A stretch of 64,000 nucleotides of DNA. Origin: Bacillus sp. 103mf. GTDB taxonomy: Bacteria; Bacillota; Bacilli; Bacillales; Bacillaceae_G. The position numbers and the translations under genes were made by a program. The DNA is taken from positions 62,001 through 126,000 of the forward strand of contig NZ_FPAF01000003.1 in NCBI RefSeq assembly GCF_900116295.1. Direction: 5' to 3'. The notes beneath the pieces were generated by a model. It did no database searches, was not told the origin of the DNA, and saw only the letters and a list, made by a program, of their open reading frames with translations. This document shows, in pieces, positions 1 through 64,000 of the stretch (positions are counted from its first letter, which is position 1; every line of letters starts with the position of its first letter).

Positions 1-561
1 GGGGAGAGTTCTGGATTTCCAATCACAAAATTGTTTTTAAAAGGAATGCATAAGGAGTGGTTTTAGTATACAGGCTTGTTAACTACTAACAGCTGATTGT
101 TGCTTAGAAGCTATTATTTCACTAACGGGTGCAAGAGTTGAACAACAAATCTTAAAGGACTTGATACTCTCCAAGTCCTTTTTCCTGTCTATTAGAACCA
201 CTTCGGAAGCATAGCGGAGGTCAATAAAGCACACACGCCCACAGATGCTCAAAATGGCTCGTGGAGGCGTTTTAAGAGGTATCTCCTCTCTTTATATAAG
301 TTATGCTTAGCATCATGTAAGCCTAAATCATTGCTTATATAATGCTGTTAATCTACTATTTATTGAGTAATTCAAGTTCATATAAACAAAAAAGGTAAAT
401 AAACCCCGTTTTAAATATATAGTATGAAAGAATATACTTAAATTAATGAGCAAGATAGTTGAATAAGAAATATTAACTTATATGATATGTTAATTTTAAA
501 TAAATTGATAATCAAATTCAGATAAGTACTACCACCAATTAAGATGTAGGGGCGATTCAAA
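1..561. other. Gene-free left edge with one terminator
   Basis: I see no convincing gene here. A rho-independent terminator sits at 154-183: arms AAAGGACTTG and CAAGTCCTTT around an 8-nt loop, followed by T residues. It probably ends a gene lying left of the window. The phrase ACTAACGGG at 121-129 recurs at 1253-1261 after the LRR gene, which suggests small shared intergenic debris. The rest is AT-rich and without signals I can name. Confidence 0.6.
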
Positions 562-1236
562 ATGGATAACTGGAGAAATAATACGATTTGGTTTGAGCAA
601 ATACCAGATAATCTTCACGCTTACTTAAACTTAAAAGAAGTTAAATTTAATGAGATGAATCATGAAAATATTGAATATTTAACTCTTTGGTATCACAAAA
701 GTAAATTACATAATTTAGTTGATTTATCTATTCCAGAAAGTCTTCTCTATCTCGATTTAACTTGGGCGAATATACATAATTTCATCGGAATAGAAAAATT
801 GACTAATTTAAAGAGGCTAGAATTACACTATTGTACTAAATTACAAACTGATTCTGGTTTGTGTGGATTAGCAGATACGCTAGAACATTTACATATTAAT
901 CAATCAAAAAACTTCGTCCCAAATGAGGATTTATTCTCTTTGAAAAACCTTCGAGTTCTTCGCCTTAATTCTTGCGGTAATCTGGAGAATTTGCATTTTT
1001 TAAATCAATTTCCTAAGCTAATTGAATTTCGATTTGTTGATACTAATGTGTTAGATGGAGACTTATCACCAATATTAGACCATCCAACAATCCGAAGTGT
1101 AGGCTTTCTAAACAAGAGACATTACAATATTAAAGATGATAAGATGGATGCTATGTTAAAGGATAAAAATGGTGGAGAAAAATTTGAAACTGCTATCAAG
1201 TTTGGAAAATATGAGACTTTTAGATATATTTATTAA
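562..1236 (+). CDS. Leucine-rich-repeat protein, possible immunity protein
   Basis: A 224-residue protein with several leucine-rich repeat units of the LxxLxL type between about residues 60 and 175 (for example LKRLELHYC, LRVLRLNSC, LIEFRFVDT). There is no signal peptide or membrane segment, so it is probably cytoplasmic. The start is supported by the upstream GGGGCGATTCAAA leader. The next gene (1340) has nearly the same leader, GGGGGATTCAAA. Repeated leaders in front of unrelated small proteins are typical of immunity-gene arrays downstream of polymorphic toxins, and DUF4240 proteins also occur there. That role is inference; no toxin gene is visible because the window begins just upstream. 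Confidence 0.65.
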   Translation: MDNWRNNTIWFEQIPDNLHAYLNLKEVKFNEMNHENIEYLTLWYHKSKLHNLVDLSIPESLLYLDLTWANIHNFIGIEKLTNLKRLELHYCTKLQTDSGLCGLADTLEHLHINQSKNFVPNEDLFSLKNLRVLRLNSCGNLENLHFLNQFPKLIEFRFVDTNVLDGDLSPILDHPTIRSVGFLNKRHYNIKDDKMDAMLKDKNGGEKFETAIKFGKYETFRYIY

Positions 1237-1339
1237 CTAAATTTGTTATTAAACTAACGGGACAGGTTTGTTGGAGAAGAACAATCGATTATTATAATTA
1301 ATTATTAAGGTAGTATCTAGTCCTTAAGGGGGATTCAAA

Positions 1340-2316
1340 ATGGCTAAAGAAAAATCTAAAAACGCAGTATCAATAGGAGATATCTTTGCAGTAAATTTAC
1401 CAGATGGTAGATATGGGGCAATAAGAGTTGCTGACCACATAGACAATTCTTATCTTATTATTACAACACCATATATCGGAACAGAAATTCCATCTATTAG
1501 AAATGAACTTTTAGGTAATATCCTTCTTCAGAATCGTTTTTTTATGATAATAGCCGTGCATTAATTTGGGTTGATGGAAAAGCACCTAAAGAGGTTATTT
1601 ACATTGGGAATATTCCTTTGACGAATAATAAAGGAAAAATAATATGTAACTCATTCAGTGGGAAATGGGACAATTTTGTTGGAATGGAAGCCTTTTTAGA
1701 GTGGCGATGGGAATATGATAGAGAAAACTTTGAGAAAGAAATTGGGGAAGAAGAAAAAAGAATTAAAGAAGAATATGATAGTAAACCTCAAAAACCTAAA
1801 AAAGTGATGCAGGATAAAGCCTTTTGGTCAATTATTTCCCTACTTAATTTTAATGAAAATGATGAAGAAAAAGTAATAGAACCTGCTGTAAATGCACTGG
1901 CTAAAATGAGTGTAAAGGATATAAAACAATTTGAAGAAGCATTGTCATATAAACTATATTTATTAGACACTAAAGAACACGCTAAAAACATAGGGGAATA
2001 TTCATATAGTGAAATAAAAGAGCATTTCTCAGTGGACTTATTCTTGTATATTAGGTGTTCAGTCATTACTCAAGGGAAAGAGTATTTTGAGGACTCCCTC
2101 AAAAATCCTCAAAATATGCCGCAGGATAACTCCTTTGAACCTTTACTGTTATTAGCATCCGAAGCATATACAAGAAGAACTGGAAAAGAGTTCGAATATA
2201 TCACAGGTTGTGATTATGAATCATTCTCAAATATTGAAGGTTGGGGTACCGTCAGGAAAATGCGGATTTACAACGATAAGGAAATTCCAATATTAAAAAC
2301 CCCAACTTCTCCGTAA
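1340..2316 (+). pseudogene. DUF4240 protein, frame-broken and 3'-truncated by a transposon
   Basis: Two reading frames together make one protein. Frame one runs from ATG 1340 (MAKEKSKNAVSIGD...) to about 1542; the sequel continues in the -1 frame (YDNSRALIWVDGKAPKEV...) to 2316. The switch lies in a run of seven T at 1537-1543, so the cause is loss of one T, a sequencing error, or -1 slippage on TTTTTTT. The C-terminal part (residues AFWSIISLLNF, LYIRCSVITQG, EALLLLASEAY-like, SFSNIEGW) fits the DUF4240 family from memory. After SNIEGW, at 2243, the codons belong to the terminal repeat of the Tn3-family transposon, so the native C-terminus is lost. It was probably an immunity-type gene paired with the LRR gene upstream. 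Confidence 0.7.
2243..2280 (+). repeat. Left terminal inverted repeat of Tn3-family transposon
   Basis: 38 bp starting GGGGTACCGTCAGGAAAATG and ending CAACGATAAG. It lies inside the coding frame of the DUF4240 gene and supplies that gene's last codons. Confidence 0.85.
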
Positions 2317-2429
2317 ATTTATAGAGAAAATTGGGGTTTGTATTACTTCATTAAGGCTCCCTTTTCTTGAATAAGGCTGATAGTAAAACCATCTTCAAAA
2401 GTCCTTTTCAATACGAAAATATATACAAA

Positions 2430-3281
2430 TTAGTTAATCCAATGAGAAGGTCGATGTATATGAGAAGGTAATGATGTCTTTACATCACCTTTAGCCGAAT
2501 TAATCTGCATTTGGGTCAAAAACATACTGGTGGACAGATTTGCACCACTAAAATTAACATCTCGCAAATCCGCACCAATAAAATTCACTGCCCTTAAGTC
2601 CGTATTTCTCATGTCCGCGGCAATCAAATAGGCTCCCCTAAAATCAGTTGCTCTTAAATCTTTTCCCTTTAACTTTTTACCCATCAAATCAGCTCTCGCA
2701 TGGTTAAACTCTTTAATTTTTCGAAGACTAGGCATTTTATCGATTGTATTTCTTCTGACAAAATCACTTGCTGAAGTAAGCAGTTCATTTAAAGAAAATC
2801 GATACATCACCAAATCAAGTGACAATAAATTATCTGCGTCCAACTCCGTTAAATCCTGCAATTCCTTTAACTGTTTTCTCAATTTATCAGCTAAATCATC
2901 CGGTATATTGTAAGACAGAGCTTCTGCCACGTACGCTATCATTTCATGTATTTGCTCCATGATGGGAAACACTTGAAACATTTTCTTCCCAATGTCAGGG
3001 TTTTCTCGCCAACTCTGACCGTTAAAAGTAACTTGAGAAACGACTTGTCCAGCACCCAAACAATCAAATACTGTACAGCCTTTGAATCCTTTCTCCCTCA
3101 ACTGACTATGAATTTGGCAACTATAATCAGACTGCAAATTCATACAAGGAGTGCCTGCCGATTTGTTAATCGGAAAATCACTTGATGCTACAATATTAAG
3201 TGCTGTGCAGCAAAGTCCAAAGCACTTCGTACAATCAGCTGTTAAATTTTCTCTAATATTTTTAGCTGTTTTATTATCCAT
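2430..3281 (-). CDS. Cysteine-rich pentapeptide-repeat protein, transposon passenger
   Basis: A 283-residue protein with two parts. The N-terminal half holds a cysteine cluster (CTKCFGLCC near residue 18, then C46, C55, C69 and C74), which looks like a metal-binding YkgJ-type module. The C-terminal part, about residues 193-255, holds pentapeptide repeats of the A(D/N)LxxxDF type (LKGKDLRATDFRGAYL, ADLRDVNFSGANL) that would form a short right-handed beta-helix. It lies between the left end and the resolvase of the Tn3-family transposon, so it is a passenger gene. Pentapeptide-repeat proteins can protect gyrase, but the repeat stretch here is short and no such role is claimed. Confidence 0.75.
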   Translation of the reverse strand: MDNKTAKNIRENLTADCTKCFGLCCTALNIVASSDFPINKSAGTPCMNLQSDYSCQIHSQLREKGFKGCTVFDCLGAGQVVSQVTFNGQSWRENPDIGKKMFQVFPIMEQIHEMIAYVAEALSYNIPDDLADKLRKQLKELQDLTELDADNLLSLDLVMYRFSLNELLTSASDFVRRNTIDKMPSLRKIKEFNHARADLMGKKLKGKDLRATDFRGAYLIAADMRNTDLRAVNFIGADLRDVNFSGANLSTSMFLTQMQINSAKGDVKTSLPSHIHRPSHWIN

Positions 3282-3369
3282 TTTCTACCTTCTATTCTTT
3301 AGTTAAAAAACTTTTTAATTTATTATATAAGACTTGAAGAATATGCTCCTTTAATGGAATAAGGAATGA

Positions 3370-3945
3370 CTATTTGTTCCCTTCCGATAGCTTTCTATAT
3401 AATGAAGCCCTGGATACATTTGTAATTTCGCAAATTTGATTTACAGTCATTTCTCCCTCTTTATATAGCTTTACTGCATAATTCATTCCTGCGTGATTTT
3501 TATGATATTTCTTTAACCGGCCTTTAAACTTCCCTTCTTTCTTAGCCAGATCAATCCCTTCACGTTGACGCATGCGGATAAGATCTCGCTCTAATTGGTT
3601 AACACCAGCCATTACTGTAATTAAGAATTGGCTGTATGGATTATCCTCTGATAAATCTAGCCATGAATCCTTGATTGATTTTAAGCTTGCCTTTTTACTT
3701 CGTATTATATCAATCAATTCAAATAAATCCTGCGTACTTCGAGTGATCCGAGTTAGATCTGTAACATAAACAATGTCATCTTTCCGTAAATCCTCTAACA
3801 TTTTTTGAAGGTGCTCACGCTCCTTTGTTGCTTCAGAAACTTTTTCTTCAAAAATAATATCCATTCCGATTTCGTTTAATTGCTGAAATTGCCTTGAAGG
3901 ATTTTGGCTAGTCGAACTGACACGTATATAGCCGATTTTTCGCAA
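3370..3945 (-). CDS. tnpR: Serine resolvase of the Tn3-family transposon
   Basis: A small serine recombinase of about 191 residues that resolves cointegrates at the adjacent res region. The N-terminus IGYIRVSSTSQNPSRQ carries the catalytic Ser of the YxRVS motif. LTRITRSTQDL and the QLERDLIRMRQREG helix follow, and a C-terminal helix-turn-helix (NQICEITNVSRASLYRKL) ends the protein. A longer frame starts at 3969, but the TTG at 3945 lies just after AGAGGTGAT and gives the usual start, (M)RKIGYIRVSS. The gene is divergent from tnpA and shares the res/promoter region with it. Confidence 0.85.
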   Translation of the reverse strand: MRKIGYIRVSSTSQNPSRQFQQLNEIGMDIIFEEKVSEATKEREHLQKMLEDLRKDDIVYVTDLTRITRSTQDLFELIDIIRSKKASLKSIKDSWLDLSEDNPYSQFLITVMAGVNQLERDLIRMRQREGIDLAKKEGKFKGRLKKYHKNHAGMNYAVKLYKEGEMTVNQICEITNVSRASLYRKLSEGNK

Positions 3946-3969
3946 AATATCACCTCTTTTTTGAGACAA

Positions 3970-4092
3970 GTCTTATGAGACACTCTTAACTATGATTTTA
4001 TCATTCTACTGCACTTGTATCAATAGAGTACACTCTATTGATATATAATTGAACTAATTAACTGAATAATTACAGAAATGAGATGATACTGT
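3970..4092. other. Putative res site between tnpR and tnpA
   Basis: The 123-bp divergent intergenic region holds a perfect palindrome at 4018-4043 with 12-bp arms (TATCAATAGAGT and its complement) around AC. This is the size and symmetry expected of a resolvase crossover subsite. The region must also hold the promoters of both divergent genes. Confidence 0.6.
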
Positions 4093-7056
4093 ATGAAAAT
4101 TGTGAGAGGTAGAGAATTACTTACACCGGAACAGCGACAGGCCTTTATGCAGATTCCTGAAGATGAGTGGGTGCTAGGAACCTACTACACCTTTTCCAAA
4201 CGAGATTTAAAAATTATAAATAAGCGAAGGAGAGAAGAAAACCGTTTAGGGTTCGCCGTTCAATTAGCCATTCTTCGGTATCCTGGTTGTCCATACACTC
4301 ATATCAAAAGTATCCCAGATTCAGTCATACATTATATATCGAAACAAATCGGTTCCACTCCATCTTCGCTTAGTCTTTATCCTCAAAGAGAAAATACACT
4401 TTGGGATCATTTGAAAGAAATTCGTAATGAATACGACTTTGTAACTTTTACTCTAAAAGAATATCGAATGACATTTAAGCACCTTCATCAATTAGCTTTG
4501 GAAAATGGTGATGCCATTCATCTACTACATGAATGTATAGATTTTCTAAGAAAAAACAAAATCATACTGCCTGCTATCACTACACTTGAAAGAATAGTGT
4601 GGGAGGCAAGGGCAATGGCTGAAGAGAAGCTATTTAATACGGTTAATAAATCTCTAACAAATAAGCAAAAAGAAAAGCTTGAAGAAATCATTACTTGGCA
4701 GCATCCATCGGAATCCAATAAAACGATATTGGGTTGGTTAAAGGAACCACCGGGTCATCCTTCACCCGAAACATTCCTAAAAGTAATAGAACGACTCGAA
4801 TACATACGCGGAATGGAATTAGAAACGGTACAAATTAGTCATTTGCATCGCAATCGCCTGTTACAGCTATCTCGCTTAGGTTCAAGATATGAGCCTTATG
4901 CATTCCGTGACTTTCAAGAGAATAAACGATATTCGATATTAATTGTCTATTTATTACATCTTACTCAGGATTTAACTGATAAAGCTTTTGAAATTCATGA
5001 CAGACAAATACTCAGTCTGTTATCAAAAGGCCGTAAGGTCCAAGAAGAAATTCAGAAACAAAACGGTAAAAAGCTGAATGAGAAGGTCATACACTTTACG
5101 AATATTGGCCAAGCTTTAATCAAAGCAAAAAAGGAAAAATTAGATGTTTTTGACGTTTTAGAATCCGTTATTGAATGGAATTCTTTTGTCTCCTCAGTGG
5201 AAGAAGCTCAGGAACTTGCACGTCCTGCCGACTATGATTATTTAGACTTGCTGCAAAAACGATTTTATTCACTTAGAAAATACACGCCGACGCTATTAAG
5301 GGTATTGGAATTTCATTCTACAAAGGCAAATGAACCACTTTTACAAGCTGTAGAGATTATTCGAGGAATGAACGAATCTGGTAAGCGAAAAGTACCTGAT
5401 GAATCACCTGTTGATTTTATTTCGAAGCGTTGGAAAAAGCATTTATATGAGGATGACGGTACAATCAATCGTCATTATTATGAAATGGCAGTCTTAACGG
5501 AACTAACAGAACATATTCGTGCTGGTGATGTATCCATTGTGGGGAGTAGACAATATAGAGATTTTGAGGAATATCTGTTTTCGGAAGATACATGGAATCA
5601 AAGGAAAGAGAATACGAGGTTATCGGTTAGTTTATCATTCGAAGACTATTTGACGGAGAGAACCAGTAGTCTTAACGAAAGACTAAAGTGGTTGTCTGCC
5701 AATTTCAATAAATTAAATGGGATTTCTCTTGAAAAAGGAAAACTGTCAATTTCACGCTTAGAAAAAGATGTTCCAGAAGAAGCAAAAAAATTTAGTGCAA
5801 GTCTTTATCAAATGCTACCAAGAATAAAATTAACCGATTTACTTATGGATGTTGCTTATATAACAGGATTTCATGAGCAATTTACTCATGCTTCCAATAA
5901 TCGAAAACCAGATAAAGAAGAAACGATCATTATCATGGCTGCCCTTTTAGGAATAGGAATGAATATTGGGTTGAGTAAGATGGCTGATGCCACACCAGGA
6001 CTTACATATAAGCAACTAGCCAATGTATCCCAATGGCGCATGTATGAAGATGCAATGAATAAAGCCCAAGCCGTATTAGTAAATTTTCATCACAAATTAC
6101 AATTGTCTTCCTATTGGGGAGACGGTACAACTTCTTCGTCAGACGGAATGAGAATGCAGCTAGGTGTTTCATCACTTCATGCAGATGCAAACCCACATTA
6201 CGGAACTGGAAAAGGAGCCACCATCTATAGATTTACAAGTGATCAATTCTCTTCTTACTACACAAAGATTATTCATACTAATTCAAGGGATGCAATTCAT
6301 GTTTTGGATGGTTTATTACACCATGATACTGATCTAAACATAGAGGAACATTATACAGACACGGCCGGTTATACAGACCAAATTTTCGGATTGACTCATA
6401 TATTAGGATTTAAGTTTGCTCCAAGGATAAGAGATCTTTCGGACTCAAAACTATTTACAATAGATAAAGCAAGTGAATATCCAAAACTAGAAGCTATTTT
6501 ACGTGGACAAATAAATACAAAGGTCATTAAAGAAAATTATGAGGATGTTTTGCGACTTGCTCACTCTATAAGAGAGGGAACAGTCTCAGCGTCTCTTATT
6601 ATGGGGAAACTAGGCTCTTATTCAAGGCAAAACAGTTTAGCTACAGCCTTACGTGAGATGGGAAGAATCGAAAAAACAATCTTTATTCTAAATTACATTT
6701 CGGATGAATCTTTAAGAAGAAAAATACAAAAAGGATTAAATAAAGGAGAAGCCATGAATGGACTTGCAAGAGCTATTTTCTTCGGAAAACAAGGTGAGCT
6801 TAGGGAACGAACCATACAACATCAATTGCAAAGGGCCAGTGCCTTAAACATAATTATCAATGCCATCAGTATCTGGAATGCTTTACATCTAACAAAAGCA
6901 GTTGAATATCAAAAACGGATAGGTAGTTTTAATGAGGACTTATTGCATCATATGTCACCTTTAGGTTGGGAACATATCAATTTACTAGGAGAATACCATT
7001 TTAATTCAGAGAAAGTGGTCTCATTAGATTCTCTAAGACCATTGAAACTTTCTTAG
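4093..7056 (+). CDS. tnpA: Tn3-family transposase
   Basis: 987 residues, the usual length for a Tn3-family DDE transposase acting on the 38-bp ends. The N-terminal region (LLTPEQRQAFMQIPEDEW, FSKRDLKIINKRRREENRLG) is the DUF4158-type DNA-binding part. The catalytic core is in the C-terminal third: the first Asp in WGDGTTSSSDGMRM (about residue 676), the second Asp in HYTDTAGYTDQIF (about 755) and the Glu in REMGRIEKTIF (about 858). The frame is intact from ATG 4093 and no frameshift is seen. The end of the gene lies 36 bp before the right terminal repeat. Confidence 0.92.
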   Translation: MKIVRGRELLTPEQRQAFMQIPEDEWVLGTYYTFSKRDLKIINKRRREENRLGFAVQLAILRYPGCPYTHIKSIPDSVIHYISKQIGSTPSSLSLYPQRENTLWDHLKEIRNEYDFVTFTLKEYRMTFKHLHQLALENGDAIHLLHECIDFLRKNKIILPAITTLERIVWEARAMAEEKLFNTVNKSLTNKQKEKLEEIITWQHPSESNKTILGWLKEPPGHPSPETFLKVIERLEYIRGMELETVQISHLHRNRLLQLSRLGSRYEPYAFRDFQENKRYSILIVYLLHLTQDLTDKAFEIHDRQILSLLSKGRKVQEEIQKQNGKKLNEKVIHFTNIGQALIKAKKEKLDVFDVLESVIEWNSFVSSVEEAQELARPADYDYLDLLQKRFYSLRKYTPTLLRVLEFHSTKANEPLLQAVEIIRGMNESGKRKVPDESPVDFISKRWKKHLYEDDGTINRHYYEMAVLTELTEHIRAGDVSIVGSRQYRDFEEYLFSEDTWNQRKENTRLSVSLSFEDYLTERTSSLNERLKWLSANFNKLNGISLEKGKLSISRLEKDVPEEAKKFSASLYQMLPRIKLTDLLMDVAYITGFHEQFTHASNNRKPDKEETIIIMAALLGIGMNIGLSKMADATPGLTYKQLANVSQWRMYEDAMNKAQAVLVNFHHKLQLSSYWGDGTTSSSDGMRMQLGVSSLHADANPHYGTGKGATIYRFTSDQFSSYYTKIIHTNSRDAIHVLDGLLHHDTDLNIEEHYTDTAGYTDQIFGLTHILGFKFAPRIRDLSDSKLFTIDKASEYPKLEAILRGQINTKVIKENYEDVLRLAHSIREGTVSASLIMGKLGSYSRQNSLATALREMGRIEKTIFILNYISDESLRRKIQKGLNKGEAMNGLARAIFFGKQGELRERTIQHQLQRASALNIIINAISIWNALHLTKAVEYQKRIGSFNEDLLHHMSPLGWEHINLLGEYHFNSEKVVSLDSLRPLKLS

Positions 7057-7092
7057 CGTTGTTAAAAATAGGGAAATCGTCTTGGAAATGGG

Positions 7093-7130
7093 CTTAGCGT
7101 TGTAAATCCGCATTTTCCTGATGGTACCCC
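7093..7130 (-). repeat. Right terminal inverted repeat of Tn3-family transposon
   Basis: 38 bp, plus strand CTTAGCGTTGTAAATCCGCA to GGTACCCC; its complement matches the left end at 36 of 38 positions. Confidence 0.85.
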
Positions 7131-7695
7131 ATTATAAAATCCTTAAGGTGACCCCAAACAGGCGATCTCTATACTTGCTACGTAATACATACTGGATTTA
7201 TGGAAACATTTCTCAATATTATATTATCGTTATATACACTATAATATAAGTAATTCTTTTTTTATTTATATTTTGTTATTTCCTGTTGCAAGAATCCTTA
7301 TGATAAGGATTCTATTTTTTTGCATCAAATTTCTAGAAAGAAAAGAGATAAGATCGGAGAATGCAATCTTATCTTCAGCATAAGGAGTAAAACAAAGGGT
7401 AATAACCATCTTATTTTTATTATATTATATTTTTTAATATTAAAACCATAGATAACAGTTACATCTATATTGAGAAATTTATTACAAAATTAGTTGTAAA
7501 TGTTTTTAAAAATGAAAGTAAACTTTTGAATATTTGTTTACATTCGTTTCCCCTTAATCATTGACTTCACACTAAATCCCTTGACATCCTCAAAGTTAAC
7601 CGAAAAAGTATACATTCAAAATACTATAAATAAAGAGCTTGAAAAGTCCTTTCAGATTTTCTAAATTATATTTCATTTAATACCGTGATTTTCAA
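7131..7695. other. Gene-free AT-rich stretch right of the transposon
   Basis: No open frame with a ribosome site is seen. A weak hairpin (AGAATCCTTATGATAAGGATTCTATTTTTTTG around 7289-7321) with a T-run looks like a terminator. The rest is strongly AT-rich and without recognised signals until the tetR-type promoter at 7696. Confidence 0.5.
7289..7322 (+). terminator. Rho-independent terminator
   Basis: Arms AGAATCCTTA and TAAGGATTCT with a short TGA loop, followed by a run of T. No obvious gene ends immediately upstream. Confidence 0.6.
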
Positions 7696-7724
7696 TTGAC
7701 AATTTAGTACGAACGTACTAAAAT
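7696..7724 (+). promoter_or_regulatory. Promoter with embedded TetR-type operator
   Basis: TTGACA at 7696-7701, a 17-bp spacer and TAAAAT at 7719-7724 form a near-consensus SigA promoter. The 20-bp near-palindrome TTTAGTACGAACGTACTAAA at 7703-7722 fills the spacer, the classic position for autorepression by the TetR-family protein encoded next. Confidence 0.8.
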
Positions 7725-7730
7725 TAAATT

Positions 7731-8309
7731 ATGACAAAAACAAAAGATAAAATCATTCAAAAATCAATCGAGTTCATCTCAAAATATGGTTATGCTAATT
7801 TTTCAATAGGAAATATTGCTAAAGAGTTGCACATAAGCAAAGGAGTCGTTAATTACCATTTTCCTCAAAAGGAGTTGTTACTAAAAACAATAATCACTCA
7901 ATTTTATGAAAAAGCAGCCACTTATATGGGCGAGCACATGGAATTAAATACGGACGCAAAAAGAACTTTAGAATCGTACATCGAGTCTAATTTGAGATTT
8001 GTATCTGAAAATAAAACAGAAACATTAGCGCTAACAGAAATAGTGTTAAATGCAAGAAATGAAGATGGAAAATTAATCTTTATGGACGAAGATAAAGCCG
8101 TGTTCAAGCCGTTAATTGAGATGTTTAAATATGGCCAAGATGTTGACAAAAGTTTTAGGAAATTCTCTCCTGAAATAATGGCCAGAGCGGTTAGAAGTGT
8201 AATCGATAATTTTAGTTCAGTAATTGCAAAAGGTGAAATAAATGATGTTGATTCAGTAATAAACGATATAAAAGCAATATTTGATAAAGCGACAGAAAGG
8301 AGTAATTAA
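7731..8309 (+). CDS. TetR-family regulator, apparently leaderless mRNA
   Basis: 192 residues with an N-terminal TetR helix-turn-helix (about residues 10-50; IGNIAKELHISKGVVNYHF is the HTH and its conserved YHF end) and a ligand-binding C-terminal domain. It probably represses its own promoter through the palindrome at 7703-7722. The ATG lies 7 nt after the -10 hexamer, so transcription should begin at or next to the start codon, and no Shine-Dalgarno sequence precedes it. The next gene follows after 2 nt and is probably its regulated partner. Confidence 0.8.
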   Translation: MTKTKDKIIQKSIEFISKYGYANFSIGNIAKELHISKGVVNYHFPQKELLLKTIITQFYEKAATYMGEHMELNTDAKRTLESYIESNLRFVSENKTETLALTEIVLNARNEDGKLIFMDEDKAVFKPLIEMFKYGQDVDKSFRKFSPEIMARAVRSVIDNFSSVIAKGEINDVDSVINDIKAIFDKATERSN

Positions 8310-8311
8310 AA

Positions 8312-8524
8312 GTGAATAAAAATGATTTACTCAGACTAGCTGGGGTTATCTTTTTTATTTTTTCAGTTCAAGGGATTTTAAGACCTTTAATCAATATGTT
8401 TCTTGGTCATCCATTAGTTTTTAACTTGTTCCATCTTTCTAGTCCCATTTCACTCGCAATCTATGTGATTCTTTTCGGATTAGGAATTTTGTTAGTTGTA
8501 AAGACAAAACCGTTTAGTAAATAA
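8312..8524 (+). CDS. Small two-helix membrane protein in TetR operon
   Basis: 70 residues from a GTG start. The Shine-Dalgarno AAGGAG lies inside the end of the tetR-type gene. Two hydrophobic segments (about residues 9-30 and 44-64) leave little soluble sequence. It is co-transcribed with the regulator and so probably under its control. The family is not recognised; small inner-membrane proteins next to TetR genes often relate to membrane stress or drug response, which is only context here. A terminator follows at 8611. Confidence 0.6.
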   Translation: MNKNDLLRLAGVIFFIFSVQGILRPLINMFLGHPLVFNLFHLSSPISLAIYVILFGLGILLVVKTKPFSK

Positions 8525-8610
8525 AAAATTAATGCATTTTCCTTTCCCGCTGTATACCATATTGAAATCAAGTTAACATAACCCCACTTATCAGTAGTCA
8601 CTGTATCTAG

Positions 8611-8648
8611 AAAAAACCCCTTCAATTTACTTGCTGAAGGGGTTTCGT
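8611..8648. terminator. Strong bidirectional-looking hairpin terminator
   Basis: AAACCCCTTCA (8614-8624) pairs with TGAAGGGGTTT (8635-8645) across a 10-nt loop. It lies between the plus-strand TetR operon and the minus-strand gene ending at 8716. Confidence 0.75.
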
Positions 8649-8715
8649 ATTTACATAATTTTCGTTAGAGGAAGTAAAAGCACACCTCTCCTCATTTTGG
8701 AGATGGTACTGTATT

Positions 8716-8919
8716 TTATTGTTTTGCTAATCTACAATTTCGTATAATGCTATAAGTCCCTATGGCCAAGAACATGATACTCAGTCCGATAAACGTAGTA
8801 CCCATCCCCTTGTTGCCCTGTGAGAAGTTCTCGATTGCATATAACACCATGGTCAACATACTGATAAACAGAGTAACAATACTAAAAGGATGTATCTTTA
8901 CCATCTTTACCATCTCCAT
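8716..8919 (-). CDS. Small membrane protein, unknown
   Basis: 67 residues with two hydrophobic helices (about 11-28 and 41-58: FSIVTLFISMLTMVLYAI and TFIGLSIMFLAIGTYSII) and a basic C-terminus. The start is uncertain: ATG 8919, 8913 and 8904 are in frame, and GGAG spacing favours 8904. The family is not recognised. It lies alone on the minus strand next to another small membrane gene of similar size. Confidence 0.5.
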   Translation of the reverse strand: MEMVKMVKIHPFSIVTLFISMLTMVLYAIENFSQGNKGMGTTFIGLSIMFLAIGTYSIIRNCRLAKQ

Positions 8920-9067
8920 TTCATAATCTTATGTATACATATTATACCAATGAAGTTGTAGGTTAGATACAGATTTCCCCTGTATACCCTATACATGTTC
9001 AGTTAACATAACGCCCTATTATCAGCAGTAAAAAAGCTAGCGATAAACAAATATTGAATATAAATTT

Positions 9068-9283
9068 TTAATTACTGTTTTTTAATGGAGTGTTTTTAAA
9101 TTTATGTAGAAATATAGATATTCCTAACAATAATATTCCTACAGAAAACATAATAACTTTACTTTGAAATACTTCTCGTCCATTCCAATAGTCTAAAAAC
9201 ATTAGTATTCCATTTTGCACTAACAGAAAAATAGAAAAAAGCGTTGTAAAAGATTTAATTAAACCAAATGTAGATCTTTTCAT
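9068..9283 (-). CDS. Small membrane protein, unknown
   Basis: 71 residues with two predicted membrane helices (about 9-28 and 41-58) and a basic tail HKFKNTPLKN. The ribosome site AGAAGGTG precedes ATG 9283. The family is not recognised; size and topology resemble the neighbouring small membrane gene at 8716. Confidence 0.5.
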   Translation of the reverse strand: MKRSTFGLIKSFTTLFSIFLLVQNGILMFLDYWNGREVFQSKVIMFSVGILLLGISIFLHKFKNTPLKNSN

Positions 9284-9786
9284 ATATTACACCTTCTTTT
9301 TTAGAACTATATTTTAAATATATACTAATCCTTTTTATTCCATTTTAACACATCAATAAATTTAAACAATTTAATATTCGCGCAAATCCTTTTAGTGGTA
9401 GAAAACATGTGAATACCTTTCCGTACATGCTTGCTTTTCCTAAAAGAAATCATGTCCTTAAAGGTATACCTTTACAAGCGTCCAAAGAACATCTATGAAA
9501 CATTGAAATATCAAGTTTATAAAGGTAATAAGAATTATTTTATAAACGTTTATTTTTAATGAATACCTTTATAAACGAAAATGGTATAATCGTGGTAACG
9601 AATGTAAGGAGAATATCAAACTGATGAATATTTATGGATATACAAATGAATATAATACGTTATAGTCGCTATTATAACAAAAACGAAGAGTATTGCGAAT
9701 AAAAAGAATACTATAATAATTTTTTTGGGTGTTAGTTAAAAAAGCTTCGGAAATAAACCTTTTATAAAGGTTTATTTTAAATATGA
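9284..9786. other. Intergenic region with recurring ACCTTTATAAA motif
   Basis: No firm gene. Variants of ACCTTTATAAAC or its complement occur several times: near 9461-9472 (AGGTATACCTTT), 9517-9527 (TTTATAAAGGT), 9563-9576 (ACCTTTATAAACG), 9751-9777 (palindrome with arms AAATAAACCTTT) and 9808-9818. A promoter-like TATAAT lies at 9584, then AAGGAG at 9606 and a 13-codon open frame at 9624-9665. The motif cluster may be operator sites for an unknown regulator. Confidence 0.4.
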
Positions 9787-10086
9787 TTATTGTATTTCGA
9801 GGGGCTCCTTATAAACCTTAGCTATATATTTTACAAAATCAATAACGGGATAGTGTATGAGTGAACGATGCTGAGCAAAACGAACCCCTGCTTTTTCCAT
9901 TTTCGAAATGACTTGTTCAATTTCCACCTCTTTTTGTTGTATTCTATTATAATTTTGATATACAATGTTTTTCCATTTATAAGAAGAACCGTGAAAATAA
10001 CTCTCTCCTTTTACCCTGTGACTGAATATTATTTCTATTTTTTCTCTACGTTGTTTTTCCTTCATATGCGCTTCCTGTGACTGCAT
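9787..10086 (-). CDS. Hypothetical charged protein
   Basis: About 99 residues from ATG 10086, chosen because GGGAAGAGGCG lies 7 nt upstream; an in-frame GTG at 10125 would add 13 residues. The N-terminal half is basic and helical (MKEKQRREKIEIIFSHRVKG) and the middle (NYNRIQQKEVEIEQVISKM) may be a short coiled coil. There are no membrane segments. The family is not recognised. A symmetrical AAATAAACCTTT hairpin follows its stop at 9751-9777 and may end the transcript. Confidence 0.45.
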   Translation of the reverse strand: MQSQEAHMKEKQRREKIEIIFSHRVKGESYFHGSSYKWKNIVYQNYNRIQQKEVEIEQVISKMEKAGVRFAQHRSLIHYPVIDFVKYIAKVYKEPLEIQ

Positions 10087-10597
10087 GTTTATCGCCTCTT
10101 CCCTTTGTGTTGTATACTGTTTCACAAAATTCGGTCTAACTCATCATAACCAATGTACATTGTACTTGTTGAGAATTGTCGTTTAAGGCTATCTCATCAA
10201 CTGTATTTGTTTTTCAAGCGCTTAATCTAATATCTTGGATCTTACGTCTAAATAAGTTGTTAGTGTGTATAAAACACTATCAATCTTTATTATAAAACGA
10301 TTCTTTATAGGCATGCACCTTTTACACTCACCAAGATTTACAACATGACGAGTATCTTCATCCATGAATGTTATCCTCAGTATCTCTTTTATAAAAAAAG
10401 AAAATACATGTAACGGTTCCCCTTTTGATATGAAAAAATCATATCAAAACATAGCGCTCTTAAAGAATTTTGTTACAAATTTATTATGTTTGACTTTAAA
10501 AAAGGAACGTAATATTTATTTGTAGAAAATTTTTAATGATAAAAATGAATGTAAATATAGAATGACTATTTATGATAAGAAAAGGGGGCACTTATAT
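10087..10597. other. Gene-free stretch with one perfect hairpin
   Basis: A 10-bp perfect inverted repeat, TTTTGATATG / CATATCAAAA around AAAAAAT, sits at 10423-10449. It may be an operator or a weak terminator. AAAAGGGGGCAC at 10580-10591 is the ribosome site for the desaturase gene. No gene is evident in between. Confidence 0.45.
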
Positions 10598-11506
10598 ATG
10601 CTAACAAATGATTTAGATTTCCGATTAGAACCACGTTTAAAAGAACTGTATGAACAACATAAAATAAGAGCGCAGAAGATAGATTGGGGTTATCATGAGT
10701 TTTTACCATGGGATAAGGGAATGGACTTTAAAAGAGTTCCTTGGGATGATAGTCAAGTTACTCTTCCTTCTGGTGTAATTACGGCCATTGAAACAGCTTT
10801 ATTAACAGAAGTGAATTTACCATGGTTTACAACTTATTTATCTGCGACTTTTAAAGGATCCCTTTCTGTTATTACAGACTTTATACATACTTGGACTTCA
10901 GAAGAGGATCAACATTCGAATTTATTGGAGACCTATTTACTACTCACTCGAAGTGTGAACCCTAAACGATTACATGAATTAAGAAAGTCAGTAGTTGAGG
11001 GTGGATTTGAACCTGATTTTCATACACCAATCGAAGCGATGACGTATACGACGCTACAAGAACTTGCAACGATGGTGTTTTACAATAATGTAGCTAAGGT
11101 TGCAAGTAAGCATGATCCAGATCTTGCTACATTATTACGCCGTCTCGCCAAAGATGAGACTCTTCATTATGCGTTTTATCGAGACGTCATTCGAACACAT
11201 TTGGAATTAGAACCTAATTATTGCTATCATATTGCCAATGTGATTAAGAATTTTAAAATGCCAGGTGCCGTCATGCCTGATTTTGAAAATAGAATGGCTG
11301 TGATTGCAAAAGAAGCGAATTATGGACCACTACAATATTTTGATCAAGTACTTGATGTAGTAGTTGATTATTGGGGGTTAAAAGACTTACGACCAATTGC
11401 ACCTTTAGCTGAAAAAGCAAGAATTGAGATTTTGGAGTACCACACAAGATTGAAAAAAATACGGGATCGATTTGGTCGTTTTCAAGAGAAAACTGATCTA
11501 CGTTAA
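10598..11506 (+). CDS. Acyl-ACP desaturase-like diiron protein
   Basis: About 302 residues from ATG 10598; an upstream in-frame ATG at 10562 lacks a ribosome site, while AAAAGGGGGC precedes 10598. The stearoyl-ACP desaturase / ferritin-like fold is shown by two EExxH-type motifs: EEDQH in WTSEEDQHSNLLETY (about residue 105) and DETLH in LAKDETLHYAFYRDVI (about 188), which supply the iron ligands. Further acidic ligands fit ETALLTEVNLPW. It would use O2 and reductant to desaturate or hydroxylate an acyl chain bound to a carrier protein; the substrate cannot be told. It stands alone, followed by the GGGGAAATTCCCC palindrome near 11532. Confidence 0.75.
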   Translation: MLTNDLDFRLEPRLKELYEQHKIRAQKIDWGYHEFLPWDKGMDFKRVPWDDSQVTLPSGVITAIETALLTEVNLPWFTTYLSATFKGSLSVITDFIHTWTSEEDQHSNLLETYLLLTRSVNPKRLHELRKSVVEGGFEPDFHTPIEAMTYTTLQELATMVFYNNVAKVASKHDPDLATLLRRLAKDETLHYAFYRDVIRTHLELEPNYCYHIANVIKNFKMPGAVMPDFENRMAVIAKEANYGPLQYFDQVLDVVVDYWGLKDLRPIAPLAEKARIEILEYHTRLKKIRDRFGRFQEKTDLR

Positions 11507-11623
11507 TGAGTAGAGGTTTCAAAATATACGCGGGGAAATTCCCCTTCCCTTTATTGGAAATCTGACACACTCCCTATTGTTTTGGGGCTGTTTTTATTTA
11601 ATTTGATTTTTTTGAAAAAATAA

Positions 11624-11653
11624 TTGACACTAAAAATAATTTTATGGTAATAT
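11624..11653 (+). promoter_or_regulatory. Promoter of carD-like gene
   Basis: TTGACA at 11624-11629 and TAATAT at 11648-11653 with an 18-bp spacer, about 70 bp upstream of the carD-like start. Confidence 0.55.
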
Positions 11654-11721
11654 AAAATATTTGATAAAAATCAACATATATGTTAAAGTTAAGAAGGTTA
11701 CCATATATGGAGGTGGATTAT

Positions 11722-12183
11722 ATGTTTCAAATTGGTGATAACATTGTTTATCCAATGCACGGAGCAGGTATAATTGAAGCCATAGAAGAAAAAGAATTCT
11801 CAGGGAAAAAACAACAGTATTATGTTATAAAAATGTCAATCAGTAATATGCAAGTCATGATTCCTATGGGTAAAATATTAAGTTCGAGTATACGCCCAGT
11901 TACTGATATACTTGCATTAAAACACATTATACACATTTTTCAGCATGGAGAATCAGATAAATTATTGCCGTGGAAACAAAGGTATAAAGTGAACACGGAA
12001 AAAATAAAAACGGGTGAAATACAAGAAGGTGCTGAAGTTGTACGCGATTTAATGCGTATGCAGAAAGAAAAAGCACTGAATACAAGCGAAAAAAAAATGT
12101 TGGATAACGCACATGAATTTTTGATTAGTGAACTAGGATTAATTAAAGGGATCACTGAAAATCAAATAAAAAGTTTCTGTTAA
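11722..12183 (+). CDS. CarD-family transcriptional regulator
   Basis: About 153 residues. The CarD/TRCF-interaction domain fills the first 60 residues (FQIGDNIVYPMHGAGIIEAI, then QQYYVIKMSISNMQVMIPM), which binds the RNA polymerase beta subunit. A helical C-terminal domain (WKQRYKVNTEKIKTGEIQEG, VVRDLMRMQKEKALNTSEKK) contacts promoter DNA. Length and motif order are usual for Bacillus CarD-like proteins. ATG 11722 follows TGGAGGTGGATTAT; an upstream frame start at 11680 is less likely. It has its own promoter (11624) and a terminator (12212). Confidence 0.85.
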   Translation: MFQIGDNIVYPMHGAGIIEAIEEKEFSGKKQQYYVIKMSISNMQVMIPMGKILSSSIRPVTDILALKHIIHIFQHGESDKLLPWKQRYKVNTEKIKTGEIQEGAEVVRDLMRMQKEKALNTSEKKMLDNAHEFLISELGLIKGITENQIKSFC

Positions 12184-12211
12184 GATTCATTATAGATAAT
12201 GTATTACATCC

Positions 12212-12237
12212 CCCGAAAATATCCTGAATTTTTCGGG
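12212..12237 (+). terminator. Terminator after carD-like gene
   Basis: CCCGAAAA (12212-12219) pairs with TTTTCGGG (12230-12237) 29 bp downstream of the stop; T-run is weak. Confidence 0.5.
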
Positions 12238-12728
12238 AATATGATGATTATTTAAAGTAAATCATTTCAAAGACATTCAACTTCTTCAACTCACTTTTAG
12301 AGTAGGAACCTCTTTTGTTATTACTTCAATCTAATCCATTTTTATTTTTAAATTTCTTTTACGAACGTTCGAAGTTTCATCAAATAACTCGATTAAATAG
12401 TCACTTGATTTTTGAAATCCTGATTCACACTGGCACGGACAAGGAGCCGTAAGGATGAAAGAGAGGTAGGGCTTTCATTGTTTTAGGTAATATACTATCT
12501 AAGTCATTATTTCTAGAAGAAAAAACAATCAATCTCACCGCTATCTTTAAGAGTTCCTTACATCTACTGATACAGTGAATAGTAATTGTTTATCTTCTTT
12601 ACGTAAAATTGATAAACGAACTGGTAACACCATATGGTCAACTACAAAAAATGGTTTCCAGACCAGGAAACCATTTTAAATTTTATTTACATACCAATAG
12701 TAAATTAAGCAGTAAGAAGGAGTGACAC
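12238..12728. other. Gene-free stretch before BC1881-type gene
   Basis: No gene seen. A hairpin at 12650-12675 (AATGGTTTCC / GGAAACCATT around AGACCA) followed by TTTTAAATTTT looks like a terminator 50 bp before the next gene. A second weak GC-rich segment lies near 12436-12455. Confidence 0.5.
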
Positions 12729-12875
12729 ATGAAAAAAATGTTAACAAAAGAATTAAGTAATGAATTAAAGAAGCGAGAAGGGATCATTTCTATTACAGTT
12801 GAGCCTTATGAAAAAATCGAAGTTGGTGGAATTCGTGTAGATGGACCAGCTGTTATTCTAATTAATCAAGAATAG
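12729..12875 (+). CDS. BC1881-family small protein
   Basis: 48 residues, MKKMLTKELSNELKKREG at the N-terminus, then a short beta-rich tail ending AVILINQE. It matches from memory the BC1881-type small proteins of the B. cereus group, whose function is unknown. AGAAGGAGTGACAC precedes ATG 12729. It is flanked by hairpins at 12650 and 12900, so it is a single-gene transcript. Confidence 0.6.
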   Translation: MKKMLTKELSNELKKREGIISITVEPYEKIEVGGIRVDGPAVILINQE

Positions 12876-12899
12876 CTAAAAATAGTTGAATGAACGAAG

Positions 12900-12938
12900 A
12901 AAAGGATCAGCCTTTACGAGAAGGGAAGATCCTTTTTT
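12900..12938 (+). terminator. Terminator after BC1881-type gene
   Basis: AAAGGATC (12901) and GATCCTTT (12928) form a stem followed by TTTT. Confidence 0.7.
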
Positions 12939-13022
12939 GTTTGCTGCAGCTAATATGGGATACACATAATTTTCATCTGATGTGTTGAGGTTAAAAGGAA
13001 GGAGAGGGTCGGGATTATCATA

Positions 13023-13091
13023 GTGGAAAGCGTAATATTGGTAGGATTTCTTTTCATGTTATATAAATTAGTTGCTAAAAAAACAAACTAA
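13023..13091 (+). CDS. Possible 22-residue membrane peptide
   Basis: A GTG-started open frame encoding one hydrophobic helix and a basic tail (LVGFLFMLYKLVAKKTN). Its size and shape resemble small holin-like or type I toxin peptides. The purine-rich AAGGAAGGAGAG lies about 18 nt upstream, too far for normal initiation, so translation is doubtful. Confidence 0.2.
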   Translation: MESVILVGFLFMLYKLVAKKTN

Positions 13092-13170
13092 TTATTTAAA
13101 TGGATAGATTTATCTTTTTAAGGTCGGGTTTATTTTATAGTGAAATGGATAATGTAAAGGAGAAATTTAG

Positions 13171-13404
13171 ATGGATGCAAGGAAAGAACGCATAAAATAC
13201 GAAAAGATGTCAAAGAATTATGACCGTATTTATTTCGTTTCGTTTATCCTATTAATTGTACTTGTTTGTAGTAGTGTGATTATCATAGGAGCTACAGGGG
13301 GAAAATATGGATTGTTTTTATTGTTAGCAATTTTACTTAACGCACATATTACGAAAGAATCTCAAAAAAAGTATGAGCACCATTCTAATAAAGGGCGTAT
13401 TTAA
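13171..13404 (+). CDS. Small two-helix membrane protein
   Basis: 77 residues with an N-terminal charged region (MDARKERIKYEKMSKNYD), two adjacent hydrophobic helices (about 22-40 and 45-60) and a basic C-terminus. AAAGGAGAAATTTAG precedes ATG 13171. The family is not recognised and no operon partner is visible within 200 bp. Confidence 0.55.
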   Translation: MDARKERIKYEKMSKNYDRIYFVSFILLIVLVCSSVIIIGATGGKYGLFLLLAILLNAHITKESQKKYEHHSNKGRI

Positions 13405-13643
13405 AATGATACATATCCTGAAAGGAAAAACCTAGATGTACATGCAAAGTATCCCTATATCATTACCTATTAACTAGTAAAAAAGAATCTTATATAAATA
13501 ATTTTTTAGTAATTTAGGAATAGAAAACGTACCTTATTAAAATGTTATTTTCGTTCATATAATGAATTATCCTTCTAACATATTTATAGGATTTATATCA
13601 TATATTAAGAGAAAGAATGTAAGTTAGAAAGGAGTCTTATAGA

Positions 13644-13877
13644 ATGAGTTATTTGGAGGGAAATGACTTTAGTGAACAAAATATGGTAAGTGTACCTAAT
13701 CCCTACGTATATCAGACATTACAATCGGTAATTGGTAAACATGTGGTTATTGAAACTGTAAGAGGTAATGTAAGAGGAAAGTTAAAGGATGTGAAACCAG
13801 ATCATTTACTCATTGAAGATACGGTACCGTATATTGTACGAGTTCAACAAATTGTATGGATTATGCCAAAACAATGA
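13644..13877 (+). CDS. DUF2642 (YuzF-like) protein
   Basis: 77 residues. The core VYQTLQSVIGKHVVIETVRG, then VRGKLKDVKPDHLLIEDT and IVRVQQIVWIMPK is the Sm-like beta-rich DUF2642 fold found in small Bacillus proteins, several of them spore-associated. GAAAGGAGTCTTATAGA precedes ATG 13644. A spore role is family context only. Confidence 0.7.
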   Translation: MSYLEGNDFSEQNMVSVPNPYVYQTLQSVIGKHVVIETVRGNVRGKLKDVKPDHLLIEDTVPYIVRVQQIVWIMPKQ

Positions 13878-13944
13878 TCAAATTACATCTAATTTGATTT
13901 ATAACAGATTGGCGTCATAGACAACCAAATAAAAACATAGGGTT

Positions 13945-14220
13945 TTATCTCTGTGTTTCTTCAAATTTTCGTTTTTGAATATATGCTTGCGCATGAATAA
14001 TTTCTTCCTGAAGCTCTTTTAATTCTTTCATAGATTCTGATTCAATTGCCATGTAAGTAGTAACTAAACTGATCATCATATCCATCTTCTCTACTATATT
14101 TTGAATGACCTGTTCAGATTGCTCTTTTTTAGGGTGTTGTATTGCTATTAATACATTTTCTATATAATTGTTCTTTCTTTGCTGGATATCATAAATAAAT
14201 TGTTTTGTGTTTGAGTTCAT
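13945..14220 (-). CDS. Hypothetical helical protein
   Basis: About 91 residues from ATG 14220, placed after GGAGGAACAACAA; the in-frame ATG at 14235 overlaps that ribosome site. The protein is predicted almost all-helical (NNYIENVLIAIQHPKKEQSE, QVIQNIVEKMDMMISLVTTY, MKELKELQEEIIHAQAYIQK) and may be a helical bundle. The family is not recognised. It converges with the DUF2642 gene. Confidence 0.5.
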   Translation of the reverse strand: MNSNTKQFIYDIQQRKNNYIENVLIAIQHPKKEQSEQVIQNIVEKMDMMISLVTTYMAIESESMKELKELQEEIIHAQAYIQKRKFEETQR

Positions 14221-14506
14221 TTGTTGTTCCTCCATTTTGGATATATTTTTATTCTATCATATTTGAATAGGAAATATTGGATTCCCCTAAAATCACACCT
14301 GTCTCGTACACCTCCTCAAATATACAAACTAATTCCTTAACGTACAGGGAATCGGTTAATTTGTGTCTAAAATGTGTCTAAACGTACAATTTTCTTTTTT
14401 TGATATGGTGAGGCCTATTAGTCAATAATGTCACGTATCTCGTATGAATTATCTCGAAAGTCCTATCATTGTTAAATAATCCATTTTTAACATTGCAAGT
14501 AGCTAG

Positions 14507-14544
14507 CTTAGCGTTGTAAATCCGCATTTTCGGGACAGAACCCC
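14507..14544 (-). repeat. Solo Tn3-family terminal repeat
   Basis: The inner 25 bp are identical to the right end of the 2243-7130 transposon (CTTAGCGTTGTAAATCCGCA, then TTTTC), but the outer 13 bp differ (GGGACAGAACCCC). Its outer side faces right. No partner end and no transposase accompany it, so it is an orphan end of a related element. Confidence 0.7.
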
Positions 14545-14556
14545 TTAATTAATTTA

Positions 14557-14868
14557 GAGGTACAGCCAACGCACTAACATAAAACCCACGCTAAGGAGTA
14601 TTTGTACCGTAACAATACTGTGTACGTTTTTGTTACAATGCTTTGTTTAAAGCTTATTACTAAGCAATTTGTTGATTTTGGCGTAACAAAAATGTGTAAC
14701 AAATTCAATCTGTATCAAAACTTTTTGACATCCTTTTTGTTACAAAGAAATTGAAGATGTTTATTACCTTTTTATAGCATGGAAAACCCTTAGCGTACTA
14801 AAATTAAGGATTTAAATTCCAAAAAATGTATTATCGTGGGTTTTATGTCATTTGGTTGGCGGGTCCCC
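14557..14868. mobile_element. 312-bp Tn3-derived mini-element with res site (TIME-like)
   Basis: Ends are 39-bp imperfect inverted repeats: left starts GAGGTACAGCC and ends CCCACGCTAAG (14557-14595); right (14830-14868) has complement GGGGACCCGCC to CCCACGATAAT. Between them is no gene, only a res-like array of GTAACAAAAA motifs (14607-14744). This is the structure of a Tn3-derived inverted-repeat miniature element. The right end and about 45 bp inside it are nearly the same as the end at 29387, so both belong to one transposon family. Flanking 5-mers ATTTA and TACTA do not match. Confidence 0.7.
14607..14744 (+). other. res-like site in the mini-element
   Basis: Three subsites: CCGTAACAATACTGTGTACG...TTTTTGTTACA at 14607-14637, GCGTAACAAAAATGTGTAAC at 14681-14700, and TGTATCAAAACTTTTTGACA...TTGTTACA at 14711-14744. 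The subsites of the res region at 31138-31274 have the same sequence style, order, orientation and I-to-II spacing (74 versus 73 bp). Confidence 0.65.
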
Positions 14869-14893
14869 TACTAATACCACACCTTTTTTTATT

Positions 14894-15424
14894 TTACTCT
14901 CCTACTCCTTTTTCCTTTTTAATAAACCTTATAATTAAGTCTTCACCTTTGTATCTAGGGTCTAACTTAATCTCACCTTTATATTCAATTACCTTCACCT
15001 TATCCATGACAGTTATACTGTCATACAACTCTTGCTTTACCCATAACTTTTTAACTTTATCATTAACAATCAATTCTAAAGTAGGGTGTTCAAGGATAAG
15101 ATACTCGGTCTCAACATGTCTCCCAAGAACAGGTGCTTCTATTGACTTACCTTTCGCAACTAGTTCATCGTTTTGATACCCCTCTATTACTGACAAGACT
15201 ATACAAAACAATACAAAACAACCAAAGTATATCCAATTTTTCTTTCTTTTCTTTTTCTTATATGCTTCCAGTTCTACAATATACGCTTCCAATTCATACT
15301 CTGTGTACCCCTTAACGTCTGTAGTCAAATAATAGGTTTTTCCAAACTTTTTACTTGTAAATGCTACATAGTCGTTTAAATACTCTGGGTCTTTCTCATA
15401 GTTTATAAATTTCTTTTCACCCAT
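14894..15424 (-). CDS. Single-span membrane protein, unknown
   Basis: 176 residues: a charged N-terminal part with tyrosines (residues 1-60), a lysine-rich stop KKKKRKKN, one hydrophobic helix at about 65-83 (WIYFGCFVLFCIVLSVI) and a C-terminal domain of about 90 residues rich in beta-type sequence (LELIVNDKVKKLWVKQELYD). ATG 15424 follows AGGGGTAGCAGT. The family is not recognised. It is the last member of a minus-strand group whose upstream genes (15435, 15720) are decayed. Confidence 0.5.
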   Translation of the reverse strand: MGEKKFINYEKDPEYLNDYVAFTSKKFGKTYYLTTDVKGYTEYELEAYIVELEAYKKKKRKKNWIYFGCFVLFCIVLSVIEGYQNDELVAKGKSIEAPVLGRHVETEYLILEHPTLELIVNDKVKKLWVKQELYDSITVMDKVKVIEYKGEIKLDPRYKGEDLIIRFIKKEKGVGE

Positions 15425-15434
15425 ACTGCTACCC

Positions 15435-15713
15435 CTATCTGTCTTCTAGTATACCTACCCCTATTGTTATAAGAAACACAACAAAGAGTATTAATAGTAC
15501 TGTCTGTATTCTAAGACTGAATGTATTCTTAGAGCCTTCTAACACGCCCCACAGTATAAGTGGAGAGAGAAGAATACCAAAGAGAATAACAACAAACTTG
15601 TTAGTCTCCTTTTCTTTTGGTTTCTCTTCTTCCACTATACGTTCTACCCTGTTTGGTGCTTTTTCTAATGAAGTTAGAGTTTTCTTTTTTTACGTCTATG
15701 ATTCACTTCGCAT
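15435..15713 (-). pseudogene. Small membrane protein gene with two early stop codons
   Basis: From ATG 15713 (after AAAGGGGT) the frame reads MRSES, TAG, T, TAA, KKKTLTSLEKAPNRVER and continues open to 15435 with two hydrophobic helices (FVVILFGILLSPLILWGVL and VLLILFVVFLITIGVGIL). If the two stops were CAG and CAA the protein would be intact at 92 residues. A GTG at 15635 could still express the last 66 residues. It overlaps no other gene and lies 10 bp upstream of the gene at 15424. Confidence 0.45.
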
Positions 15714-15719
15714 ACCCCT

Positions 15720-15866
15720 TTATTTTGTTTCATAGTTGTCTTTTATGAATGCATCCAGTCTGTACTTTAACCCTTCTACTTTCATATTTACATCTACTTT
15801 GTCTGAGTAAGTTTTGCCTTTATAAGTGTAGTCTAATTCATAAGACGTATGAAACAAACCTACTTG
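15720..15866 (-). pseudogene. C-terminal gene fragment upstream of the decayed pair
   Basis: An open frame of 48 residues without a start codon (VGLFHTSYELDYTYKGKTYS, then DKVDVNMKVEGLKYRLDAFI) that ends 6 bp before the next start at 15713. It reads as the tail of a longer upstream gene whose 5' part is gone. The family is not recognised. Confidence 0.35.
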
Positions 15867-15918
15867 TTACTTGAATGATAAATTTTAATAAAAAAGCTAT
15901 ATTTAAACACATTATTAA

Positions 15919-16353
15919 TTAAATGATTAATTCTTTTTCAAGAAAAGTTACTACATTATTCCATTCTTTTATTGTTGAACCTTTTTCATATTCAAATTCT
16001 CCGAAATTTATATTGTTATCTGATTCATCTTCATAAAGTGAAAATTCTCTTATTAATGAACCTTTTTCTATAATTATAAGTTCTGCATTAAAATTTTCAA
16101 CATAGTAAGCGTATGTAACAGAATTCTCTTTTGCAAGTTCTATCCAAGATACATTTGATAGACCAAAGAATGCTTCGCCTTCAAGGTCTACAAAATATGT
16201 CCATCCATCTTCATGTTCAGAAAAATACACTGATTCATCGATAAAATTCCCATATTCATCTAATTGAAATTCGATATCTTTATTCATCCAATCACAATAA
16301 CGTTTTTTAGCTTCTTCTAATGATAAACTTATTTTAAAACAACATTCTCTCAA
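15919..16353 (-). CDS. Acidic cytoplasmic protein, unknown
   Basis: 144 residues from a TTG start after GAGGAGGAGAAACTAGA. The composition is very acidic (EHEDGWTYFVDLEGEAFFGL, YEDESDNNINFGEFEYEKGS) with alternating beta-type segments. Size, acidity and lack of membrane segments recall immunity proteins of the SMI1/KNR4 type, but I cannot match a family. It stands alone between decayed genes and an IS231-like end. Confidence 0.5.
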   Translation of the reverse strand: MRECCFKISLSLEEAKKRYCDWMNKDIEFQLDEYGNFIDESVYFSEHEDGWTYFVDLEGEAFFGLSNVSWIELAKENSVTYAYYVENFNAELIIIEKGSLIREFSLYEDESDNNINFGEFEYEKGSTIKEWNNVVTFLEKELII

Positions 16354-16430
16354 TCTAGTTTCTCCTCCTCATTTTATAAATAAAATGTGCAACATTATAG
16401 ATAGGTTGTTGGTTTTAAAAAACCTATATA

Positions 16431-16462
16431 GGGGTACAGACCCATTGCTATCAAGCTAATAA
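16431..16462 (+). repeat. IS231/MIC231-like left end (L1)
   Basis: GGGGTACAGACC then CATTGCTATCAAGCTAATAA at 16443-16462. The 20-bp part is close to the known IS231 end CATGCCCATCAACTTAAGAA, an exact copy of which is at 17988. The element interior lies to the right. The preceding GGGnnnnnnCC block resembles the preferred IS231 target. Confidence 0.6.
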
Positions 16463-16500
16463 AGATGGATTACCCCAAAACGATAAAAACGATTAGAGAC

Positions 16501-16542
16501 CCTGATTTTTTTATACAAGTCAGAAAAATCAGGGCTATTTTT
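16501..16542. terminator. Hairpin terminator
   Basis: CCTGATTTTT (16501-16510) pairs with AAAAATCAGG (16524-16533); T-rich on the plus side and A-rich start on the minus side, so it could end the minus-strand lrp-type gene at 16596. Confidence 0.6.
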
Positions 16543-16595
16543 AAAGAATTAAGGATTATTGAATAAGCAATAGTTAATTGATTATGCTAGTATTT

Positions 16596-17033
16596 TTATT
16601 CTTCACTAATAAAGGGAGCAATTATTTTTTTTTCATAAGAAGATAACACGATATTCGTTGATGGCGTACCATATTGCATTGAATTATCAATAAATTGTTC
16701 TAAACTTTCTACAGAATACGTTGCTAATTTGACAATATAGCTAATTTCCCCTGCTACTCTGTAACACTCAAGTACATCTGGATGATTATAACAAAAGTTA
16801 GCTAATGATTTACAATCCTTTGATTTAAACAATATAAGTGCAGAAATTGGACGATTCATTTTTTTTAGAGAAACATGTGCATGGTAACCTTTAATAATTT
16901 GTTGCTCCTCTAACTTCCGTACTCGCTCAGTTACTGACGGAGAAGATAAGTGAACGGCTTCTGCTAAATCCTTCATTGAAATTTTTGCATTTGACTGTAA
17001 TAATCCCACGATTTTTTCATCAATTTGATCCAT
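16596..17033 (-). CDS. Lrp/AsnC-family regulator
   Basis: 145 residues. The N-terminal helix-turn-helix (IDEKIVGLLQSNAKISMKDL, AEAVHLSSPSVTERVRKLEE, about residues 4-45) is followed by the RAM ligand-binding domain (about 65-140). It begins MDQIDEK after a weak GGTTGG site. The gene is divergent from the DJ-1/PfpI gene at 17176 with 142 bp between, so it may control that gene. Both lie just inside an IS231-like end, which suggests they travelled together as cassette cargo. Confidence 0.85.
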   Translation of the reverse strand: MDQIDEKIVGLLQSNAKISMKDLAEAVHLSSPSVTERVRKLEEQQIIKGYHAHVSLKKMNRPISALILFKSKDCKSLANFCYNHPDVLECYRVAGEISYIVKLATYSVESLEQFIDNSMQYGTPSTNIVLSSYEKKIIAPFISEE

Positions 17034-17175
17034 AAATCATCCAACCTTTTTTTATAAAAAAGAATAACCTAAATTCTTAATATAATAAAGCCAAACAATC
17101 GAATATCCTTATTAAAGCCATTTATTAGCCTTCTATATTTGTATAAAATGAGGATATCGGGAGGCGATTTGCGAT

Positions 17176-17757
17176 ATGAAAAAGGTTTTATTATTATTAG
17201 CTGACGGATTTGAAGCAGTAGAAGCTAGTGTATTTACAGATGTACTAGGTTGGAATAAATGGGAGGGAGATGGATCAACCGAGGTCGTAACAGTTGGTCT
17301 TCGGAATAAATTAACCTGTACTTGGAATTTTACTGTCATACCCGAAAAAACGGTTGATGATATTCAATTAGATGAGTTTGATGCACTAGCTATTCCAGGA
17401 GGGTTTGAAGAAGCTGGTTTTTATCGGGATGCATACAGTAGAGAATTCTTAAATGTTATTCAACATTTTTATGCCAAGCAAAAGCCTATTGCCAGTATCT
17501 GTGTTGCATCATTAGCGCTTGGTAAAAGCGGAATTCTTACAGATAAAAAAGCCACCACATACAGTCATCCAACGAGTAAACGAAAAGAGCAGTTGAAAAA
17601 TTTCGGTGCAATAGTACAAAACAATTTAATTGTTCAGGATGGAAATATTATTACATCTTCAAATCCAGGTACAGCTTTTGATGTTGCATTTTTATTACTT
17701 GAAAAACTAACATCTAAAACGAACGCTAAACATGTAAAGGATCTTATGGGATTTTAG
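17176..17757 (+). CDS. DJ-1/PfpI-family protein
   Basis: 193 residues with the class I glutamine amidotransferase-like fold. The start MKKVLLLLADGFEAVEASVF is typical, with the conserved Glu at residue 13. IPGGFEEAGFYRD carries the oxyanion-type GG. The nucleophile elbow is ASICVASLALGKSG with Cys at about 112. The family covers chaperones, glyoxalases and proteases; the substrate is unknown. The ribosome site is GGGAGGCGA. It is divergent from the Lrp-type regulator, its likely controller. Confidence 0.8.
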   Translation: MKKVLLLLADGFEAVEASVFTDVLGWNKWEGDGSTEVVTVGLRNKLTCTWNFTVIPEKTVDDIQLDEFDALAIPGGFEEAGFYRDAYSREFLNVIQHFYAKQKPIASICVASLALGKSGILTDKKATTYSHPTSKRKEQLKNFGAIVQNNLIVQDGNIITSSNPGTAFDVAFLLLEKLTSKTNAKHVKDLMGF

Positions 17758-17842
17758 GCATGGAACTTTAACATAGGGGTGCTTTAATGGCATAAGGGCC
17801 ACAGAAGTGAACAATTTTTTTTATAAACACGGGGTACCGCCA

Positions 17843-17976
17843 CATCACTATCAAGTTAATAAAACAAAATCTCCCTAAAATGAAAAAATACGCTATTCTT
17901 TCTGTAGAATCATAAGAAAGGATAGCGTATTTTAGGCATATAGGAGGTACATATGGAAATTAGCTTGATAGCGATG
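17843..17976. mobile_element. IS231-like mini-element, copy 1 (MIC-type)
   Basis: Left end CATCACTATCAAGTTAATAA (17843-17862), right end TTAGCTTGATAGCGATG (17960-17976, complement CATCGCTATCAAGCTAA). The 134-bp unit has no gene but contains a long hairpin with arms AAAATACGCTATTCTTTC-like and GAAAGGATAGCGTATTTT. It is flanked by GGGGTACCGCCA on the left and GGGTAGCACCA on the right, which share the GGGGTA and CCA edges. Confidence 0.6.
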
Positions 17977-17987
17977 GGGTAGCACCA

Positions 17988-18117
17988 CATGCCCATCAAC
18001 TTAAGAACAATAAACGCCCCAAAACGAAAAAATGAGCTGATTTCACAAAGTAACCACCTGTAGAGAAAGAAAATTTTCGTTTAGGGGGTATTTCAAAACC
18101 TTAGCTTGATGGCGATG
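17988..18117. mobile_element. IS231-like mini-element, copy 2 (MIC-type)
   Basis: Left end CATGCCCATCAACTTAAGAA (17988-18007) equals the published-type IS231 end as I remember it. The right end TTAGCTTGATGGCGATG is at 18101-18117. The flanks GGGGTAGCACCA (17976-17987) and TGGTGCTACCCC (18118-18129) are exact inverted complements, extending the terminal symmetry to about 32 bp. The element is 130 bp, has no gene, and abuts copy 1 with a shared GGGGTAGCACCA. Confidence 0.65.
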
Positions 18118-18458
18118 TGGTGCTACCCCCTAATGACATTGGTGGAAATGTTATAAAGAGGAATAATACTACATATTCTGATGCTTATGATGTGAATTTT
18201 GAATGTAAGAAAGATAGCCTTTTTTATTAATAAAATGAGGATAATATAAACCTAGACCTGTGACATATCTGCCTTTGTAGGTGATTGTTGGGTCTATTTT
18301 TTATTTTTCTTAAAATGAATTTAAACTTCACGTCACTGTTGTTTCCTCTACTCCTTAAGGATTTCAGCCGAGATGAAAAATTTACAGTATTTTAGTTTGA
18401 ATATTCCAAAAAATAAAATAAATATGGTAAAATAAGTATATAAAAAGGAGGTGTTTAT

Positions 18459-18644
18459 ATGTTTGGAAATACAAGAAATGAAATTCAAAATTATCTAATT
18501 AAAGAGGGATATGACATTAAAGAATTTTTAAATAAAAATGGAGACTGGTATTACTTTAAGGTAGAAACTCATTGGTCAGGGGTTCATACAATAAAGGTAA
18601 AAGAGGGATTTTTTGGATATACAAAAGAAAAGGTTAGCATTTAA
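18459..18644 (+). CDS. Small hypothetical protein
   Basis: 61 residues from ATG 18459 after AAAAAGGAGGTGTTTAT. The sequence MFGNTRNEIQNYLIKEGYDI followed by a basic, aromatic C-terminus (WYYFKVETHWSGVHTIKVKE) suggests a small alpha/beta fold. The family is not recognised. It lies 40 bp upstream of the next gene and is probably co-transcribed with it. Confidence 0.5.
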   Translation: MFGNTRNEIQNYLIKEGYDIKEFLNKNGDWYYFKVETHWSGVHTIKVKEGFFGYTKEKVSI

Positions 18645-18683
18645 TAAAGATTATAACTTTAAAGGGAATAGGAAGGGAAATGG

Positions 18684-19361
18684 ATGCTTAATAAACCAAT
18701 AGAGTTTGTAAAAGTAATTCGCTTTGATAATAAAGGTTTTTTCACAAAGCCATACAACTCTTCTTACTTTCATCATGCATTCGCATTTCTTGATGTGGAA
18801 ATCACAACGTTGACTAATAATAATCAAATTTTAGACAATGAAAATATGATTATAGAACCTCACTTTGATGACCCTAGCTCATCCGGTTGTTTTGCTTTTT
18901 TAAATGAATATAATTCTAAGTTATTCCAAGAAAATCGTCCCATGTATTTTCGATCAGAAGATAAGAGGAATACAATGTACTTAAATACAGAAGAAATAAT
19001 TTGGGTTAGAAATGTAGACCATAGGAATCAACCCTTCTATACTCAATACAATAAGAATTATGTTCATGATGGAAAAAACTATGAATTTTTAGAGTATATA
19101 GACATGGTTGATGTAAAATTAAATTGGGTTAGAATGTCCGTAAAACTTGCACTAGAGCGAACAAGGTTATATAAAGAAAATTTCCCTTCTCAAGAAGGGA
19201 TTCCAGAAAAGATTACGGAATTTTATCTAACAGAGCAACAAGTAAATCGATTAATTAGTCCGTTCCATATGTATAAACAGCAATTTAAAAAAATGTGTCT
19301 ACATTTATTTAAGACAAAAAACTTAAAAGAACACTCTAATCAAGACCACACTATACGATAA
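18684..19361 (+). CDS. Hypothetical protein, accessory
   Basis: 225 residues from ATG 18684 after AGGAAGGGAAATGG. Mixed alpha/beta sequence without membrane segments; aromatic-rich N-terminal half (SYFHHAFAFLDVEITTLTNN) and a C-terminal helical, basic end (HMYKQQFKKMCLHLFKTKNL). No motif is recognised. Forms a two-gene transcript with 18459 and ends in a strong terminator at 19360. Confidence 0.5.
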   Translation: MLNKPIEFVKVIRFDNKGFFTKPYNSSYFHHAFAFLDVEITTLTNNNQILDNENMIIEPHFDDPSSSGCFAFLNEYNSKLFQENRPMYFRSEDKRNTMYLNTEEIIWVRNVDHRNQPFYTQYNKNYVHDGKNYEFLEYIDMVDVKLNWVRMSVKLALERTRLYKENFPSQEGIPEKITEFYLTEQQVNRLISPFHMYKQQFKKMCLHLFKTKNLKEHSNQDHTIR

Positions 19362-19385
19362 AACCTAATTAAATTAGGTTTTTTA
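19360..19385 (+). terminator. Terminator
   Basis: AAAACCTAATT and AATTAGGTTTT stem followed by TTTTA, overlapping the stop of the 18684 gene. Confidence 0.75.
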
Positions 19386-19490
19386 TTTTGTCGAAAAGAA
19401 TTCAGATAATTTTATCCATTTGTCTTGCAAACAAGACAAATGGAGATTATAATTAAGTTATGAAATATAAAGGGGGATTGTTAACAACTA

Positions 19491-19694
19491 ATGGATGAAA
19501 AAAATAATGGAAAATCGAGAACTCCTCTATTTTCCGTTTACACAACAAGAGAAGCTGAACAATTATGGGGACTTGCGGAAAACACTGTTAATAAATGGTG
19601 TAATCGTGGAAAGTTCCATGAAAACGAAGCAAGAAAAAGCGGTAAAGTATGGTTAGTCACATGCGAAGGAATGGAAAGATTGACCCGTAAGTAA
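19491..19694 (+). CDS. Small helix-turn-helix protein
   Basis: 67 residues. The middle segment YTTREAEQLWGLAENTVNKW followed by CNRGKFHENEARKSGKVWLV looks like an excisionase/MerR-like helix-turn-helix with a beta wing: helix, AENTVNKW recognition helix, then the GKVWLV strand. Proteins of this size are common on B. cereus group plasmids and prophages. ATG 19491 lies after AAAGGGGGATTG. A terminator follows at 19702. Confidence 0.6.
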   Translation: MDEKNNGKSRTPLFSVYTTREAEQLWGLAENTVNKWCNRGKFHENEARKSGKVWLVTCEGMERLTRK

Positions 19695-19701
19695 ATTAGA
19701 A

Positions 19702-19739
19702 AAGTCCTCTCTCGCCGTCCAAAGCTAAAAAGAGGACTT
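19702..19739 (+). terminator. Terminator after HTH gene
   Basis: AAGTCCTCT (19702) pairs with AGAGGACTT (19731). Confidence 0.65.
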
Positions 19740-19775
19740 CACCAAATATTGTGAAAAAGAAAGGTTGATTTCAGA

Positions 19776-20015
19776 ATGGCAAATAGCTATCTAAAAACAC
19801 CTAACAGCAAGTACATTTTACCACATACATTAAAAAAAGAAAATTCTATAAATGGTATGAAAAGGACTGTAAATAAGCGATATCAAGTTGTTTGTGAATG
19901 GTTAGGAATTGAGGATTGTGTTGTTTCACAAATTTGGTTTTTTGGAACATTTGGACTTTCTATCATCATGATGATTGCTACATATTTAATCGCTGGATCT
20001 CTATACGGATTTTAA
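19776..20015 (+). CDS. Small membrane-anchored protein, accessory
   Basis: 79 residues: a basic N-terminal half (SKYILPHTLKKENSINGMKR) and one C-terminal hydrophobic helix (about 53-75, WFFGTFGLSIIMMIATYLIA). GAAAGGTTGATTTCAGA precedes ATG 19776. The family is not recognised. First of three closely spaced small genes (19776, 20039, 20302). Confidence 0.5.
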   Translation: MANSYLKTPNSKYILPHTLKKENSINGMKRTVNKRYQVVCEWLGIEDCVVSQIWFFGTFGLSIIMMIATYLIAGSLYGF

Positions 20016-20038
20016 TCAAATTTGGAGGAGGAACAGAT

Positions 20039-20263
20039 ATGATAGCAACAAAACCAAAACGTGGTGAATTTTACATTTATAGAGAAGATGGTCGGGTGTA
20101 TCAAATCCTAGGGTATGCGAAAATGTTCGAGCAAGATGAACAAGACATTATAATTCTGAAACGTATGAAAGATCGAGTGACTATTACACTAAGTTCTGAT
20201 CTTTTCATTCTCTATATCACCGCTGATAAGTTCATAAAAGATAAAGTACACTCAATGGTTTAA
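20039..20263 (+). CDS. Small hypothetical protein, accessory
   Basis: 74 residues from ATG 20039 after GGAGGAGGAACAGAT. Beta-rich sequence (PKRGEFYIYREDGRVYQILG, DIIILKRMKDRVTITLSSDL) of the kind seen in small phage/plasmid regulators. The family is not recognised. It sits 23 bp after the preceding gene and is likely in its operon. Confidence 0.5.
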   Translation: MIATKPKRGEFYIYREDGRVYQILGYAKMFEQDEQDIIILKRMKDRVTITLSSDLFILYITADKFIKDKVHSMV

Positions 20264-20301
20264 AAGTTAGTCTATAACATTTTAAATTTGGAGGTTATTG
20301 T

Positions 20302-20550
20302 ATGAAAAAAGCTATTTCAGTTCCAACTATTAAAATTGGTGACTACGTACAATTTCCACATCGTAAGAATCCTTCATTAAAATTAACTGGTTATGTAGTT
20401 AATATTCTAACTAATACAATTATCGTAGATATTTCAGAAATGTTTCAAACTAAAAAATATAAAGAGATGGATACTCGTCATGTTGTAAAGCATGGTTCCT
20501 ATAAAAAAGTTCGTGTTCAAAAGGAATATAGGAGTGTGTATCATTATTAA
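20302..20550 (+). CDS. DUF2187-like small protein
   Basis: 82 residues from ATG 20302 after TTGGAGGTTATTGT. The segment IKIGDYVQFPHRKNPSLKLT, then GYVVNILTNTIIVDISEM and VVKHGSYKKV, fits the SH3-like DUF2187 (YkvS) family by pattern. The stop codon lies inside the IS231-like right end (20547-20563), so the gene is the last cargo before that boundary. Confidence 0.55.
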   Translation: MKKAISVPTIKIGDYVQFPHRKNPSLKLTGYVVNILTNTIIVDISEMFQTKKYKEMDTRHVVKHGSYKKVRVQKEYRSVYHY

Positions 20551-20575
20551 CTTGATGGTGGTGTGGTAATACCCC
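20547..20575 (-). repeat. IS231-like right end (R3) fused to CRISPR array
   Basis: TTAACTTGATGGTGGTG followed by TGGTAATACCCC; complement GGGGTATTACCA then CACCACCATCAAGTTAA. The interior of the element lies to the left. The last bases ATACCCC run directly into the degenerate distal CRISPR repeat. It has the right orientation to pair with L1 at 16443 as the outer ends of a 4.1-kb cassette holding the Lrp, DJ-1 and small-gene cargo. Confidence 0.55.
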
Positions 20576-20985
20576 ATATAGTTCAAATAAAACCGGAATT
20601 TATCAAGGTAATATGCAAATGTACCACGCATTTACATCCCACATAGTTCAAATAAAACCTATGACACTAAGTTTCTAAGATACATGTAAGCTCTATTTAT
20701 ATCCCACATAGTTCAGATAAAATATATAATTCTGTTGATGAGTTAATTATCTTTAATAGATTTATATCCCATATGGTTTAGATAAAACTTGGGCTGCCAG
20801 ACCAAGAAGTGGAAGGGTTGTGGAGCTTTATATCCCATGTAGTTCAGATAAAACCCCGGCTTGTTCCATTGCAACGCAAACTTCTGTGATCCTTATATCC
20901 CATAAAGTTCAGATAAAACATATTCACCATTTAGCTTTGCCTCTTGCTTATCAGTCTTTATATCCCATATAGTTCAGATAAAACC
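20569..20985 (-). CRISPR. Left CRISPR array, type I-B, 7 repeat units
   Basis: Seven repeat units of 28-29 bp with a 65-66 bp period (repeat ends at 20593, 20658, 20723, 20788, 20854, 20919 and 20985). Read from the leader, the repeat starts GTTTTATCTGAACTATAT and ends GGGATATAAA. The leader is on the right, so transcription runs leftward, away from cas. The leader-proximal repeat is the canonical form; distal ones carry scattered changes, and the last (20569-20593) is truncated and fused to an IS231-like end. Spacers are about 36-37 bp. No spacer matches anything I noticed within the window. Confidence 0.93.
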
Positions 20986-21161
20986 CTATCTATATACAGG
21001 GGATACACCTTATGATAGCAACATGTTACTACGTGTAGCAACTATCATTTTGCAGTGAATCATCGATCATGTTTTTGGATTCTCTAAAAAAACACTTACA
21101 GACCTTATCATAGTAAGGGTTTCTGCATGTTTAACAAAAACGAGGTTCACTGCAAAATTAC
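20979..21161 (-). repeat. Left 184-bp inverted repeat: leader of left array
   Basis: The reverse complement of 27538-27721, matching at every position I compared except for one extra C in the right copy (CCC here versus CCCC there). It contains the array leader and the first 7 bases of the first repeat. The same strand layout as the right copy puts an array promoter at the mirror position. Confidence 0.92.
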
Positions 21162-21176
21162 AGAGGTACCGCATGA

Positions 21177-21204
21177 TTTTTATCTTTACTATATGGGATC
21201 AAGA
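21177..21204 (+). other. Isolated degenerate CRISPR repeat upstream of cas6
   Basis: A 28-nt segment beginning TTTTTATCTTTACTATATGG that agrees with the canonical repeat at 22 of 28 positions, including an unbroken ACTATATGGGAT. It lies 16 bp right of the left leader repeat, 52 bp upstream of the cas -35 box, and points the same way as the cas operon. It belongs to neither array. Possible roles are a Cas-regulating or antitoxin-type crRNA-like gene (CreR/CreA type) or an array relic. Confidence 0.6.
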
Positions 21205-21255
21205 AAAAATCTCTCTTTGCACAGAAAGTTTTTTCCATTTATTTCTACATATTTA

Positions 21256-21285
21256 TTGTATCTTAATTTTTGCATGCATTATAAT
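21256..21285 (+). promoter_or_regulatory. Candidate cas operon promoter
   Basis: TTGTAT at 21256-21261 and TATAAT at 21280-21285 with an 18-bp spacer, 31 bp before the cas6 start codon at 21317. Confidence 0.6.
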
Positions 21286-21313
21286 AATTCTATATTAAAG
21301 ATTAAGGAGGAAA

Positions 21314-22036
21314 ATGATGAGGTTGAAAGTAAGCTTGACTTGCAAAGTAATTCCTCTCTCGTATCGTTTTATGTTTGTGAGTTTTATCAAAGAAGCTCTA
21401 AAAACATCAAACGTAGTATACGCAGAGAACCTATATATCTTTGAGAATAAATCGAATAAAAAAAGCAAGAATTTTACGTTTTCCGTTTATCTTAAAGACT
21501 ATGTTTTAGAAAATGATGAATTCCTCCTTCAGAATGGATTGGACTGGATTATTAGTTCACCTGATCCTGAATTCATTTCTTATTTAGTAGATGGTTTAAA
21601 CGAAATTAAAGAATTTCAGTACAAAGGATACAAACTACAGAAGAAGAACATATCTATACTACCGGAAGTCAAAGTGAAAAGTGATACGGTAGTATTCCGC
21701 ACCCTTTCCCCTATTTTTATTAAAGACCGAGATGGGAAACATCTTGCTCCAACAGAAGAAGGTTATGAAGAGAGTTTCAATTATATTTGTGATATGACTT
21801 TGCGTAATTATCATGGAGAAGGCTTAAAAAAACCTTTACAATTTATACCTATGAATTTAACAAAACAAGTTGTAAAAGAAAAATTTGATAATCCCCCCAA
21901 TCACCAGCACTTTGAAGCTTATAAAGGAACATTCTTGTTAAAAGGAGACCAAGAAGACTTAGAAATCCTTCGTCAAATTGGTACATCCTTCAAAAAGTCA
22001 CAAGGGTACGGCTGCGTGTCCGTGGAGTACCAATGA
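21314..22036 (+). CDS. cas6: Cas6 crRNA endonuclease
   Basis: 240 residues. The RAMP-type Cas6 would cut the array transcripts within the repeat to give mature crRNAs. The glycine-rich C-terminal loop GTSFKKSQGYGCVSV (about residues 220-234) is the family signature, and the N-terminal MRLKVSLTCKV...LPLSYR-like strand fits. ATG 21314 and 21317 are both open; the second has better spacing from TAAGGAGG. It is first in the cas6-cas8b-cas7-cas5-cas3 operon and overlaps cas8b by 4 nt (ATGA). Confidence 0.88.
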   Translation: MMRLKVSLTCKVIPLSYRFMFVSFIKEALKTSNVVYAENLYIFENKSNKKSKNFTFSVYLKDYVLENDEFLLQNGLDWIISSPDPEFISYLVDGLNEIKEFQYKGYKLQKKNISILPEVKVKSDTVVFRTLSPIFIKDRDGKHLAPTEEGYEESFNYICDMTLRNYHGEGLKKPLQFIPMNLTKQVVKEKFDNPPNHQHFEAYKGTFLLKGDQEDLEILRQIGTSFKKSQGYGCVSVEYQ

Positions 22037-23736
22037 TTCGGTTATATTTAGAAGATTGGGCTACGAACACTGGTATCTTGGGGTTTTATCGTATTTTAGA
22101 GCATGCTGAAACAGATTTATTTGAAATTGAAGAGACATATATAGACTTTGATTCAAAATTGCTTCAAGACTTTCCGGAATGGTTTTTCAATTATGCTTTT
22201 GATATGTTTTCTGTTGCAAATGAAAAAGAAGATAAGATGAATGCTTTTCTAACATACGCTACATCCAATTTTAAACGTTCTAAAGACTCTATCTTTACTG
22301 ATATTAAAGGTACGGAAAATAAGTTGAATAAGCGTTTGCCGATTGAAGGTGGAACCTTAAAAGAGCTGTTTAGCAGAAAAAAAGATGTATCCACCATTGA
22401 AGAATTAAAAACAATCACCAAAGATTACCTGAAGTTGTTAAAGCAAGAGCAAGTAAATGAGATTTTAACATTAAATATGATTCGTTCTTATTTAACTGAA
22501 CTTCATGGACAACCAAGTTTTTTACAGAGAAGACAGAGTACCTTAAATCGAATTGAACATATTGGATTTTTGACAGAAGGCTTCATTCAACCTATTTTAC
22601 TAGAACAAGAAATTCTTACTATTCTTCGTTCTTCTGATAGTCCTAACGAAGCAATAGAAGGACTAAAGAAAGCAATACAACAATCAAGTAATGTAGCTTT
22701 TAAAAAATTATCCAAAAAAATAATTACGAAACTAAAAGATGATGAGTTGCTTTATTGTCCTGTTATTGAGGGACAACTTGCTCTTACAGATTACACGGAA
22801 GCAGTCTTCTATCCAAATTCAGTGAGCATTGGTAATGCAACTAATTACACTTGGAATAACCAAGCGTCTTTTCCTATCTCCAATCTGTATCGATTAATTA
22901 TGTTTTGTTCCGTTTTTGGCCTCCACAGAGAGCAAATAAAAAAAGAGGTAACTTATTCTTTTATTCAAACTGATGAAGACTTCGATGCACTAGCAGAAGT
23001 AAATGATTTATTTGTCATCAATAAAAAACAAAACAACCCTTTTGAAGTGTTTTTATACGACACCTTAAAAGAAGCCAAGGATAAAGCAAATTGGATTTCT
23101 AAAAATATGCTAATTGTTGAATTCCAAAATAAAGGAAAGAAAACGACTCTTACACATAATTTTTTATCAGAATATGCCATTCAATACATTCAAGAGCGTG
23201 GAGGAAAAGAGCTCGATCATATTAAATATCCATCGTTTCGAAACATAATCCTACGTAAATTATTAAATGGAGAGCATTTTTTTCGTGATATCACTAACCA
23301 ATTGAGGAAAAACGTAAATAACAATTATTCCAGTTACGATACGTATACAGCCACTTTGGCTATGTTTCATTTAAATAGAATAAAGGAGTGTTACGGCATG
23401 TCTAATGAAACACGAGAAGCGCAATATGAATCTATGCAAAAGAGAATCCAGTATGCGCTAATGGATGGACGCGAAGTACGTAGAAGACTGACTGAACGTG
23501 GAATGGAGAATAAGGTTCCAGGCATTACTTACCGTCTGTTAAATGCCTTAACTACCAATAACCGTCAACAGTTCTTTGAAACATTATTCCGCACCTTTTT
23601 ATTAGTGGAAAAGAACACTTCTATGTATGTGGATGCTACAAGGGAACATAGTAATGAATTTGAAGGTATTGCGAGTGCTTTACTATCCGGATTAAATGAC
23701 AAACCCTATAAAAAAGAAGGGGAGGAAACAAACTAA
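22033..23736 (+). CDS. cas8b: Cas8b (Cst1-like) Cascade large subunit
   Basis: 567 residues. The start MIRLYLEDWATNTGILGFYR and its place between cas6 and cas7 fit the Cst1/Cas8b1 large subunit of type I-B (Tneap) systems, which recognises the PAM. A mid-protein segment (YCPVIEGQLALTDYTEAVFY) precedes the C-terminal helical domain (TNQLRKNVNNNYSSYDTYTA) that often stands in for a small subunit. It overlaps cas6 by 4 nt and cas7 by 1 nt (TAATG), so translation is coupled. Named by context and pattern. Confidence 0.8.
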   Translation: MIRLYLEDWATNTGILGFYRILEHAETDLFEIEETYIDFDSKLLQDFPEWFFNYAFDMFSVANEKEDKMNAFLTYATSNFKRSKDSIFTDIKGTENKLNKRLPIEGGTLKELFSRKKDVSTIEELKTITKDYLKLLKQEQVNEILTLNMIRSYLTELHGQPSFLQRRQSTLNRIEHIGFLTEGFIQPILLEQEILTILRSSDSPNEAIEGLKKAIQQSSNVAFKKLSKKIITKLKDDELLYCPVIEGQLALTDYTEAVFYPNSVSIGNATNYTWNNQASFPISNLYRLIMFCSVFGLHREQIKKEVTYSFIQTDEDFDALAEVNDLFVINKKQNNPFEVFLYDTLKEAKDKANWISKNMLIVEFQNKGKKTTLTHNFLSEYAIQYIQERGGKELDHIKYPSFRNIILRKLLNGEHFFRDITNQLRKNVNNNYSSYDTYTATLAMFHLNRIKECYGMSNETREAQYESMQKRIQYALMDGREVRRRLTERGMENKVPGITYRLLNALTTNNRQQFFETLFRTFLLVEKNTSMYVDATREHSNEFEGIASALLSGLNDKPYKKEGEETN

Positions 23737-24653
23737 TGGCTGGATTAACATTAACGATCGTATTTCAAGGAGATTCATTAAATTATGGAGAAGGAATTGG
23801 TAATATCTCCGAATTAAAGAAATTTAATCGTGGAAATGGTGATGTTCATACATTTGCTTCACGGCAAGCTATTCGATACGATATGGTTCGTTTAGGAGCT
23901 GAGCGTTATGGTTGGAACTTAGATACAGTTGGCCGTGACAAAGGTGAAGGGGAAGGAAAAAGCAAAAGCGTAGTTCAATATTCTCCTAGTGCTACCATTC
24001 GAGAGTCAGAAGAAATGGATTTATTTGGTTACATGAAAACTGTAAAGAAGGAGATGGGGAACAAACGCCCAGCTAGCGTTCGTTTGTCTCATGCCGTTTC
24101 TCTTGAACCGTACCGAGGAGACTTAGAATTTTTAACAAATTCAGGACATGCGTCACGTATCAATGAAAACCCAAATATCGCAACATCTGAGCGGCATACA
24201 AGCTTATATTCTTATACCATTACTATTGATTTAGATAGAATTGGTGTAGATGGAGAAATTGAATTACCACGTGAAGAAAAGGCAAGACGTATCAAAGAAT
24301 TCCTAGAAATTGCATTTTTCTTAAATCGTAATATCCGCGGGCGACAAGAAGACTTATCCCCTTTGTTTGTAATTGGAGGTCTGTATGCTATTAATCAACC
24401 ATATTTCTTAGGACGTACACAATTAGTTCCGACAAAACGTGAATACCGTTTAAATTCTATTATGCTGCAAGAAATTTTAGAACGTCGCAGTATGGGACGG
24501 ACTGTACAAGAACAAACGCATGTCGGTCTGTTATCTGGCGTTTTCGTGAATGAAGGGGAGTTGCGAAATCTTATTTCAAGCGATTCAACCCATACAATTC
24601 AAGGTATGTTAGATTACCTATTACAACAAGTGGAGAATTATTATGTCGGCTAA
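23736..24653 (+). CDS. cas7: Cas7 (Cst2/DevR-like) crRNA backbone
   Basis: 305 residues. MAGLTLTIVFQGDSLNYGEG opens the RRM-like backbone protein that coats the crRNA in Cascade. The internal HTFASRQAIRYDMVR segment and the RLSHAVSLEPYRGDLEFLTN region are typical of the Cst2/DevR branch of type I-B. Full-length and intact. It overlaps cas5 by 11 nt, and a GGAGG site for it lies inside cas8b. Confidence 0.88.
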   Translation: MAGLTLTIVFQGDSLNYGEGIGNISELKKFNRGNGDVHTFASRQAIRYDMVRLGAERYGWNLDTVGRDKGEGEGKSKSVVQYSPSATIRESEEMDLFGYMKTVKKEMGNKRPASVRLSHAVSLEPYRGDLEFLTNSGHASRINENPNIATSERHTSLYSYTITIDLDRIGVDGEIELPREEKARRIKEFLEIAFFLNRNIRGRQEDLSPLFVIGGLYAINQPYFLGRTQLVPTKREYRLNSIMLQEILERRSMGRTVQEQTHVGLLSGVFVNEGELRNLISSDSTHTIQGMLDYLLQQVENYYVG

Positions 24654-25314
24654 TACAGCGTTACGGGTAAAGTTGTACCAACAAACCGCTTGTTACAAGA
24701 AACCAATGGCACAAAAAGCAAAGGAAACCTATCCTCTTCCACCGTATAGTACAGTGAAAGGGTTCCTTCACTACGTGTTAGGTGCAAATGAATTAATTCC
24801 AATGGAAATTAGCATCCAAGGTACCCACGAAGGAAAGCTGTTTGATCTGCAAACACATTATTTTTACAAGTCGAATGAAATTACAACCATGCCCACACAT
24901 GTTCATATGTTGAAAGAAATCTCCCTTATTTTCCATGTACGTGCCGAACAAGGTGTATTGGAACAATTACAAATAGCATTAGAAAATATCAATGAGGCAC
25001 CAAGCCTTGGTCGATATGAAGATTTAGCGGTCATTGAAGACGTGAAATTGGTAACGTTGAACGAAAGACATACAAAAGAAATCATTACACTAAAAAATGA
25101 TTTCTATATACCACGTCATTGCATCGCTGATCACCTTGATTATATGAATTATAAGGGGATTTCATATCGTTTAAATACGGTATATCAAGTGAAACAAGGA
25201 ATTCGTACTTGGGAGACGGTTCAAACGCAGTTCTTCCGTAAAGGAGAAGGTTTAAATTCACCTCAGTATATGGAAGATGAAGATAGTTATATTGTATTTT
25301 TCCATGCCTTATGA
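24643..25314 (+). CDS. cas5: Cas5 (Cas5t-like)
   Basis: 223 residues. The N-terminal RAMP fold includes KLYQQTACYKKPMAQKAKET, then YPLPPYSTVKGFLHYVLGA, the conserved Cas5 segment that caps the 5' handle of the crRNA. The order cas8b-cas7-cas5-cas3 fits type I-B. It overlaps cas7 by 11 nt and ends 31 bp before cas3. Confidence 0.85.
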   Translation: MSANTALRVKLYQQTACYKKPMAQKAKETYPLPPYSTVKGFLHYVLGANELIPMEISIQGTHEGKLFDLQTHYFYKSNEITTMPTHVHMLKEISLIFHVRAEQGVLEQLQIALENINEAPSLGRYEDLAVIEDVKLVTLNERHTKEIITLKNDFYIPRHCIADHLDYMNYKGISYRLNTVYQVKQGIRTWETVQTQFFRKGEGLNSPQYMEDEDSYIVFFHAL

Positions 25315-25345
25315 GTAGGCATGGATTTTTTCAGGAGGAAAAAAC

Positions 25346-27541
25346 ATGGAAGATTTCATTTACGCAAAGTGGGATCGGCAAACAGGAAAATTTGAAACAT
25401 TACAAGAACACACAGGACGAGTATTAGAGAATTTATCTTTACTAAAACACTCGTATGGATTTCTGTTGTCAGAAGAGATTTGGCAACTTGCACAAGTAGC
25501 TGCCCAATACCATGATGCGGGAAAGATTTATGAGGGATTTCAACAATTTATTAAACTTAATATGGGGTTATCTCCTTTAACAAAGCAAGAAATTGAAAAA
25601 AAACATCCTAATGTTCCTCATGCTTTTATTTCCTTACTTTGTGTTCCATTCTTAGAATTACATTATTCCCAAAGTACAGAACGGGTTGTAAAAGAGGCCA
25701 TTGCACATCATCATGTACGAAACGTAATGTTTGATGCCCAAATACTAAATACAGTTTTATCAGATTTAAAAGGGAAAATAGACCGTTTGGAGCAAGAATT
25801 GTGTTGTTCTGTTAATAAAGATCTTGATACTACAACAATAGGTTGGAAGCCAATTAAGAAAAAGGATAAAGAATATCCTCTTCTTGTGCTTGTAAAGGGA
25901 CTTTTAAATCGTGTAGATCATACGGCTTCTGCAGGAGAACTTGTGGAATATCATGCAGACAAAGGGGTTGGGACTTATGTCGATGAATTCCTAAAAAAGA
26001 ATGATCATAAACCACGCAATCTACAACTCTTTTCTTACGAAAATCGAAACAAGAATATTGTGGCTGTTGCACAAACTGGTATGGGAAAAACAGAAGCTTC
26101 TTTATTTTGGATTGATGAAGCGAAAGGTTTTATTACACTCCCTATCCGTGTAAGTTTAAATGCCTTGTATGAGCGTATAACAAATGGAATGGGATATGTA
26201 GATGAAGAGGGGCAAGCAATTGCTGGATTGCTACACAGTGGTAGTGTGGATTTTCTACAGACATTAAACAATGATTACGAAACCAATGAGCTTATCTATG
26301 AACAGTCTCGTTTATTGAGTAAAAAGTTAACATTTAGCACAATTGATCAAATTTTGAAGTTTCCATTTTTATTTCGAGGATATGAGAAATACTTGGCCAC
26401 AATGGCGTATTCTAAGATAGTTTTAGATGAAATACAGGGTTATTCTCCGAAAATCTTAGCTGTTTTACTCAAAGCATTGGAAATGATTCACCAGATAGGC
26501 GGCAAATTTATGATTATGACCGCTACACTTCCTACTGTTTTTATGGAAACAATGGAGAAACGAGGCAAAATCAAGGTTAGTGATTTTGTAAAAGAGGAAT
26601 TCTATAATGACTTAATTCGTCACCGTATATCTATACGTAAAACAAAGATCGATGAGGACTTAGAACATATTCGTGAAGTTGGACGAAATAAACGTGTATT
26701 AATTATTGCCAATACCGTAAAAGAGGCAAAACGTATATATGGGTTGTTTCATAATGAACATGTAAGGTTGTTGCACACGCAATTTATTCAAAAGGATCGT
26801 GCCGTTTTAGAAGAAGAAATTAAGAAATTTGCACCTAATGATAAAAATCGCGAAGAACAAAGTGGGATTTGGATTGCCACACAGCTTGTAGAAGCTTCAT
26901 TAGATATTGATTTTGATTTGTTATTTACTGAAATTTCTACATTAGATAGCTTATTTCAGCGTTTAGGTCGTTGTTATCGTGGAAGGGCCTATGAGGGTAC
27001 AGAACCTAATGTCTTTGTTTATACAGAAGCACAAGGGGTAGGGAACGTTTATGATGAGGATATTGTTGATAACAGTTTAAAACTCTTAGAACCCTTTAAT
27101 GGACAAAAACTACATGAAAAAACGAAAATGGAGCTTGTCGAAACATTATATAAAACAGAAAATCTAAGCAAAAAATACTTAGATGAATTCTATCAAGCTT
27201 TAAAAGTACTAGATAAACTTCTACTAAATGATATGGGAAATACAAAAGCACAAAGGTTGTTGCGTGATATTGATAATTATCAAGTTATTCCCTGTTCTGT
27301 ATATACAGAGAATCGTGCGCTATTTACTACATTTAAACAGGAAAAAGATCCAAATCAGCGAAAATTATTACGAATACAAATCGAAAAGCTTACAACTTCG
27401 ATTTCTATACAACAAGTTCAACAAAACAGGATAGAAACGAAGGAAATTGATATTTCTGGACTTCAATACATTCGTATTTTACATTGCAAGTACGATTTTG
27501 ATAAAGAAAAGATAACAGGAACAGGAATTGTATTTCCGTAA
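25346..27541 (+). CDS. cas3: Cas3 helicase-nuclease
   Basis: 731 residues with both Cas3 parts. The N-terminal HD nuclease domain has the metal-binding QYHDAGKIYEGF (about 54-66) and a later AIAHHHVRN (about 125). The superfamily 2 helicase follows, with Walker A AQTGMGKTEASLFW (about 240), DExH-box LDEIQGYSP (about 359), MTATLPT (about 390) and the motif VI-like QRLGRCYRGR (about 537). ATG 25346 follows CAGGAGGAAAAAAC. The frame is intact, so interference should work. Its last codon and stop lie inside the right 184-bp inverted repeat. Confidence 0.92.
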   Translation: MEDFIYAKWDRQTGKFETLQEHTGRVLENLSLLKHSYGFLLSEEIWQLAQVAAQYHDAGKIYEGFQQFIKLNMGLSPLTKQEIEKKHPNVPHAFISLLCVPFLELHYSQSTERVVKEAIAHHHVRNVMFDAQILNTVLSDLKGKIDRLEQELCCSVNKDLDTTTIGWKPIKKKDKEYPLLVLVKGLLNRVDHTASAGELVEYHADKGVGTYVDEFLKKNDHKPRNLQLFSYENRNKNIVAVAQTGMGKTEASLFWIDEAKGFITLPIRVSLNALYERITNGMGYVDEEGQAIAGLLHSGSVDFLQTLNNDYETNELIYEQSRLLSKKLTFSTIDQILKFPFLFRGYEKYLATMAYSKIVLDEIQGYSPKILAVLLKALEMIHQIGGKFMIMTATLPTVFMETMEKRGKIKVSDFVKEEFYNDLIRHRISIRKTKIDEDLEHIREVGRNKRVLIIANTVKEAKRIYGLFHNEHVRLLHTQFIQKDRAVLEEEIKKFAPNDKNREEQSGIWIATQLVEASLDIDFDLLFTEISTLDSLFQRLGRCYRGRAYEGTEPNVFVYTEAQGVGNVYDEDIVDNSLKLLEPFNGQKLHEKTKMELVETLYKTENLSKKYLDEFYQALKVLDKLLLNDMGNTKAQRLLRDIDNYQVIPCSVYTENRALFTTFKQEKDPNQRKLLRIQIEKLTTSISIQQVQQNRIETKEIDISGLQYIRILHCKYDFDKEKITGTGIVFP

Positions 27542-27721
27542 TTTTGCAGTGAACCTCGTTTTTGTTAAACATGCAGAAACCCTTACTATGATAAGGTCTG
27601 TAAGTGTTTTTTTAGAGAATCCAAAAACATGATCGATGATTCACTGCAAAATGATAGTTGCTACACGTAGTAACATGTTGCTATCATAAGGTGTATCCCC
27701 TGTATATAGATAGGGTTTTAT
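27538..27721 (+). repeat. Right 184-bp inverted repeat: leader of right array
   Basis: Begins inside the cas3 stop codon and ends 7 bp into the first repeat of the right array. Inside lies a 112-bp part bounded by ATTTTGCAGTGAA (27541) and TTCACTGCAAAAT (27640-27652), plus hairpins CCTTACTATGATAAGG and GTTGCTAC / GTAGTAAC. Confidence 0.92.
27658..27687 (+). promoter_or_regulatory. Candidate promoter of right CRISPR array
   Basis: TTGCTA at 27658-27663 and TATCAT at 27682-27687, 18-bp spacer. The start of transcription would fall about 20 bp before the first repeat. The same sequence occurs in mirror image in the left leader. Confidence 0.45.
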
Positions 27722-28460
27722 TTGAACTATGTGGGATGTAAATAACATACTGATTACTCCCGAAACCTGGTTCTTTCTTAGTTTTATTTGAACTATGTGG
27801 GATATAAATGGTTGTGCTTCACTTGGATCAATTGGTACAGTTAACGTTTTATTTGAACTACATGGGATATAAATGTTTGCCCTGCGAACATGACAGATAA
27901 GCTCTCAAATGTTTTATTTGAACTATGTGGGATGTAAATCTCGATAGTACTAGTTGGCAGTGTGTTGGCTGGTACGGTTTTATCTGAACTATTTGGGATA
28001 TAAAGAAAACATATTTATAACCTTTATACTTGATTGCTTCTGCGTTTTATCTGAACTGTGTGGGATATAAAGTTCTTAATACCCCAACGATCCAATTCAA
28101 CTACATAATAGTTTTATTTGAACTATGCGGGATATAAAGATGTAATTAAAGAAATGCCCTTCTAATGCCCATTTCTGTTTTATTTGAACTATATGAGATA
28201 TAAAGAGTGTTATGGCTGAGGTGTCTTTAGGAAAATGTTTCGTTTTATCTGAACTATTTGGGATATAAAGGATCTTGTTGCTTCGCTCCCAATATTATGT
28301 TTAGCCAGTTTTATTTGAACTACATGGGATATAAATCTAGAAGTCACAAATTTTAAGAAACTGGAGTTCTTTGTTTTATTTTAGCTATGTGGGATATAAA
28401 TTCCGTTTACATCTTGACTATACATAACAACTACTTAAGTTTTATCTGAACGATATGGGA
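27715..28460 (+). CRISPR. Right CRISPR array, type I-B, 12 repeat units
   Basis: Repeats start at 27715, 27781, 27846, 27911, 27977, 28044, 28111, 28177, 28242, 28308, 28373 and 28439, giving a period of 65-67 bp (29-bp repeat, 36-38-bp spacers, 11 spacers). The repeat is GTTTTATTTGAACTATGT then GGGATATAAAT with many variants: T or C at position 8, several forms at 15-18, and A or G in GATATAAA/GATGTAAA. The last unit is cut after GATATGGGA. Transcription runs rightward, away from cas. The sequence divergence between repeats is unusually high for one array. Confidence 0.95.
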
Positions 28461-28556
28461 ATTTGTCAAAAGAAATGAACGGAACAAAAAACATGAAGAG
28501 AGTTTAGTTAACTATCCAGAGTGGGATATGCTCGATAGTTAAAACCGAATCCAACC

Positions 28557-28593
28557 ATTGAAATAGAGTCCTATATTAGGACTCTATTTCAAT
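28557..28593 (+). terminator. Strong terminator right of CRISPR array
   Basis: 15-bp perfect stem ATTGAAATAGAGTCC / GGACTCTATTTCAAT with loop TATATTA, about 100 bp beyond the last repeat. It may end the right array transcript. Confidence 0.7.
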
Positions 28594-28647
28594 AGCAAAT
28601 TCATTTGTTATTTATTGAAAAATCCTTAATTTTAAATACAGTCTTTT

Positions 28648-29085
28648 TTAAGCACTTGTGAACCAATATACAGCAAAATAAATTTCTTCTGTTTCCATAA
28701 CAAAAAACACATCGTTCCATTCTGGTTCATAAGCATAAGCAAATCTGATTCCATCACTAGGAAATTCAATAGGTTTGATAAAAGGAGCATATCTGTTTCT
28801 CACTGTTATAAATTCTTCTTTGGATATCACCTTTAATTCTTTTTGTTCTTCCCTAATTTTTTCTTCGTACTCCCACATAGTCATTTCTTTAACATTTTTC
28901 CCTTTATACCAAAACCAATGTCTATTTCTCCCTTCAATGAATTTACATTGTACAGCAAACTCCTCCAAGGTTTTGATACTGGCGTATTCATCTTTTCTTT
29001 TGGTATGTTCAAAAACACATATTCTCTCTTCACATCCGCCCATTAATTCATCATCTTCAAATACAAAATATTTCACATTTACCAT
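28648..29085 (-). CDS. Hypothetical protein in phage-like pair
   Basis: 145 residues, or 142 if it starts at the GTG 29076 that is better placed after AGGGGA. Acidic protein without membrane segments, rich in aromatic residues (NRHWFWYKGKNVKEMTMWEY). The family is not recognised. It follows the truncated YolD-like gene by 15 bp, so the two were probably one operon. Confidence 0.5.
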   Translation of the reverse strand: MVNVKYFVFEDDELMGGCEERICVFEHTKRKDEYASIKTLEEFAVQCKFIEGRNRHWFWYKGKNVKEMTMWEYEEKIREEQKELKVISKEEFITVRNRYAPFIKPIEFPSDGIRFAYAYEPEWNDVFFVMETEEIYFAVYWFTSA

Positions 29086-29099
29086 CCCCTATTGTTCAT

Positions 29100-29386
29100 T
29101 TACATATATTTTATATCTGTAATATACCTGATATTTATGTATGTTACCTTATTATCTCTATTGATAATTCTTAACTCATTTCGAGATGTATCATAATAAT
29201 GGATATAACCCGTTTCCAAATGGATTCTGTTCTGTTTATGATATGAAATACCTACTTCAAGATTTTCAGACATCGCCTCACATACAACGTCATTTATAGC
29301 TTCTAATTGCTGTTCATCTAAAATCGGCATTAGAACATGATTTTGTTTTTCATACAATTCATTTAACCCTTCAAATTGCTCTTTTA
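29100..29386 (-). pseudogene. YolD-like gene, 5' end removed by transposon end
   Basis: The frame VLMPILDEQQLEAINDVVCE, then AMSENLEVGISYHKQ and YIHYYDTSRNELRIINRD, has the pattern of YolD-like proteins, the small partners of UV-damage (Y-family) polymerases. The usual start with its basic KWxSxMMLPEH stretch is missing. Upstream of residue EQFEGLNEL the codons are Tn3-type terminal repeat (29387-29425), so the transposon end replaced the N-terminus. A TTG inside the repeat (29399) keeps the frame open but lacks a ribosome site. Confidence 0.65.
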
Positions 29387-29707
29387 GGGGTCCCGCCAAC
29401 CCAATGACATAAAACCCACGTTAAGACATTTTTTGGAATTCAAAGCCTTGATTTAGGTACGCTAAGGGTTGTAACTAAAATGAATATTTTTGCTATAGAC
29501 AGGAATATTAGAGTGAGTACCAGCGAAGCTGTCACCATTTGCAATAAGGATACGTTAAGATTACAATAAGTTGTTTAAGTTTAACACTTACAATACGCAT
29601 ATCCACCGTACTGTTTTGGATTGATAATATATATGTTCATACTTAGATTCCATTATTATGTATAATAAAGTTAAAAAAATAATGACGCCACTTATGGAGA
29701 GTGTATT

Positions 29708-30571
29708 ATGTCAAAAAATGATTCTACCAATTTCGTTTTACATGCAAAAAGTGACCAATTTTACTGGGAAGGAATTGGCCAACTGTCCATAAAAACATTT
29801 TCAAATGGTAAAGCCCATTATAAGACTAATAAAGGCATGTTTGCTGTTGAAGAAAGTAGATACCTACTCCTTAATAAAGGTTCATACACAATTTCAATTG
29901 ATGAAACGAAGGATGTGGAATCTTTTTGTATTTTCTTTAAAGATGGGTTTGAAGCCGAAGTCTTTAATTCATTAAAAGAAACAAATGATAATCTTCTAAA
30001 CGATCCATTTATGGATACGAGTTCTATTGTTTTTTTTGATAAAACCTATCATAAAAATAATACTTTATCTTTTCAACTTGAAACTTTCAAACATATTTTA
30101 CCTAGTCTCGAAATTAATTCTGTTGGTTATGAGGAACACTTTCATAAGTTAATGCAATATATTTTGAATGAACATTTTAATACATACAAGGAAGTTGAAT
30201 CTTTAAGTGCAATACGGACTTCTACACGTGAAGAATTATATAGAAGGATATGTATAGCACATGATTACATAAGAGCTTATTATGACAAAACCATTAAATT
30301 AAATGACATTGCACGGATTTCTTGTCTATCTCCAAATCATTTATTAAGAACATACACACAAATATATGGTAAAACTCCTCATCAGCATATTTCAGAGTTT
30401 AGAGTAACAAAAGCAAAACAACTATTATCAGAATTAAGTAATAATATGACCGATATAACCTTTAAACTTGGATTTCAAAATCCTGTATCCTTTAGCAAAA
30501 TGTTTAAGCAACATGTTGGCATATCTCCTAAAGAATATCGAAAAAAGGTGATATTGGATAAGAAAAATTAG
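29708..30571 (+). CDS. AraC-family regulator
   Basis: 287 residues. The N-terminal part (about 1-110) has a cupin-like arm (RYLLLNKGSYTISIDETKDV). The C-terminal AraC DNA-binding domain with two helix-turn-helices spans about 185-283 (LNDIARISCLSPNHLLRTYT, IYGKTPHQHISEFRVTKAKQ, then FKLGFQNPVSFSKMFKQHVG). ATG 29708 follows TGGAGAGTGTATT. A VOC-family gene follows after 53 bp and is the natural target. The pair is passenger cargo of a Tn3-type element. Confidence 0.85.
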   Translation: MSKNDSTNFVLHAKSDQFYWEGIGQLSIKTFSNGKAHYKTNKGMFAVEESRYLLLNKGSYTISIDETKDVESFCIFFKDGFEAEVFNSLKETNDNLLNDPFMDTSSIVFFDKTYHKNNTLSFQLETFKHILPSLEINSVGYEEHFHKLMQYILNEHFNTYKEVESLSAIRTSTREELYRRICIAHDYIRAYYDKTIKLNDIARISCLSPNHLLRTYTQIYGKTPHQHISEFRVTKAKQLLSELSNNMTDITFKLGFQNPVSFSKMFKQHVGISPKEYRKKVILDKKN

Positions 30572-30624
30572 GTGAAATAATTTATCCTTTTAATAATAAG
30601 ATATTTTGAAGGGAGCAAATTTTT

Positions 30625-31002
30625 ATGGAAACTAATATAATCCAAAAAATTGGACAAATTGGAGTACCTGTAAAAGATTTAAATAGAGCACTAGATTTTT
30701 ATAAAGAAAAATTAGGTCTCTCGCTTTTGTTTAACACTAATAGTATGGCATTCTTTGAATGCAACGGATTGCGTCTCATGTTAACACTTCCAGAAAAAGA
30801 GGAATTCGCTCTTTCAAGTTCAGTAATTTATTTTGAAGTAAATAATATTAAAGATACTTATGAACGCTTATTAGGTAAAGAAGTTACTTTTATCGACGAA
30901 CCACATGTTGTAGCTAAAATGGGACAAACAGAAACATGGATGGTATTTTTTAAGGATACCGAAGACAATACTCATGCATTGCTGAGTGAAGTGCAAGTTT
31001 AA
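30625..31002 (+). CDS. VOC-family (glyoxalase-like) protein
   Basis: 125 residues with the paired beta-alpha-beta-beta-beta VOC fold: IGQIGVPVKDLNRALDFYKE at the start, ECNGLRLMLTLPEKEEF in the middle, VVAKMGQTETWMVFFKDTED near the end. Likely metal ligands are His/Glu positions in those strands. It may detoxify an aldehyde or antibiotic; the substrate is unknown. GAAGGGAGCAAATTTTT precedes ATG 30625. It is cotranscribed with or controlled by the AraC protein upstream, and ends in a terminator at 31012. Confidence 0.8.
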   Translation: METNIIQKIGQIGVPVKDLNRALDFYKEKLGLSLLFNTNSMAFFECNGLRLMLTLPEKEEFALSSSVIYFEVNNIKDTYERLLGKEVTFIDEPHVVAKMGQTETWMVFFKDTEDNTHALLSEVQV

Positions 31003-31011
31003 GAAAAATAA

Positions 31012-31052
31012 AAGGAGACCGTCTAAATAATCCGAATGGTCTCCTTCATTTT
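31012..31052 (+). terminator. Terminator after VOC gene
   Basis: AAGGAGACC (31012) pairs with GGTCTCCTT (31038), followed by CATTTTAT. Confidence 0.65.
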
Positions 31053-31137
31053 ATGTTAGCCTATGTAGTACTTCATAATCTAGAGTTAGTTTTTAACTTT
31101 ACTACTTTTTTATAGAGTAGTATTTTTTATGATATCA

Positions 31138-31274
31138 CCGTAACAAAAACGACCATTTTTGTTACAGTAGTTTGTATCAAGATATGAAGTCAAGTAAACT
31201 AGCAATCCAGACGTAACAAAAATATGTAACAAAATTATTTGTAACAATATATATTAAAAGACACTTTTGATACA
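31138..31274 (+). other. res site of the AraC/VOC element
   Basis: Subsites CCGTAACAAAAACGACC...TTTTTGTTACA (31138-31166), ACGTAACAAAAATATGTAAC (31211-31230) and TTGTAACAATATATATTAAA...TTGATACA (31239-31274), directly upstream of the resolvase gene. It is the direct-orientation partner of the site at 14607-14744. Confidence 0.7.
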
Positions 31275-31299
31275 ATAAAAATAAAAAAGGAAGAATTAC

Positions 31300-31854
31300 A
31301 TGAAATTTGGATATATGCGAGTGTCTACGATTGATCAAAATTTAGATCGCCAAGAACAACAATTAAAAGAGGCCGGTTGTGAACGTATTTTTTTTGAAAA
31401 AATAACAGGATTTAAACGAAACCGCCCTGAGCTGAATCGTATGTTAGAATTTCTACGCCAAGGAGATACAGTAGTAGTAACAGATTTGACTCGTCTTTCT
31501 CGTTCTACAAAAGATTTAATTGAAATTGCCGAACTCATTTCTCAAAAAGGAGCAAACTTAAAAAGTCTAAAAGAAGCTTGGCTTGATACAACAACAGCAC
31601 ATGGAAAAATACTCTTTACTGTTTTTGCAGGGATTGCTCAATTTGAAAGAGATTTAACCTCTGAACGAACAAAAGAAGGAATCATAGCAGCCAAGAAACG
31701 TGGGAAACATCCTGGAAGACCCAAAACTGATGAGGAAAAGGTAAATTATGCTTTATATCTTATAGATCAAGGGATGAATCGTACGGATGCTGCAGAAAAA
31801 GCTGGTATCTCTCGCATGACGCTGTATCGTAAAATACAACAAAAAGATAATTAG
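31300..31854 (+). CDS. tnpR: Serine resolvase/recombinase
   Basis: 184 residues, the usual length for a Tn3-type resolvase. MKFGYMRVSTIDQNLDRQEQ carries the catalytic Ser (residue 9), followed by VVTDLTRLSRSTKDLIEIAE with the active-site Arg residues, FAGIAQFERDLTSERTKEGI and a C-terminal helix-turn-helix (RTDAAEKAGISRMTLYRKIQ). AAAGGAAGAATTAC precedes ATG 31300. Its res site lies upstream. A second copy of that site in the same direction lies at 14607, so this enzyme could in principle excise the DNA in between. Confidence 0.88.
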   Translation: MKFGYMRVSTIDQNLDRQEQQLKEAGCERIFFEKITGFKRNRPELNRMLEFLRQGDTVVVTDLTRLSRSTKDLIEIAELISQKGANLKSLKEAWLDTTTAHGKILFTVFAGIAQFERDLTSERTKEGIIAAKKRGKHPGRPKTDEEKVNYALYLIDQGMNRTDAAEKAGISRMTLYRKIQQKDN

Positions 31855-32000
31855 CAATATAAATGAATGGGGCAGAGTGGAAATAGTATATCATTATTTG
31901 CTACTTTGCCCCTGGTTACAGCAACGCTGGTACTGGGCCTAAAAGAAGAGCAGATTTCAATACAAAGTACTGTTTCTGAAGCGTAAGAGAAAGCAGTGTC

Positions 32001-33167
32001 TCAAGATGAGATACTGCTTTGTTTTTTTAGCGGCATGCTTTTTCCATATGTGCCAAGGCGCCAAATATATTCAAGCGGTCCGTATTGATAACGAGAGAGC
32101 CACCAGCGGCTGATAAAGATTTGAATGATATAGAAGCCAATACAAAAAAGTGTACCGCCCCATAGTGGGAATATGATATTTGCTTTAAATAGTAATCCAA
32201 ATACGAATAATGTTACGACCGTTTGCGAGATATAGTTCGTTAATGCCATACGGCCAACATATTGGAAAGGACGGAATACCTTTTGCCATTTCGCATGCTG
32301 CAAGAGACGCATAAGTGTAAAAATATAGAAAATGAATAGAGTCTTTCCACTTAGTGTAATAAAGGCGATCATTGTAAACGGTACGTATGGATCGTTTATA
32401 GTAAAATAGGTAATAATAATTCCCCATGTTGGCAAGGTAGAAAGGAAGGTAATGATTTGCCATTTTTTTAGCTTTGTATCAATCTCGTTTACGCGGCGGA
32501 ACATTTCTTTTTTTCCGGCATACAGACCGAGTAAAAAGAGACCAACTGTTTCTGGTAGCATGATAAGAGATGAGCTAATTGCTTCTGAATAAAAAGCAGT
32601 AAAGCGATCTTGAACTTGCAAGCTCCAATCTAACAATGGAACGACAGGAGTAGAAAAAGCGTTAGGTGTTTCGTGGGGAATGAGCAGCATTATTAAATTC
32701 ATAAACAACACAAAAAGTTCCCAAACACTTAACAAAATAAGTGACCAAATTAATAAGGTTTTTGGTTGTCTTTTATAAAATAAAAGAAGTAGGAACCCAC
32801 CTATTGCATAATCATGTAAAATATCACCGTCCCAAAGTAGTACATAATGTAAAAATCCGAATAAGAATAAAATAAGTAGTCTCCGTATAAACAATAATTT
32901 TGGATGAGGTGTCTTTTTTTCTGCGCGCTCCATAAAAATATAAAAACCAAGACCAAATAAAAAGGAAAAAATTGTGTAAAATTTTGTTTGGACAAACAGA
33001 TCATAAAATAAGCGAATGTAACGATCGAACCCTTCATAATCACTCGTTAAATCTCGGGATTCAACTCCAGCTAATACGGGCCAATTTACAAGGAAAATAC
33101 CAAAGATGGCAATCCCTCGTATAATATCAATAGAATGAATTCTTTCGTTTTGTGAAATACTGTTCAT
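32001..33167 (-). CDS. YeiB/DUF418-family membrane protein
   Basis: 388 residues with about nine to ten hydrophobic helices. The N-terminal IHSIDIIRGIAIFGIFLVNW is the DUF1624/YeiB signature, and FQYVGRMALTNYISQTVVTL with GGTLFCIGFYIIQIFISRWW and the C-terminal WLSRYQYGPLEYIWRLGTYG are the typical DUF418 end. Function of the family is unknown. ATG 33167 follows AAGGAGATGAAGT. It is the first core-type gene after the accessory region. Confidence 0.82.
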   Translation of the reverse strand: MNSISQNERIHSIDIIRGIAIFGIFLVNWPVLAGVESRDLTSDYEGFDRYIRLFYDLFVQTKFYTIFSFLFGLGFYIFMERAEKKTPHPKLLFIRRLLILFLFGFLHYVLLWDGDILHDYAIGGFLLLLFYKRQPKTLLIWSLILLSVWELFVLFMNLIMLLIPHETPNAFSTPVVPLLDWSLQVQDRFTAFYSEAISSSLIMLPETVGLFLLGLYAGKKEMFRRVNEIDTKLKKWQIITFLSTLPTWGIIITYFTINDPYVPFTMIAFITLSGKTLFIFYIFTLMRLLQHAKWQKVFRPFQYVGRMALTNYISQTVVTLFVFGLLFKANIIFPLWGGTLFCIGFYIIQIFISRWWLSRYQYGPLEYIWRLGTYGKSMPLKKQSSISS

Positions 33168-33227
33168 ACTTCATCTCCTTATATATATTTCTTTAAGTAT
33201 AATACAGTATGAATTATAAGGTAAATA

Positions 33228-33405
33228 TATCCATTTTAATTTTCAGCATACAAGTCGCTGCTATGCAGGATACAGCATGACCGTTACTTGCTTACTCCTT
33301 TTGTTTTAAACTTTGCATGTGGTAGGAAAAGGTCCTGACCGTTTCTATGCGCGACCAGATGCTCTCGTTCTCCTAAAAAGAAAAGGGGGTTTTATATCGT
33401 TTTTT
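33228..33405 (+). repeat. bcr1-like repeat, copy A
   Basis: Shared blocks: GTCGCTGCTATGCAG, CTTGCTTACTCCTTTTGTTT, CATGTGGTAGGAAAAGGTCC, TGACCGTTTCTATGCGCG, CCAGATGCTCTCG and CTAAAAAGAAAAGG. The family resembles the ~155-bp bcr1 element of the B. cereus group as I remember it. Other copies lie at 40081, 45475, 45660, 50015, 52159, 61434 and 62538. Confidence 0.65.
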
Positions 33406-33511
33406 AACTTGTATATATGCATTTCCAAATTTTTTAACTGTTAACAATTCGCCTGTGAGTTATAATAAGAATGCACAACAATTTACGACTTCCTTTAAAA
33501 CAGGCAGAATG

Positions 33512-33542
33512 AAAGCTCTCCAAAAGGGAGCTTTTCTTTTTG
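33512..33542 (+). terminator. Orphan terminator
   Basis: AAAGCTCTC / GGGAGCTTT stem then TTCTTTTT, with no coding gene upstream within 300 bp. It could end a small RNA that starts near the TATAATAAG box at 33460. Confidence 0.5.
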
Positions 33543-33591
33543 AATTATATATTGATAATCATTCTCTTTAATGATACAATATGTTTAAAAT

Positions 33592-33606
33592 TGATAATCG
33601 TTATCA
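33592..33606. promoter_or_regulatory. Fur box
   Basis: TGATAATCGTTATCA has the 7-1-7 inverted-repeat form of the Bacillus Fur box without a mismatch at TGATAAT/TTATCA edges. A half-similar TGATAATCATTCTC lies at 33553. The box is 20 bp upstream of the mini-protein start, so iron should repress it. Confidence 0.75.
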
Positions 33607-33625
33607 AAAATAAGGTGTGATAAAT

Positions 33626-33712
33626 ATGGTATATGCATTTTTGGGCGGAACAATTGTTTTATATGCAGTTGTAACAAAGCATGTGTTACATCGAGTAGGA
33701 GCAACTAAATAA
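33626..33712 (+). CDS. 28-residue Fur-controlled membrane mini-protein
   Basis: Open frame MVYAFLGGTIVLYAVVTKHV ending LHRVGATK, one hydrophobic helix with a basic end. TAAGGTGTGATAAAT supplies the ribosome site, a Fur box lies at 33592 and a strong terminator at 33730. Promoter, ribosome site and terminator around a tiny frame argue that it is a real gene. It is likely an iron-limitation peptide; family unknown. Confidence 0.6.
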   Translation: MVYAFLGGTIVLYAVVTKHVLHRVGATK

Positions 33713-33729
33713 TGAACTATACTACATAG

Positions 33730-33768
33730 AAATCCTTTTCGTTCCACAGAGAATGAAAAGGATTTTTT
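33730..33768 (+). terminator. Terminator after mini-protein gene
   Basis: AATCCTTTTCGTTC and GAATGAAAAGGATT form a long stem followed by seven T. Confidence 0.8.
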
Positions 33769-33846
33769 TATTTTTTTACTGTGAAGATGCTGAAAATTTA
33801 GTAATATAAAAGATGGATACATCATGGAATAAAGGGGTACGAGGGG

Positions 33847-36800
33847 ATGACAAACACAGTGCAAACAAACAGTTTACAAAAGCTCGTTTGTTTTTATGAA
33901 GAATGGCAGAAAAAAGGCGATATAGAACATAGTGAGAAGTTGCTTGAAGTTGTACGGAAATATAAAGAAGAGAAGCTTATGATTGCATTTTGCGGTCATT
34001 TCTCTGCTGGAAAATCAACAATGATGAACTATTTATATAAAGATCAATTGTTGCCAACAAGTCCGATTCCAACGAGCGCGAATGTTGTAAAGATAGAAAA
34101 AGGACCGAATCGAGTTGTTGTTATTTTAAAATCAGGGCAAAAATACGAGTATGACGGTATGTATACAGCAGAAGAGTTAAAAGAGCTTTGCAAAAATGGT
34201 GATGAAGTAATCGGTATTCATATTTATCGCACGGATGCACCGCTTCCAGAAGATGTTGTTCTTGTTGATACGCCTGGCATCGATTCAACTGATGATGCGC
34301 ATCAACTTGCAACAGAATCTACGTTGCATCTTGCTGATGTTATTTTTTATATGATGGATTATAATCATGTGCAATCGGAAGTGAATTTACAGTTTGTTAA
34401 AGAGTTAAAACAGCGTAACAAAACCGTTTACCTTGTTGTGAATCAAATTGATAAACATAAAGAAAATGAATTGTCTTTCGAGACATATCAAAAAAGCGTA
34501 GCGCAATCATTTTTTAATTGGAATATAGAAGTTGATGGTATATTTTATACGTCTTTACGTATGCCGAATCATTCACATAACGAATTAGGGCAGTTAGAGC
34601 AACGACTTTCCTCGATAGTAAAGGAAAAAAATGTGTATGTGAAAAGAGGGATGGAGAGAGAAGTATCTTATTTGTTACAAGAACATTTCTCATTTTTACT
34701 TTCACAATATGAAAAACAATTGGAACCGTTTCAACAAGAGTTAGCATCGATGTTATCACTTCAAGATGTAACGGTGATTTTAGAACAGCTTGCAGAAAAA
34801 GAAAAACATATTACAAATACAGAAGCGGAAATGAAAGAGGAGTTTTTTAGTGGTCTGCAAAATATTTTAGACAATGCATATTTAATGCCGTTTGAAATAC
34901 GTGATTTAGCAAATCAATATTTAGAAACGAAGCTCACTAAATTTAAAGTTGGTTTACTGTTTTCGAAAGGAAAAACAGAGCAAGAAAAACAGCGTCGTTT
35001 AGAAGTGTTTTATGAGTCACTAAAGAAAATAGTAGAGACGCAGCTTGATTTTCATATGAAAGAGTACGTTGTATCTTTTTTAAAGCAAGAAGAGCTATTC
35101 ACAGAAGAACTTGGAAAAGTAATATATGACATAAATGCGGACTTTGGTCGGGCATTACTGGAAGCAACTATTAAACAAGGAGCTGGATTTACTGGAGATT
35201 ATTTGCTTCATTATACAGCAGATGTCGCAAATGAACTGAAGAAATGTTATCGCCTCGCAGCACAGAATATACTTGAAAAAAGTTTGCCACTCTTGCAAAG
35301 TAAAGTGCAAGTAGACATGCAACGTATACGAGAAGAAATAGCACAATATGAAGCTGAAAAAGAGGCTAAGGAAATAAAGTTACAGTGCATGCAAGAGTAT
35401 GATCACTATGAAAAATATTTACAAGATATATGGCACGATCGTTTTTCTGTTCCGCAAAGTATTGATATAGAGGAAGTTTTACAGCAAACAAAGAAAGTAA
35501 CAAACGAAAAATTTCAAATACAAACGCAAATGGAAAAAGAGGATGAACTTACTTATAACGAGTCAGAAGCAGTTTCGAAAACAAAACTTAATATCACTCG
35601 TATTATGGAGCATGTTAAGGATGCAGAACGTGTTTTGCAGAAACTTCCAGCTCTTAAACATGTACAACAAGAGATTATGGAGAAAAGGGAACGTGTGGAA
35701 GCGAAACAGTTTACAGTGGCGCTATTTGGCGCGTTTAGTGCTGGGAAATCTTCTTTTGCTAACGCGTTATTAGGAGAAAAGGTATTACCGGTATCACCTA
35801 ATCCTACAACAGCAACGATTAATCAAATTTTACCAGTAACAGACGAAAAACCTCATGGTACGGTAATTGTACAGTTTAAATCAGAAACGGCACTCTTTGA
35901 AGATTTAAAGGCTGTTTATAAATTATTTTATCGTGATATTACCTCCCTAGAAGAAGCGCTACTGCAAATTGATGATGTACTGCAATATCCAGAACCAAGC
36001 GGTAGACAAAAAACAACGTTTAGTTTTTTACGCGCTGTGCAGCATGGATATACGGAAGTAAAGCATCGGTTAGGAGAACAATCTCGTGTAACGTTATCTG
36101 AATTCGCTGATTATGTTGCCAATGAAGAAAAGTCCTGTTTTGTAGAGTATATGGAGCTTTATTATGATTGTGAATTGACAAGACAGGGGATTGCGCTTGT
36201 AGACACGCCAGGAGCAGATTCTATTAACGCGCGTCATACAGACGTAGCGTTCCAATATATCAAGAATGCAGATGCAATTTTATTTGTAACGTATTATAAC
36301 CACGTATTTTCACGAGCTGACCGAGAATTTTTAATTCAACTTGGACGTGTAAAAGATACGTTTGCACTTGATAAAATGTTCTTCTTAATTAATGCGGCGG
36401 ATTTAGCGCAATCAGAAGAAGAATTACAAACAGTAAAGGGTTATATTAGCGATCAACTGCTGCAGTATGGAATTCGTAATCCACGGTTGTTCGCAATATC
36501 TAGTTTATTTGCATTGGAAGAAAAGCAAGGAAAAGATATTTCGAAAGAAGCGTATGGCATTTTACAACAATCTGGTCTTGCACAATTTGAACAAGCTTTC
36601 ACTTCGTTTATTATGAGAGATTTAATGCTTGTATCAGTTCATTCTTTATACGGAGCACTTCAAAACAGTTATAAGCTTCTTGCAAATATGATTGAAAGTG
36701 CAATGCAAGGGAATGAAGAAAAAGAACAAAAACGACAAAAATATGAAGCAGAACGTGAAGAACTGCTTCATAGGATCTCTTCGCACAGCGTTATAACAGA

Positions 36801-37506
36801 AGAAAAGGCATTGGAAAATGAAGTGAAAGAACTTTTATATTATGTAAAGCAACGTTTATTTTTACGATACAATGATGTGTTTACAGAATTTATTAATCCA
36901 GCTTCTTTGCGAACACAAGGGAATGTGAAAGAAAAATTACAAGAGTGCATGATGGAGTTAATAGCTTTCTTACAACATGACTTATTGCAAGAAATGCGTG
37001 CAACTTCACTGCGTCTTGAAAAATGGATAAATGAAACGATGAGACATGTGCAAGAAGGCGTAGCAGAGCAATGTGTTACAAGGAATGAACAGCTCGTAAT
37101 CCATACAGATGTAACATATGATTATCGCGTTCTTATGAATGAAAATCCATTTCCAACTATAGAAGCAACACAATTTAAAAAAGCATTATCTCATTTTAAA
37201 AGCGAGAAAAATTTCTTTGAGAAAAATGATAAAGCATTGATGCAAGAAGAAATGAAGCAAACGTTAGAACCGTTTGTAGCGGATTACGTAACAGAAGAAC
37301 AACGCTTATTTGTTAACCATTATAAACAAGAATGGCTTCATAGATGGGAACTTGTGAAAACAACTATGATGCAAGATATAGCACAATACTATGAAAGTTT
37401 ATTATTTGCTTTATTGGAAACGATTGATGTTTCTGTATACGAACAGCGAAAAGAAGAATTAGGAAAGCAGTTACTAAAAATAGAACATGAAGTAGAAGGA
37501 TTATAA
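33847..37506 (+). CDS. dynA: Double dynamin-like GTPase DynA
   Basis: 1,219 residues with two fused dynamin modules, close to the size of B. subtilis DynA (YpbR). Module one: P-loop FCGHFSAGKSTMMN (about 45-58), DTPGIDSTDDA (about 140) and VVNQIDKH (about 198). Module two: LFGAFSAGKSSFANA (about 625), DTPGADSINARH (about 785) and the NAAD specificity motif near 845. Long helical stalk regions separate them. It tethers and fuses membranes and takes part in phage and membrane-stress protection in B. subtilis. GTACGAGGGG precedes ATG 33847. Confidence 0.92.
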   Translation: MTNTVQTNSLQKLVCFYEEWQKKGDIEHSEKLLEVVRKYKEEKLMIAFCGHFSAGKSTMMNYLYKDQLLPTSPIPTSANVVKIEKGPNRVVVILKSGQKYEYDGMYTAEELKELCKNGDEVIGIHIYRTDAPLPEDVVLVDTPGIDSTDDAHQLATESTLHLADVIFYMMDYNHVQSEVNLQFVKELKQRNKTVYLVVNQIDKHKENELSFETYQKSVAQSFFNWNIEVDGIFYTSLRMPNHSHNELGQLEQRLSSIVKEKNVYVKRGMEREVSYLLQEHFSFLLSQYEKQLEPFQQELASMLSLQDVTVILEQLAEKEKHITNTEAEMKEEFFSGLQNILDNAYLMPFEIRDLANQYLETKLTKFKVGLLFSKGKTEQEKQRRLEVFYESLKKIVETQLDFHMKEYVVSFLKQEELFTEELGKVIYDINADFGRALLEATIKQGAGFTGDYLLHYTADVANELKKCYRLAAQNILEKSLPLLQSKVQVDMQRIREEIAQYEAEKEAKEIKLQCMQEYDHYEKYLQDIWHDRFSVPQSIDIEEVLQQTKKVTNEKFQIQTQMEKEDELTYNESEAVSKTKLNITRIMEHVKDAERVLQKLPALKHVQQEIMEKRERVEAKQFTVALFGAFSAGKSSFANALLGEKVLPVSPNPTTATINQILPVTDEKPHGTVIVQFKSETALFEDLKAVYKLFYRDITSLEEALLQIDDVLQYPEPSGRQKTTFSFLRAVQHGYTEVKHRLGEQSRVTLSEFADYVANEEKSCFVEYMELYYDCELTRQGIALVDTPGADSINARHTDVAFQYIKNADAILFVTYYNHVFSRADREFLIQLGRVKDTFALDKMFFLINAADLAQSEEELQTVKGYISDQLLQYGIRNPRLFAISSLFALEEKQGKDISKEAYGILQQSGLAQFEQAFTSFIMRDLMLVSVHSLYGALQNSYKLLANMIESAMQGNEEKEQKRQKYEAEREELLHRISSHSVITEEKALENEVKELLYYVKQRLFLRYNDVFTEFINPASLRTQGNVKEKLQECMMELIAFLQHDLLQEMRATSLRLEKWINETMRHVQEGVAEQCVTRNEQLVIHTDVTYDYRVLMNENPFPTIEATQFKKALSHFKSEKNFFEKNDKALMQEEMKQTLEPFVADYVTEEQRLFVNHYKQEWLHRWELVKTTMMQDIAQYYESLLFALLETIDVSVYEQRKEELGKQLLKIEHEVEGL

Positions 37507-37509
37507 GGA

Positions 37510-37764
37510 TTAAGAGAAAAAAATACGTTCAATACGTTTTTGTAGTACAGTATCTAATGATTTTACAAATCCAGCAAATTCATCTGAGGAAACCATATGA
37601 GTTAAGACGAGACGTCTTCCATCTGGCGTTTCGCCGCATAAGACGAAGGAAGTGAACTCATATGGTTTTCCTTCTATCACTAATTTGGGGTAGGAGTACG
37701 TACCGTTTTTCTTTTTCTTCTCATCAATGGAGATTATATTGCACTTCTTTTCATTGTTGTCCAT
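37510..37764 (-). CDS. Small hypothetical protein
   Basis: 84 residues from ATG 37764, which follows AAAGGAGGTCATTACT. Lysine-rich N-terminus then a beta-type domain (YSYPKLVIEGKPYEFTSFVL, CGETPDGRRLVLTHMVSSDE). No membrane segments. The family is not recognised. It is divergent from the GNAT gene at 37835 with 70 bp between. Confidence 0.6.
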   Translation of the reverse strand: MDNNEKKCNIISIDEKKKKNGTYSYPKLVIEGKPYEFTSFVLCGETPDGRRLVLTHMVSSDEFAGFVKSLDTVLQKRIERIFFS

Positions 37765-37834
37765 AGTAATGACCTCCTTTGTATTACTTATGGAAGACAA
37801 GTATGGTTTAGAACAAGGAGGGGAGAGAATTTTC

Positions 37835-38293
37835 ATGGGAGAATTAGTAATTGAATATGTTTCACCAAATGAAGCACCGCTTTCGTTATTATTACTTGCC
37901 GATCCAAGTGAACGACAATTGAAATCGTATCTCCATAGGGGCATCATTTATATCGCAAAGCGTCTTGAACGTGTGATTGGTGTATATGTATTGTTGGAAA
38001 CGCGCCCCAATACAATGGAAATCATGAATATTGCTGTTTCTGAAAAAGAACAGGGAAAAGGCATCGGAAAGCAGTTGCTACAGCATGCGATTATAACGGC
38101 AAAAGAACAAAACATGCACACGCTTGAAATTGGAACAGGCAATTCTAGTGTTTCGCAGCTTGCTTTATATCAAAAATGTGGATTTCGCATTTTTTCTATT
38201 GATTTTGATTACTTTTCAAAGCATTATGAAGAAGAGATTATGGAAAATGGCATTGTATGTCGTGATATGATTCGGCTTACGATGGACTTATAG
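37835..38293 (+). CDS. GNAT-family N-acetyltransferase
   Basis: 152 residues from ATG 37835, chosen because AACAAGGAGGGGAGAG lies just upstream; longer in-frame starts overlap the divergent gene. The acetyl-CoA binding motif is AVSEKEQGKGIGKQLLQHAI (about residues 68-87, Q/RxxGxG/A), followed by IGTGNSSVSQLALYQKCGFR. The substrate is unknown. First in a plus-strand group with the YpbS-like and rhodanese genes. Confidence 0.82.
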   Translation: MGELVIEYVSPNEAPLSLLLLADPSERQLKSYLHRGIIYIAKRLERVIGVYVLLETRPNTMEIMNIAVSEKEQGKGIGKQLLQHAIITAKEQNMHTLEIGTGNSSVSQLALYQKCGFRIFSIDFDYFSKHYEEEIMENGIVCRDMIRLTMDL

Positions 38294-38308
38294 TAGGAGG
38301 AAGAGAAC

Positions 38309-38581
38309 ATGGAAGTACATGAAGCAATTACAGCACATTCTCGCAAACAAAATGAAGTGGTGAAAGCATTTCTACAGTTAGACGCACAGCGTGAAGCGGC
38401 GATTGAAGCGGCTGTATCACTTGCGTTAAATGGGAAATCTTTCTCTGTTGATGTAATTAATATGGTAACAAAACAAATTAATGAACTTGCAAAAAACGGC
38501 ATTGCACAGCAGCGCAAGATTGTAACAGAAGAAATGGTAATGGAATACGTAGGGCGTTTAAAAGAGAAAGAAGGTCGTTAA
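38309..38581 (+). CDS. ypbS: YpbS-like DUF2533 protein
   Basis: 90 residues, predicted all-helical (HEAITAHSRKQNEVVKAFLQ, INELAKNGIAQQRKIVTEEM). Matches DUF2533/YpbS by pattern, and the gene lies downstream of dynA (ypbR) as in B. subtilis. TAGGAGGAAGAGAAC precedes ATG 38309. It ends 2 bp before the sulfurtransferase gene, so the two are cotranscribed. Function unknown. Confidence 0.75.
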   Translation: MEVHEAITAHSRKQNEVVKAFLQLDAQREAAIEAAVSLALNGKSFSVDVINMVTKQINELAKNGIAQQRKIVTEEMVMEYVGRLKEKEGR

Positions 38582-38583
38582 GT

Positions 38584-39417
38584 ATGATCGTTACAGTCGA
38601 ATGGTTACATGAACATATACAAGATGAGCATGTTAGAATTATTGATTGCCGTTTTGACTTAGCAAATCCAAATTGGGGAAGAGAACAATATAATGAAGCA
38701 CATATTCCAGGGGCGCTCTATTTTGATTTAAATACAGATTTATCAAGTCCAGTTACAAAGCATGGGGGGCGTCATCCGCTTCCAAGTATAGAAGAGTTTG
38801 TACAAAAACTTTCACAAGCTGGGATTGATGAACATACGACAGTTGTGGCATATGATAGCCAAGGAGGAGCAATGGCTTCTCGTCTATGGTGGCTCTTAAC
38901 ATATCTTGGGCATAATAAAGCATATGTGTTAAATGGTGGTTTCCCAGCATGGAAGGAACAAAATTTGGAAGTAGTGAATGAGATGTCGGTCTTCGCACTG
39001 AAGACATTCGTTCCATCAGTGCAACATGATACTGTCGTAACAATGGAAGAGCTGCAAGCTAAAATTAGCAAACATGCTGATATAACACTGATTGATTCGC
39101 GAGAACCAAAGCGTTATGCAGGATTAGAAGAATTAGTTGATAAAGCAGCTGGTCACATTCCAAATGCGCAAAATTATTTTTGGAAAGATGGTGTAACAGA
39201 GTCTGGTGCTTTTAAGGAGCAGAAGGAACAAGAAGAGCGATTTATCCATCTTGATAAAAAGAAAGAAACGATTGTTTATTGCGGATCTGGTGTAACGGCG
39301 TGTCCAAACGTATTAACATTAAAAATGACTGGTTTTACAAATGTAAAATTATATGTAGGCAGCTGGAGTGATTGGATTTCTTATCCTGAAAATATAATTA
39401 TGAAAGAAAAACAGTAG
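38584..39417 (+). CDS. Thiosulfate/mercaptopyruvate sulfurtransferase
   Basis: 277 residues with two rhodanese domains. Domain one (about 1-140) is catalytically silent (VVAYDSQGGAMASRLWWLL). Domain two carries the active loop YCGSGVTACPN with Cys at about 233, and the CGSGVTA sequence favours a mercaptopyruvate-type enzyme. It transfers sulfane sulfur to cyanide or thiols. Start ATG 38584 directly follows the ypbS stop with a GGTCG site. Confidence 0.88.
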   Translation: MIVTVEWLHEHIQDEHVRIIDCRFDLANPNWGREQYNEAHIPGALYFDLNTDLSSPVTKHGGRHPLPSIEEFVQKLSQAGIDEHTTVVAYDSQGGAMASRLWWLLTYLGHNKAYVLNGGFPAWKEQNLEVVNEMSVFALKTFVPSVQHDTVVTMEELQAKISKHADITLIDSREPKRYAGLEELVDKAAGHIPNAQNYFWKDGVTESGAFKEQKEQEERFIHLDKKKETIVYCGSGVTACPNVLTLKMTGFTNVKLYVGSWSDWISYPENIIMKEKQ

Positions 39418-39536
39418 CCTATTGCACGTCAAAAAAATTTGTATTACAATAGGGACACAAACAAGAAATACTTAAAAACAATATATTTTACACGTTGCGA
39501 ACAATGTGATAAGATAACGATAAATAAATAAAACAT

Positions 39537-39711
39537 CCTGCGGTGTGCGTAACTTATTTATGTCTAAAACCGATGATAGTAATACGGAAGTTCGATATTT
39601 AGAGGCCAACATCATGCCTTTCTTTGAGAAGGAAGATGAAAGGCAACTGTGAGAACATCCACCTGCGAGTAGCGGGTTTTTGGACATTTACGAGGGACGG
39701 CACGTGCGGGG
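39537..39711 (+). ncRNA. Structured RNA, tandem copy 1 (6S-like candidate)
   Basis: A 175-nt unit closed by a terminal stem (CCTGC / GCGGG plus following pairs GGTGTGC / GGCACGT). Inside are the conserved block ACCGATGATAGTAATACGGA, a hairpin GCCTTTC / GAAAGGC, and the hairpin ACCTGC-GAGTA-GCGGGT inside TCC / GGA. The overall plan of one long bulged rod closed by its ends, and the GGGACGGCAC near the 3' end, recall 6S RNA from memory. No coding frame explains it. It comes 30 bp before copy 2. Confidence 0.55.
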
Positions 39712-39742
39712 TTCTGTTTATACTTACGATTAATAATAACTG

Positions 39743-39916
39743 CCTACGATGTACGTAGCTTGTGTATGTCTTAAACCAATGATAGTAATACGGAAGTTCA
39801 ATATTAAAATGTAGCCATCAAGCCATCTTTTTAAGAAGGAAGATGAAAGCATTTTTGAGAACATCCACCTGCGAGAGCGGGTTTATGGACATCTAGAAGA
39901 GAACGGCATATGTGGG
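39743..39916 (+). ncRNA. Structured RNA, tandem copy 2 (6S-like candidate)
   Basis: A 174-nt diverged copy of the RNA at 39537. The closing stem changes in step (CCTAC / GTGGG in place of CCTGC / GCGGG), a compensatory G-C to A-T swap. The inner hairpin becomes ACCTGC-GAGA-GCGGGT and the arm becomes CATCTT / AAGATG. The block AATGATAGTAATACGGAAGT is kept. A terminator follows at 39927. Confidence 0.55.
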
Positions 39917-39926
39917 TCTATATAAA

Positions 39927-39958
39927 AAACCTTACGTTTTATACGTAAGGTTTTTATT
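39927..39958 (+). terminator. Terminator after tandem RNAs
   Basis: CCTTACGT / ACGTAAGG stem with TTTAT loop, then TTTTTATTTTATT. Almost the same hairpin follows the operon ending at 42715. Confidence 0.8.
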
Positions 39959-40012
39959 TTATTGAGAAAACATTTTTATTTTTTGTCAGCCTACTAGGAA
40001 TGATTTGAGTTT

Positions 40013-40062
40013 TATCCCGCATTAACGGGCAGTAAGACCCCCACTGATGGAAGTTTCACTTT
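40013..40062 (+). repeat. Short intergenic repeat, copy 1
   Basis: TTATCCCGCATTAACGGGCA then GTAAGACCCCC and TGATGGAAGTTTCACTT. The same two blocks recur at 46059-46160 with about 50 bp inserted between them. It has an internal stem CCCG/CGGG. Probably a B. cereus group intergenic repeat of unknown class. Confidence 0.45.
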
Positions 40063-40080
40063 ATTATGTGGAAAATATAA

Positions 40081-40225
40081 GTCGCTGCTATGCAGAATAC
40101 AACATGATCGCTACTTGCTTTCTCCTTTTGTTTTAAAACATTGCACGTGGCATAAAAAGGCCCTGACCGTTTCTATGCGCGGCCAGATGCTCTCGCCCCC
40201 CTAAAAAGAAAGGAGGTTCTTAACT
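40081..40225 (+). repeat. bcr1-like repeat, copy B
   Basis: Contains AGTCGCTGCTATGCAGAATA, TGACCGTTTCTATGCGCGGC and CAGATGCTCTCG, as in the copy at 33228, in the same orientation. Confidence 0.65.
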
Positions 40226-40252
40226 TGTATTATAACATAGGATTTTAAAATG

Positions 40253-40702
40253 TTACCTGCATTCACCTGTAAATTCTCCATAATAAACATAGCACTTTCG
40301 ATCTTCATCAATTTCTCTCGAGTCTAAGGTGAATTCCATCAATATTCCGTCCCTTTGAACGTACAAAATATCTGAATGAAGGTACGTTAAGATTTCTTCA
40401 TGGTTCCATACATCTTTACTTTCTATCAAAATCGAATTTATTCCTTGTAGTTCTCTAATCTCAAAACCTATATGGGAATATGTTTTTTCTGAGGAATCAT
40501 CGAAGAACTTTTCTCTTTCGACATACAATACCGCCGTTCCGTCAGAATCCATCGCGGTCGCTGTTACGACATACGTATCTCCTTCTTTAACGAAATACTC
40601 ACAAGTCATCCTTGCGACGGTTTCAGTGATAGAAATATCCGCATAGTTCCATAAGGCAGGATATTGTTTGACTTCATCATTGAGTCGATATTCTAACCGC
40701 AA
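40253..40702 (-). CDS. Hypothetical protein
   Basis: 149 residues from TTG 40702 after AAGGAAGGGGGATTACTA. Acidic, soluble, beta-rich in its first half (CEYFVKEGDTYVVTATAMDS). No motif recognised. Divergent from the lipoprotein operon at 40785. Confidence 0.55.
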   Translation of the reverse strand: MRLEYRLNDEVKQYPALWNYADISITETVARMTCEYFVKEGDTYVVTATAMDSDGTAVLYVEREKFFDDSSEKTYSHIGFEIRELQGINSILIESKDVWNHEEILTYLHSDILYVQRDGILMEFTLDSREIDEDRKCYVYYGEFTGECR

Positions 40703-40784
40703 TAGTAATCCCCCTTCCTTTTTCTTCTATTTTATCATGAATTCTATTATAATAAAAATATAATCTATAAAGGAGTGTAGGAAG

Positions 40785-41096
40785 GTGACAAAAACGAAAT
40801 GGTTAGTAACAGGTGTTCTTACTTCTTTGATGGCCAGTACTTTATCTGGCTGTACAAAAGATCTCCCTCCAAAACCAAATGATAAGAGCTGTTCTGATTG
40901 GGATTGGGATGATGAACTTGGGGTGTGGCGGTGTGATGATAAGCATTCAAGTTATCATGGGCATTATTATTACAGTAGTAGCTATTATCAAGATAAATCA
41001 ACTTTCAAAAATTCACCTGAATTTAAGTCCTATCAAGCTTCGTCTGATTTTAAAGGGGGAATTGGAAGCGGTTCAAATGGCGGATCCGGAGGTTAA
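40785..41096 (+). CDS. Lipoprotein, Tyr/Ser/Gly-rich
   Basis: 103 residues from a GTG start after AAAGGAGTGTAGGAAG. Signal peptide with lipobox: WLVTGVLTSLMASTLSGC, lipidated Cys at about 23. The mature part has an acidic-aromatic patch (CSDWDWDDELGVWRCDDKHS, two Cys that could pair), then Tyr/Ser-rich and Gly-rich tails (YYYSSSYYQDKS, GGIGSGSNGGSGG). First of a three-gene operon with an ATP-grasp enzyme and a DUF350 protein; this trio recurs in Bacillus (yjf-like sets) and probably modifies an envelope component. Confidence 0.75.
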   Translation: MTKTKWLVTGVLTSLMASTLSGCTKDLPPKPNDKSCSDWDWDDELGVWRCDDKHSSYHGHYYYSSSYYQDKSTFKNSPEFKSYQASSDFKGGIGSGSNGGSGG

Positions 41097-41099
41097 ATC

Positions 41100-42332
41100 A
41101 TGTCGTTTTACATAAAGGAACGAAGTCAATTTTATTCAAGGTTCCCTCACTTTTGGTCTGACTTATATGGGAGTGAGTATAGCCTTTTTCATGTTTTTGA
41201 AATAACAGAACAAACTATTAGGCATTTGCAATTAGCAACAGAACGAATGGGAAAAGTATTCTTTAAGACTGCTAGTCTTCTTCGGACTTTGCCGGATGAT
41301 CAGCTTCTTGAACTTGGTTTTCCATCTTCAAGTCTACCTTTTATTAGAATGAAATCTCTGTTTCCTGAATCTGTTATTTCACGGTTTGATTTTGCTGTGA
41401 CAGATGGTGGTATCAAAATGCTTGAGTTTAATAGTGATACCCCAACTTTTATTGTGGAATGCTTTCAAATGAATGGAAAAGTATGCAAAGAATTAAATTA
41501 TCATGATCCAAACGAGAATCAGGAACGTCTTCTTTCTTCTGGTATCACAAAAGCGGTAATGGAAGCTGCTAAAGGAATAGAAATGCCAAACGTTGTCTTC
41601 ACAGCCCATCATGAACATATAGAAGATTGGAACACGACTAGGTATTTGAGTCAGCTATGTCAGGTTAAAAACAAAATGATGTCAATGTCAGAACTCAGAA
41701 TTACTGAAGATGCTTTGGTTGACAGAGACGGTGTGCCAATTGATATTTTGTATCGTCAAACATATCCAATTGAAGATTTAGTTGAGGACCGGGATCCTAA
41801 AACTGGAGATTTTGTAGGGATTGAGTTGCTGCAGCTTGTAAACAAAGGAAAGCTCTTTATTATAAATCCTATTTCATCCTTTCTACTTCAGCCGAAATCG
41901 ATACAATGCTTGATTTGGGGATTAGCTGAGATAGGCGCTTTTTATACAAATGAGGAACGACAATGGATTAAGGAATATATGTTGCCTACTTACTTAGAAC
42001 CAGATCTATTTTTAGGAAAAAGTTCTTTTGTTCAAAAACCTTCGTTCGGTAGAGAAGGTGATACGGTTACAATTCGTGACAAAGACACGAGTATTATGAT
42101 TCAAAATTCATATCAAACGTATAAAAAAGAACTTCCTGTGTTTCAAAAATACATAAAGCTTCCAGTTGTTTCTCTTGAGACTGAAAAAGGGAACGAGGAG
42201 CTGTCGTATGTGTTTGGATCGTTTTTAATTGCTGGGAAACCAAGTAGTATTGGTATACGTGCCGGTGAAAAAATTACGGGGAATGAATCTTATTATTTAC
42301 CTGTAGGGATTAAAAAGGAGGATTATAAATAA
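41100..42332 (+). CDS. Glutathionylspermidine synthase-like ATP-grasp ligase
   Basis: 410 residues of the glutathionylspermidine synthase C-terminal (YgiC/YjfC) family. The first part has MLEFNSDTPTFIVECFQMNG (about 118-138), the conserved EFNxDTPT substrate/ATP segment, then IDILYRQTYPIEDLVED. The ATP-grasp end is FVQKPSFGREGDTVTI (about 308-323). Such ligases join an amine to a carboxylate; the substrate here is unknown. The ribosome site GGAGG is inside the lipoprotein gene end; the stop overlaps the DUF350 start (TAATG). Confidence 0.82.
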   Translation: MSFYIKERSQFYSRFPHFWSDLYGSEYSLFHVFEITEQTIRHLQLATERMGKVFFKTASLLRTLPDDQLLELGFPSSSLPFIRMKSLFPESVISRFDFAVTDGGIKMLEFNSDTPTFIVECFQMNGKVCKELNYHDPNENQERLLSSGITKAVMEAAKGIEMPNVVFTAHHEHIEDWNTTRYLSQLCQVKNKMMSMSELRITEDALVDRDGVPIDILYRQTYPIEDLVEDRDPKTGDFVGIELLQLVNKGKLFIINPISSFLLQPKSIQCLIWGLAEIGAFYTNEERQWIKEYMLPTYLEPDLFLGKSSFVQKPSFGREGDTVTIRDKDTSIMIQNSYQTYKKELPVFQKYIKLPVVSLETEKGNEELSYVFGSFLIAGKPSSIGIRAGEKITGNESYYLPVGIKKEDYK

Positions 42333-42715
42333 TGAATTTTTTACTTTATTTAGCAGTTTCACTCGGTCTTTTATGTATTGGTTTGTTTCTTATGGAAGTG
42401 ACAACAAAAGTAAAGGAATTTTCGTTGATGGCGAAAGGGAATCGAGCAGCAAGCTACTCACTTGGAGGAAGACTTCTCGGTCTTGCTATCGTCTTGTATT
42501 CTACTGCTGCTCATTCTGTTTCACTAATAGATATGGCTTTATGGGGAGCGATTGGAGTTTTAGCGCAAATCGTTGTGTTTTATTTAGCTGAATTGTGCAC
42601 ACCGCGTTTTAACATTAATCAAAGCATTGAAGAAGATAACCAAGCCGTCGGACTTTTCCTTATGTTTTTATCAATTTCCATCGGAATTGTGATTGCTGGA
42701 TGTTTAACATATTAA
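42332..42715 (+). CDS. DUF350 membrane protein
   Basis: 127 residues with four hydrophobic helices (about 4-20, 48-66, 72-90 and 106-125). Matches DUF350 (YjfL-like), members of which lie next to ATP-grasp ligases of the YjfC type as here. It starts at the TAATG overlap with the ligase, so the two are coupled. Function unknown; probably an envelope partner. A terminator follows at once. Confidence 0.78.
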   Translation: MNFLLYLAVSLGLLCIGLFLMEVTTKVKEFSLMAKGNRAASYSLGGRLLGLAIVLYSTAAHSVSLIDMALWGAIGVLAQIVVFYLAELCTPRFNINQSIEEDNQAVGLFLMFLSISIGIVIAGCLTY

Positions 42716-42746
42716 AAAACCTCACGTTTTATACGTAAGGTTTTTA
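42714..42746. terminator. Terminator shared by converging genes
   Basis: AAAAAACCTCACG / CGTAAGGTTTTT hairpin between the DUF350 gene and the minus-strand TetR remnant. Confidence 0.75.
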
Positions 42747-43139
42747 TTTTTTATTCGTTAATCCTTCTGATACATAATCAATAAGTTTGTCTATTACTTT
42801 AGGAAATAGTTCTTCGCCGATTTCATCTTTATGTAATCGTAGCATCATAAGAGCTTGTATTACCCCTGTGATTACTTGTGAATCATCTTTAGGTAATACT
42901 CCTCGTTCAATGAGAGCGTTGATGACTAGTGTACCTCTCTCCATATTATATTGAGAGAACTCCATCATTTCATTTGGCAATTTTCTCATCAGACGTTCGT
43001 GTTCATCATTTTGAAAAACATGTTGTAGAAAAGGATTGTCTTCAACAAATTGAAAGGATGTGTGGAAGAAGGAAGAGAGTAGTTCTTTTGAAGATAGCTT
43101 TTCTAGGAAATACTTGTTGTAATGAGGAAAAGTTTGAAA
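42744..43139 (-). pseudogene. TetR-family regulator, N-terminus missing
   Basis: An open frame from 43139 to 42744 encodes about 131 residues of a TetR C-terminal domain (YFLEKLSSKELLSSFFHTSF, FVEDNPFLQHVFQNDEHERL, MRKLPNEMMEFSQYNMERGT, VITGVIQALMMLRLHKDEIG). The DNA-binding helix-turn-helix that should come first is absent: a stop codon and then the promoter and M-box of the divergent unit occupy that place. An ATG at 42989 gives only 81 residues. It is a 5'-truncated remnant. Confidence 0.65.
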
Positions 43140-43147
43140 TCAAGGTG

Positions 43148-43176
43148 TTGACATCTATTTTAAATAGGAGTAACAT
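43148..43176 (+). promoter_or_regulatory. Promoter of the M-box transcript
   Basis: TTGACA at 43148-43153, 17-bp spacer, TAACAT at 43171-43176; about 20 bp upstream of the aptamer. Confidence 0.65.
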
Positions 43177-43196
43177 TTTCTATGTAATAAAATATG

Positions 43197-43350
43197 TCTC
43201 TGTTAGGTGAGGCTCCTGTATAGAGAGATGCTACTGCCCAAAAATGTCGAGAGACGCCAATGGGTCAACAAGAATGATCGAATTAAGGTCTTTTTTAATG
43301 TAGCTGGTTAAGAACCTATGCTATACAGTGCTAAAGCTCGGCGAGGGAGA
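43197..43350 (+). ncRNA. M-box (ykoK-type) magnesium riboswitch
   Basis: The sequence carries the M-box core blocks in order: GTTAGGTGAGGCTCCTGTAT, ACTGCCCAAAAATGTC, GACGCCAATGGGTCAACA, then AATGTAGCTGG, ACCTATGCTATACAGTGCTA and AAGCTC. Mg2+ binding should fold the aptamer and favour the terminator at 43421. It controls the downstream P-type ATPase-related gene, which fits the usual Mg2+-transporter targets of this class. Confidence 0.92.
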
Positions 43351-43420
43351 GGTGCAATTGTTTTTAATACACACTACATGATACGTAGTTGTATTAAACT
43401 TTGCTTATTTATGTATGTTC

Positions 43421-43455
43421 AGACCTTTACTCGCTCACGGGAAAGGTCTTTTTTA
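43421..43455 (+). terminator. M-box expression-platform terminator
   Basis: AGACCTTTAC and GAAAGGTCT stem followed by TTTTTT, 70 bp after the aptamer; read-through when Mg2+ is low would reach the downstream genes. Confidence 0.75.
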
Positions 43456-43517
43456 TTAGGGTGTATGTTGTACAAAGATACATAGCTAAAAATAATCATA
43501 TGAGGAGGTGAGGAACA

Positions 43518-43622
43518 ATGTCAGCTTCGGACTCGGTTCCGTTACCCAGGTATTTCGAAAATAGAATGTGTGATGTAGGTAGGAAACGACTTGTTCCTCC
43601 CTCTATATCTGTAAATAGATAA
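43518..43622 (+). CDS. 34-residue leader-type open frame
   Basis: ATG 43518 follows a strong GAGGAGGTGAGGAACA. The product is MSASDSVPLPRYFENRMCDV then GRKRLVPPSISVNR, proline- and arginine-containing with no membrane helix. GAGGAACAA at its start pairs exactly with TTGTTCCTC near its end, so the frame lies inside a hairpin whose 5' arm includes the ribosome site. It sits between the M-box terminator and the ATPase-like gene, the position of a regulatory leader peptide (Pro-dependent leader peptides control mgtA-type genes in enterobacteria). Confidence 0.45.
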   Translation: MSASDSVPLPRYFENRMCDVGRKRLVPPSISVNR

Positions 43623-43672
43623 ATTGAGAAACAATGAGTTTCTTCCTGCATGTGTGAAGGAGGAGACGGACG

Positions 43673-44395
43673 GTGTTATATGTAAACAAGCGAGAGGGAA
43701 TTATAAATAATATAACTCATAAAAAAACGATAAAAGTACAAGAGATTTTACAGAAGAATAATGAAATGCTGATGGAAGTTGCTATTCGAGATGTAAAATC
43801 TGTGTACGCTTATTTTAAAACAACAAGAAATGGTCTTTCTGTTAAAGAGGCAAAAAGACGTATTGTACAATATGGGAAAAATGAACGATATGTGAATAAA
43901 AAAGTTATGTTGACTCATATTATGATGAAGTTAATGGAAAAAGTAAATTTGTTCGAAAAGGAAGCAAATCAGACGAACGCAACAATATCAAAAACAGTTA
44001 CTGTTTTAAGAGTAGTAAATGATAAAGTAAATGGGATAGATACAGATTCTGAAATGATGAATATTCCAATAGAAGAATTGGTCCCAGGAGATGTGATTTG
44101 TCTTTCTGCAGGTGATACTGTACCAGCTGACGCTCGGATTATTTACGCAAAAGATGTATTAGTTGATGAATCTCTTTTAACGGGAAAAGAGATGCTTGTA
44201 GAAAAGTATGAAAGTTGTTATCACATTGAAAAAAAACGATTTATGCCGCTAAAACGCATAAAAGATTATAATCCACTTTGTCTTGAAAATTTATGCTATC
44301 AAGGTACTCACATTATTAGCGGAACAGCAAAAGCAGTTGTTGTTTCCACTGGAAATAATACGTATGTGGAATTATTACATCAATGTTGTAAGTAA
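43673..44395 (+). CDS. P-type ATPase remnant: actuator-domain protein without membrane helices
   Basis: 240 residues from GTG 43673 after GAAGGAGGAGAC. The first 80 residues resemble the cation-ATPase N-terminal domain (VYAYFKTTRNGLSVKEAKRR, IVQYGKNERYVNKK). Then follow the actuator domain (IPIEELVPGDVICLSAGDTV, PADARIIYAKDVLVDESLLTGKE, the last with LTGKE in place of the catalytic LTGES) and its end GTHIISGTAKAVVVSTGNNT. The M1-M2 helices between them are missing and nothing follows: no M3-M4, no DKTGT phosphorylation site. It cannot pump ions. It lies under M-box control and may be a decayed MgtA-type gene or a kept soluble regulator. Confidence 0.7.
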   Translation: MLYVNKREGIINNITHKKTIKVQEILQKNNEMLMEVAIRDVKSVYAYFKTTRNGLSVKEAKRRIVQYGKNERYVNKKVMLTHIMMKLMEKVNLFEKEANQTNATISKTVTVLRVVNDKVNGIDTDSEMMNIPIEELVPGDVICLSAGDTVPADARIIYAKDVLVDESLLTGKEMLVEKYESCYHIEKKRFMPLKRIKDYNPLCLENLCYQGTHIISGTAKAVVVSTGNNTYVELLHQCCK

Positions 44396-44463
44396 TTTTT
44401 ATGGATGCTAAATAAAGCAAATCATTGTATAATAACAATTACAATCATTATTTGATTATATAA

Positions 44464-44492
44464 CCTTGCGTCATGACGTGAGGTTTTTATTT
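44464..44492 (+). terminator. Terminator after ATPase-like gene
   Basis: CCTTGCGTCATGACGTGAGG, a near-palindrome, followed by TTTTTATTTTT. Confidence 0.7.
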
Positions 44493-44512
44493 TTGGCATT
44501 AGGAGAGGAATT

Positions 44513-45379
44513 ATGAAAAAAGTATTATTAGTAGATGGTATGGCATTGTTATTTCGTGCCTTTTATGCAACAAGTGTGTACGGACAATTTATGAAAAAAC
44601 AAGATGGGATTCCAACAAACGGGATTCATGGTTATATGAAGCATTTATTAACAGCAGCTAGTACAGTTGAACCGACTCATATTGTAACGTGCTGGGACAT
44701 GGGGAGTACAACGTTTCGAACAGAAACATTTTCAAACTATAAGGCGAATCGCGGAGCACCGCCAGAAGAATTAATTCCACAATTTGATTTAGTGCAAGAA
44801 ATGACTGCACATTTATCTATCCCAGTTATTGGTATGAAAGGATATGAAGCTGATGACTGTATTGGGACATTAGCAAAAATGTATCAACATGAAGCGGAAG
44901 TGTTTATTTTAACAGGTGATACAGATTTATTACAGCTAGTTGATACAAAAATTACAGTCATGCTTCTTCGAAAAGGAATTGGAAATTATGAATTTTACAC
45001 GCCTGAAAAAATTATGGAAGAAAAGGGCGTAGAGCCATGGCAAATTGTTCACGCAAAGGCATTTATGGGTGATTCAAGTGACAACTATCCAGGTGTTAAA
45101 GGCATTGGTGAAAAGACAGCATATAAGCTTATTCAAGAGCACGGAACAGTTACAGGTGTTTTGGAAAACATTACATCATTAACAAAAGCACAGCGTACAA
45201 AGATTGAGAGTGACTTAGATAATTTACACATGTCACTACAACTCGCACAAATTCATTGTGAAGTACCAATTTCTTGTCGATTAGAAGAAGCTTTTCACAC
45301 AATTGATAAGGAAAAAATACAATTCGTTTGTGAGCAAATGAACTGGGGTAGACCGGAAATGTTCATAAACATGTTATAG
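44513..45379 (+). CDS. ypcP: 5'-3' exonuclease (YpcP-like)
   Basis: 288 residues, equal to the stand-alone 5' nuclease domain of DNA polymerase I. Metal-binding acids are seen in LLVDGMALLFRAFYA (Asp 7), CWDMGSTTFRTETFSNYKANR, GYEADDCIGTLAKMY (about 108-122), ILTGDTDLLQLVD (about 134-146) and the helix-hairpin-helix GDSSDNYPGVKGIGEKTAYK (about 182-201). It removes RNA primers or flaps, overlapping PolA. ATG 44513 follows TTAGGAGAGGAATT; terminator at 45421. Confidence 0.92.
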   Translation: MKKVLLVDGMALLFRAFYATSVYGQFMKKQDGIPTNGIHGYMKHLLTAASTVEPTHIVTCWDMGSTTFRTETFSNYKANRGAPPEELIPQFDLVQEMTAHLSIPVIGMKGYEADDCIGTLAKMYQHEAEVFILTGDTDLLQLVDTKITVMLLRKGIGNYEFYTPEKIMEEKGVEPWQIVHAKAFMGDSSDNYPGVKGIGEKTAYKLIQEHGTVTGVLENITSLTKAQRTKIESDLDNLHMSLQLAQIHCEVPISCRLEEAFHTIDKEKIQFVCEQMNWGRPEMFINML

Positions 45380-45420
45380 AAAGTGTTTTTTTTTAAAAAC
45401 TTATATTGAACGAACTATAG

Positions 45421-45463
45421 ATAACGCCCAATCAAATTAAGAATTTGATTGGGCGTTATTATT
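45421..45463 (+). terminator. Strong terminator after ypcP
   Basis: 18-bp stem ATAACGCCCAATCAAATT / AATTTGATTGGGCGTTAT, loop AAG, then TATTT. Confidence 0.85.
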
Positions 45464-45474
45464 TATATAAAAAG

Positions 45475-45640
45475 ACATAAAAAAAACTTTCTTTTTGGAG
45501 AGAGGCGAGAGCATCTGGCCATGTGTAGAAACGGTCAGGGCTTTTTTCTGCCACATGCGAGGTTTAAAACAAAGGGAGAAAGCAAGTGGCGGGCATGATT
45601 TGTTCTGCATAGCAGCAACGTACATATTGAAAAAATAAAA
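45475..45640 (-). repeat. bcr1-like repeat, copy C
   Basis: Minus-strand copy with CGAGAGCATCTGGCCATGTG, GAAACGGTCAGGGC, CTGCCACATGCGAGG and CTGCATAGCAGC. Immediately followed by copy D in the same orientation, giving a tandem pair about 185 bp apart. Confidence 0.65.
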
Positions 45641-45659
45641 AGGATCCATATATATAAGT

Positions 45660-45840
45660 TAAGAAAACGACATAAAAACCCCTTTCTTTTTAGGGAGGGA
45701 CGAGAGCATCTGGTCTTACATAAGCGGTCAGGGCCTTTTCCTGCCACATGCGAGGTAAAGCAAAGGGAGAAAGCAAGTGGCGGTCATGTTGTATTCTGCA
45801 TAGCAGCGACTTAGATGTCGAAAAAATAAAAAGGATTTAT
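45660..45840 (-). repeat. bcr1-like repeat, copy D
   Basis: Minus-strand copy; ends CGACAT (45670) and ATGTCG (45813) are inverted. Includes CTTTCTTTTTAGGGAGGGAC, GGTCAGGGCCTTTTCCTGCC and TTCTGCATAGCAGCGACTTA. Confidence 0.65.
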
Positions 45841-46020
45841 ATAGATATGGTTTCTACAATATCTAGCTTCTTTAGAATGATAGTAATAGTAGTACATAAG
45901 CTGCTAGCAAAGTTACGTTTCAATAGTAAAATGATATACATACTAACTCATGTAAAAATATACGTAGTTTTCATTTGAATTTCAAATGGATTTCACATGA
46001 ATCTTTTATTATTACACAAT

Positions 46021-46040
46021 AAAGATAATTATTTATCTTT
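46021..46040. promoter_or_regulatory. Possible Fur operator for fbpB
   Basis: AAAGATAATTATTTATCTTT, 8-bp arms around TTAT, close to the Fur box in its GATAAT/TTATC halves. It lies 146 bp upstream of fbpB, with an intergenic repeat between. Confidence 0.45.
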
Positions 46041-46058
46041 TATATAAATAAAATTTTG

Positions 46059-46160
46059 TATCCCGTATTAACGGGCAGTAATCCCCGCTGCAAGGTTTAA
46101 AGAGAAATGAAGAAGAGAGGCAGGGGATGAAAAAAACTCTCACTTAGGGAAGTTTCACTT
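46059..46160 (+). repeat. Short intergenic repeat, copy 2
   Basis: TATCCCGTATTAACGGGCAG then TAATCCCCGC; the second block CTTAGGGAAGTTTCACTT comes after an extra 50 bp (GAAATGAAGAAGAGAGGCAG and neighbours). Partner of 40013-40062. Confidence 0.45.
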
Positions 46161-46185
46161 GTAATAATTAAGGAGGAAGATTGAT

Positions 46186-46326
46186 ATGCGAAAAAAAATA
46201 AGAAAATCCTTTAAACAGTTATTAATAGAAAATAAACAATTATTATTGAATGATAAAGAAAACATAAGAGAAATTGAAGAAAAAATTGAAAAAAGACATA
46301 TATCATATAGAGCAACGAGTAATTGA
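46186..46326 (+). CDS. fbpB: FbpB-like Fur-regulated basic protein
   Basis: 46 residues, MRKKIRKSFKQLLIENKQLL, then NDKENIREIEEKIEKRH: the lysine-rich, single-helix pattern of the FbpB family, the small Fur-controlled proteins that help the FsrA small RNA in B. subtilis iron sparing. AAGGAGGAAGATTGAT precedes ATG 46186. A Fur-like palindrome lies at 46021 and a terminator at 46345. Confidence 0.72.
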   Translation: MRKKIRKSFKQLLIENKQLLLNDKENIREIEEKIEKRHISYRATSN

Positions 46327-46344
46327 GTAAAGAGCGGCAAAAAA

Positions 46345-46388
46345 ATAAAGTGGAACTTCTATTCGTGAAAGAAGTTCCACTTTATTTT
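46345..46388. terminator. Bidirectional terminator after fbpB
   Basis: AAAGTGGAACTTC / GAAGTTCCACTTT stem, T-run on the plus side and A-run on the other; it also ends the converging gene at 46387. Confidence 0.85.
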
Positions 46389-46761
46389 AATCGTTCGAAT
46401 CTATAGACGTTTCTTTAACAAATGATACGTCTACTTTAAAGACCTCATGGTGTGTATGTTTCCCTTTTTCTACTACTTTGTACTCCTTATCATCGTTTAA
46501 CCATTTTACATACATTTCATACTGCCAACCACCGTCTGTATCTGTTCTAGTATACTCGTCTAAGTTTGGAATATAAACTTTCAATTTTTCCTCTATAAAG
46601 TCTAATAACTCTTCCATAGTAGAAACAGAATATCCCATACAGACAAACATTTCTACCCAACCTTCACCACTATACAGTCTGTTATACTCTGCTTCTTCAC
46701 CGTTAATATCTTTTATCTTTTCGTGTATTGTCATATAATAAGCATTTGTATATTTTTTCAT
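46387..46761 (-). CDS. Hypothetical acidic protein
   Basis: 124 residues from ATG 46761 after TAGGAGAAGTAGAAACAA. Soluble and acidic, with STMEELLDFIEEKLKVYIPN as a clear helix and WQYEMYVKWLNDDKEYKVVE as a strand-rich end. The family is not recognised. The gene fragment at 46800 lies upstream on the same strand. Confidence 0.5.
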   Translation of the reverse strand: MKKYTNAYYMTIHEKIKDINGEEAEYNRLYSGEGWVEMFVCMGYSVSTMEELLDFIEEKLKVYIPNLDEYTRTDTDGGWQYEMYVKWLNDDKEYKVVEKGKHTHHEVFKVDVSFVKETSIDSND

Positions 46762-46799
46762 TTGTTTCTACTTCTCCTATATTAGAAAGGCTAGATTAA

Positions 46800-46940
46800 T
46801 TAAAGTCTAACCTTATTAATTCTTAGTATATCATCTAGAACTTTACCTTTACGCCATAATCTGTTTACAATCTCGTTCCCTTGTCTATCTTTTCTACTTT
46901 CTGTTACTACGATGTAGTAACACTTAATTCTGCTCTCATT
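46800..46940 (-). pseudogene. 3' gene fragment upstream of 46761
   Basis: An open frame of 46 residues without a start codon (CYYIVVTESRKDRQGNEIVN, then RLWRKGKVLDDILRINKVRL). The beta-strand followed by basic helix looks like a real protein end rather than chance. The family is not recognised; probably a relic of a longer gene. Confidence 0.35.
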
Positions 46941-47036
46941 CTATTTATTTTATCGCTTTGCTAGAGTGATAAAAAGAAGAGGAAATTACCGATAAAAAAG
47001 CGCGATAGCTTTTTTGCGGAAGTTACAATCATAAGT

Positions 47037-47942
47037 TCACGCAGCCTGCGCTTCTTTTTTTCGTTTATTTGGTAGTTCTACAAAGATCATTCCTAAGAAA
47101 ATGCAAATACACCCAATGATAGCTGATAGCGATAATTGCTCATTTGCAACAAGAACACCTGTTATTGCTGCGAAGACGGGTTCCATTGCAAAAATAATAG
47201 CGACGCGGGTAGGAGATGTATATTTTTGCGCGGTTGTTTGAATAAAAAATGCAAGGGAAGTGGCAAAAAGTGATGTTAGTAAGAGTGCAAATAAAAATGA
47301 GCGATTTGTCCATAATGACATCGAAAATAATTTCTCCCAATCTTCAAACAGAAAAGCGCAAATAGAAGAGAAGAGTCCAACCGCTAATATTTGTGTTGTA
47401 CTTAATAATAACGGAGATACCTTTTTGGAAAAGAAGCCATTTACAAGGATATGAGCAGCAAATGCTACAGCACAACCTAAAATAAGAAGGTCTCCCATAT
47501 TGAATTGAAAAGCGTCTCCAGCTGTTAATAAAAAGAGTCCAATTGTAGCAGCTGTAATTCCGAGTACGATAAATAGATTTGCTTTTTGTTTTAAAAAGAT
47601 AAACGATAAAATGGGTACCATGACAATGCTGAGCCCTGTTAAAAATCCGGCTTTAGAAGAGGTTGTATATAATAAACCAAACGTTTGTAGTAAATACCCG
47701 ACAAATAAAAAGAATCCTACAATCATACCAGCACCGCTACTAAAGCCTACGTGTTTAATGGGTATTTTTTTCATAGAAATGAGCTGAATGATGAATAAAA
47801 TCATTCCGGCTAATAAAAAACGTACACCATTAAAAGAAAATGGCCCGACAAATGACATGGCATTTTGAACGACAACAAATGTAGCTCCCCAAATGAAAGC
47901 AACAAACAATAAAGCGAGAGGCGCAATCCACTCTTTTTTCAA
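47037..47942 (-). CDS. EamA-family (DMT) transporter
   Basis: About 301 residues with ten hydrophobic helices in two EamA halves: the first starts LALLFVAFIWGATFVVVQNA, the second near the LLILGCAVAFAAHILVNGFF segment, ending AIIGCICIFLGMIFVELPNK. It moves a small metabolite across the membrane. The best start is TTG 47942, 8 nt after GGAGG within AACGGAGGTAGTGTA; longer frames overlap the RNase H gene. That gene ends 4 bp upstream, so both share a transcript. Confidence 0.85.
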   Translation of the reverse strand: MKKEWIAPLALLFVAFIWGATFVVVQNAMSFVGPFSFNGVRFLLAGMILFIIQLISMKKIPIKHVGFSSGAGMIVGFFLFVGYLLQTFGLLYTTSSKAGFLTGLSIVMVPILSFIFLKQKANLFIVLGITAATIGLFLLTAGDAFQFNMGDLLILGCAVAFAAHILVNGFFSKKVSPLLLSTTQILAVGLFSSICAFLFEDWEKLFSMSLWTNRSFLFALLLTSLFATSLAFFIQTTAQKYTSPTRVAIIFAMEPVFAAITGVLVANEQLSLSAIIGCICIFLGMIFVELPNKRKKEAQAA

Positions 47943-47946
47943 TACA

Positions 47947-48357
47947 CTACCTCCGTTCATTTTTTTGTATAGCTTTTCGTGCCAATTCATCGGCTGCTTT
48001 ATTTTGGCTGCTTGGAATCCACTTTATAAAAAAGAGATCAAATTGCTGAATCATTTCCAGGGCTTCATCTAAAAGTGGTGCATATAATGGATTTTTTACA
48101 TATTGTTTTTCAATCGCTCGTTCTACAAGCTGTGAATCTGTTCGAAACGATACAATTTTATAATTATGTTCGGTGCAATATTTTAATGCAGTAAGTAATG
48201 CATGATACTCTGCTTCATGGTTGCTCATAATCCCAAGTGGAACAGTGAGCTCTACAGGTGGTTGAATCCCTTTAATAAAAACCCCAGCGCCGGAAGGGCC
48301 AGGGTTTCCTTTTGATGCACCATCGATGTACACTTCAATCAAACTGAAACCCTCCAA
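47947..48357 (-). CDS. RNase HI-family protein
   Basis: 136 residues with the RNase H fold. Active-site acids: Asp in VYIDGASKGNPGPSGAG (about residue 12), Glu in SNHEAEYHALLTAL (about 49), Asp in FRTDSQLVERAIEKQ (about 74) and Asp in NKAADELARKAI (about 125). It lacks the basic protrusion of E. coli RNase HI, as in Bacillus YpdQ/YpeP-type proteins. It precedes the EamA gene in one unit. B. subtilis homologues have shown little activity, so activity is not assured. Confidence 0.82.
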   Translation of the reverse strand: MEGFSLIEVYIDGASKGNPGPSGAGVFIKGIQPPVELTVPLGIMSNHEAEYHALLTALKYCTEHNYKIVSFRTDSQLVERAIEKQYVKNPLYAPLLDEALEMIQQFDLFFIKWIPSSQNKAADELARKAIQKNERR

Positions 48358-49230
48358 TTAACCGATTGTAATACTATAGCAGCATGTAAATGTTTCATTC
48401 GCTTTTAACATTTGAATTCCTTTTTTCTCTTTAAAGTCTTTTGCAGGCTCTAATTCATCGGCGATGCCATACCAAGGTTCAATACATAAGAACGGTGCAT
48501 CATTTCCTGGTGTCCATACACCGACAAATGGGAATCCTTCAAATGAAACTTTGACAAACTTATTATGATTGTGAGAACGGATGGTAATTTCATTTTTGTT
48601 CATATCCTCAAATATAAGTGCATCGTTTTTAAATAAATCGTATGTAAGTGGAAGCTTTGTTGCTTCTTCGGCTATTACGAGTTTATTTTTAGAAAGAAAC
48701 GGTCCTTCTAGTACACTTGCTTCTAAGCGCTCTGGAGTACTGAAAGATAAGTAGTAGTCTGTGAAAGATTCATTTGGTAATAACGGACAATTAAAACCAG
48801 GGTGTCCTCCAATTGAAAAATACATTTCTTCCGAGTTAGAATTGATTACTTCGTATGTTACATATACAGATGTTTCATTTAGTTCATAAGAAACAAGTAA
48901 TTCAAATGCAAACGGATAGTTTTGTAAAGTTTTTTCATTACTTGTTACTGCGTATGTAATTTTTGATTCACTTTGTTTTTTTATCGTAAATGTTAAATCA
49001 CGAGCAAAGCCATGTTGTGTTAACGAATATGATTTACCATTAACATAATATGTATTGTCTACTAATCTCCCGACGATTGGAAATAAAATAGGAGCGCGTC
49101 GTCCCCAATACTTTGCATCTCCTTGCCACACATATTCTGTATGATCTTCTTTTAAGCGAACACTTTGTAGTTCTGCACCTTTTTCAGAAATGGACACGAT
49201 CATTTTTTCGTTTTGAATCGTTGCTGTCAT
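48358..49230 (-). CDS. Aldose 1-epimerase (LacX-like)
   Basis: 290 residues from ATG 49230, after TTAGGAGGTTTGTTC. Galactose mutarotase-like beta-sandwich: RAPILFPIVGRLVDNTYYVN (about 52-71), catalytic His in LTQHGFARDLTF (about 77), GGHPGFNCPL (about 145) and the Glu-containing CIEPWYGIADE (about 255). It would interconvert alpha and beta forms of an aldose or sugar phosphate. Its stop touches the RNase H gene. Confidence 0.85.
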   Translation of the reverse strand: MTATIQNEKMIVSISEKGAELQSVRLKEDHTEYVWQGDAKYWGRRAPILFPIVGRLVDNTYYVNGKSYSLTQHGFARDLTFTIKKQSESKITYAVTSNEKTLQNYPFAFELLVSYELNETSVYVTYEVINSNSEEMYFSIGGHPGFNCPLLPNESFTDYYLSFSTPERLEASVLEGPFLSKNKLVIAEEATKLPLTYDLFKNDALIFEDMNKNEITIRSHNHNKFVKVSFEGFPFVGVWTPGNDAPFLCIEPWYGIADELEPAKDFKEKKGIQMLKANETFTCCYSITIG

Positions 49231-49349
49231 GAACAAACCTCCTAAATCTTTCATGTTTTTATTATACGTTTTATAAAAAGAAAAGAATAGTGTATGACTA
49301 TCCTTTTGTAATTTGTTCATTTCATACATATAGCAAAGTTTTTTCTATA

Positions 49350-49378
49350 TTGACTTGGATTCGAATCATAATTATAAT
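49350..49378 (+). promoter_or_regulatory. Promoter of queT
   Basis: TTGACT at 49350-49355, 17-bp spacer, TATAAT at 49373-49378. Confidence 0.7.
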
Positions 49379-49403
49379 GTAGTTTTGTTTATTATAATAT
49401 TTA

Positions 49404-49442
49404 CGTGGTTCGTAACCATCCCACGAAAAAAAACTAAGGAGA
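49404..49442 (+). ncRNA. preQ1-I riboswitch
   Basis: Hairpin CGTGG / CCACG with loop TTCGTAACCATC, then AAAAAAAACTAAGGAG. This is the short preQ1 class I fold, in which the A-rich tail and CTAAGG pair back as a pseudoknot. The AAGGAG is also the ribosome site of queT 8 nt downstream, so preQ1 should block translation. Confidence 0.92.
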
Positions 49443-49449
49443 GCGTATA

Positions 49450-49935
49450 ATGAAGATTAAGACACTTGTTGGGAATGGTATTTTAGCGGCACTATATATT
49501 GCTGTTACTATGCTTATTCAACCTTTTGGTTTTACGAATATTCAATTCCGTATTTCAGAAATGTTCAATCACCTTATTGTGTTCAATAAAAAATATATTT
49601 ACGGAATTGTGTTAGGCGTATTTTTAGCAAACCTCTTTTTCTCACCAATGATTGCATATGATCTTGTATTTGGAGTAGGACAATCTATTATTGCCTTGCT
49701 TTGTACGATTGTTTCTATGCGTTTTATAAAAGGAATATGGGCGCGTATGATTTTTAATACAGTGGTCTTTACATTTACAATGTTCATAATTGCGATTGAA
49801 CTACATCTTGCATTTGACTTACCATTTTTGTTTACATGGTTAACATGTGCGATTGGTGAGTTTGTTGTAATGGCAATCGGGGGACCTGTTATGTATTTTA
49901 TTAACAAACGAGTACAGTTTGAAAAATTTGTGTAA
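49450..49935 (+). CDS. queT: QueT-family queuosine precursor transporter
   Basis: 161 residues with five to six hydrophobic helices and the ECF S-component pattern (GILAALYIAVTMLIQPFGFT, IQFRISEMFNHLIVFNKKYI, GVFLANLFFSPMIAYDLVFG). It imports a queuosine precursor such as preQ1 together with an ECF energising module encoded elsewhere. Control by a preQ1 riboswitch directly upstream fixes the assignment. A hairpin AGAGTTG / CAACTCT with T-run (49946-49985) ends it. Confidence 0.93.
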   Translation: MKIKTLVGNGILAALYIAVTMLIQPFGFTNIQFRISEMFNHLIVFNKKYIYGIVLGVFLANLFFSPMIAYDLVFGVGQSIIALLCTIVSMRFIKGIWARMIFNTVVFTFTMFIIAIELHLAFDLPFLFTWLTCAIGEFVVMAIGGPVMYFINKRVQFEKFV

Positions 49936-49945
49936 GATTCATCAG

Positions 49946-49988
49946 AGAGTTGTTCACTTTATCGTGGCAACTCTTATTTATTTTTTCG
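49946..49988 (+). terminator. Terminator after queT
   Basis: AGAGTTG (49946) / CAACTCT (49968), then TATTTATTTTTT. Confidence 0.65.
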
Positions 49989-50014
49989 TGTTATCTTGTT
50001 GATGGATATAAATC

Positions 50015-50150
50015 CATTTTAATTTTTCATCTGCTATGCAGAATAAAACATTTTTTCTTTTGATTTCACGATTACATGTGGCAGGAAAAAGATTTGACCG
50101 CTTCTATACGCGGCCAGATGCTCTCGTCTGCCTAAAAAAGAGGGATCTAA
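50015..50150 (+). repeat. bcr1-like repeat, copy E
   Basis: Diverged plus-strand copy: TCTGCTATGCAGAATAAAAC, ACATGTGGCAGGAAAAAG, TGACCGCTTCTATACGCGGC, CAGATGCTCTCG. Confidence 0.6.
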
Positions 50151-50284
50151 AGAGATAAATTCATATCGGAGATCGTTATGGATTTCGAATAGAATACTGT
50201 CCTGATAGACAAAATAGGATAAAATGAAAGTGTAATATTTCGTATGAACGTGTATGGGTTTTGTATATAAAAGGGGGGAGCAAA

Positions 50285-50944
50285 ATGAAATATAAAATTA
50301 CTTGGTTATATCGAACAAAAGATGGCTTAGAGACTAGTCTGGAAACAGATTTTCTTCGTTTAGAAGAGGCAATGCAGTTCGCCACGGATTTTGAAAAAAC
50401 AGGGAGAACGAAGGAATTGTTATTTCAGGATGAAATGGGAATAGAATGGACGTTAAAAGAAGTTAAGAAACTAAGTAAACAAGTTGAAGAAGAACCGCAA
50501 GATCTTACGCTGTATTTTGATGGAGGATATGATATTGAGACGAAAGAAGCGGGCGCAGGGGTAAGTATTTATTATAAGAAACAGGGGAAATTGTATCGAA
50601 TTCGCCGCAACGCTTACATAGAAGGAATTGATGATAATAATGAAGCGGAATATGCAGCGTTATTATATGGAATGAATATACTGGAAGAGCTAGGTGTTAA
50701 GTATGAATCGGTTATACTGCGCGGTGATTCTCAAGTGGTTCTTCAACAATTGGCGGGTGAATGGCCATGTTACGAGGAGCATTTGATTCATTACCTAGAC
50801 CAGATTGAACAAAAAGCAAAAGAGATGAAAATAAAACTAGTATGTGAACCGGTTTCTAGGAAACAAAATAAAGAAGCTCATCAATTAGCAACACAAGCAC
50901 TGGAAAGAACGAACATTGATAGTCATAAAGAAATAACAGAATAG
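50285..50944 (+). CDS. RNase HI-family protein with N-terminal extension
   Basis: 219 residues from ATG 50285 after AAAGGGGGGAGCAAA. A 75-residue N-terminal domain (KITWLYRTKDGLETSLETDF, EEAMQFATDFEKTGRTKELL) precedes an RNase H fold: LYFDGGYDIETKEAGAGVSI with the first Asp (about 81), NNEAEYAALLYGM with Glu (about 123), LRGDSQVVLQQL with Asp (about 147) and a final NKEAHQLATQAL where His replaces the usual Asp. The next gene is the YpeQ-like zinc finger 13 bp on, as for B. subtilis ypeP-ypeQ. Confidence 0.8.
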   Translation: MKYKITWLYRTKDGLETSLETDFLRLEEAMQFATDFEKTGRTKELLFQDEMGIEWTLKEVKKLSKQVEEEPQDLTLYFDGGYDIETKEAGAGVSIYYKKQGKLYRIRRNAYIEGIDDNNEAEYAALLYGMNILEELGVKYESVILRGDSQVVLQQLAGEWPCYEEHLIHYLDQIEQKAKEMKIKLVCEPVSRKQNKEAHQLATQALERTNIDSHKEITE

Positions 50945-50957
50945 GAGTGTAGAAGGA

Positions 50958-51134
50958 GTGAATCGTAAGCAACTGATTACCGAGGTGAATGATTTATTAG
51001 AAACATATTGCGATGGTTGCTTTTTGCAGAAGCATTTTCGAAAGGAACATAGTAAATATTATGCTCACTCCTTTTGCATTCGGCAATGTACGATAGGAGA
51101 AAAGCTACAAGAGTATGGAAAACAATTACAATAG
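50958..51134 (+). CDS. ypeQ: YpeQ-like zinc-finger protein
   Basis: 58 residues from GTG 50958 after GTAGAAGGA. Zinc ligands are visible as CDGCFLQKHFRKEHSKYYAH then SFCIRQC: two CxxC/CxxxC pairs and histidines. It matches the small YpeQ zinc-finger proteins of Bacillus, and follows the ypeP-type RNase H gene. Too short to appear in simple gene scans; function unknown. Confidence 0.75.
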   Translation: MNRKQLITEVNDLLETYCDGCFLQKHFRKEHSKYYAHSFCIRQCTIGEKLQEYGKQLQ

Positions 51135-51258
51135 CCTCCTTGCTCAGGTGAAAGTTTTTTATTTCATTTCTGAACTGGCTACGCTAAAGATATAATAGGT
51201 GTACAGGTAAATAACTGAAACACATGGCTGGACAGATAAGTGAATTGCTTCTATTTGT

Positions 51259-51507
51259 ATGATTATGCAAGGACAACCTTTATATAACGTCTTATCTGAT
51301 GGAACACAGACATATAAGGTTTGGACAAAAAGCCCAATCGAAAATCCCTTACCACCATCGGATAAGGGATATTTTTCAGTTGATTGCACAACGGATATAA
51401 GTTCTCTGTCGGATGAATATGTAGCCAATATGCTGTTAAAAGTCAGCGATAGACCTACAAGCAATTTTATACAAGAAGATTATCTATCCTTGAAAGACCA
51501 TTGCTAA
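51259..51507 (+). CDS. Doubtful open frame, possible gene remnant
   Basis: 82 codons from ATG 51259 (QGQPLYNVLSDGTQTYKVWT, DISSLSDEYVANMLLKVSDR). No ribosome site stands in front of it and an antisense frame of similar length overlaps. The composition is ordinary for coding DNA, so it may be the remnant of a longer gene. The family is not recognised. Confidence 0.25.
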   Translation: MIMQGQPLYNVLSDGTQTYKVWTKSPIENPLPPSDKGYFSVDCTTDISSLSDEYVANMLLKVSDRPTSNFIQEDYLSLKDHC

Positions 51508-51743
51508 CGGAAAGGGGCGACTTTTTATCAAGAAAAGATAGACTGACGATAAGTGTTGTATTCTGGAAAAAATTTTTAAAAAAATTCAAAGAGTCATAAG
51601 TAATACTTATCAAATATTATAATTAATCAATATTTCACTTATTGTATTTGGCGATATAAAATGAAAGAGGCTTTAGAAAGTGTTAAAAAAATTATTTGGT
51701 TATAGAAGAATTCAAATTTCAATTGATAATGGGAGTGGATTTT

Positions 51744-52106
51744 ATGATTCTTGGTTTGCATCACGCTCAGATAACTATTCCAAAAGGTGCTGAAGAAGAG
51801 GGAAAAAAATTTTATTGTGGAATTCTTGGTCTACCTGAGAAAGAAAAGCCCGAATCACTAAAGGGGCGCGGAGGATTTTGGTTAAAAGTCGGAGATAGAG
51901 ATGTACATATAGGTACAGAAGAAGGTGTTGATCGATTAAAAACAAAAGCCCATATAGCTTATCAAGTAGAGGATATATCGTACTGGAGAAATGTGTTAGA
52001 ACAAAATAACATTCAGATAATTGAAGGAGTACCAATCCCAGGCTTTGAACGTTTTGAGTTCAGAGACCCATTCGGAAACAGAGTGGAAATGATTCAAGAA
52101 ATTTAG
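51744..52106 (+). CDS. VOC-family (glyoxalase-like) protein
   Basis: 120 residues from ATG 51744 after GGGAGTGGATTTT. VOC fold: ILGLHHAQITIPKGAEEEGK at the start with the His ligand at residue 5, GGFWLKVGDRDVHIGTEEGV in the middle, and FEFRDPFGNRVEMIQEI at the end with the conserved DPFGN and Glu ligand. The substrate is unknown. Single gene; a composite repeat follows at 52159. Confidence 0.8.
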   Translation: MILGLHHAQITIPKGAEEEGKKFYCGILGLPEKEKPESLKGRGGFWLKVGDRDVHIGTEEGVDRLKTKAHIAYQVEDISYWRNVLEQNNIQIIEGVPIPGFERFEFRDPFGNRVEMIQEI

Positions 52107-52158
52107 TTACGCCATTAATTAAATTTGGTATTTAGATGAAGATAAATATAATTAAAAA

Positions 52159-52402
52159 GTAACTACTCAGTCACTCTATGAAAAACCGGTAGAAAAGCCT
52201 TTTTTAAGTGGTCAAGAGGGACTGGCTATGTATAGGAGCGGTCAGGGCCTTTTCCTGCCATACGCAAAGTTTTAAAACAAAGAAAGGCAGCGAGGTGGAG
52301 GTCCATTTTTATCTTCATGGCAGCAATTATAGGTAAGCGTATTTTCGCTGGAATTATACTCCTTACCAAACTTCTAAATGAAATGTATGGCTGAGTAGTT
52401 AC
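52159..52402. repeat. Composite repeat: bcr1-like core inside GTAACTACTCAG ends
   Basis: A 244-bp unit with ends GTAACTACTCAG (52159-52170) and CTGAGTAGTTAC (52391-52402), a perfect 12-bp inverted pair. Its core is bcr1-like on the minus strand (GGACTGGCTATGTATAGGAG, CGGTCAGGGCCTTTTCCTGC). The unit at 61434 has the same left end but lacks the right one. Confidence 0.6.
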
Positions 52403-52566
52403 ATTAAAAATAGACAAAGAGCTTAGGGGAATTTTCTAAGCTCTTTGTTGTGATTTATAATGAGAATTCGTTTGATATTTAATTACGATTTACGATGAGA
52501 AGTGGTACGTTTTTTATCGTTTTGCACCTCAAAAGTGAACCTGTTAGAAACTTCTCTGGATGTTTT

Positions 52567-52815
52567 TTAATTCTTTGCTTCTTGTAATTGATGCTCGCAT
52601 CTTTCTAATTTTTCTTCTTGATCCAATAGAAACGGTGCATCTAAATCTGTTGCTACTTCTTTCATTGTTTCGAGCTGATGACGAGCGGATTCAATGGCAT
52701 TTGTAGCGTGCTGCAATGATTCAGGGTCCATTGTGACTGTCGCAGAACCAACCATCTTTTGCGCAGTTTCTACGCGGAATTTTACTTCTTCAAAATCGTT
52801 TACAGGTGAACCCAT
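52567..52815 (-). CDS. ytzC: YtzC-like DUF2524 protein
   Basis: 82 residues, predicted a two-helix coiled coil (FEEVKFRVETAQKMVGSATV, LQHATNAIESARHQLETMKE, LDQEEKLERCEHQLQEAKN). Matches DUF2524 (YtzC), a small Bacillales protein of unknown function. TAAGGAGGAGAAAATA precedes ATG 52815. Confidence 0.78.
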   Translation of the reverse strand: MGSPVNDFEEVKFRVETAQKMVGSATVTMDPESLQHATNAIESARHQLETMKEVATDLDAPFLLDQEEKLERCEHQLQEAKN

Positions 52816-52889
52816 TATTTTCTCCTCCTTATTTTTTCATTTCACATAGTTTTTGCTCTGTGGAAAAGAAATATGCAGAAGAATAACAA

Positions 52890-52914
52890 AGGAGGTTATC
52901 AGTAGATAACCTCC
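52890..52914 (-). terminator. Terminator after csp gene
   Basis: AGGAGGTTATC / GATAACCTCCT with short AGTA loop, 15 bp past the csp stop codon. Confidence 0.7.
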
Positions 52915-52928
52915 TGTCATGTATCAAA

Positions 52929-53126
52929 TTAAAGTTTTACTACGTTAGTAGCTTGAGGTCCGCGATTTCCTTCAACGATTTCGAAAGAAACTTCTTGACC
53001 TTCTTCTAAAGATTTGTAGCCTTCGCCTTGAATTGCAGTGAAGTGTACGAACACATCGTCAGCACCTTCAATTTCGATAAATCCAAAACCTTTTTCGCTA
53101 TTAAACCATTTTACTTTACCTTGCAT
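52929..53126 (-). CDS. Cold-shock protein (CspA family)
   Basis: 65 residues from ATG 53126 after AGGGGGCATTGTAGT; the longer frame upstream (to 53183) is leader. The cold-shock domain is complete: [20 protein letters not shown] carries RNP1 (KGFGFI), and [11 protein letters not shown] carries RNP2 (VFVHF). It binds single-stranded RNA and acts as an RNA chaperone. A long AT-rich leader of over 60 nt upstream is usual for csp genes. A hairpin AGGAGGTTATC...GATAACCTCCT at 52890-52913 ends it. Confidence 0.93.
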
Positions 53127-53399
53127 ACTACAATGCCCCCTAAATATGTGTATTTTTATCGTGGATTTCAAAATGTAAAACAAGGAATTTTACATTCAAA
53201 TATCGAATATATAAGGTAAGAAGTGGTAGGGGGATTTCATTAATCCTTCATGGCATGTTTTTTAATCCGTTGAGCCTTCTTTTTTTGTTTGGTGTAATGG
53301 AAGTACAAATTATTTTACGGAATGTAAATATTGCTTTTTCTATTCATTTTGCATATAAAGTTTTATAATTGTTTATATAAGATTGAAGGGGAGATTTCT

Positions 53400-53708
53400 A
53401 TGTATCGAACCACCGTAAATGAAAAGGAAATTATTATTACATTAGCAGCAAAAATACGGAAAGAAGTAACAGACAGAAATCCATTATACGAGGCTGTTCT
53501 TCAAATAGCTGAACGATTACTTCAAACAAAACAACCGACATTTGCTGTAAATCATGAAATATTTGGGTTGATTATTGGAGAAGTACAAAGAGGAGAAGTA
53601 ACAGTTTTTGCAGTGGAACATATTATTCCAAAACAGAATATATTCGGTTCGAACAATATTTTCTATCCAACTGGGGAAACAAGCAAATTTGTAATGGGAA
53701 TAGAATAG
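53400..53708 (+). CDS. Hypothetical protein
   Basis: 102 residues from ATG 53400 after GAAGGGGAGATTTCT. Begins MYRTTVNEKEIIITLAAKIR and ends PTGETSKFVMGIE; a helix at about 27-42 (LYEAVLQIAERLLQT) and a beta-rich middle (VNHEIFGLIIGEVQRGEVTV). No family recognised. A terminator hairpin (53716-53746, AAAGCGGCC / GGTCGCTTT) follows. Confidence 0.55.
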   Translation: MYRTTVNEKEIIITLAAKIRKEVTDRNPLYEAVLQIAERLLQTKQPTFAVNHEIFGLIIGEVQRGEVTVFAVEHIIPKQNIFGSNNIFYPTGETSKFVMGIE

Positions 53709-53767
53709 AAATAAAAAGCGGCCATAACAATGTGTTACGGTCGCTTTCTGAAGAGAGGGGAATGGGG

Positions 53768-54388
53768 ATGAAACGGGTAATAAAAGAGTTTTTCTTTCAG
53801 CACGATATTGTCATTATGATTGGAGTTTTAATTGCTATTATCGTATTTTTGAACATGCAATTGTTTACATGGATTGCAGCTATTGCAGTTATTGCAGGTA
53901 TTATTTTTTATACAATTAACGAATATGTAACACATCGTTTTTTATTCCATTTAAAACCGCCAAAGAATGCATTTTTATTAAAAATGCTAAAACGTCTTCA
54001 TTACGATCATCATGTATACCCGAATGATTTAAATCTACTATTTTTACCAGTGTGGTATAGTCTTCCTGGATTTACGATTTATTTATGTATTGTATATGGT
54101 ATTACTTCTAACGTCACGGTGACATTATCATTTGGAATTGGAATGATTGTCATGCTATTAGTATATGAATGGAAACATTACATTGCGCATCGACCAATGC
54201 GTCCATTGACTCCGTACGGAAGATGGCTAAAGAAGCAACATTTACTTCATCATTATAAAAATGAGAATTATTGGTTTGGAGTATCAAATTTATTTTACGA
54301 TTTTCTGTTTAAGACATATAAAGAAGGAAAAGATGTCGAAACGAGTGAAACTGCTCGTAATTTAGAAGGTGAAAAAGCGGTGCGATAA
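53768..54388 (+). CDS. Fatty-acid hydroxylase / sterol-desaturase family membrane protein
   Basis: About 206 residues from ATG 53768 (AGAGAGGGGA upstream; ATG 53762 sits too close). Four hydrophobic helices and the eight-His diiron cluster: HRFLFH (about 60), HYDHH (about 84), the EWKHYIAHRP pair (about 140) and KQHLLHHY (about 164). The family hydroxylates or desaturates lipids. It is next to acetate permease genes, but no operon link is visible. Confidence 0.78.
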   Translation: MKRVIKEFFFQHDIVIMIGVLIAIIVFLNMQLFTWIAAIAVIAGIIFYTINEYVTHRFLFHLKPPKNAFLLKMLKRLHYDHHVYPNDLNLLFLPVWYSLPGFTIYLCIVYGITSNVTVTLSFGIGMIVMLLVYEWKHYIAHRPMRPLTPYGRWLKKQHLLHHYKNENYWFGVSNLFYDFLFKTYKEGKDVETSETARNLEGEKAVR

Positions 54389-54537
54389 GTACTGCTTTTT
54401 ATTTTAATAAACTATATCGGAATTTTAGGGAAAAATGACATAATTTGTCTATCGAAAAATCTTTGCATACAAAAATAGATTGTCTACAATAAACTTAAGT
54501 TTCTGAATATTTATAAAATTAGGATTTTTATTTATGA

Positions 54538-54556
54538 AAGAAAGCGTTTAGCGATT
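54538..54556. promoter_or_regulatory. Possible cre-like (CcpA) site upstream of DUF485-actP
   Basis: AAGAAAGCGTTTAGCGA contains AAAGCGTTT of the cre consensus but departs at both outer positions. It lies 30 bp before the DUF485 start. Catabolite control of acetate uptake would make sense; the site is weak. Confidence 0.3.
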
Positions 54557-54585
54557 TGTATTGAAAAGAAAGGAGTAGGTATGAA

Positions 54586-54924
54586 ATGAAACAAGAAACA
54601 TCTGCGCGTAAATTGAATGGTGAAATCAATTACTCAAACGTAGTACAGTCTGCCGAATTTCAAAATTTGTTACAAGCAAAGAAAAAATTTATTGTACCGA
54701 TGAGTATTTTCTTTTTCAGTTTTTTTATTGCTTTGCCTATATTAACATCGTATTCAAAAGTACTCAATACATCAGCGTTTGGTGATATTACATGGGCATG
54801 GGTATTTGCATTTGCTCAGTTCATTATGACATGGACATTGTGCATGATTTACAGTAAAAAAGCAGAATCATTTGATCGATTATCGAATCAAATTCTTGAA
54901 AACTTGGATAAAGAGAGGGGATAA
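54586..54924 (+). CDS. DUF485 membrane protein
   Basis: 112 residues with two hydrophobic helices (about 38-58 and 72-92: VPMSIFFFSFFIALPILTSY and WAWVFAFAQFIMTWTLCMIY). DUF485 proteins precede ActP-type permeases, and here the gene ends 3 bp before actP. GAAAGGAGTAGGTATGAA precedes ATG 54586. Confidence 0.85.
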   Translation: MKQETSARKLNGEINYSNVVQSAEFQNLLQAKKKFIVPMSIFFFSFFIALPILTSYSKVLNTSAFGDITWAWVFAFAQFIMTWTLCMIYSKKAESFDRLSNQILENLDKERG

Positions 54925-54927
54925 ATA

Positions 54928-56478
54928 TTGAATACAACAGCTTTCACTTTATTTTTAGCCATTGTTCTTGGAACGCTTGTTATTACGTATTATGCATCGA
55001 AAAAAACAAAAAATGCAAGTGATTTTTATACAGCAGGCGGTGGGTTAACAGGATGGCAAAACGGTTTGGCGATTGCGGGCGATTACATGTCCGCTGCTTC
55101 TTTTCTTGGAATTGCCGGAGCAATAGCATTAACAGGGTTTGATGGATTTTTTTATAGCATTGGTTTTCTTGTTGCCTATTTAGTTGTATTATATCTTGTT
55201 GCAGAGCCGCTTCGGAACCTCGGGAAATTTACATTAGCAGATATGATTGCAGCGCGTTTTGATGCAAGAAAAGTACGCGGAGTAGCAGCGCTTAATACGA
55301 TGACAATTTCAATTTTTTATATGATTGCACAGTTAGTCGGAGCAGGAGCACTTATTAAATTATTATTAGGAATCGAATACAGTGCGGCTGTACTCATTGT
55401 TGGGACATTGATGACTGTATATGTTATTTTTGGAGGAATGACAGCAACGAGCTGGGTGCAAATTGTTAAAGCGGTATTATTAATGGCCGGTACTTTTATT
55501 ATTTCTGTTATTGTGTTTTCAAAGTTTAACTTTAGTATTACAGAAATGTTTGCACAAATGAAGACAGCGACACCATTGAAAGAAGCATTTTTAAATCCTG
55601 GTGTAAAGTATAAAGATGGTTTAGATACAATTTCGCTAAATTTAGGACTTGTTCTTGGTACAGCAGGGTTGCCGCATATTCTCGTTCGTTTCTTTACAGT
55701 GCGTGATGCGAAAACAGCCCGTCAATCTGTTGTATATGCCACGTGGCTAATCGGAGCTTTTTATATTATGACAATTTTCTTAGGATTTGGTGCAGCAGCA
55801 TTTGTTGGGAATGGAGCAATTGTGAAAGCGAATGCAGCTGGTAATATGGCGGCACCAATGTTAGCAGAAGCGTTAGGTGGAAATCTTTTATTCGCTTTCG
55901 TTTCGGCAGTAGCCTTTGCGACAATTTTAGCTGTAGTAGCAGGACTTGTTTTAACAGCAGCATCGGCGTTTGCTCACGATTTTTATAATGAAATTTTACG
56001 CCGAGGAAAAGCAACAGAAAAAGAACAAGTAAAAATGGCACGCTACGCTTCAGTGGGAGTTGCAGTATTTTCTATTATTTTAGCGTTATTTGCACAAACG
56101 TTAAATGTAGCGTTCCTTGTATCGCTTGCATTTGCTGTTGCGGCAAGCGCGAACTTACCAGTTATTCTATTTACGATATACTGGAAGCGCTTTAATACGA
56201 CGGGTGCTATTTGTGGTATGCTTGTTGGCTTAACTTCCGCAATTCTCCTCGTTGCAATGAGTCCGAATGTATGGAATCCAGTGGTTGGAAAAGCGATTTT
56301 TGTGGGAGACCCCTTATTTCCATATACAACGCCAGGAATTATTTCTATTCCACTTGGATTTTTAGCGGCATATTTAGGAACGATTTTCTCAAGTAAGAAA
56401 GAAGATGTGGCGAAATTTGATGAAATACTTGTAAAGTCGAATACAGGACATGGTATTAGTGATATCTCAGCACATTAA
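54928..56478 (+). CDS. actP: Sodium/solute symporter, acetate permease-like
   Basis: 516 residues with about 13 hydrophobic helices of the SSS family. Signature segments: GGGLTGWQNGLAIAGDYMSA (about 36-55) and the LGLVLGTAGLPHILVRFFTV block with the RxFTVRDAKTAR sequence (about 240). Start TTG 54928 after GAGAGGGGATAAATA. Paired with DUF485 as for E. coli yjcH-actP. It imports acetate or another short-chain acid. Terminator at 56480. Confidence 0.85.
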   Translation: MNTTAFTLFLAIVLGTLVITYYASKKTKNASDFYTAGGGLTGWQNGLAIAGDYMSAASFLGIAGAIALTGFDGFFYSIGFLVAYLVVLYLVAEPLRNLGKFTLADMIAARFDARKVRGVAALNTMTISIFYMIAQLVGAGALIKLLLGIEYSAAVLIVGTLMTVYVIFGGMTATSWVQIVKAVLLMAGTFIISVIVFSKFNFSITEMFAQMKTATPLKEAFLNPGVKYKDGLDTISLNLGLVLGTAGLPHILVRFFTVRDAKTARQSVVYATWLIGAFYIMTIFLGFGAAAFVGNGAIVKANAAGNMAAPMLAEALGGNLLFAFVSAVAFATILAVVAGLVLTAASAFAHDFYNEILRRGKATEKEQVKMARYASVGVAVFSIILALFAQTLNVAFLVSLAFAVAASANLPVILFTIYWKRFNTTGAICGMLVGLTSAILLVAMSPNVWNPVVGKAIFVGDPLFPYTTPGIISIPLGFLAAYLGTIFSSKKEDVAKFDEILVKSNTGHGISDISAH

Positions 56479-56479
56479 G

Positions 56480-56525
56480 AAACAGAAGTGCTTTCTGGCT
56501 AAGGGAAGGCACTTCTGTTTTTATT
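56480..56525 (+). terminator. Terminator after actP-like gene
   Basis: AACAGAAGTGC / GCACTTCTGTT stem, then TTTATTTG. Confidence 0.8.
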
Positions 56526-56693
56526 TGTTTTCTCAATTAAATTTATCCATTTTTATTGTGGATTTTTTTGTTTATACAGTAGGATTTATATTATTTTTGT
56601 GGAATGAAAGTTTAGTGAGAGAAAAGTTTCAACTATTATGAGGCACCGAGCAGCTATAGAGATAAAAAGTTGTAATGGAAGGTGGAATATATA

Positions 56694-58046
56694 GTGAAAA
56701 CGAGGCAAATTGGAGAATTATTAGCCAAAGATGAAAAATATGTATGGCATGGAATGCGTCCGTATAGTCCGAGCAGTACAATGATTGGAACAAAGGCAGA
56801 GGGCTGTTGGGTGGAGGATAGTGAAGGAAAGCGCTATTTAGATGGAATGAGCGGTCTTTGGTGTGTGAATAGTGGTTATGGAAGAAAAGAACTAGCTGAT
56901 GCTGCACATGAACAGCTGAAAAAGCTTTCTTATTTTCCGATGTCACAGTCACATGAGCCGGCAATTCAATTAGCAGAAAAATTAAATGAGTGGCTTGGAG
57001 GAGAATACGTTATTTTCTTCTCTAACAGTGGATCAGAGGCTAATGAGACAGCATTTAAAATTGCTCGCCAATATTATGCATTTAAAGGAGAACCGCATCG
57101 TTTTAAAGTTATGGCACGCTACCGTGGTTATCATGGAAATACGATGGCAGCAATGGCAGCAACAGGCCAAGCACAACGGAAATATCAATATGAACCGTTA
57201 GTAGCAGGATTTTTACATGTCACACCGCCAGACTGTTATCGCATGCCGAGAATTGAAGAAGAAAATATTTACGAGGTGGAATGCGTAAAGGAAATTGACC
57301 GCGTAATGTCATGGGAACTAAGTGAAACGATCGCTGCATTTATTATGGAGCCAATTATTACAGGCGGAGGTATTTTAATGCCGCCGCAAAATTATATGAA
57401 AGCTGTCCAAGAAACGTGCAAAAAGCATGGAGCCCTTCTTATTAGTGATGAGGTTATTTGTGGTTTTGGACGTACAGGAAAACCATTTGGGTTCATGCAT
57501 TATGATGTAAAGCCAGATATTATTACGATGGCAAAGGGAATTACAAGTGGATATTTACCATTGTCCGCAACGGCAGTGAAAAAAGAAATTTACGAGGCGT
57601 TCCAAGGGGCTGGAGAATACGAATTTTTCCGCCATATTAATACATTTGGTGGAAATCCAGCTGCTTGTGCCTTAGCGCTTAAAAATTTAGAAATTATGGA
57701 GGACGAAGGCTTGATTGATCGTTCTGCTCAGATGGGATCTCTTCTATTGAAACAATTAAAAGAGGCAATTGGTGATCATCCATATGTAGGAGATATTCGC
57801 GGAAAGGGATTACTCGTGGGAATTGAACTTGTAAACGATAAAGCGACGAAAGAACCAATTGATGGGGACAAAATTGCAAGTGTTGTGAATGCTTGTAAAG
57901 AAAAAGGATTACTTATTGGACGCAACGGTATGACGACAGTCGGTTATAATAACGTTTTAACGTTAGCGCCGCCGCTTGTAATTTCTAGTGAAGAAATTAC
58001 GTTTGTTGTAACAACAGTGAAAGAGGCAATGGAGCGTATTAGATAA
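56694..58046 (+). CDS. Class III PLP aminotransferase
   Basis: About 450 residues from GTG 56694, after GGAAGGTGG; an in-frame GTG at 56682 lies inside that site. Fold type I class III features: FFSNSGSEANETAFKIARQY (about 109-128), RYRGYHGNTMAAMAATG (about 141), the DEVICGFGRTGKPFGF cofactor Asp (about 254), and the PLP lysine in TMAKGITSGYLPLSA (about 282). The type fits omega-amino acid:pyruvate transaminases. Ends with a strong terminator at 58050. Confidence 0.85.
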   Translation: MKTRQIGELLAKDEKYVWHGMRPYSPSSTMIGTKAEGCWVEDSEGKRYLDGMSGLWCVNSGYGRKELADAAHEQLKKLSYFPMSQSHEPAIQLAEKLNEWLGGEYVIFFSNSGSEANETAFKIARQYYAFKGEPHRFKVMARYRGYHGNTMAAMAATGQAQRKYQYEPLVAGFLHVTPPDCYRMPRIEEENIYEVECVKEIDRVMSWELSETIAAFIMEPIITGGGILMPPQNYMKAVQETCKKHGALLISDEVICGFGRTGKPFGFMHYDVKPDIITMAKGITSGYLPLSATAVKKEIYEAFQGAGEYEFFRHINTFGGNPAACALALKNLEIMEDEGLIDRSAQMGSLLLKQLKEAIGDHPYVGDIRGKGLLVGIELVNDKATKEPIDGDKIASVVNACKEKGLLIGRNGMTTVGYNNVLTLAPPLVISSEEITFVVTTVKEAMERIR

Positions 58047-58049
58047 AAA

Positions 58050-58096
58050 TAGGCAGGCGAGCCGGGACATAGAGGCTCGCCTGTCTATTTTTCAAG
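58050..58096 (+). terminator. Terminator after aminotransferase gene
   Basis: ATAGGCAGGCGAGCC / GGCTCGCCTGTCTAT stem with TTTTTC tail. Confidence 0.85.
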
Positions 58097-58376
58097 ACAC
58101 ATGTTTCATCATGGCATGTAATCATCTGCTTTAAAAAGATGTCTTTTCCATTCATGACACATCTCTAATCATTTTTTATAACAGTACAGCTACATTAGCC
58201 CTTATAGATGATCTTTTCTTGTATTCCTGCTCATCATTTATTGTGGTTACATGGTAATGAGATTTACGATTGCTTAAAAGAAATTAGTATTGGAGATTTT
58301 GTTATTTATAATACAGTTCATGCACTTGTATAATAAAGGAAACGGATGGGTAAATAAAAAGAACGGAGAAGTAAAT
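58097..58376. other. Intergenic region before merR-type gene
   Basis: No gene is supported. An in-frame extension of the MerR frame to 58290 has no ribosome site; GAACGGAGAAGTAAAT fixes the start at 58377. The rest shows no signal I can name. Confidence 0.5.
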
Positions 58377-59213
58377 ATGTTATTAAATCAACGGTTTACA
58401 ATTGGAGAAATGGCGAAAATGCATAATATCCCTGAATCGACATTGCGGTATTATGATGAAAAGGGAATCTTTCATCCAGCAATTGTTGATTCGCAAACAA
58501 ATTATCGCTACTATACAATCGATCAATTTTCAATGTTGGATACAATTAAGTTTTTACGACAGTTAAATATACCGCTAAAAGAGATTAAACGATATATAGA
58601 TGAAAGAACACCAGCATTTGCGCTGGATTTATTGGAGAAACAGGAAGAGATGTTACTGAAAAAACAAAGGGAAATTGAATATACGTTAGCAAAAATAAAG
58701 CATAAAATTTATTTAATGAAAGAAGCTGTACAAACAGATGCTTATACGGTCTTTTTTAAAGAATTACCAAAGCGGAAAATTACAGCTCTTCCTATTACTC
58801 CAAATGTAACAGATGATATGTTTGAATATTATATTCATTCACTTCAAAAAAATATGAAACAAGTAGATGATAGTTTATTTTCAGGTGATATAGGTGTGAC
58901 TGTAGCAAAAGATGGATTATTACAACATGATTTTCAAGCATACAATCGTGTATTTATTCTTCTTGATTACATGCCATTTCAAATTACTACTTCCCATGTA
59001 ATTGAAGAGGGAATATATGCGTGTGCGTATCATCATGGACCATACGAAGAAACTGGTAAGACTTACAAGAGGCTGCTACTAGCTATTGAGAAAGATGGAT
59101 ATGAAATATATGGTGACGCAATTGAACTGGCCTTAATTGATTTGTCTGTAACGGATAATCAAGAGGAGCAAGTGACAGAAATCCAAATCCCTGTGATGAA
59201 AAAAGTGAAATAG
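58377..59213 (+). CDS. MerR-family regulator with GyrI-like effector domain
   Basis: 278 residues. The N-terminal MerR helix-turn-helix (FTIGEMAKMHNIPESTLRYY, DEKGIFHPAIVDSQTNYRYY, about 7-45) is followed by a long coiled-coil helix (FALDLLEKQEEMLLKKQREI) and a GyrI-like ligand-binding domain (about 140-275, with YHHGPYEETGKTYKRLL), as in BmrR/BltR. It should bind the dyad at 59251-59273 and activate the MATE gene when a drug binds. Confidence 0.88.
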   Translation: MLLNQRFTIGEMAKMHNIPESTLRYYDEKGIFHPAIVDSQTNYRYYTIDQFSMLDTIKFLRQLNIPLKEIKRYIDERTPAFALDLLEKQEEMLLKKQREIEYTLAKIKHKIYLMKEAVQTDAYTVFFKELPKRKITALPITPNVTDDMFEYYIHSLQKNMKQVDDSLFSGDIGVTVAKDGLLQHDFQAYNRVFILLDYMPFQITTSHVIEEGIYACAYHHGPYEETGKTYKRLLLAIEKDGYEIYGDAIELALIDLSVTDNQEEQVTEIQIPVMKKVK

Positions 59214-59248
59214 AAAGGCTTCTCATTTATATATTTTTTACTTCTCTC

Positions 59249-59279
59249 TTGACCTTCAAGTAACTTGAAGGTCTACAAT
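59249..59279 (+). promoter_or_regulatory. MerR-type promoter of the MATE gene
   Basis: TTGACC (59249-59254), a 19-bp spacer and TACAAT (59274-59279). Spanning it is the perfect 23-bp dyad of arms GACCTTCAAGT and ACTTGAAGGTC around one A (59251-59273). The overlong 19-bp spacer with a centred dyad is the hallmark of promoters activated by MerR proteins through DNA untwisting. Confidence 0.9.
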
Positions 59280-59311
59280 ATGAACAGAGAGTCGTAAAGG
59301 AGAATTTTGTA

Positions 59312-60664
59312 ATGGAAACAACTGAGCATTTAAGAGAAAAACCGATGAAAAGTCTATTTATTTCTTATTTAATTCCGGCTGTACTTGGAATGGTACTGAT
59401 GTCGGTGAATATTATAATCGATGCGGTTATGGTCAGCCGTGGTGTGGGAGCAAATGGATTGGCTGGAGTAAACGTTGCTGTTCCCGCATTTTCTATCTTT
59501 TTCTCCATCTCACTATGGATTGGGATGGGCGGAGCTACGATGTATTCTATTGCTTTAGGAGAAAATAATATAGAGAGAGCACGTTCTATTTTTACACAAT
59601 CTATGACGGTAGCAGTTACGATTGTTGGTATATTAATGATTATTTGTTTATGGAAAATAGAAGATATAGCGTACTTATTTGGAGCAAATGATGTAATTTT
59701 ACCGTATTCGTTAGATTATCTACACGTATTATTCACCTTTGGAATGATATATGTGTTAGAAAATGTCTTGAGTACATTTATACGAAACGATGGAAATCCG
59801 AATTTGGCTATGGCAGGTTTGATTGTCACAGCGGTGTTAAACATTGTATTTAATTATATTTTTATTTTCATTCTAGGCTGGGGTGTGACAGGATCAGCAT
59901 CTGCTACAATTTTATCTGCAGCAATTGGTTTTCTTGTGCTACTGAGTCATTTCTTTAGAAAAAACAGTATTTTAAAATGGACGAAACTCCATTTAGAATG
60001 GGAAACCGTAAAGCAAATTATGGTCATTGGTTTTCCGAGTTTCACGACAGAGGTTACAGTAGCGATTGTAACGATTGGATTTAATATCACTTTTATTCAA
60101 TATGCTGGTGAACAAGGCGTTGCATCGTATGCTATAGTAAATAGTATTCATGCGATGACGTTACTTTTATTCTTTGGTGTTGGGGCAGCACTGCAACCAA
60201 TCGCAAGCTTCCATTATGGTGCAAACTTAACGGAAAGATTAAAACAAGGGTTACAGATTGCGGTTAAAACAGCTGTTGCACTCGGTGTTATCGCAACACT
60301 GATTGGTTTATTCTTTGGGAAATATCTGGTCGGCTTATTTGACGTTCAATCCGAAGAATTATTAAATATGACGGTTATAGGAATTAGTTTATTCTTCATG
60401 CAATACGTATTTTTAGGTTATAACATTGTGTGTGGTGAATATTTCCAATCTGTACGACAAACAAAAAAATCTGTTTTAATTATTTTAAGTCGAGGATTGT
60501 TACTTATCATTCCTCTTCTGTGGGTGATGCCGAAATTATTTGGTGTAAATGGAATATGGCTTGTAATGCCTGTTGCGGAACTATTAACAGCATGTGCCGT
60601 ATTTGTGATGAATCATTATTCACATCCAGTTTCTATACGTGTGTTGGAAGAAAAACATATATAA
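59312..60664 (+). CDS. MATE-family multidrug efflux transporter
   Basis: 450 residues, twelve hydrophobic helices in two MATE halves (MLMSVNIIIDAVMVSRGVGA-type start; PAVLGMVLMSVNIIIDAVMV at about 23-42). It exports drugs in exchange for Na+ or H+. GTAAAGGAGAATTTTGTA precedes ATG 59312. Induction by the MerR-type regulator just upstream is strongly implied by the operator at 59249. Terminator at 60669. Confidence 0.88.
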   Translation: METTEHLREKPMKSLFISYLIPAVLGMVLMSVNIIIDAVMVSRGVGANGLAGVNVAVPAFSIFFSISLWIGMGGATMYSIALGENNIERARSIFTQSMTVAVTIVGILMIICLWKIEDIAYLFGANDVILPYSLDYLHVLFTFGMIYVLENVLSTFIRNDGNPNLAMAGLIVTAVLNIVFNYIFIFILGWGVTGSASATILSAAIGFLVLLSHFFRKNSILKWTKLHLEWETVKQIMVIGFPSFTTEVTVAIVTIGFNITFIQYAGEQGVASYAIVNSIHAMTLLLFFGVGAALQPIASFHYGANLTERLKQGLQIAVKTAVALGVIATLIGLFFGKYLVGLFDVQSEELLNMTVIGISLFFMQYVFLGYNIVCGEYFQSVRQTKKSVLIILSRGLLLIIPLLWVMPKLFGVNGIWLVMPVAELLTACAVFVMNHYSHPVSIRVLEEKHI

Positions 60665-60668
60665 TGAT

Positions 60669-60704
60669 GAAGTCCCCTTAATATGTTAAGGGGATTTTTT
60701 CTTG
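60669..60704 (+). terminator. Terminator after MATE gene
   Basis: AAGTCCCCTTAA / TTAAGGGGATTTTTT stem with TATG loop. Confidence 0.8.
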
Positions 60705-60831
60705 TTCTATACGAATTCGTACAAATATTACTTTTAAAGGATAAACTATCTTGAATTGGAAAATAAAACTATACAAATAATTGGAAGGATATTATGATGA
60801 AAAAAATGGTGAAATAGGAGAATTTATAGGG

Positions 60832-61413
60832 ATGTTAAAAAAAAAGAGATTCAAAAAGTATTGTTTTATTTTCATTATCATTGCAGCAGTTTATATGAGT
60901 ACTTTACAATATATTATTTACAAGCATGGTCACATGGAAGCACCAGATGATGCGGATTATATGATTGTACTTGGTGCTCGTGTGAAAGGAACAGAACCTT
61001 CTTATGCTTTGCAATATCGTATTGATAAAGCAGCTGAATATTTAAAAACACATCCACAAACAACTGTTATTGTGTCTGGTGGTAAAGGGAAAAGAGAGGA
61101 TATTTCCGAAGCTTTAGCGATGAAACGCGGATTGGTGGCGCAGGGAATTCAAGAAGAACGAATTACAATGGAAGATCGTTCCACGAATACAGATGAGAAC
61201 ATAAAATTTTCAAAACTGCTTATTCCAACAAATAAGAAGAAAGGAATCATTGTAACGAATGATTTTCATATGTACCGCGCGAAAAAAATTGCCGAAAAAC
61301 AAGGATTGCAGCTAGAGGGATTGTCTGCAAGAACACCAAAGCCGATCATCATTCAATCTAATCTTAGAGAGTATGTAGCAATTACGAAGTATTGGATTAT
61401 GAATCAAATATAA
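60832..61413 (+). CDS. YdcF/SanA-like DUF218 membrane protein
   Basis: 193 residues from ATG 60832 after AATAGGAGAATTTATAGGG. A signal-anchor helix (about 11-30, FIFIIIAAVYMSTLQYIIY) is followed by the DUF218 domain: DADYMIVLGARVKGTEPSYA (about 41), VIVSGGKGKREDISEALAMK (about 83), DRSTNTDENIKFSK (about 120) and TNDFHMYRAKKIAEKQGL (about 146). The family (SanA, ElyC, YdcF) acts on envelope-related functions not well defined. The domain is outside the membrane. Confidence 0.8.
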   Translation: MLKKKRFKKYCFIFIIIAAVYMSTLQYIIYKHGHMEAPDDADYMIVLGARVKGTEPSYALQYRIDKAAEYLKTHPQTTVIVSGGKGKREDISEALAMKRGLVAQGIQEERITMEDRSTNTDENIKFSKLLIPTNKKKGIIVTNDFHMYRAKKIAEKQGLQLEGLSARTPKPIIIQSNLREYVAITKYWIMNQI

Positions 61414-61433
61414 TGAGAAATCTTCCGAAATTG

Positions 61434-61545
61434 GTAACTACTCAGTCGCTCTATGAAAAAAAGAGCAGAAAAGCATTTTTTTTAAACGGTCGAGAGGGAC
61501 TGGCTGTGTATAGTAGGGGTCATGCTGTATTCTGCATTATGTTAT
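61434..61545. repeat. Truncated composite bcr1-like repeat
   Basis: Starts GTAACTACTCAGTCGCTCTA like the unit at 52159, continues with GGTCGAGAGGGACTGGCTGT and a bcr1-type GTCATGCTGTATTCTGCAT, then stops. The right CTGAGTAGTTAC end is missing. Confidence 0.5.
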
Positions 61546-61626
61546 TTTAGCATTTTCTTTGCACTGGTAGGAATGTATTACTTCGTTTGGAGTACGATTA
61601 AAGGTATGGAAAGAGGTCTAATATGA
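61522..61626 (+). CDS. 34-residue membrane peptide starting inside a repeat
   Basis: Open frame MLYSALCYFSIFFALVGMYY then FVWSTIKGMERGLI with one hydrophobic helix. The start ATG lies in bcr1-type sequence (GGTCATGCTGTATTCTGCAT) and AGGGG lies only 3 bp upstream, a tight ribosome site. A T-rich hairpin (AGAACCAATT / AATTGGTTCTT-like at 61633-61660) follows as terminator. It may be a normal small gene whose first residues were replaced by the repeat. Confidence 0.4.
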   Translation: MLYSALCYFSIFFALVGMYYFVWSTIKGMERGLI

Positions 61627-61749
61627 TAGGAAAGAACCAATTAAATACGATTGGTTCTTTTTCATGTATCGTTTTGTTTTAAGCATATCGTTTGTCTATA
61701 TACAAAAAATGTGATAATTATGGAGTATTCAGACTATAGGGGGTAGGAT

Positions 61750-62487
61750 ATGATGAATGAAATGATACATACAATGGAACAACATGTATCAGTACGAAAA
61801 TATAAGAAAGAGCCAATTCCAAAGAATATAATCGAAAGAATGATTGGAGCAGCACAGCATGCAGCATCATCACATTTTGTGCAAGCCTATTCAGTTGTAT
61901 ATGTAACAGATGAAGCTTTGAAAGAGCAATTAGCAGAGCTATCTGGAAATCGCCATGTGAAAAGTTGCGCGGCATTCTTTGTTTGCTGTGCAGATTTAAA
62001 GCGGTTAGAAGTTGCATGCGAGAAGCATGGAGCAGAAATTAAATCTAATACTACAGAAAATTTCATTGTGGCAACGGTAGATGTATCTCTGTTTGCTCAA
62101 AATTTAGCGCTTGCCGCTGAATCTCTCGGATACGGCATTTGTTATATTGGGGGAATTCGTAATAACCCAGAACAAGTAAGTGAATTACTACATTTGCCGG
62201 ATAACGTGTACCCAGTCTTTGGAATGACAGTTGGTGTACCAGATGAAAAACATGGCGTGAAACCTCGCTTACCAGTTGGAGCTATTCTACATGAAAACAC
62301 ATATGATGAGAACAAATATAACGAACTACTAGATGAGTATGATCGTACGACCAATGAATATTATAAGGAAAGATTGACAAATCAAAAGGATATAACGTGG
62401 ACAGGATCAATGAGCGAGTTTATGTCACAGGAGAAGCGATTGCATATGAAAGAGTTTTTGGTTAAAAAGGGATTTAATCAAAAATAA
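61750..62487 (+). CDS. NfsA/NfrA-type nitroreductase
   Basis: 245 residues from ATG 61750 after AGGGGGTAGGAT. Flavin oxidoreductase features: HVSVRKYKKEPIPKNIIERM (about 12-31), AAQHAASSHFVQAYSVVYVT (about 34), FAQNLALAAESLGYGICYIG GIRNNP around residue 115-137 and VFGMTVGVPDEKHGVKPRLP (about 157). It reduces nitro compounds, quinones or flavins with NAD(P)H. Terminator at 62495. Confidence 0.88.
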   Translation: MMNEMIHTMEQHVSVRKYKKEPIPKNIIERMIGAAQHAASSHFVQAYSVVYVTDEALKEQLAELSGNRHVKSCAAFFVCCADLKRLEVACEKHGAEIKSNTTENFIVATVDVSLFAQNLALAAESLGYGICYIGGIRNNPEQVSELLHLPDNVYPVFGMTVGVPDEKHGVKPRLPVGAILHENTYDENKYNELLDEYDRTTNEYYKERLTNQKDITWTGSMSEFMSQEKRLHMKEFLVKKGFNQK

Positions 62488-62494
62488 TGTAGAA

Positions 62495-62528
62495 AAAGCA
62501 AATCTGTTTAGACAGGTTTGCTTTTTTG
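62495..62528 (+). terminator. Terminator after nitroreductase gene
   Basis: AAAGCAAATCTGT / ACAGGTTTGCTTT stem then TTTG. Confidence 0.8.
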
Positions 62529-62537
62529 CATGATTAA

Positions 62538-62712
62538 AAAACCGACATAAAATCATTCTTTTTTGGTGGGCGAGAGCATCTAGCCATGCATAGAAGCGGT
62601 CAGTGCCCTTTCCTGCCACATGCAAGTTTTAAAACAAAAGGAGAAAGCAAGTGCAGATCATGTTGTATTCGGTATAGCAGCGACTTATATGTCGGAAAAT
62701 TAAAATGGATAT
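62538..62712 (-). repeat. bcr1-like repeat, copy H
   Basis: Minus-strand copy with ends CCGACAT (62539) and ATGTCGG (62689), and blocks GCGAGAGCATCTAGCCATGC, GCGGTCAGTGCCCTTTCCTG and TATAGCAGCGACTTATATGT. Confidence 0.65.
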
Positions 62713-62839
62713 ATATAGGTAAGAAAGAAGGAGTTTATTGGTCCAATTAGAAGATAGAAAGTGGTTTTGATATTTAGATTGCAAAAGTACAGCTAATATA
62801 TTTGAAATAATTTTATACTCAATGAAAGAAGGAGATTGC

Positions 62840-63679
62840 GTGATATATGAATTAGAACAGCAGCAATTTATTCGTTGTAAGCATCTTTTACAGCAAGAGA
62901 GACACCTTGAGGTACAAGCGATTATTGAAGGGAATAATCCAGGGCGTGTGTTTGTTGATCATGTTGAGTTTCCACAGTCAGGCCTAGTATGGCTTGGTAA
63001 TTTGGATGGTTTTATTTTTATTGGTAATTCGAATAATGAATCGTTTAATTCTGAAATAAAGAAGTTTTTAAATGAAAAAATTGCTAAAGAAGCGATTGAA
63101 CTAGGTGTACATTGGTTCGAAGGATTTGGCCATGGAACAAATTGGGATGAAACAATTAGAAATATATTGAATGGCTATTTATATGAGGAATCTAATCAAA
63201 GAGTATACAAATTATATGAAAATCAGTACCAGATTGAAAGTGAACCGAAAATTGATGAGGCATATACAGTTTTTAAAATAACAAAAGAAAATGTAATTGC
63301 TAATCGCTTATATGATCATTCATTTTTGGTATCAAAACTTTCATTATTTTGGGATTCTATAGAATCTTTCTTGGAAAAAGGCATTGGATATGTGATTATG
63401 TATAAAAATGAAGTAGTAAGTATTTGTTTTTCAGGATTTGTTAGTGAAAATACACATGCAGTAGATATTGAAACAACGAAAGAGCATCGCGGGAAAAAAT
63501 TAGCTCAGAAAGTTGCACATGCATTTGTACAGGATTGTCTCGCTAATGGGAAAACTCCTTATTGGGATTGTATGGAAGAGAACACATCTTCAATTGTGAT
63601 TGCAGAGAGTTTAGGATTTGTAAATGTGTTTAATTATATAGTATATGACTATCAGTTTTTACCTGAAGGACAAGAATAG
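62840..63679 (+). CDS. GNAT acetyltransferase, ZmaR-like
   Basis: About 279 residues from GTG 62840, placed 6 nt after AAGGAG; ATG 62822 is inside that site. The two-part architecture (an N-terminal domain of about 130 residues, then a C-terminal GNAT fold with ISICFSGFVSENTHAVDIET-like strand, TTKEHRGKKLAQKVAHAFVQ acetyl-CoA loop and WDCMEENTSSIVIAESLGFV) matches the GNAT family that includes the zwittermicin resistance protein ZmaR. The substrate is not known. Confidence 0.75.
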   Translation: MIYELEQQQFIRCKHLLQQERHLEVQAIIEGNNPGRVFVDHVEFPQSGLVWLGNLDGFIFIGNSNNESFNSEIKKFLNEKIAKEAIELGVHWFEGFGHGTNWDETIRNILNGYLYEESNQRVYKLYENQYQIESEPKIDEAYTVFKITKENVIANRLYDHSFLVSKLSLFWDSIESFLEKGIGYVIMYKNEVVSICFSGFVSENTHAVDIETTKEHRGKKLAQKVAHAFVQDCLANGKTPYWDCMEENTSSIVIAESLGFVNVFNYIVYDYQFLPEGQE

Positions 63680-63962
63680 TAAGAATAAACCAATCTGAAA
63701 AAGGAATGAACCAGGCGTGTTGATTATCCAGTAAAAAACCATAAATACATACAAAAATGAAGAGAAATTCCCAGGTGTTTTTAAATTATAAAAGAATCAC
63801 CAGAAAAGATTTTAGTAGAAGCTAAAGTCTTTTTTTGTTTGTAAAATAAAAATATTTCCAATTTTCGATTGACGATTTATTCCTATACTGCTAATATACT
63901 GAATAATTTTGCAAAATTATAAAACTGATTCGATAGATACCGAATCAAAGAGAGGGGACCAT
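63680..63962. other. Intergenic region at right edge
   Basis: No gene seen. AGAGAGGGGACCAT at 63949-63962 is the ribosome site of the gene that runs off the window. TTGACG at 63869 and TATACTG near 63890 could be its promoter. Confidence 0.45.
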
Positions 63963-64000
63963 ATGGTACACATTACATCTTGGTTTGAACGACATGTCAA
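63963..64000 (+). CDS. Start of a gene cut by the window end
   Basis: ATG 63963 after GAGAGGGGACCAT, reading MVHITSWFERHV. Too short to assign. Confidence 0.55.
   Translation, partial: MVHITSWFERHV

Follow-up and report, generated by a model that had tools for sequence, protein, structure and literature searches.

How two CRISPR arrays on either side of one cas operon came to carry leaders that are exact mirror images of each other is the question raised by this locus. Within the window (the whole 64-kb stretch of DNA analysed), positions 20978-21161 and 27538-27721 aligned directly as exact reverse complements over 184 bp, ungapped and with 100% identity; extension to 185 bp failed, and beyond the block merely 20 of 60 bases of the other flanks agreed. 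The initial annotation had recognised the two copies as reverse complements, but the inserted C that it placed between them is absent, and the left copy starts at 20978, not at 20979. As it had also proposed, each copy holds an array leader and the start of the first repeat: 177 bp of leader (20985-21161 on the minus strand and 27538-27714 on the plus strand), identical at 177/177 positions, followed by the first 7 nt of repeat 1. An exact inverted repeat of 177 bp is far beyond chance. The identity ends inside the repeat; the whole repeat 1 differs between the two sides at 3/28 or 4/29 bases, and the left copy (L1) is closer to the remaining left repeats than to its right counterpart (R1). 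The segment between the arms measures 6376 bp. The right block begins at 27538, one base ahead of the cas3 stop TAA (27539-27541), so that the stop lies wholly within the block; the reported overlap with cas3 is real, but the block does not begin inside the stop codon.

Between the leaders lie five genes in a single operon, cas6-cas8b-cas7-cas5-cas3, by which the locus is classified as a type I-B CRISPR-Cas system (Cst1/Cst2, 'tneap'). All five products (5/5) scored above the NCBIfam cut-offs and were matched by PADLOC models: Cas6 (Cas6b; 21314..22036; TIGR01877, E 1.8e-30; PADLOC Cas6b, E 1.9e-69), Cas8b of the Cst1 type (22033..23736; TIGR01908, E 2.8e-9; PADLOC Cas8b, E 2.7e-65), Cas7 (Cst2/DevR; 23736..24653; TIGR02585, E 1.3e-62), Cas5 (Cas5b, Cas5t type; 24643..25314; TIGR01895, E 7.7e-37), and Cas3 with HD nuclease and helicase domains (25346..27541; TIGR01587 and TIGR01596; PADLOC Cas3b, E 1.6e-211), all encoded on the plus strand. 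A tblastn search with the Cas4, Cas1 and Cas2 proteins of locus L057 (E up to 1e-3) gave no match to cas4, cas1 or cas2 within the 64-kb window; cas1 and cas2 may lie elsewhere in the genome. Judged by its gene content, the locus is probably capable of interference, and the writing of new memory is not possible with the genes seen in the window. The cas4-cas1-cas2 set is not a strict feature of type I-B, as the fetched stretches of three surveyed loci (L002, L007, and L064) also lack it. The operon matched neither plasmids nor phages, and Cas8b had no match in IMG/VR.

The arrays run outward from the operon, with 7 units on the left and 12 on the right, and both the coordinates and the alignment bear out the description of two divergent arrays that enclose a cas operon and have identical leaders. 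The left array (20565..20984, minus strand, reading leftward) has seven repeats and six spacers, and the right array (27715..28466, plus strand) has 12 repeats and 11 spacers; the terminal repeat of each is degenerate at its 3' end. The repeats of 29-30 nt, the spacers of 36-38 nt and the position next to the operon are those of type I-B. None of the 17 spacers, all of which were compared, is common to the two arrays. The mean pairwise divergence was 13.1% among the first six left repeats, 11.0% among the first eleven right repeats, and 12.5% between the arrays. When 110 arrays were compared, the two window arrays ranked first in leader-proximal repeat divergence (9.9% and 13.1%); among the other 108 it was 0 in 95 and reached a maximum of 9.3%. 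Both arrays are, as read from their repeats, old and decaying. Some repeat variants recur across positions (R1=R4=L6, R3=R10, and R5=R9), so the repeats apparently recombine too and their divergence is no clean clock. Spacer R2 (27810..27845, plus strand) matched, at 33/36 bases, a C40 peptidase gene that a Priestia megaterium plasmid carries in a conjugal-transfer region, and the CCT at the 5' flank of this protospacer fits YCN/CCW, the PAM of the C. difficile I-B system. Among the plasmid matches to the arrays, only H20 covered an entire spacer; H21 and H22, which fell largely or entirely within repeats, were disregarded. Spacer matches to phages had E values of 0.2 or worse and were taken as chance, and exact pieces of R1, L1, R3, and R2 had no match in IMG/VR.

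At the divergence of the repeats, 22 differences between the leaders would be expected, and 0/177 were observed. The initial annotation had offered a recent inverted duplication or gene conversion; recency and conversion gain from this discrepancy, and a new duplication of leader and array together loses. Since the repeats differ by 12.5% and the leaders not at all, conversion or copying of the leader only is favoured, and since repeat divergence is highest, among the 110, in the two window arrays, the leaders were probably equalised after the arrays had decayed. This timing is divergence arithmetic rather than a strain comparison, as this exact locus was seen in a single genome. We consider it probable that an interference-capable locus, in which acquisition genes were not seen, had its inverted leaders made identical by recent recombination, likeliest by a right-to-left conversion. 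The five interference genes lie between two old arrays with one leader each, the right leader directly 3' of the operon, which is the family's usual place, and the left leader and its array opposed, 5' of cas6. Through recombination, the two inverted leaders would recently have become identical, most likely by gene conversion that copied the right one onto the left, once spacer acquisition had stopped and the repeat sequences had drifted apart. Each leader would drive outward transcription of its array, and Cas6 would process the transcripts into crRNAs for a common Cas8b-Cas7-Cas5-Cas3 machinery. By becoming or receiving the inverted leader, the stretch ahead of cas6 would have been stripped of the greater part of a forward crRNA-like element, which several relatives keep there and which probably represses the cas operon.

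The best of the other explanations, that a single recent inverted duplication of the leader and first repeat(s) gave rise to the left array, which then grew its own spacers, appears unlikely to us. It would account for the GTAA that the perfect copy carries at its outer edge, where TAA is the cas3 stop, and for the lack of common spacers. Growth, however, needs time and copies one repeat, whereas decay has gone equally far in the left and the right repeats while the leader is unchanged. The left repeats are also mostly of another type, with C at position 8 in 5/6 of them and in 3/11 of the right ones (Fisher p = 0.05), and the search of the window for acquisition genes found none.

The divergence of the two leaders could also have been slowed by strong selection acting on both, although we find it improbable that selection alone keeps them identical, both arrays needing one trans-acting factor. 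The identical block coincides with the functional leader, including a pair of inverted motifs separated by about 100 bp (distal and proximal motifs at 21148-21157 and 21048-21057 in the left leader, and at 27542-27551 and 27642-27651 in the right one). With at most 8/26 mismatches, this pair occurred in 74/90 family leaders and in 3/270 shuffles, and both window leaders had 1/26 mismatch to its consensus, which was derived from the same leaders in which the motif was counted. Across genera, the arms of the surveyed family leaders are conserved and co-vary, with near-fixed spacing, so that some factor probably reads them. We did not favour an RNA stem between the two arms, since some arm differences, judged by eye, fit neither Watson-Crick nor G-U pairing, which makes it likelier that both arms are read by a protein or a complex. 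Such a factor would suit selection, but the two conserved arms cover a minority of the 177 bp, and the leaders within a locus are just 45-84% alike in 16 measurable direct pairs. For the latter reason equal leaders as a requirement of the family were rejected. Carriage of the leader by a mobile element or MITE was likewise rejected: its motif pair resembles terminal inverted repeats, but the distance from this pair to repeat 1 is nearly fixed across many genera. Nor did the leader turn up in plasmids or, sought as one exact 40-base pattern, in IMG/VR. The same promoter-like site (TTGCTA-18-TATCAT; 21041-21012 on the left and 27658-27687 on the right) is present in both leaders, each directed into its own array, so equal expression of the left and right arrays from these predicted promoters is plausible.

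An invertible switch, in which recombination between the leaders flips the cas operon and changes the array used, seems to us quite improbable. With perfect 177-bp inverted arms 6376 bp apart a crossover is structurally possible and would leave the cas3 end unchanged, but a flip alters no junction inside a gene or an array, each array has its own leader, and nothing obvious is switched. A flip of the operon is thus possible as a silent event; since cas3 and both arrays stay as they are, it would by itself switch nothing. That one leader was copied in silico to the second site during assembly is very improbable: many reads exceed the block in length, and the two sides differ both in their outer flanks and in their inner repeats.

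To place the locus among its relatives, we surveyed 114 I-B loci, window included (L001 and L002 come from the same genome, as do L105 and L106, and four loci are from C. difficile). Arrays flanked both sides in 22/114 loci and were inverted in 5/22 (the window, L057, L060, L108, and L116); more loci could be bracketed, because only 82/114 have at least 5 kb on both sides of cas7, and the array detection missed some arrays (L016, L031, and L036, right side only) and the left flank of L058 was masked. The leaders of inverted pairs were about 64-99% identical, against 45-84% for the direct pairs, in a small sample from which L117 was dropped as its leader is cut; the orientation effect had a Mann-Whitney p of 0.0056 with the window and 0.019 without it, uncorrected for kinship. 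The pattern was first noticed at 5 inverted and 11 direct pairs, and was weakened by five further direct pairs, three of them at 80-84%. We can only tentatively suggest that orientation sets the fate of paired leaders, direct copies diverging and inverted copies staying alike by gene conversion, and that the window is an extreme case in which, after the loss of adaptation genes, the converting leader overwrote the operon's guide-RNA repressor. Same-facing leaders around an operon could not stay alike, because recombination between them would delete the operon, whereas opposed leaders may be kept alike by gene conversion, since free recombination at worst flips the operon silently. Inversion does not force homogeneity, as the inverted leaders of L057 are only 64% alike. 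If concerted evolution of leaders is orientation-dependent, leader identity between arrays would record recombination, beyond shared function, and inverted-leader loci would be natural test beds for how often whole cas operons flip. The tie between the absence of cas1 and repeat decay appears loose in these loci: among the relatives, repeat divergence is highest in the left array of L110, a cas1-bearing locus, and L064, in which cas1 is absent, nonetheless has uniform repeats.

Between the left leader and cas6, 15 bp from the leader, we observed a degenerate forward CRISPR repeat without the 3' handle (21177..21205, plus strand, 7/29 mismatches to repeat L1). For the five repeats compared, no site of the window beyond the arrays matched better, and the local score of this one was 18, against a maximum of 16 among 2000 shuffles. 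We read this pseudo-repeat as the second repeat of a former creR/creA-like element or as the last repeat of an array that once ran forward. The initial annotation had remarked neither on it nor on the decay of the two arrays or the lack of cas1, cas2 and cas4. Some relatives have a psiR1-psiS-psiR2 arrangement in the region corresponding to the left leader and pseudo-repeat site, intact for example in L009 (Domibacillus indicus), and the survey shows that elements resembling guides adjoin some I-B operons in Bacilli and Clostridia. In the window, this is the single clear pseudo-repeat; a second degenerate repeat flanking a guide is absent, no repeat standing ahead of a guide, and the 17 spacers gave no CC-flanked seed match of at least 9/10 in 20985-21900. 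Among the relatives, a PAM-flanked seed target was present beside the operon for 8/18 candidate pairs, the match of L045 having been dropped because it was the guide itself; L067 has the best repeat pair overall, yet no seed target. The CreR/CreA crRNA-like regulators of type I systems also have degenerate repeats adjoining the cas operon, and their PAM-flanked partial target is matched in some surveyed relatives (PMC12737573, PMC8501985), whereas the window has one remaining pseudo-repeat and no complete guide. In some known CreA, a single repeat precedes the guide (PMC8501985).

The initial annotation knew of no precedent for such a mirrored double leader in type I-B. Precedents exist: the four other inverted I-B loci of the survey and the identical inverted leaders published for type I-A in Sulfolobus islandicus (PMC9456107). 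The window layout is a variant of a known one and not a new kind of system. In S. islandicus REY15A, CRISPR loci 1 and 2 have identical 206-bp leaders in inverse orientation beside cas genes, with leader-distal and leader-proximal motifs, as in the window; unlike the window, this is a type I-A system of an archaeon, in which Csa3a binds the distal motif and acquisition occurs at both loci upon Csa3a induction (PMC9456107). The leader pairs of L116, L108, L060, and L057 (Hazenella coriacea), whose inverted arrays bracket the cas operon, are 94%, 84%, 98%, and 64% alike; in contrast to the window, all four loci have cas1 and nearly uniform leader-proximal repeats, and the arrays of L060 are convergent. 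L007 (Domibacillus robiginosus), L064, and L002 have an operon of a similar size class between two arrays, and the repeats of L007 and L002 are diverged like those of the window, but in these three loci both arrays are forward and the leaders are 56-71% alike.

In C. difficile, two conserved inverted repeat motifs lie upstream of every array (PMC8406132), and our survey extends these motifs to Bacilli. Its type I-B system shares with the window the motif pair, the YCN/CCW PAM and the 29-nt repeat, but has 8.5 arrays per genome on average (PMC8406132, PMC7064742), and the surveyed C. difficile loci contain cas4-cas1-cas2. Type I-B systems that have lost adaptation genes, comparable to the window, in which none were found, were reported in the B. 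cereus group, where the defective variant I-B d1, unlike the window, retains only cas3, cas5, and cas7; the available part of that account has no mention of mirrored leaders (PMC7242445). Judged by record title, the 80 loci kept of the 109 found as Cas7 relatives include none from the B. cereus group. Haloquadratum walsbyi C23, an archaeon, resembles the window in having cas genes between two arrays, crispr-2 and crispr-3, and in strain HBSQ001 the cas genes were lost at this site (PMC3119063). In the window itself, a serine recombinase gene lies at 31300-31854, about 3.6 kb to the right of the right arm.

The leader arrangement at this locus is real and well explained, and it varies a layout that was already known; the chief points are the perfect leaders set against decayed arrays, a possible orientation rule and a putatively truncated guide element. 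The blocks at 20978-21161 and 27538-27721 were found to be exact reverse complements over 184 bp, with 100% identity in an ungapped alignment. The initial annotation was right about mirror-image blocks flanking the cas operon and about arrays running outward (these hold 6 spacers on the left and 11 on the right), whereas the single inserted C that it placed between the blocks disappeared in the alignment, and the block edge that it put inside the cas3 stop codon lies one base before it. Each block is composed of 177 bp of leader (left, 20985-21161, minus strand; right, 27538-27714, plus strand) and continues for 7 nt into repeat 1, so that its repeat-side edge falls inside this repeat, at which the two arrays differ in 4 of 29 bases. 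Past the cas3-side edge, 20 of 60 flanking bases agree. Recombination between the arms would invert 21162-27537. Since the stop codon sits within the repeated block, the end of cas3 would remain unchanged; each array would retain its own leader and cas6 its 152-bp upstream region, and the flip would be silent except for the direction of the operon.

Between the blocks the gene order is cas6-cas8b-cas7-cas5-cas3, of the type I-B Cst1/Cst2 kind, with all genes exceeding the NCBIfam cut-offs. For cas4-cas1-cas2, usual for the I-B family, no tblastn match was obtained in the 64-kb window with Cas4, Cas1 and Cas2 of L057, the Hazenella coriacea locus, as queries. The two arrays have no spacer in common, and their repeats are strongly diverged, with a mean pairwise difference of 11.0% in the right array (11 repeats, of which the first six give 9.9%), 13.1% in the left array (6 repeats) and 12.5% between the two. 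Among 108 arrays of relatives, the six leader-proximal repeats were identical in 95, and divergence reached at most 9.3% (L110 left, five repeats, at a locus with cas1). Because their divergence exceeds that of all these arrays, the window arrays look like old ones without recent acquisition. The tie between repeat decay and missing cas1 is loose: the next four most diverged arrays (L105, L002 right, L007 right and L007 left) belong to loci without cas1, yet L064, whose locus likewise lacks cas1, has uniform repeats. In the L007 genome the I-B Cas1 query had no match, in the L064 genome its sole match was distant (24% identity), and in the L002 and L105 genomes the match sits in another I-B locus.

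Leaders that had diverged as much as the repeats have between the arrays would differ at 22 of 177 positions, and 0 differences were observed, although this clock is rough and presumes equal rates for leader and repeats. Function does not keep leaders of the I-B family identical, since in the 16 measurable cases where both arrays point forward they are 45-84% alike. The first left repeat (L1) has a C in position 8 and an A in position 17, as is common in the left array, and the first right repeat (R1) differs; therefore, the copied tract ends at the leader/repeat border, which argues for the leader alone having been copied onto a pre-existing array. Of the recent inverted duplication or gene conversion proposed initially, the late copying is supported, but the array was probably not copied along, given the left-type L1 and repeats 12.5% apart. 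Identical repeat variants turn up far from each other and in both arrays (R1=R4=L6, R3=R10, R5=R9), and hence the repeats may recombine too.

Upstream of cas6, at 21177-21205, we found a degenerate forward repeat, TTTTTATCTTTACTATATGGGATCAAGAA, which matches the five repeats compared better than any other non-array site in the window does (7 of 29 mismatches; the next has 9), with a local score of 18 versus a maximum of 16 in 2000 shuffles. In some relatives, the first 1 kb or so upstream of cas6 holds a short guide flanked by two degenerate forward repeats. Repeat pairs with up to 14 of 48 mismatches occurred in forward orientation in 8 of 84 loci, and in none of the 84 in reverse orientation or in shuffled sequence. 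With the seed defined as guide positions 1-5 and 7-11 and the target as a site near the operon behind CC, 8 of 18 pairs (up to 17 mismatches) had a full seed match, flanked by CCA or CCT in all eight (L001, L006, L009, L023, L050, L102, L103 and L122); shuffled guides gave a full CC-flanked match in 6 of 11,600 trials. The remaining 10 pairs, including the best one, L067, had no full CC-flanked seed match near the operon, L116 matching at 9 of 10 positions. A guide with a PAM-flanked seed target is also what PMC8501985 and PMC12737573 describe for CreA and CreR, crRNA-like regulators of type I systems, and the mini-CRISPRs of these eight loci are probably regulators of the CreR or CreA kind in bacterial I-B systems.

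In the clearest relatives the first repeat lies 53-64 bp upstream; at the corresponding place the window has the left leader, with its end 15 bp away from the pseudo-repeat. Our inference is that a guide, perhaps a repressor of cas, was overwritten by the inverted leader. Alternatively, a former forward array could have left the pseudo-repeat as its terminal repeat. Both readings imply that the left leader is the derived copy.

We surveyed 114 loci (the window, 80 relatives and 33 fetched from further genomes), 22 of which had the operon bracketed by arrays: in 17 both arrays point forward, four are divergent (the window, L057, L108 and L116) and one is convergent (L060, with leaders on the outside, 98% alike, as the mirror layout inside out). 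Leader identity in the inverted pairs was 64, 84, 94, 98 and 99%, the last being the window over 180 bp, extending past the block. Inverted pairs exceeded direct pairs (Mann-Whitney p = 0.0056; 0.019 without the window), with identity of at least 90% in 3 of 5 versus 0 of 16, a pattern spotted in the course of the analysis and weaker once further direct pairs were added. A simple reason would be that too-similar direct copies recombine and delete the operon, whereas inverted copies can do no more than flip the operon or convert one another. The layout itself is already known, as earlier reports describe identical 206-bp leaders in inverse orientation in the type I-A system of S. islandicus REY15A (PMC9456107) and a cas set flanked by two arrays in Haloquadratum walsbyi C23 (PMC3119063); given REY15A and the four other inverted I-B loci of the survey, the double-leader layout does not stand without precedent.

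The 177 bp correspond to a functional I-B leader. Leaders of the family carry a distal motif, TTTGCAGTRAACC, and a proximal motif, GGTTYACTGCAAA, in inverted form. Of 113 extracted leaders, 90 were used, after exclusion of 22 with the other repeat type and one containing unknown bases. The pair was present at up to 8 of 26 mismatches in 74 of 90 leaders, the same set from which the consensus was derived, versus 3 of 270 shuffled leaders, and was absent from 16 of 90 at this threshold. The spacing of the 13-mers was 94-97 bp in 68 of the 71 best leaders; leaders showing the pair at near-fixed spacing include the window (27542-27551, 27642-27651), L004, L033 and L057. The arms co-vary, with 753 of 1122 cells complementary over 66 different arm pairs against 696.5 (sd 11.1) for permuted proximal arms, 0 of 2000 permutations reaching 753, species kinship being uncorrected. 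We take the pair to be the same as the two conserved inverted repeat motifs reported for C. difficile leaders, and thus already known in one species; in the literature found, it is mentioned for C. difficile only (PMC8406132). Its extension to Bacilli and other Clostridia, the near-fixed spacing and the co-variation are added here.

The distal motif of the right leader begins immediately 3ʹ of the cas3 stop codon. Both leaders have an extended -10 promoter-like site directed into the array, such sites being about as frequent in shuffles. A terminator-like hairpin (6 pairs, then TTTTAT) is present at the leader/repeat border of both (27698-27715 and 21001-20984), and might attenuate array transcripts.

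The second right spacer (R2) matches, at 33 of 36 bases, a C40 peptidase gene of a conjugative Priestia megaterium plasmid (NZ_CP071479.1), adjoining a VirB4-like gene and with a VirD4-like gene near. The 5ʹ flank of the protospacer, CCT, fits the YCN/CCW PAM of C. difficile I-B and agrees with the CCW flanks of the relatives' guide targets. No other spacer had a full-length match in phage and plasmid searches, and exact pieces of spacers R1, R2, R3 and L1 had none in IMG/VR.

Elsewhere in the window, a serine recombinase gene (resolvase/invertase family) lies at 31300-31854, some 2.8 kb beyond the right end of the right array, and an imperfect 30-bp inverted repeat (17976-18005 and 18100-18129, arms 94 bp apart) lies outside the CRISPR locus. 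The protein encoded at 33847-37506 (1219 aa) has two GTPase regions of the dynamin type. For the neighbouring dynamin-like gene, the top-scoring DNA matches among the genomes searched showed 68-72% identity over about 0.8-1.4 kb.
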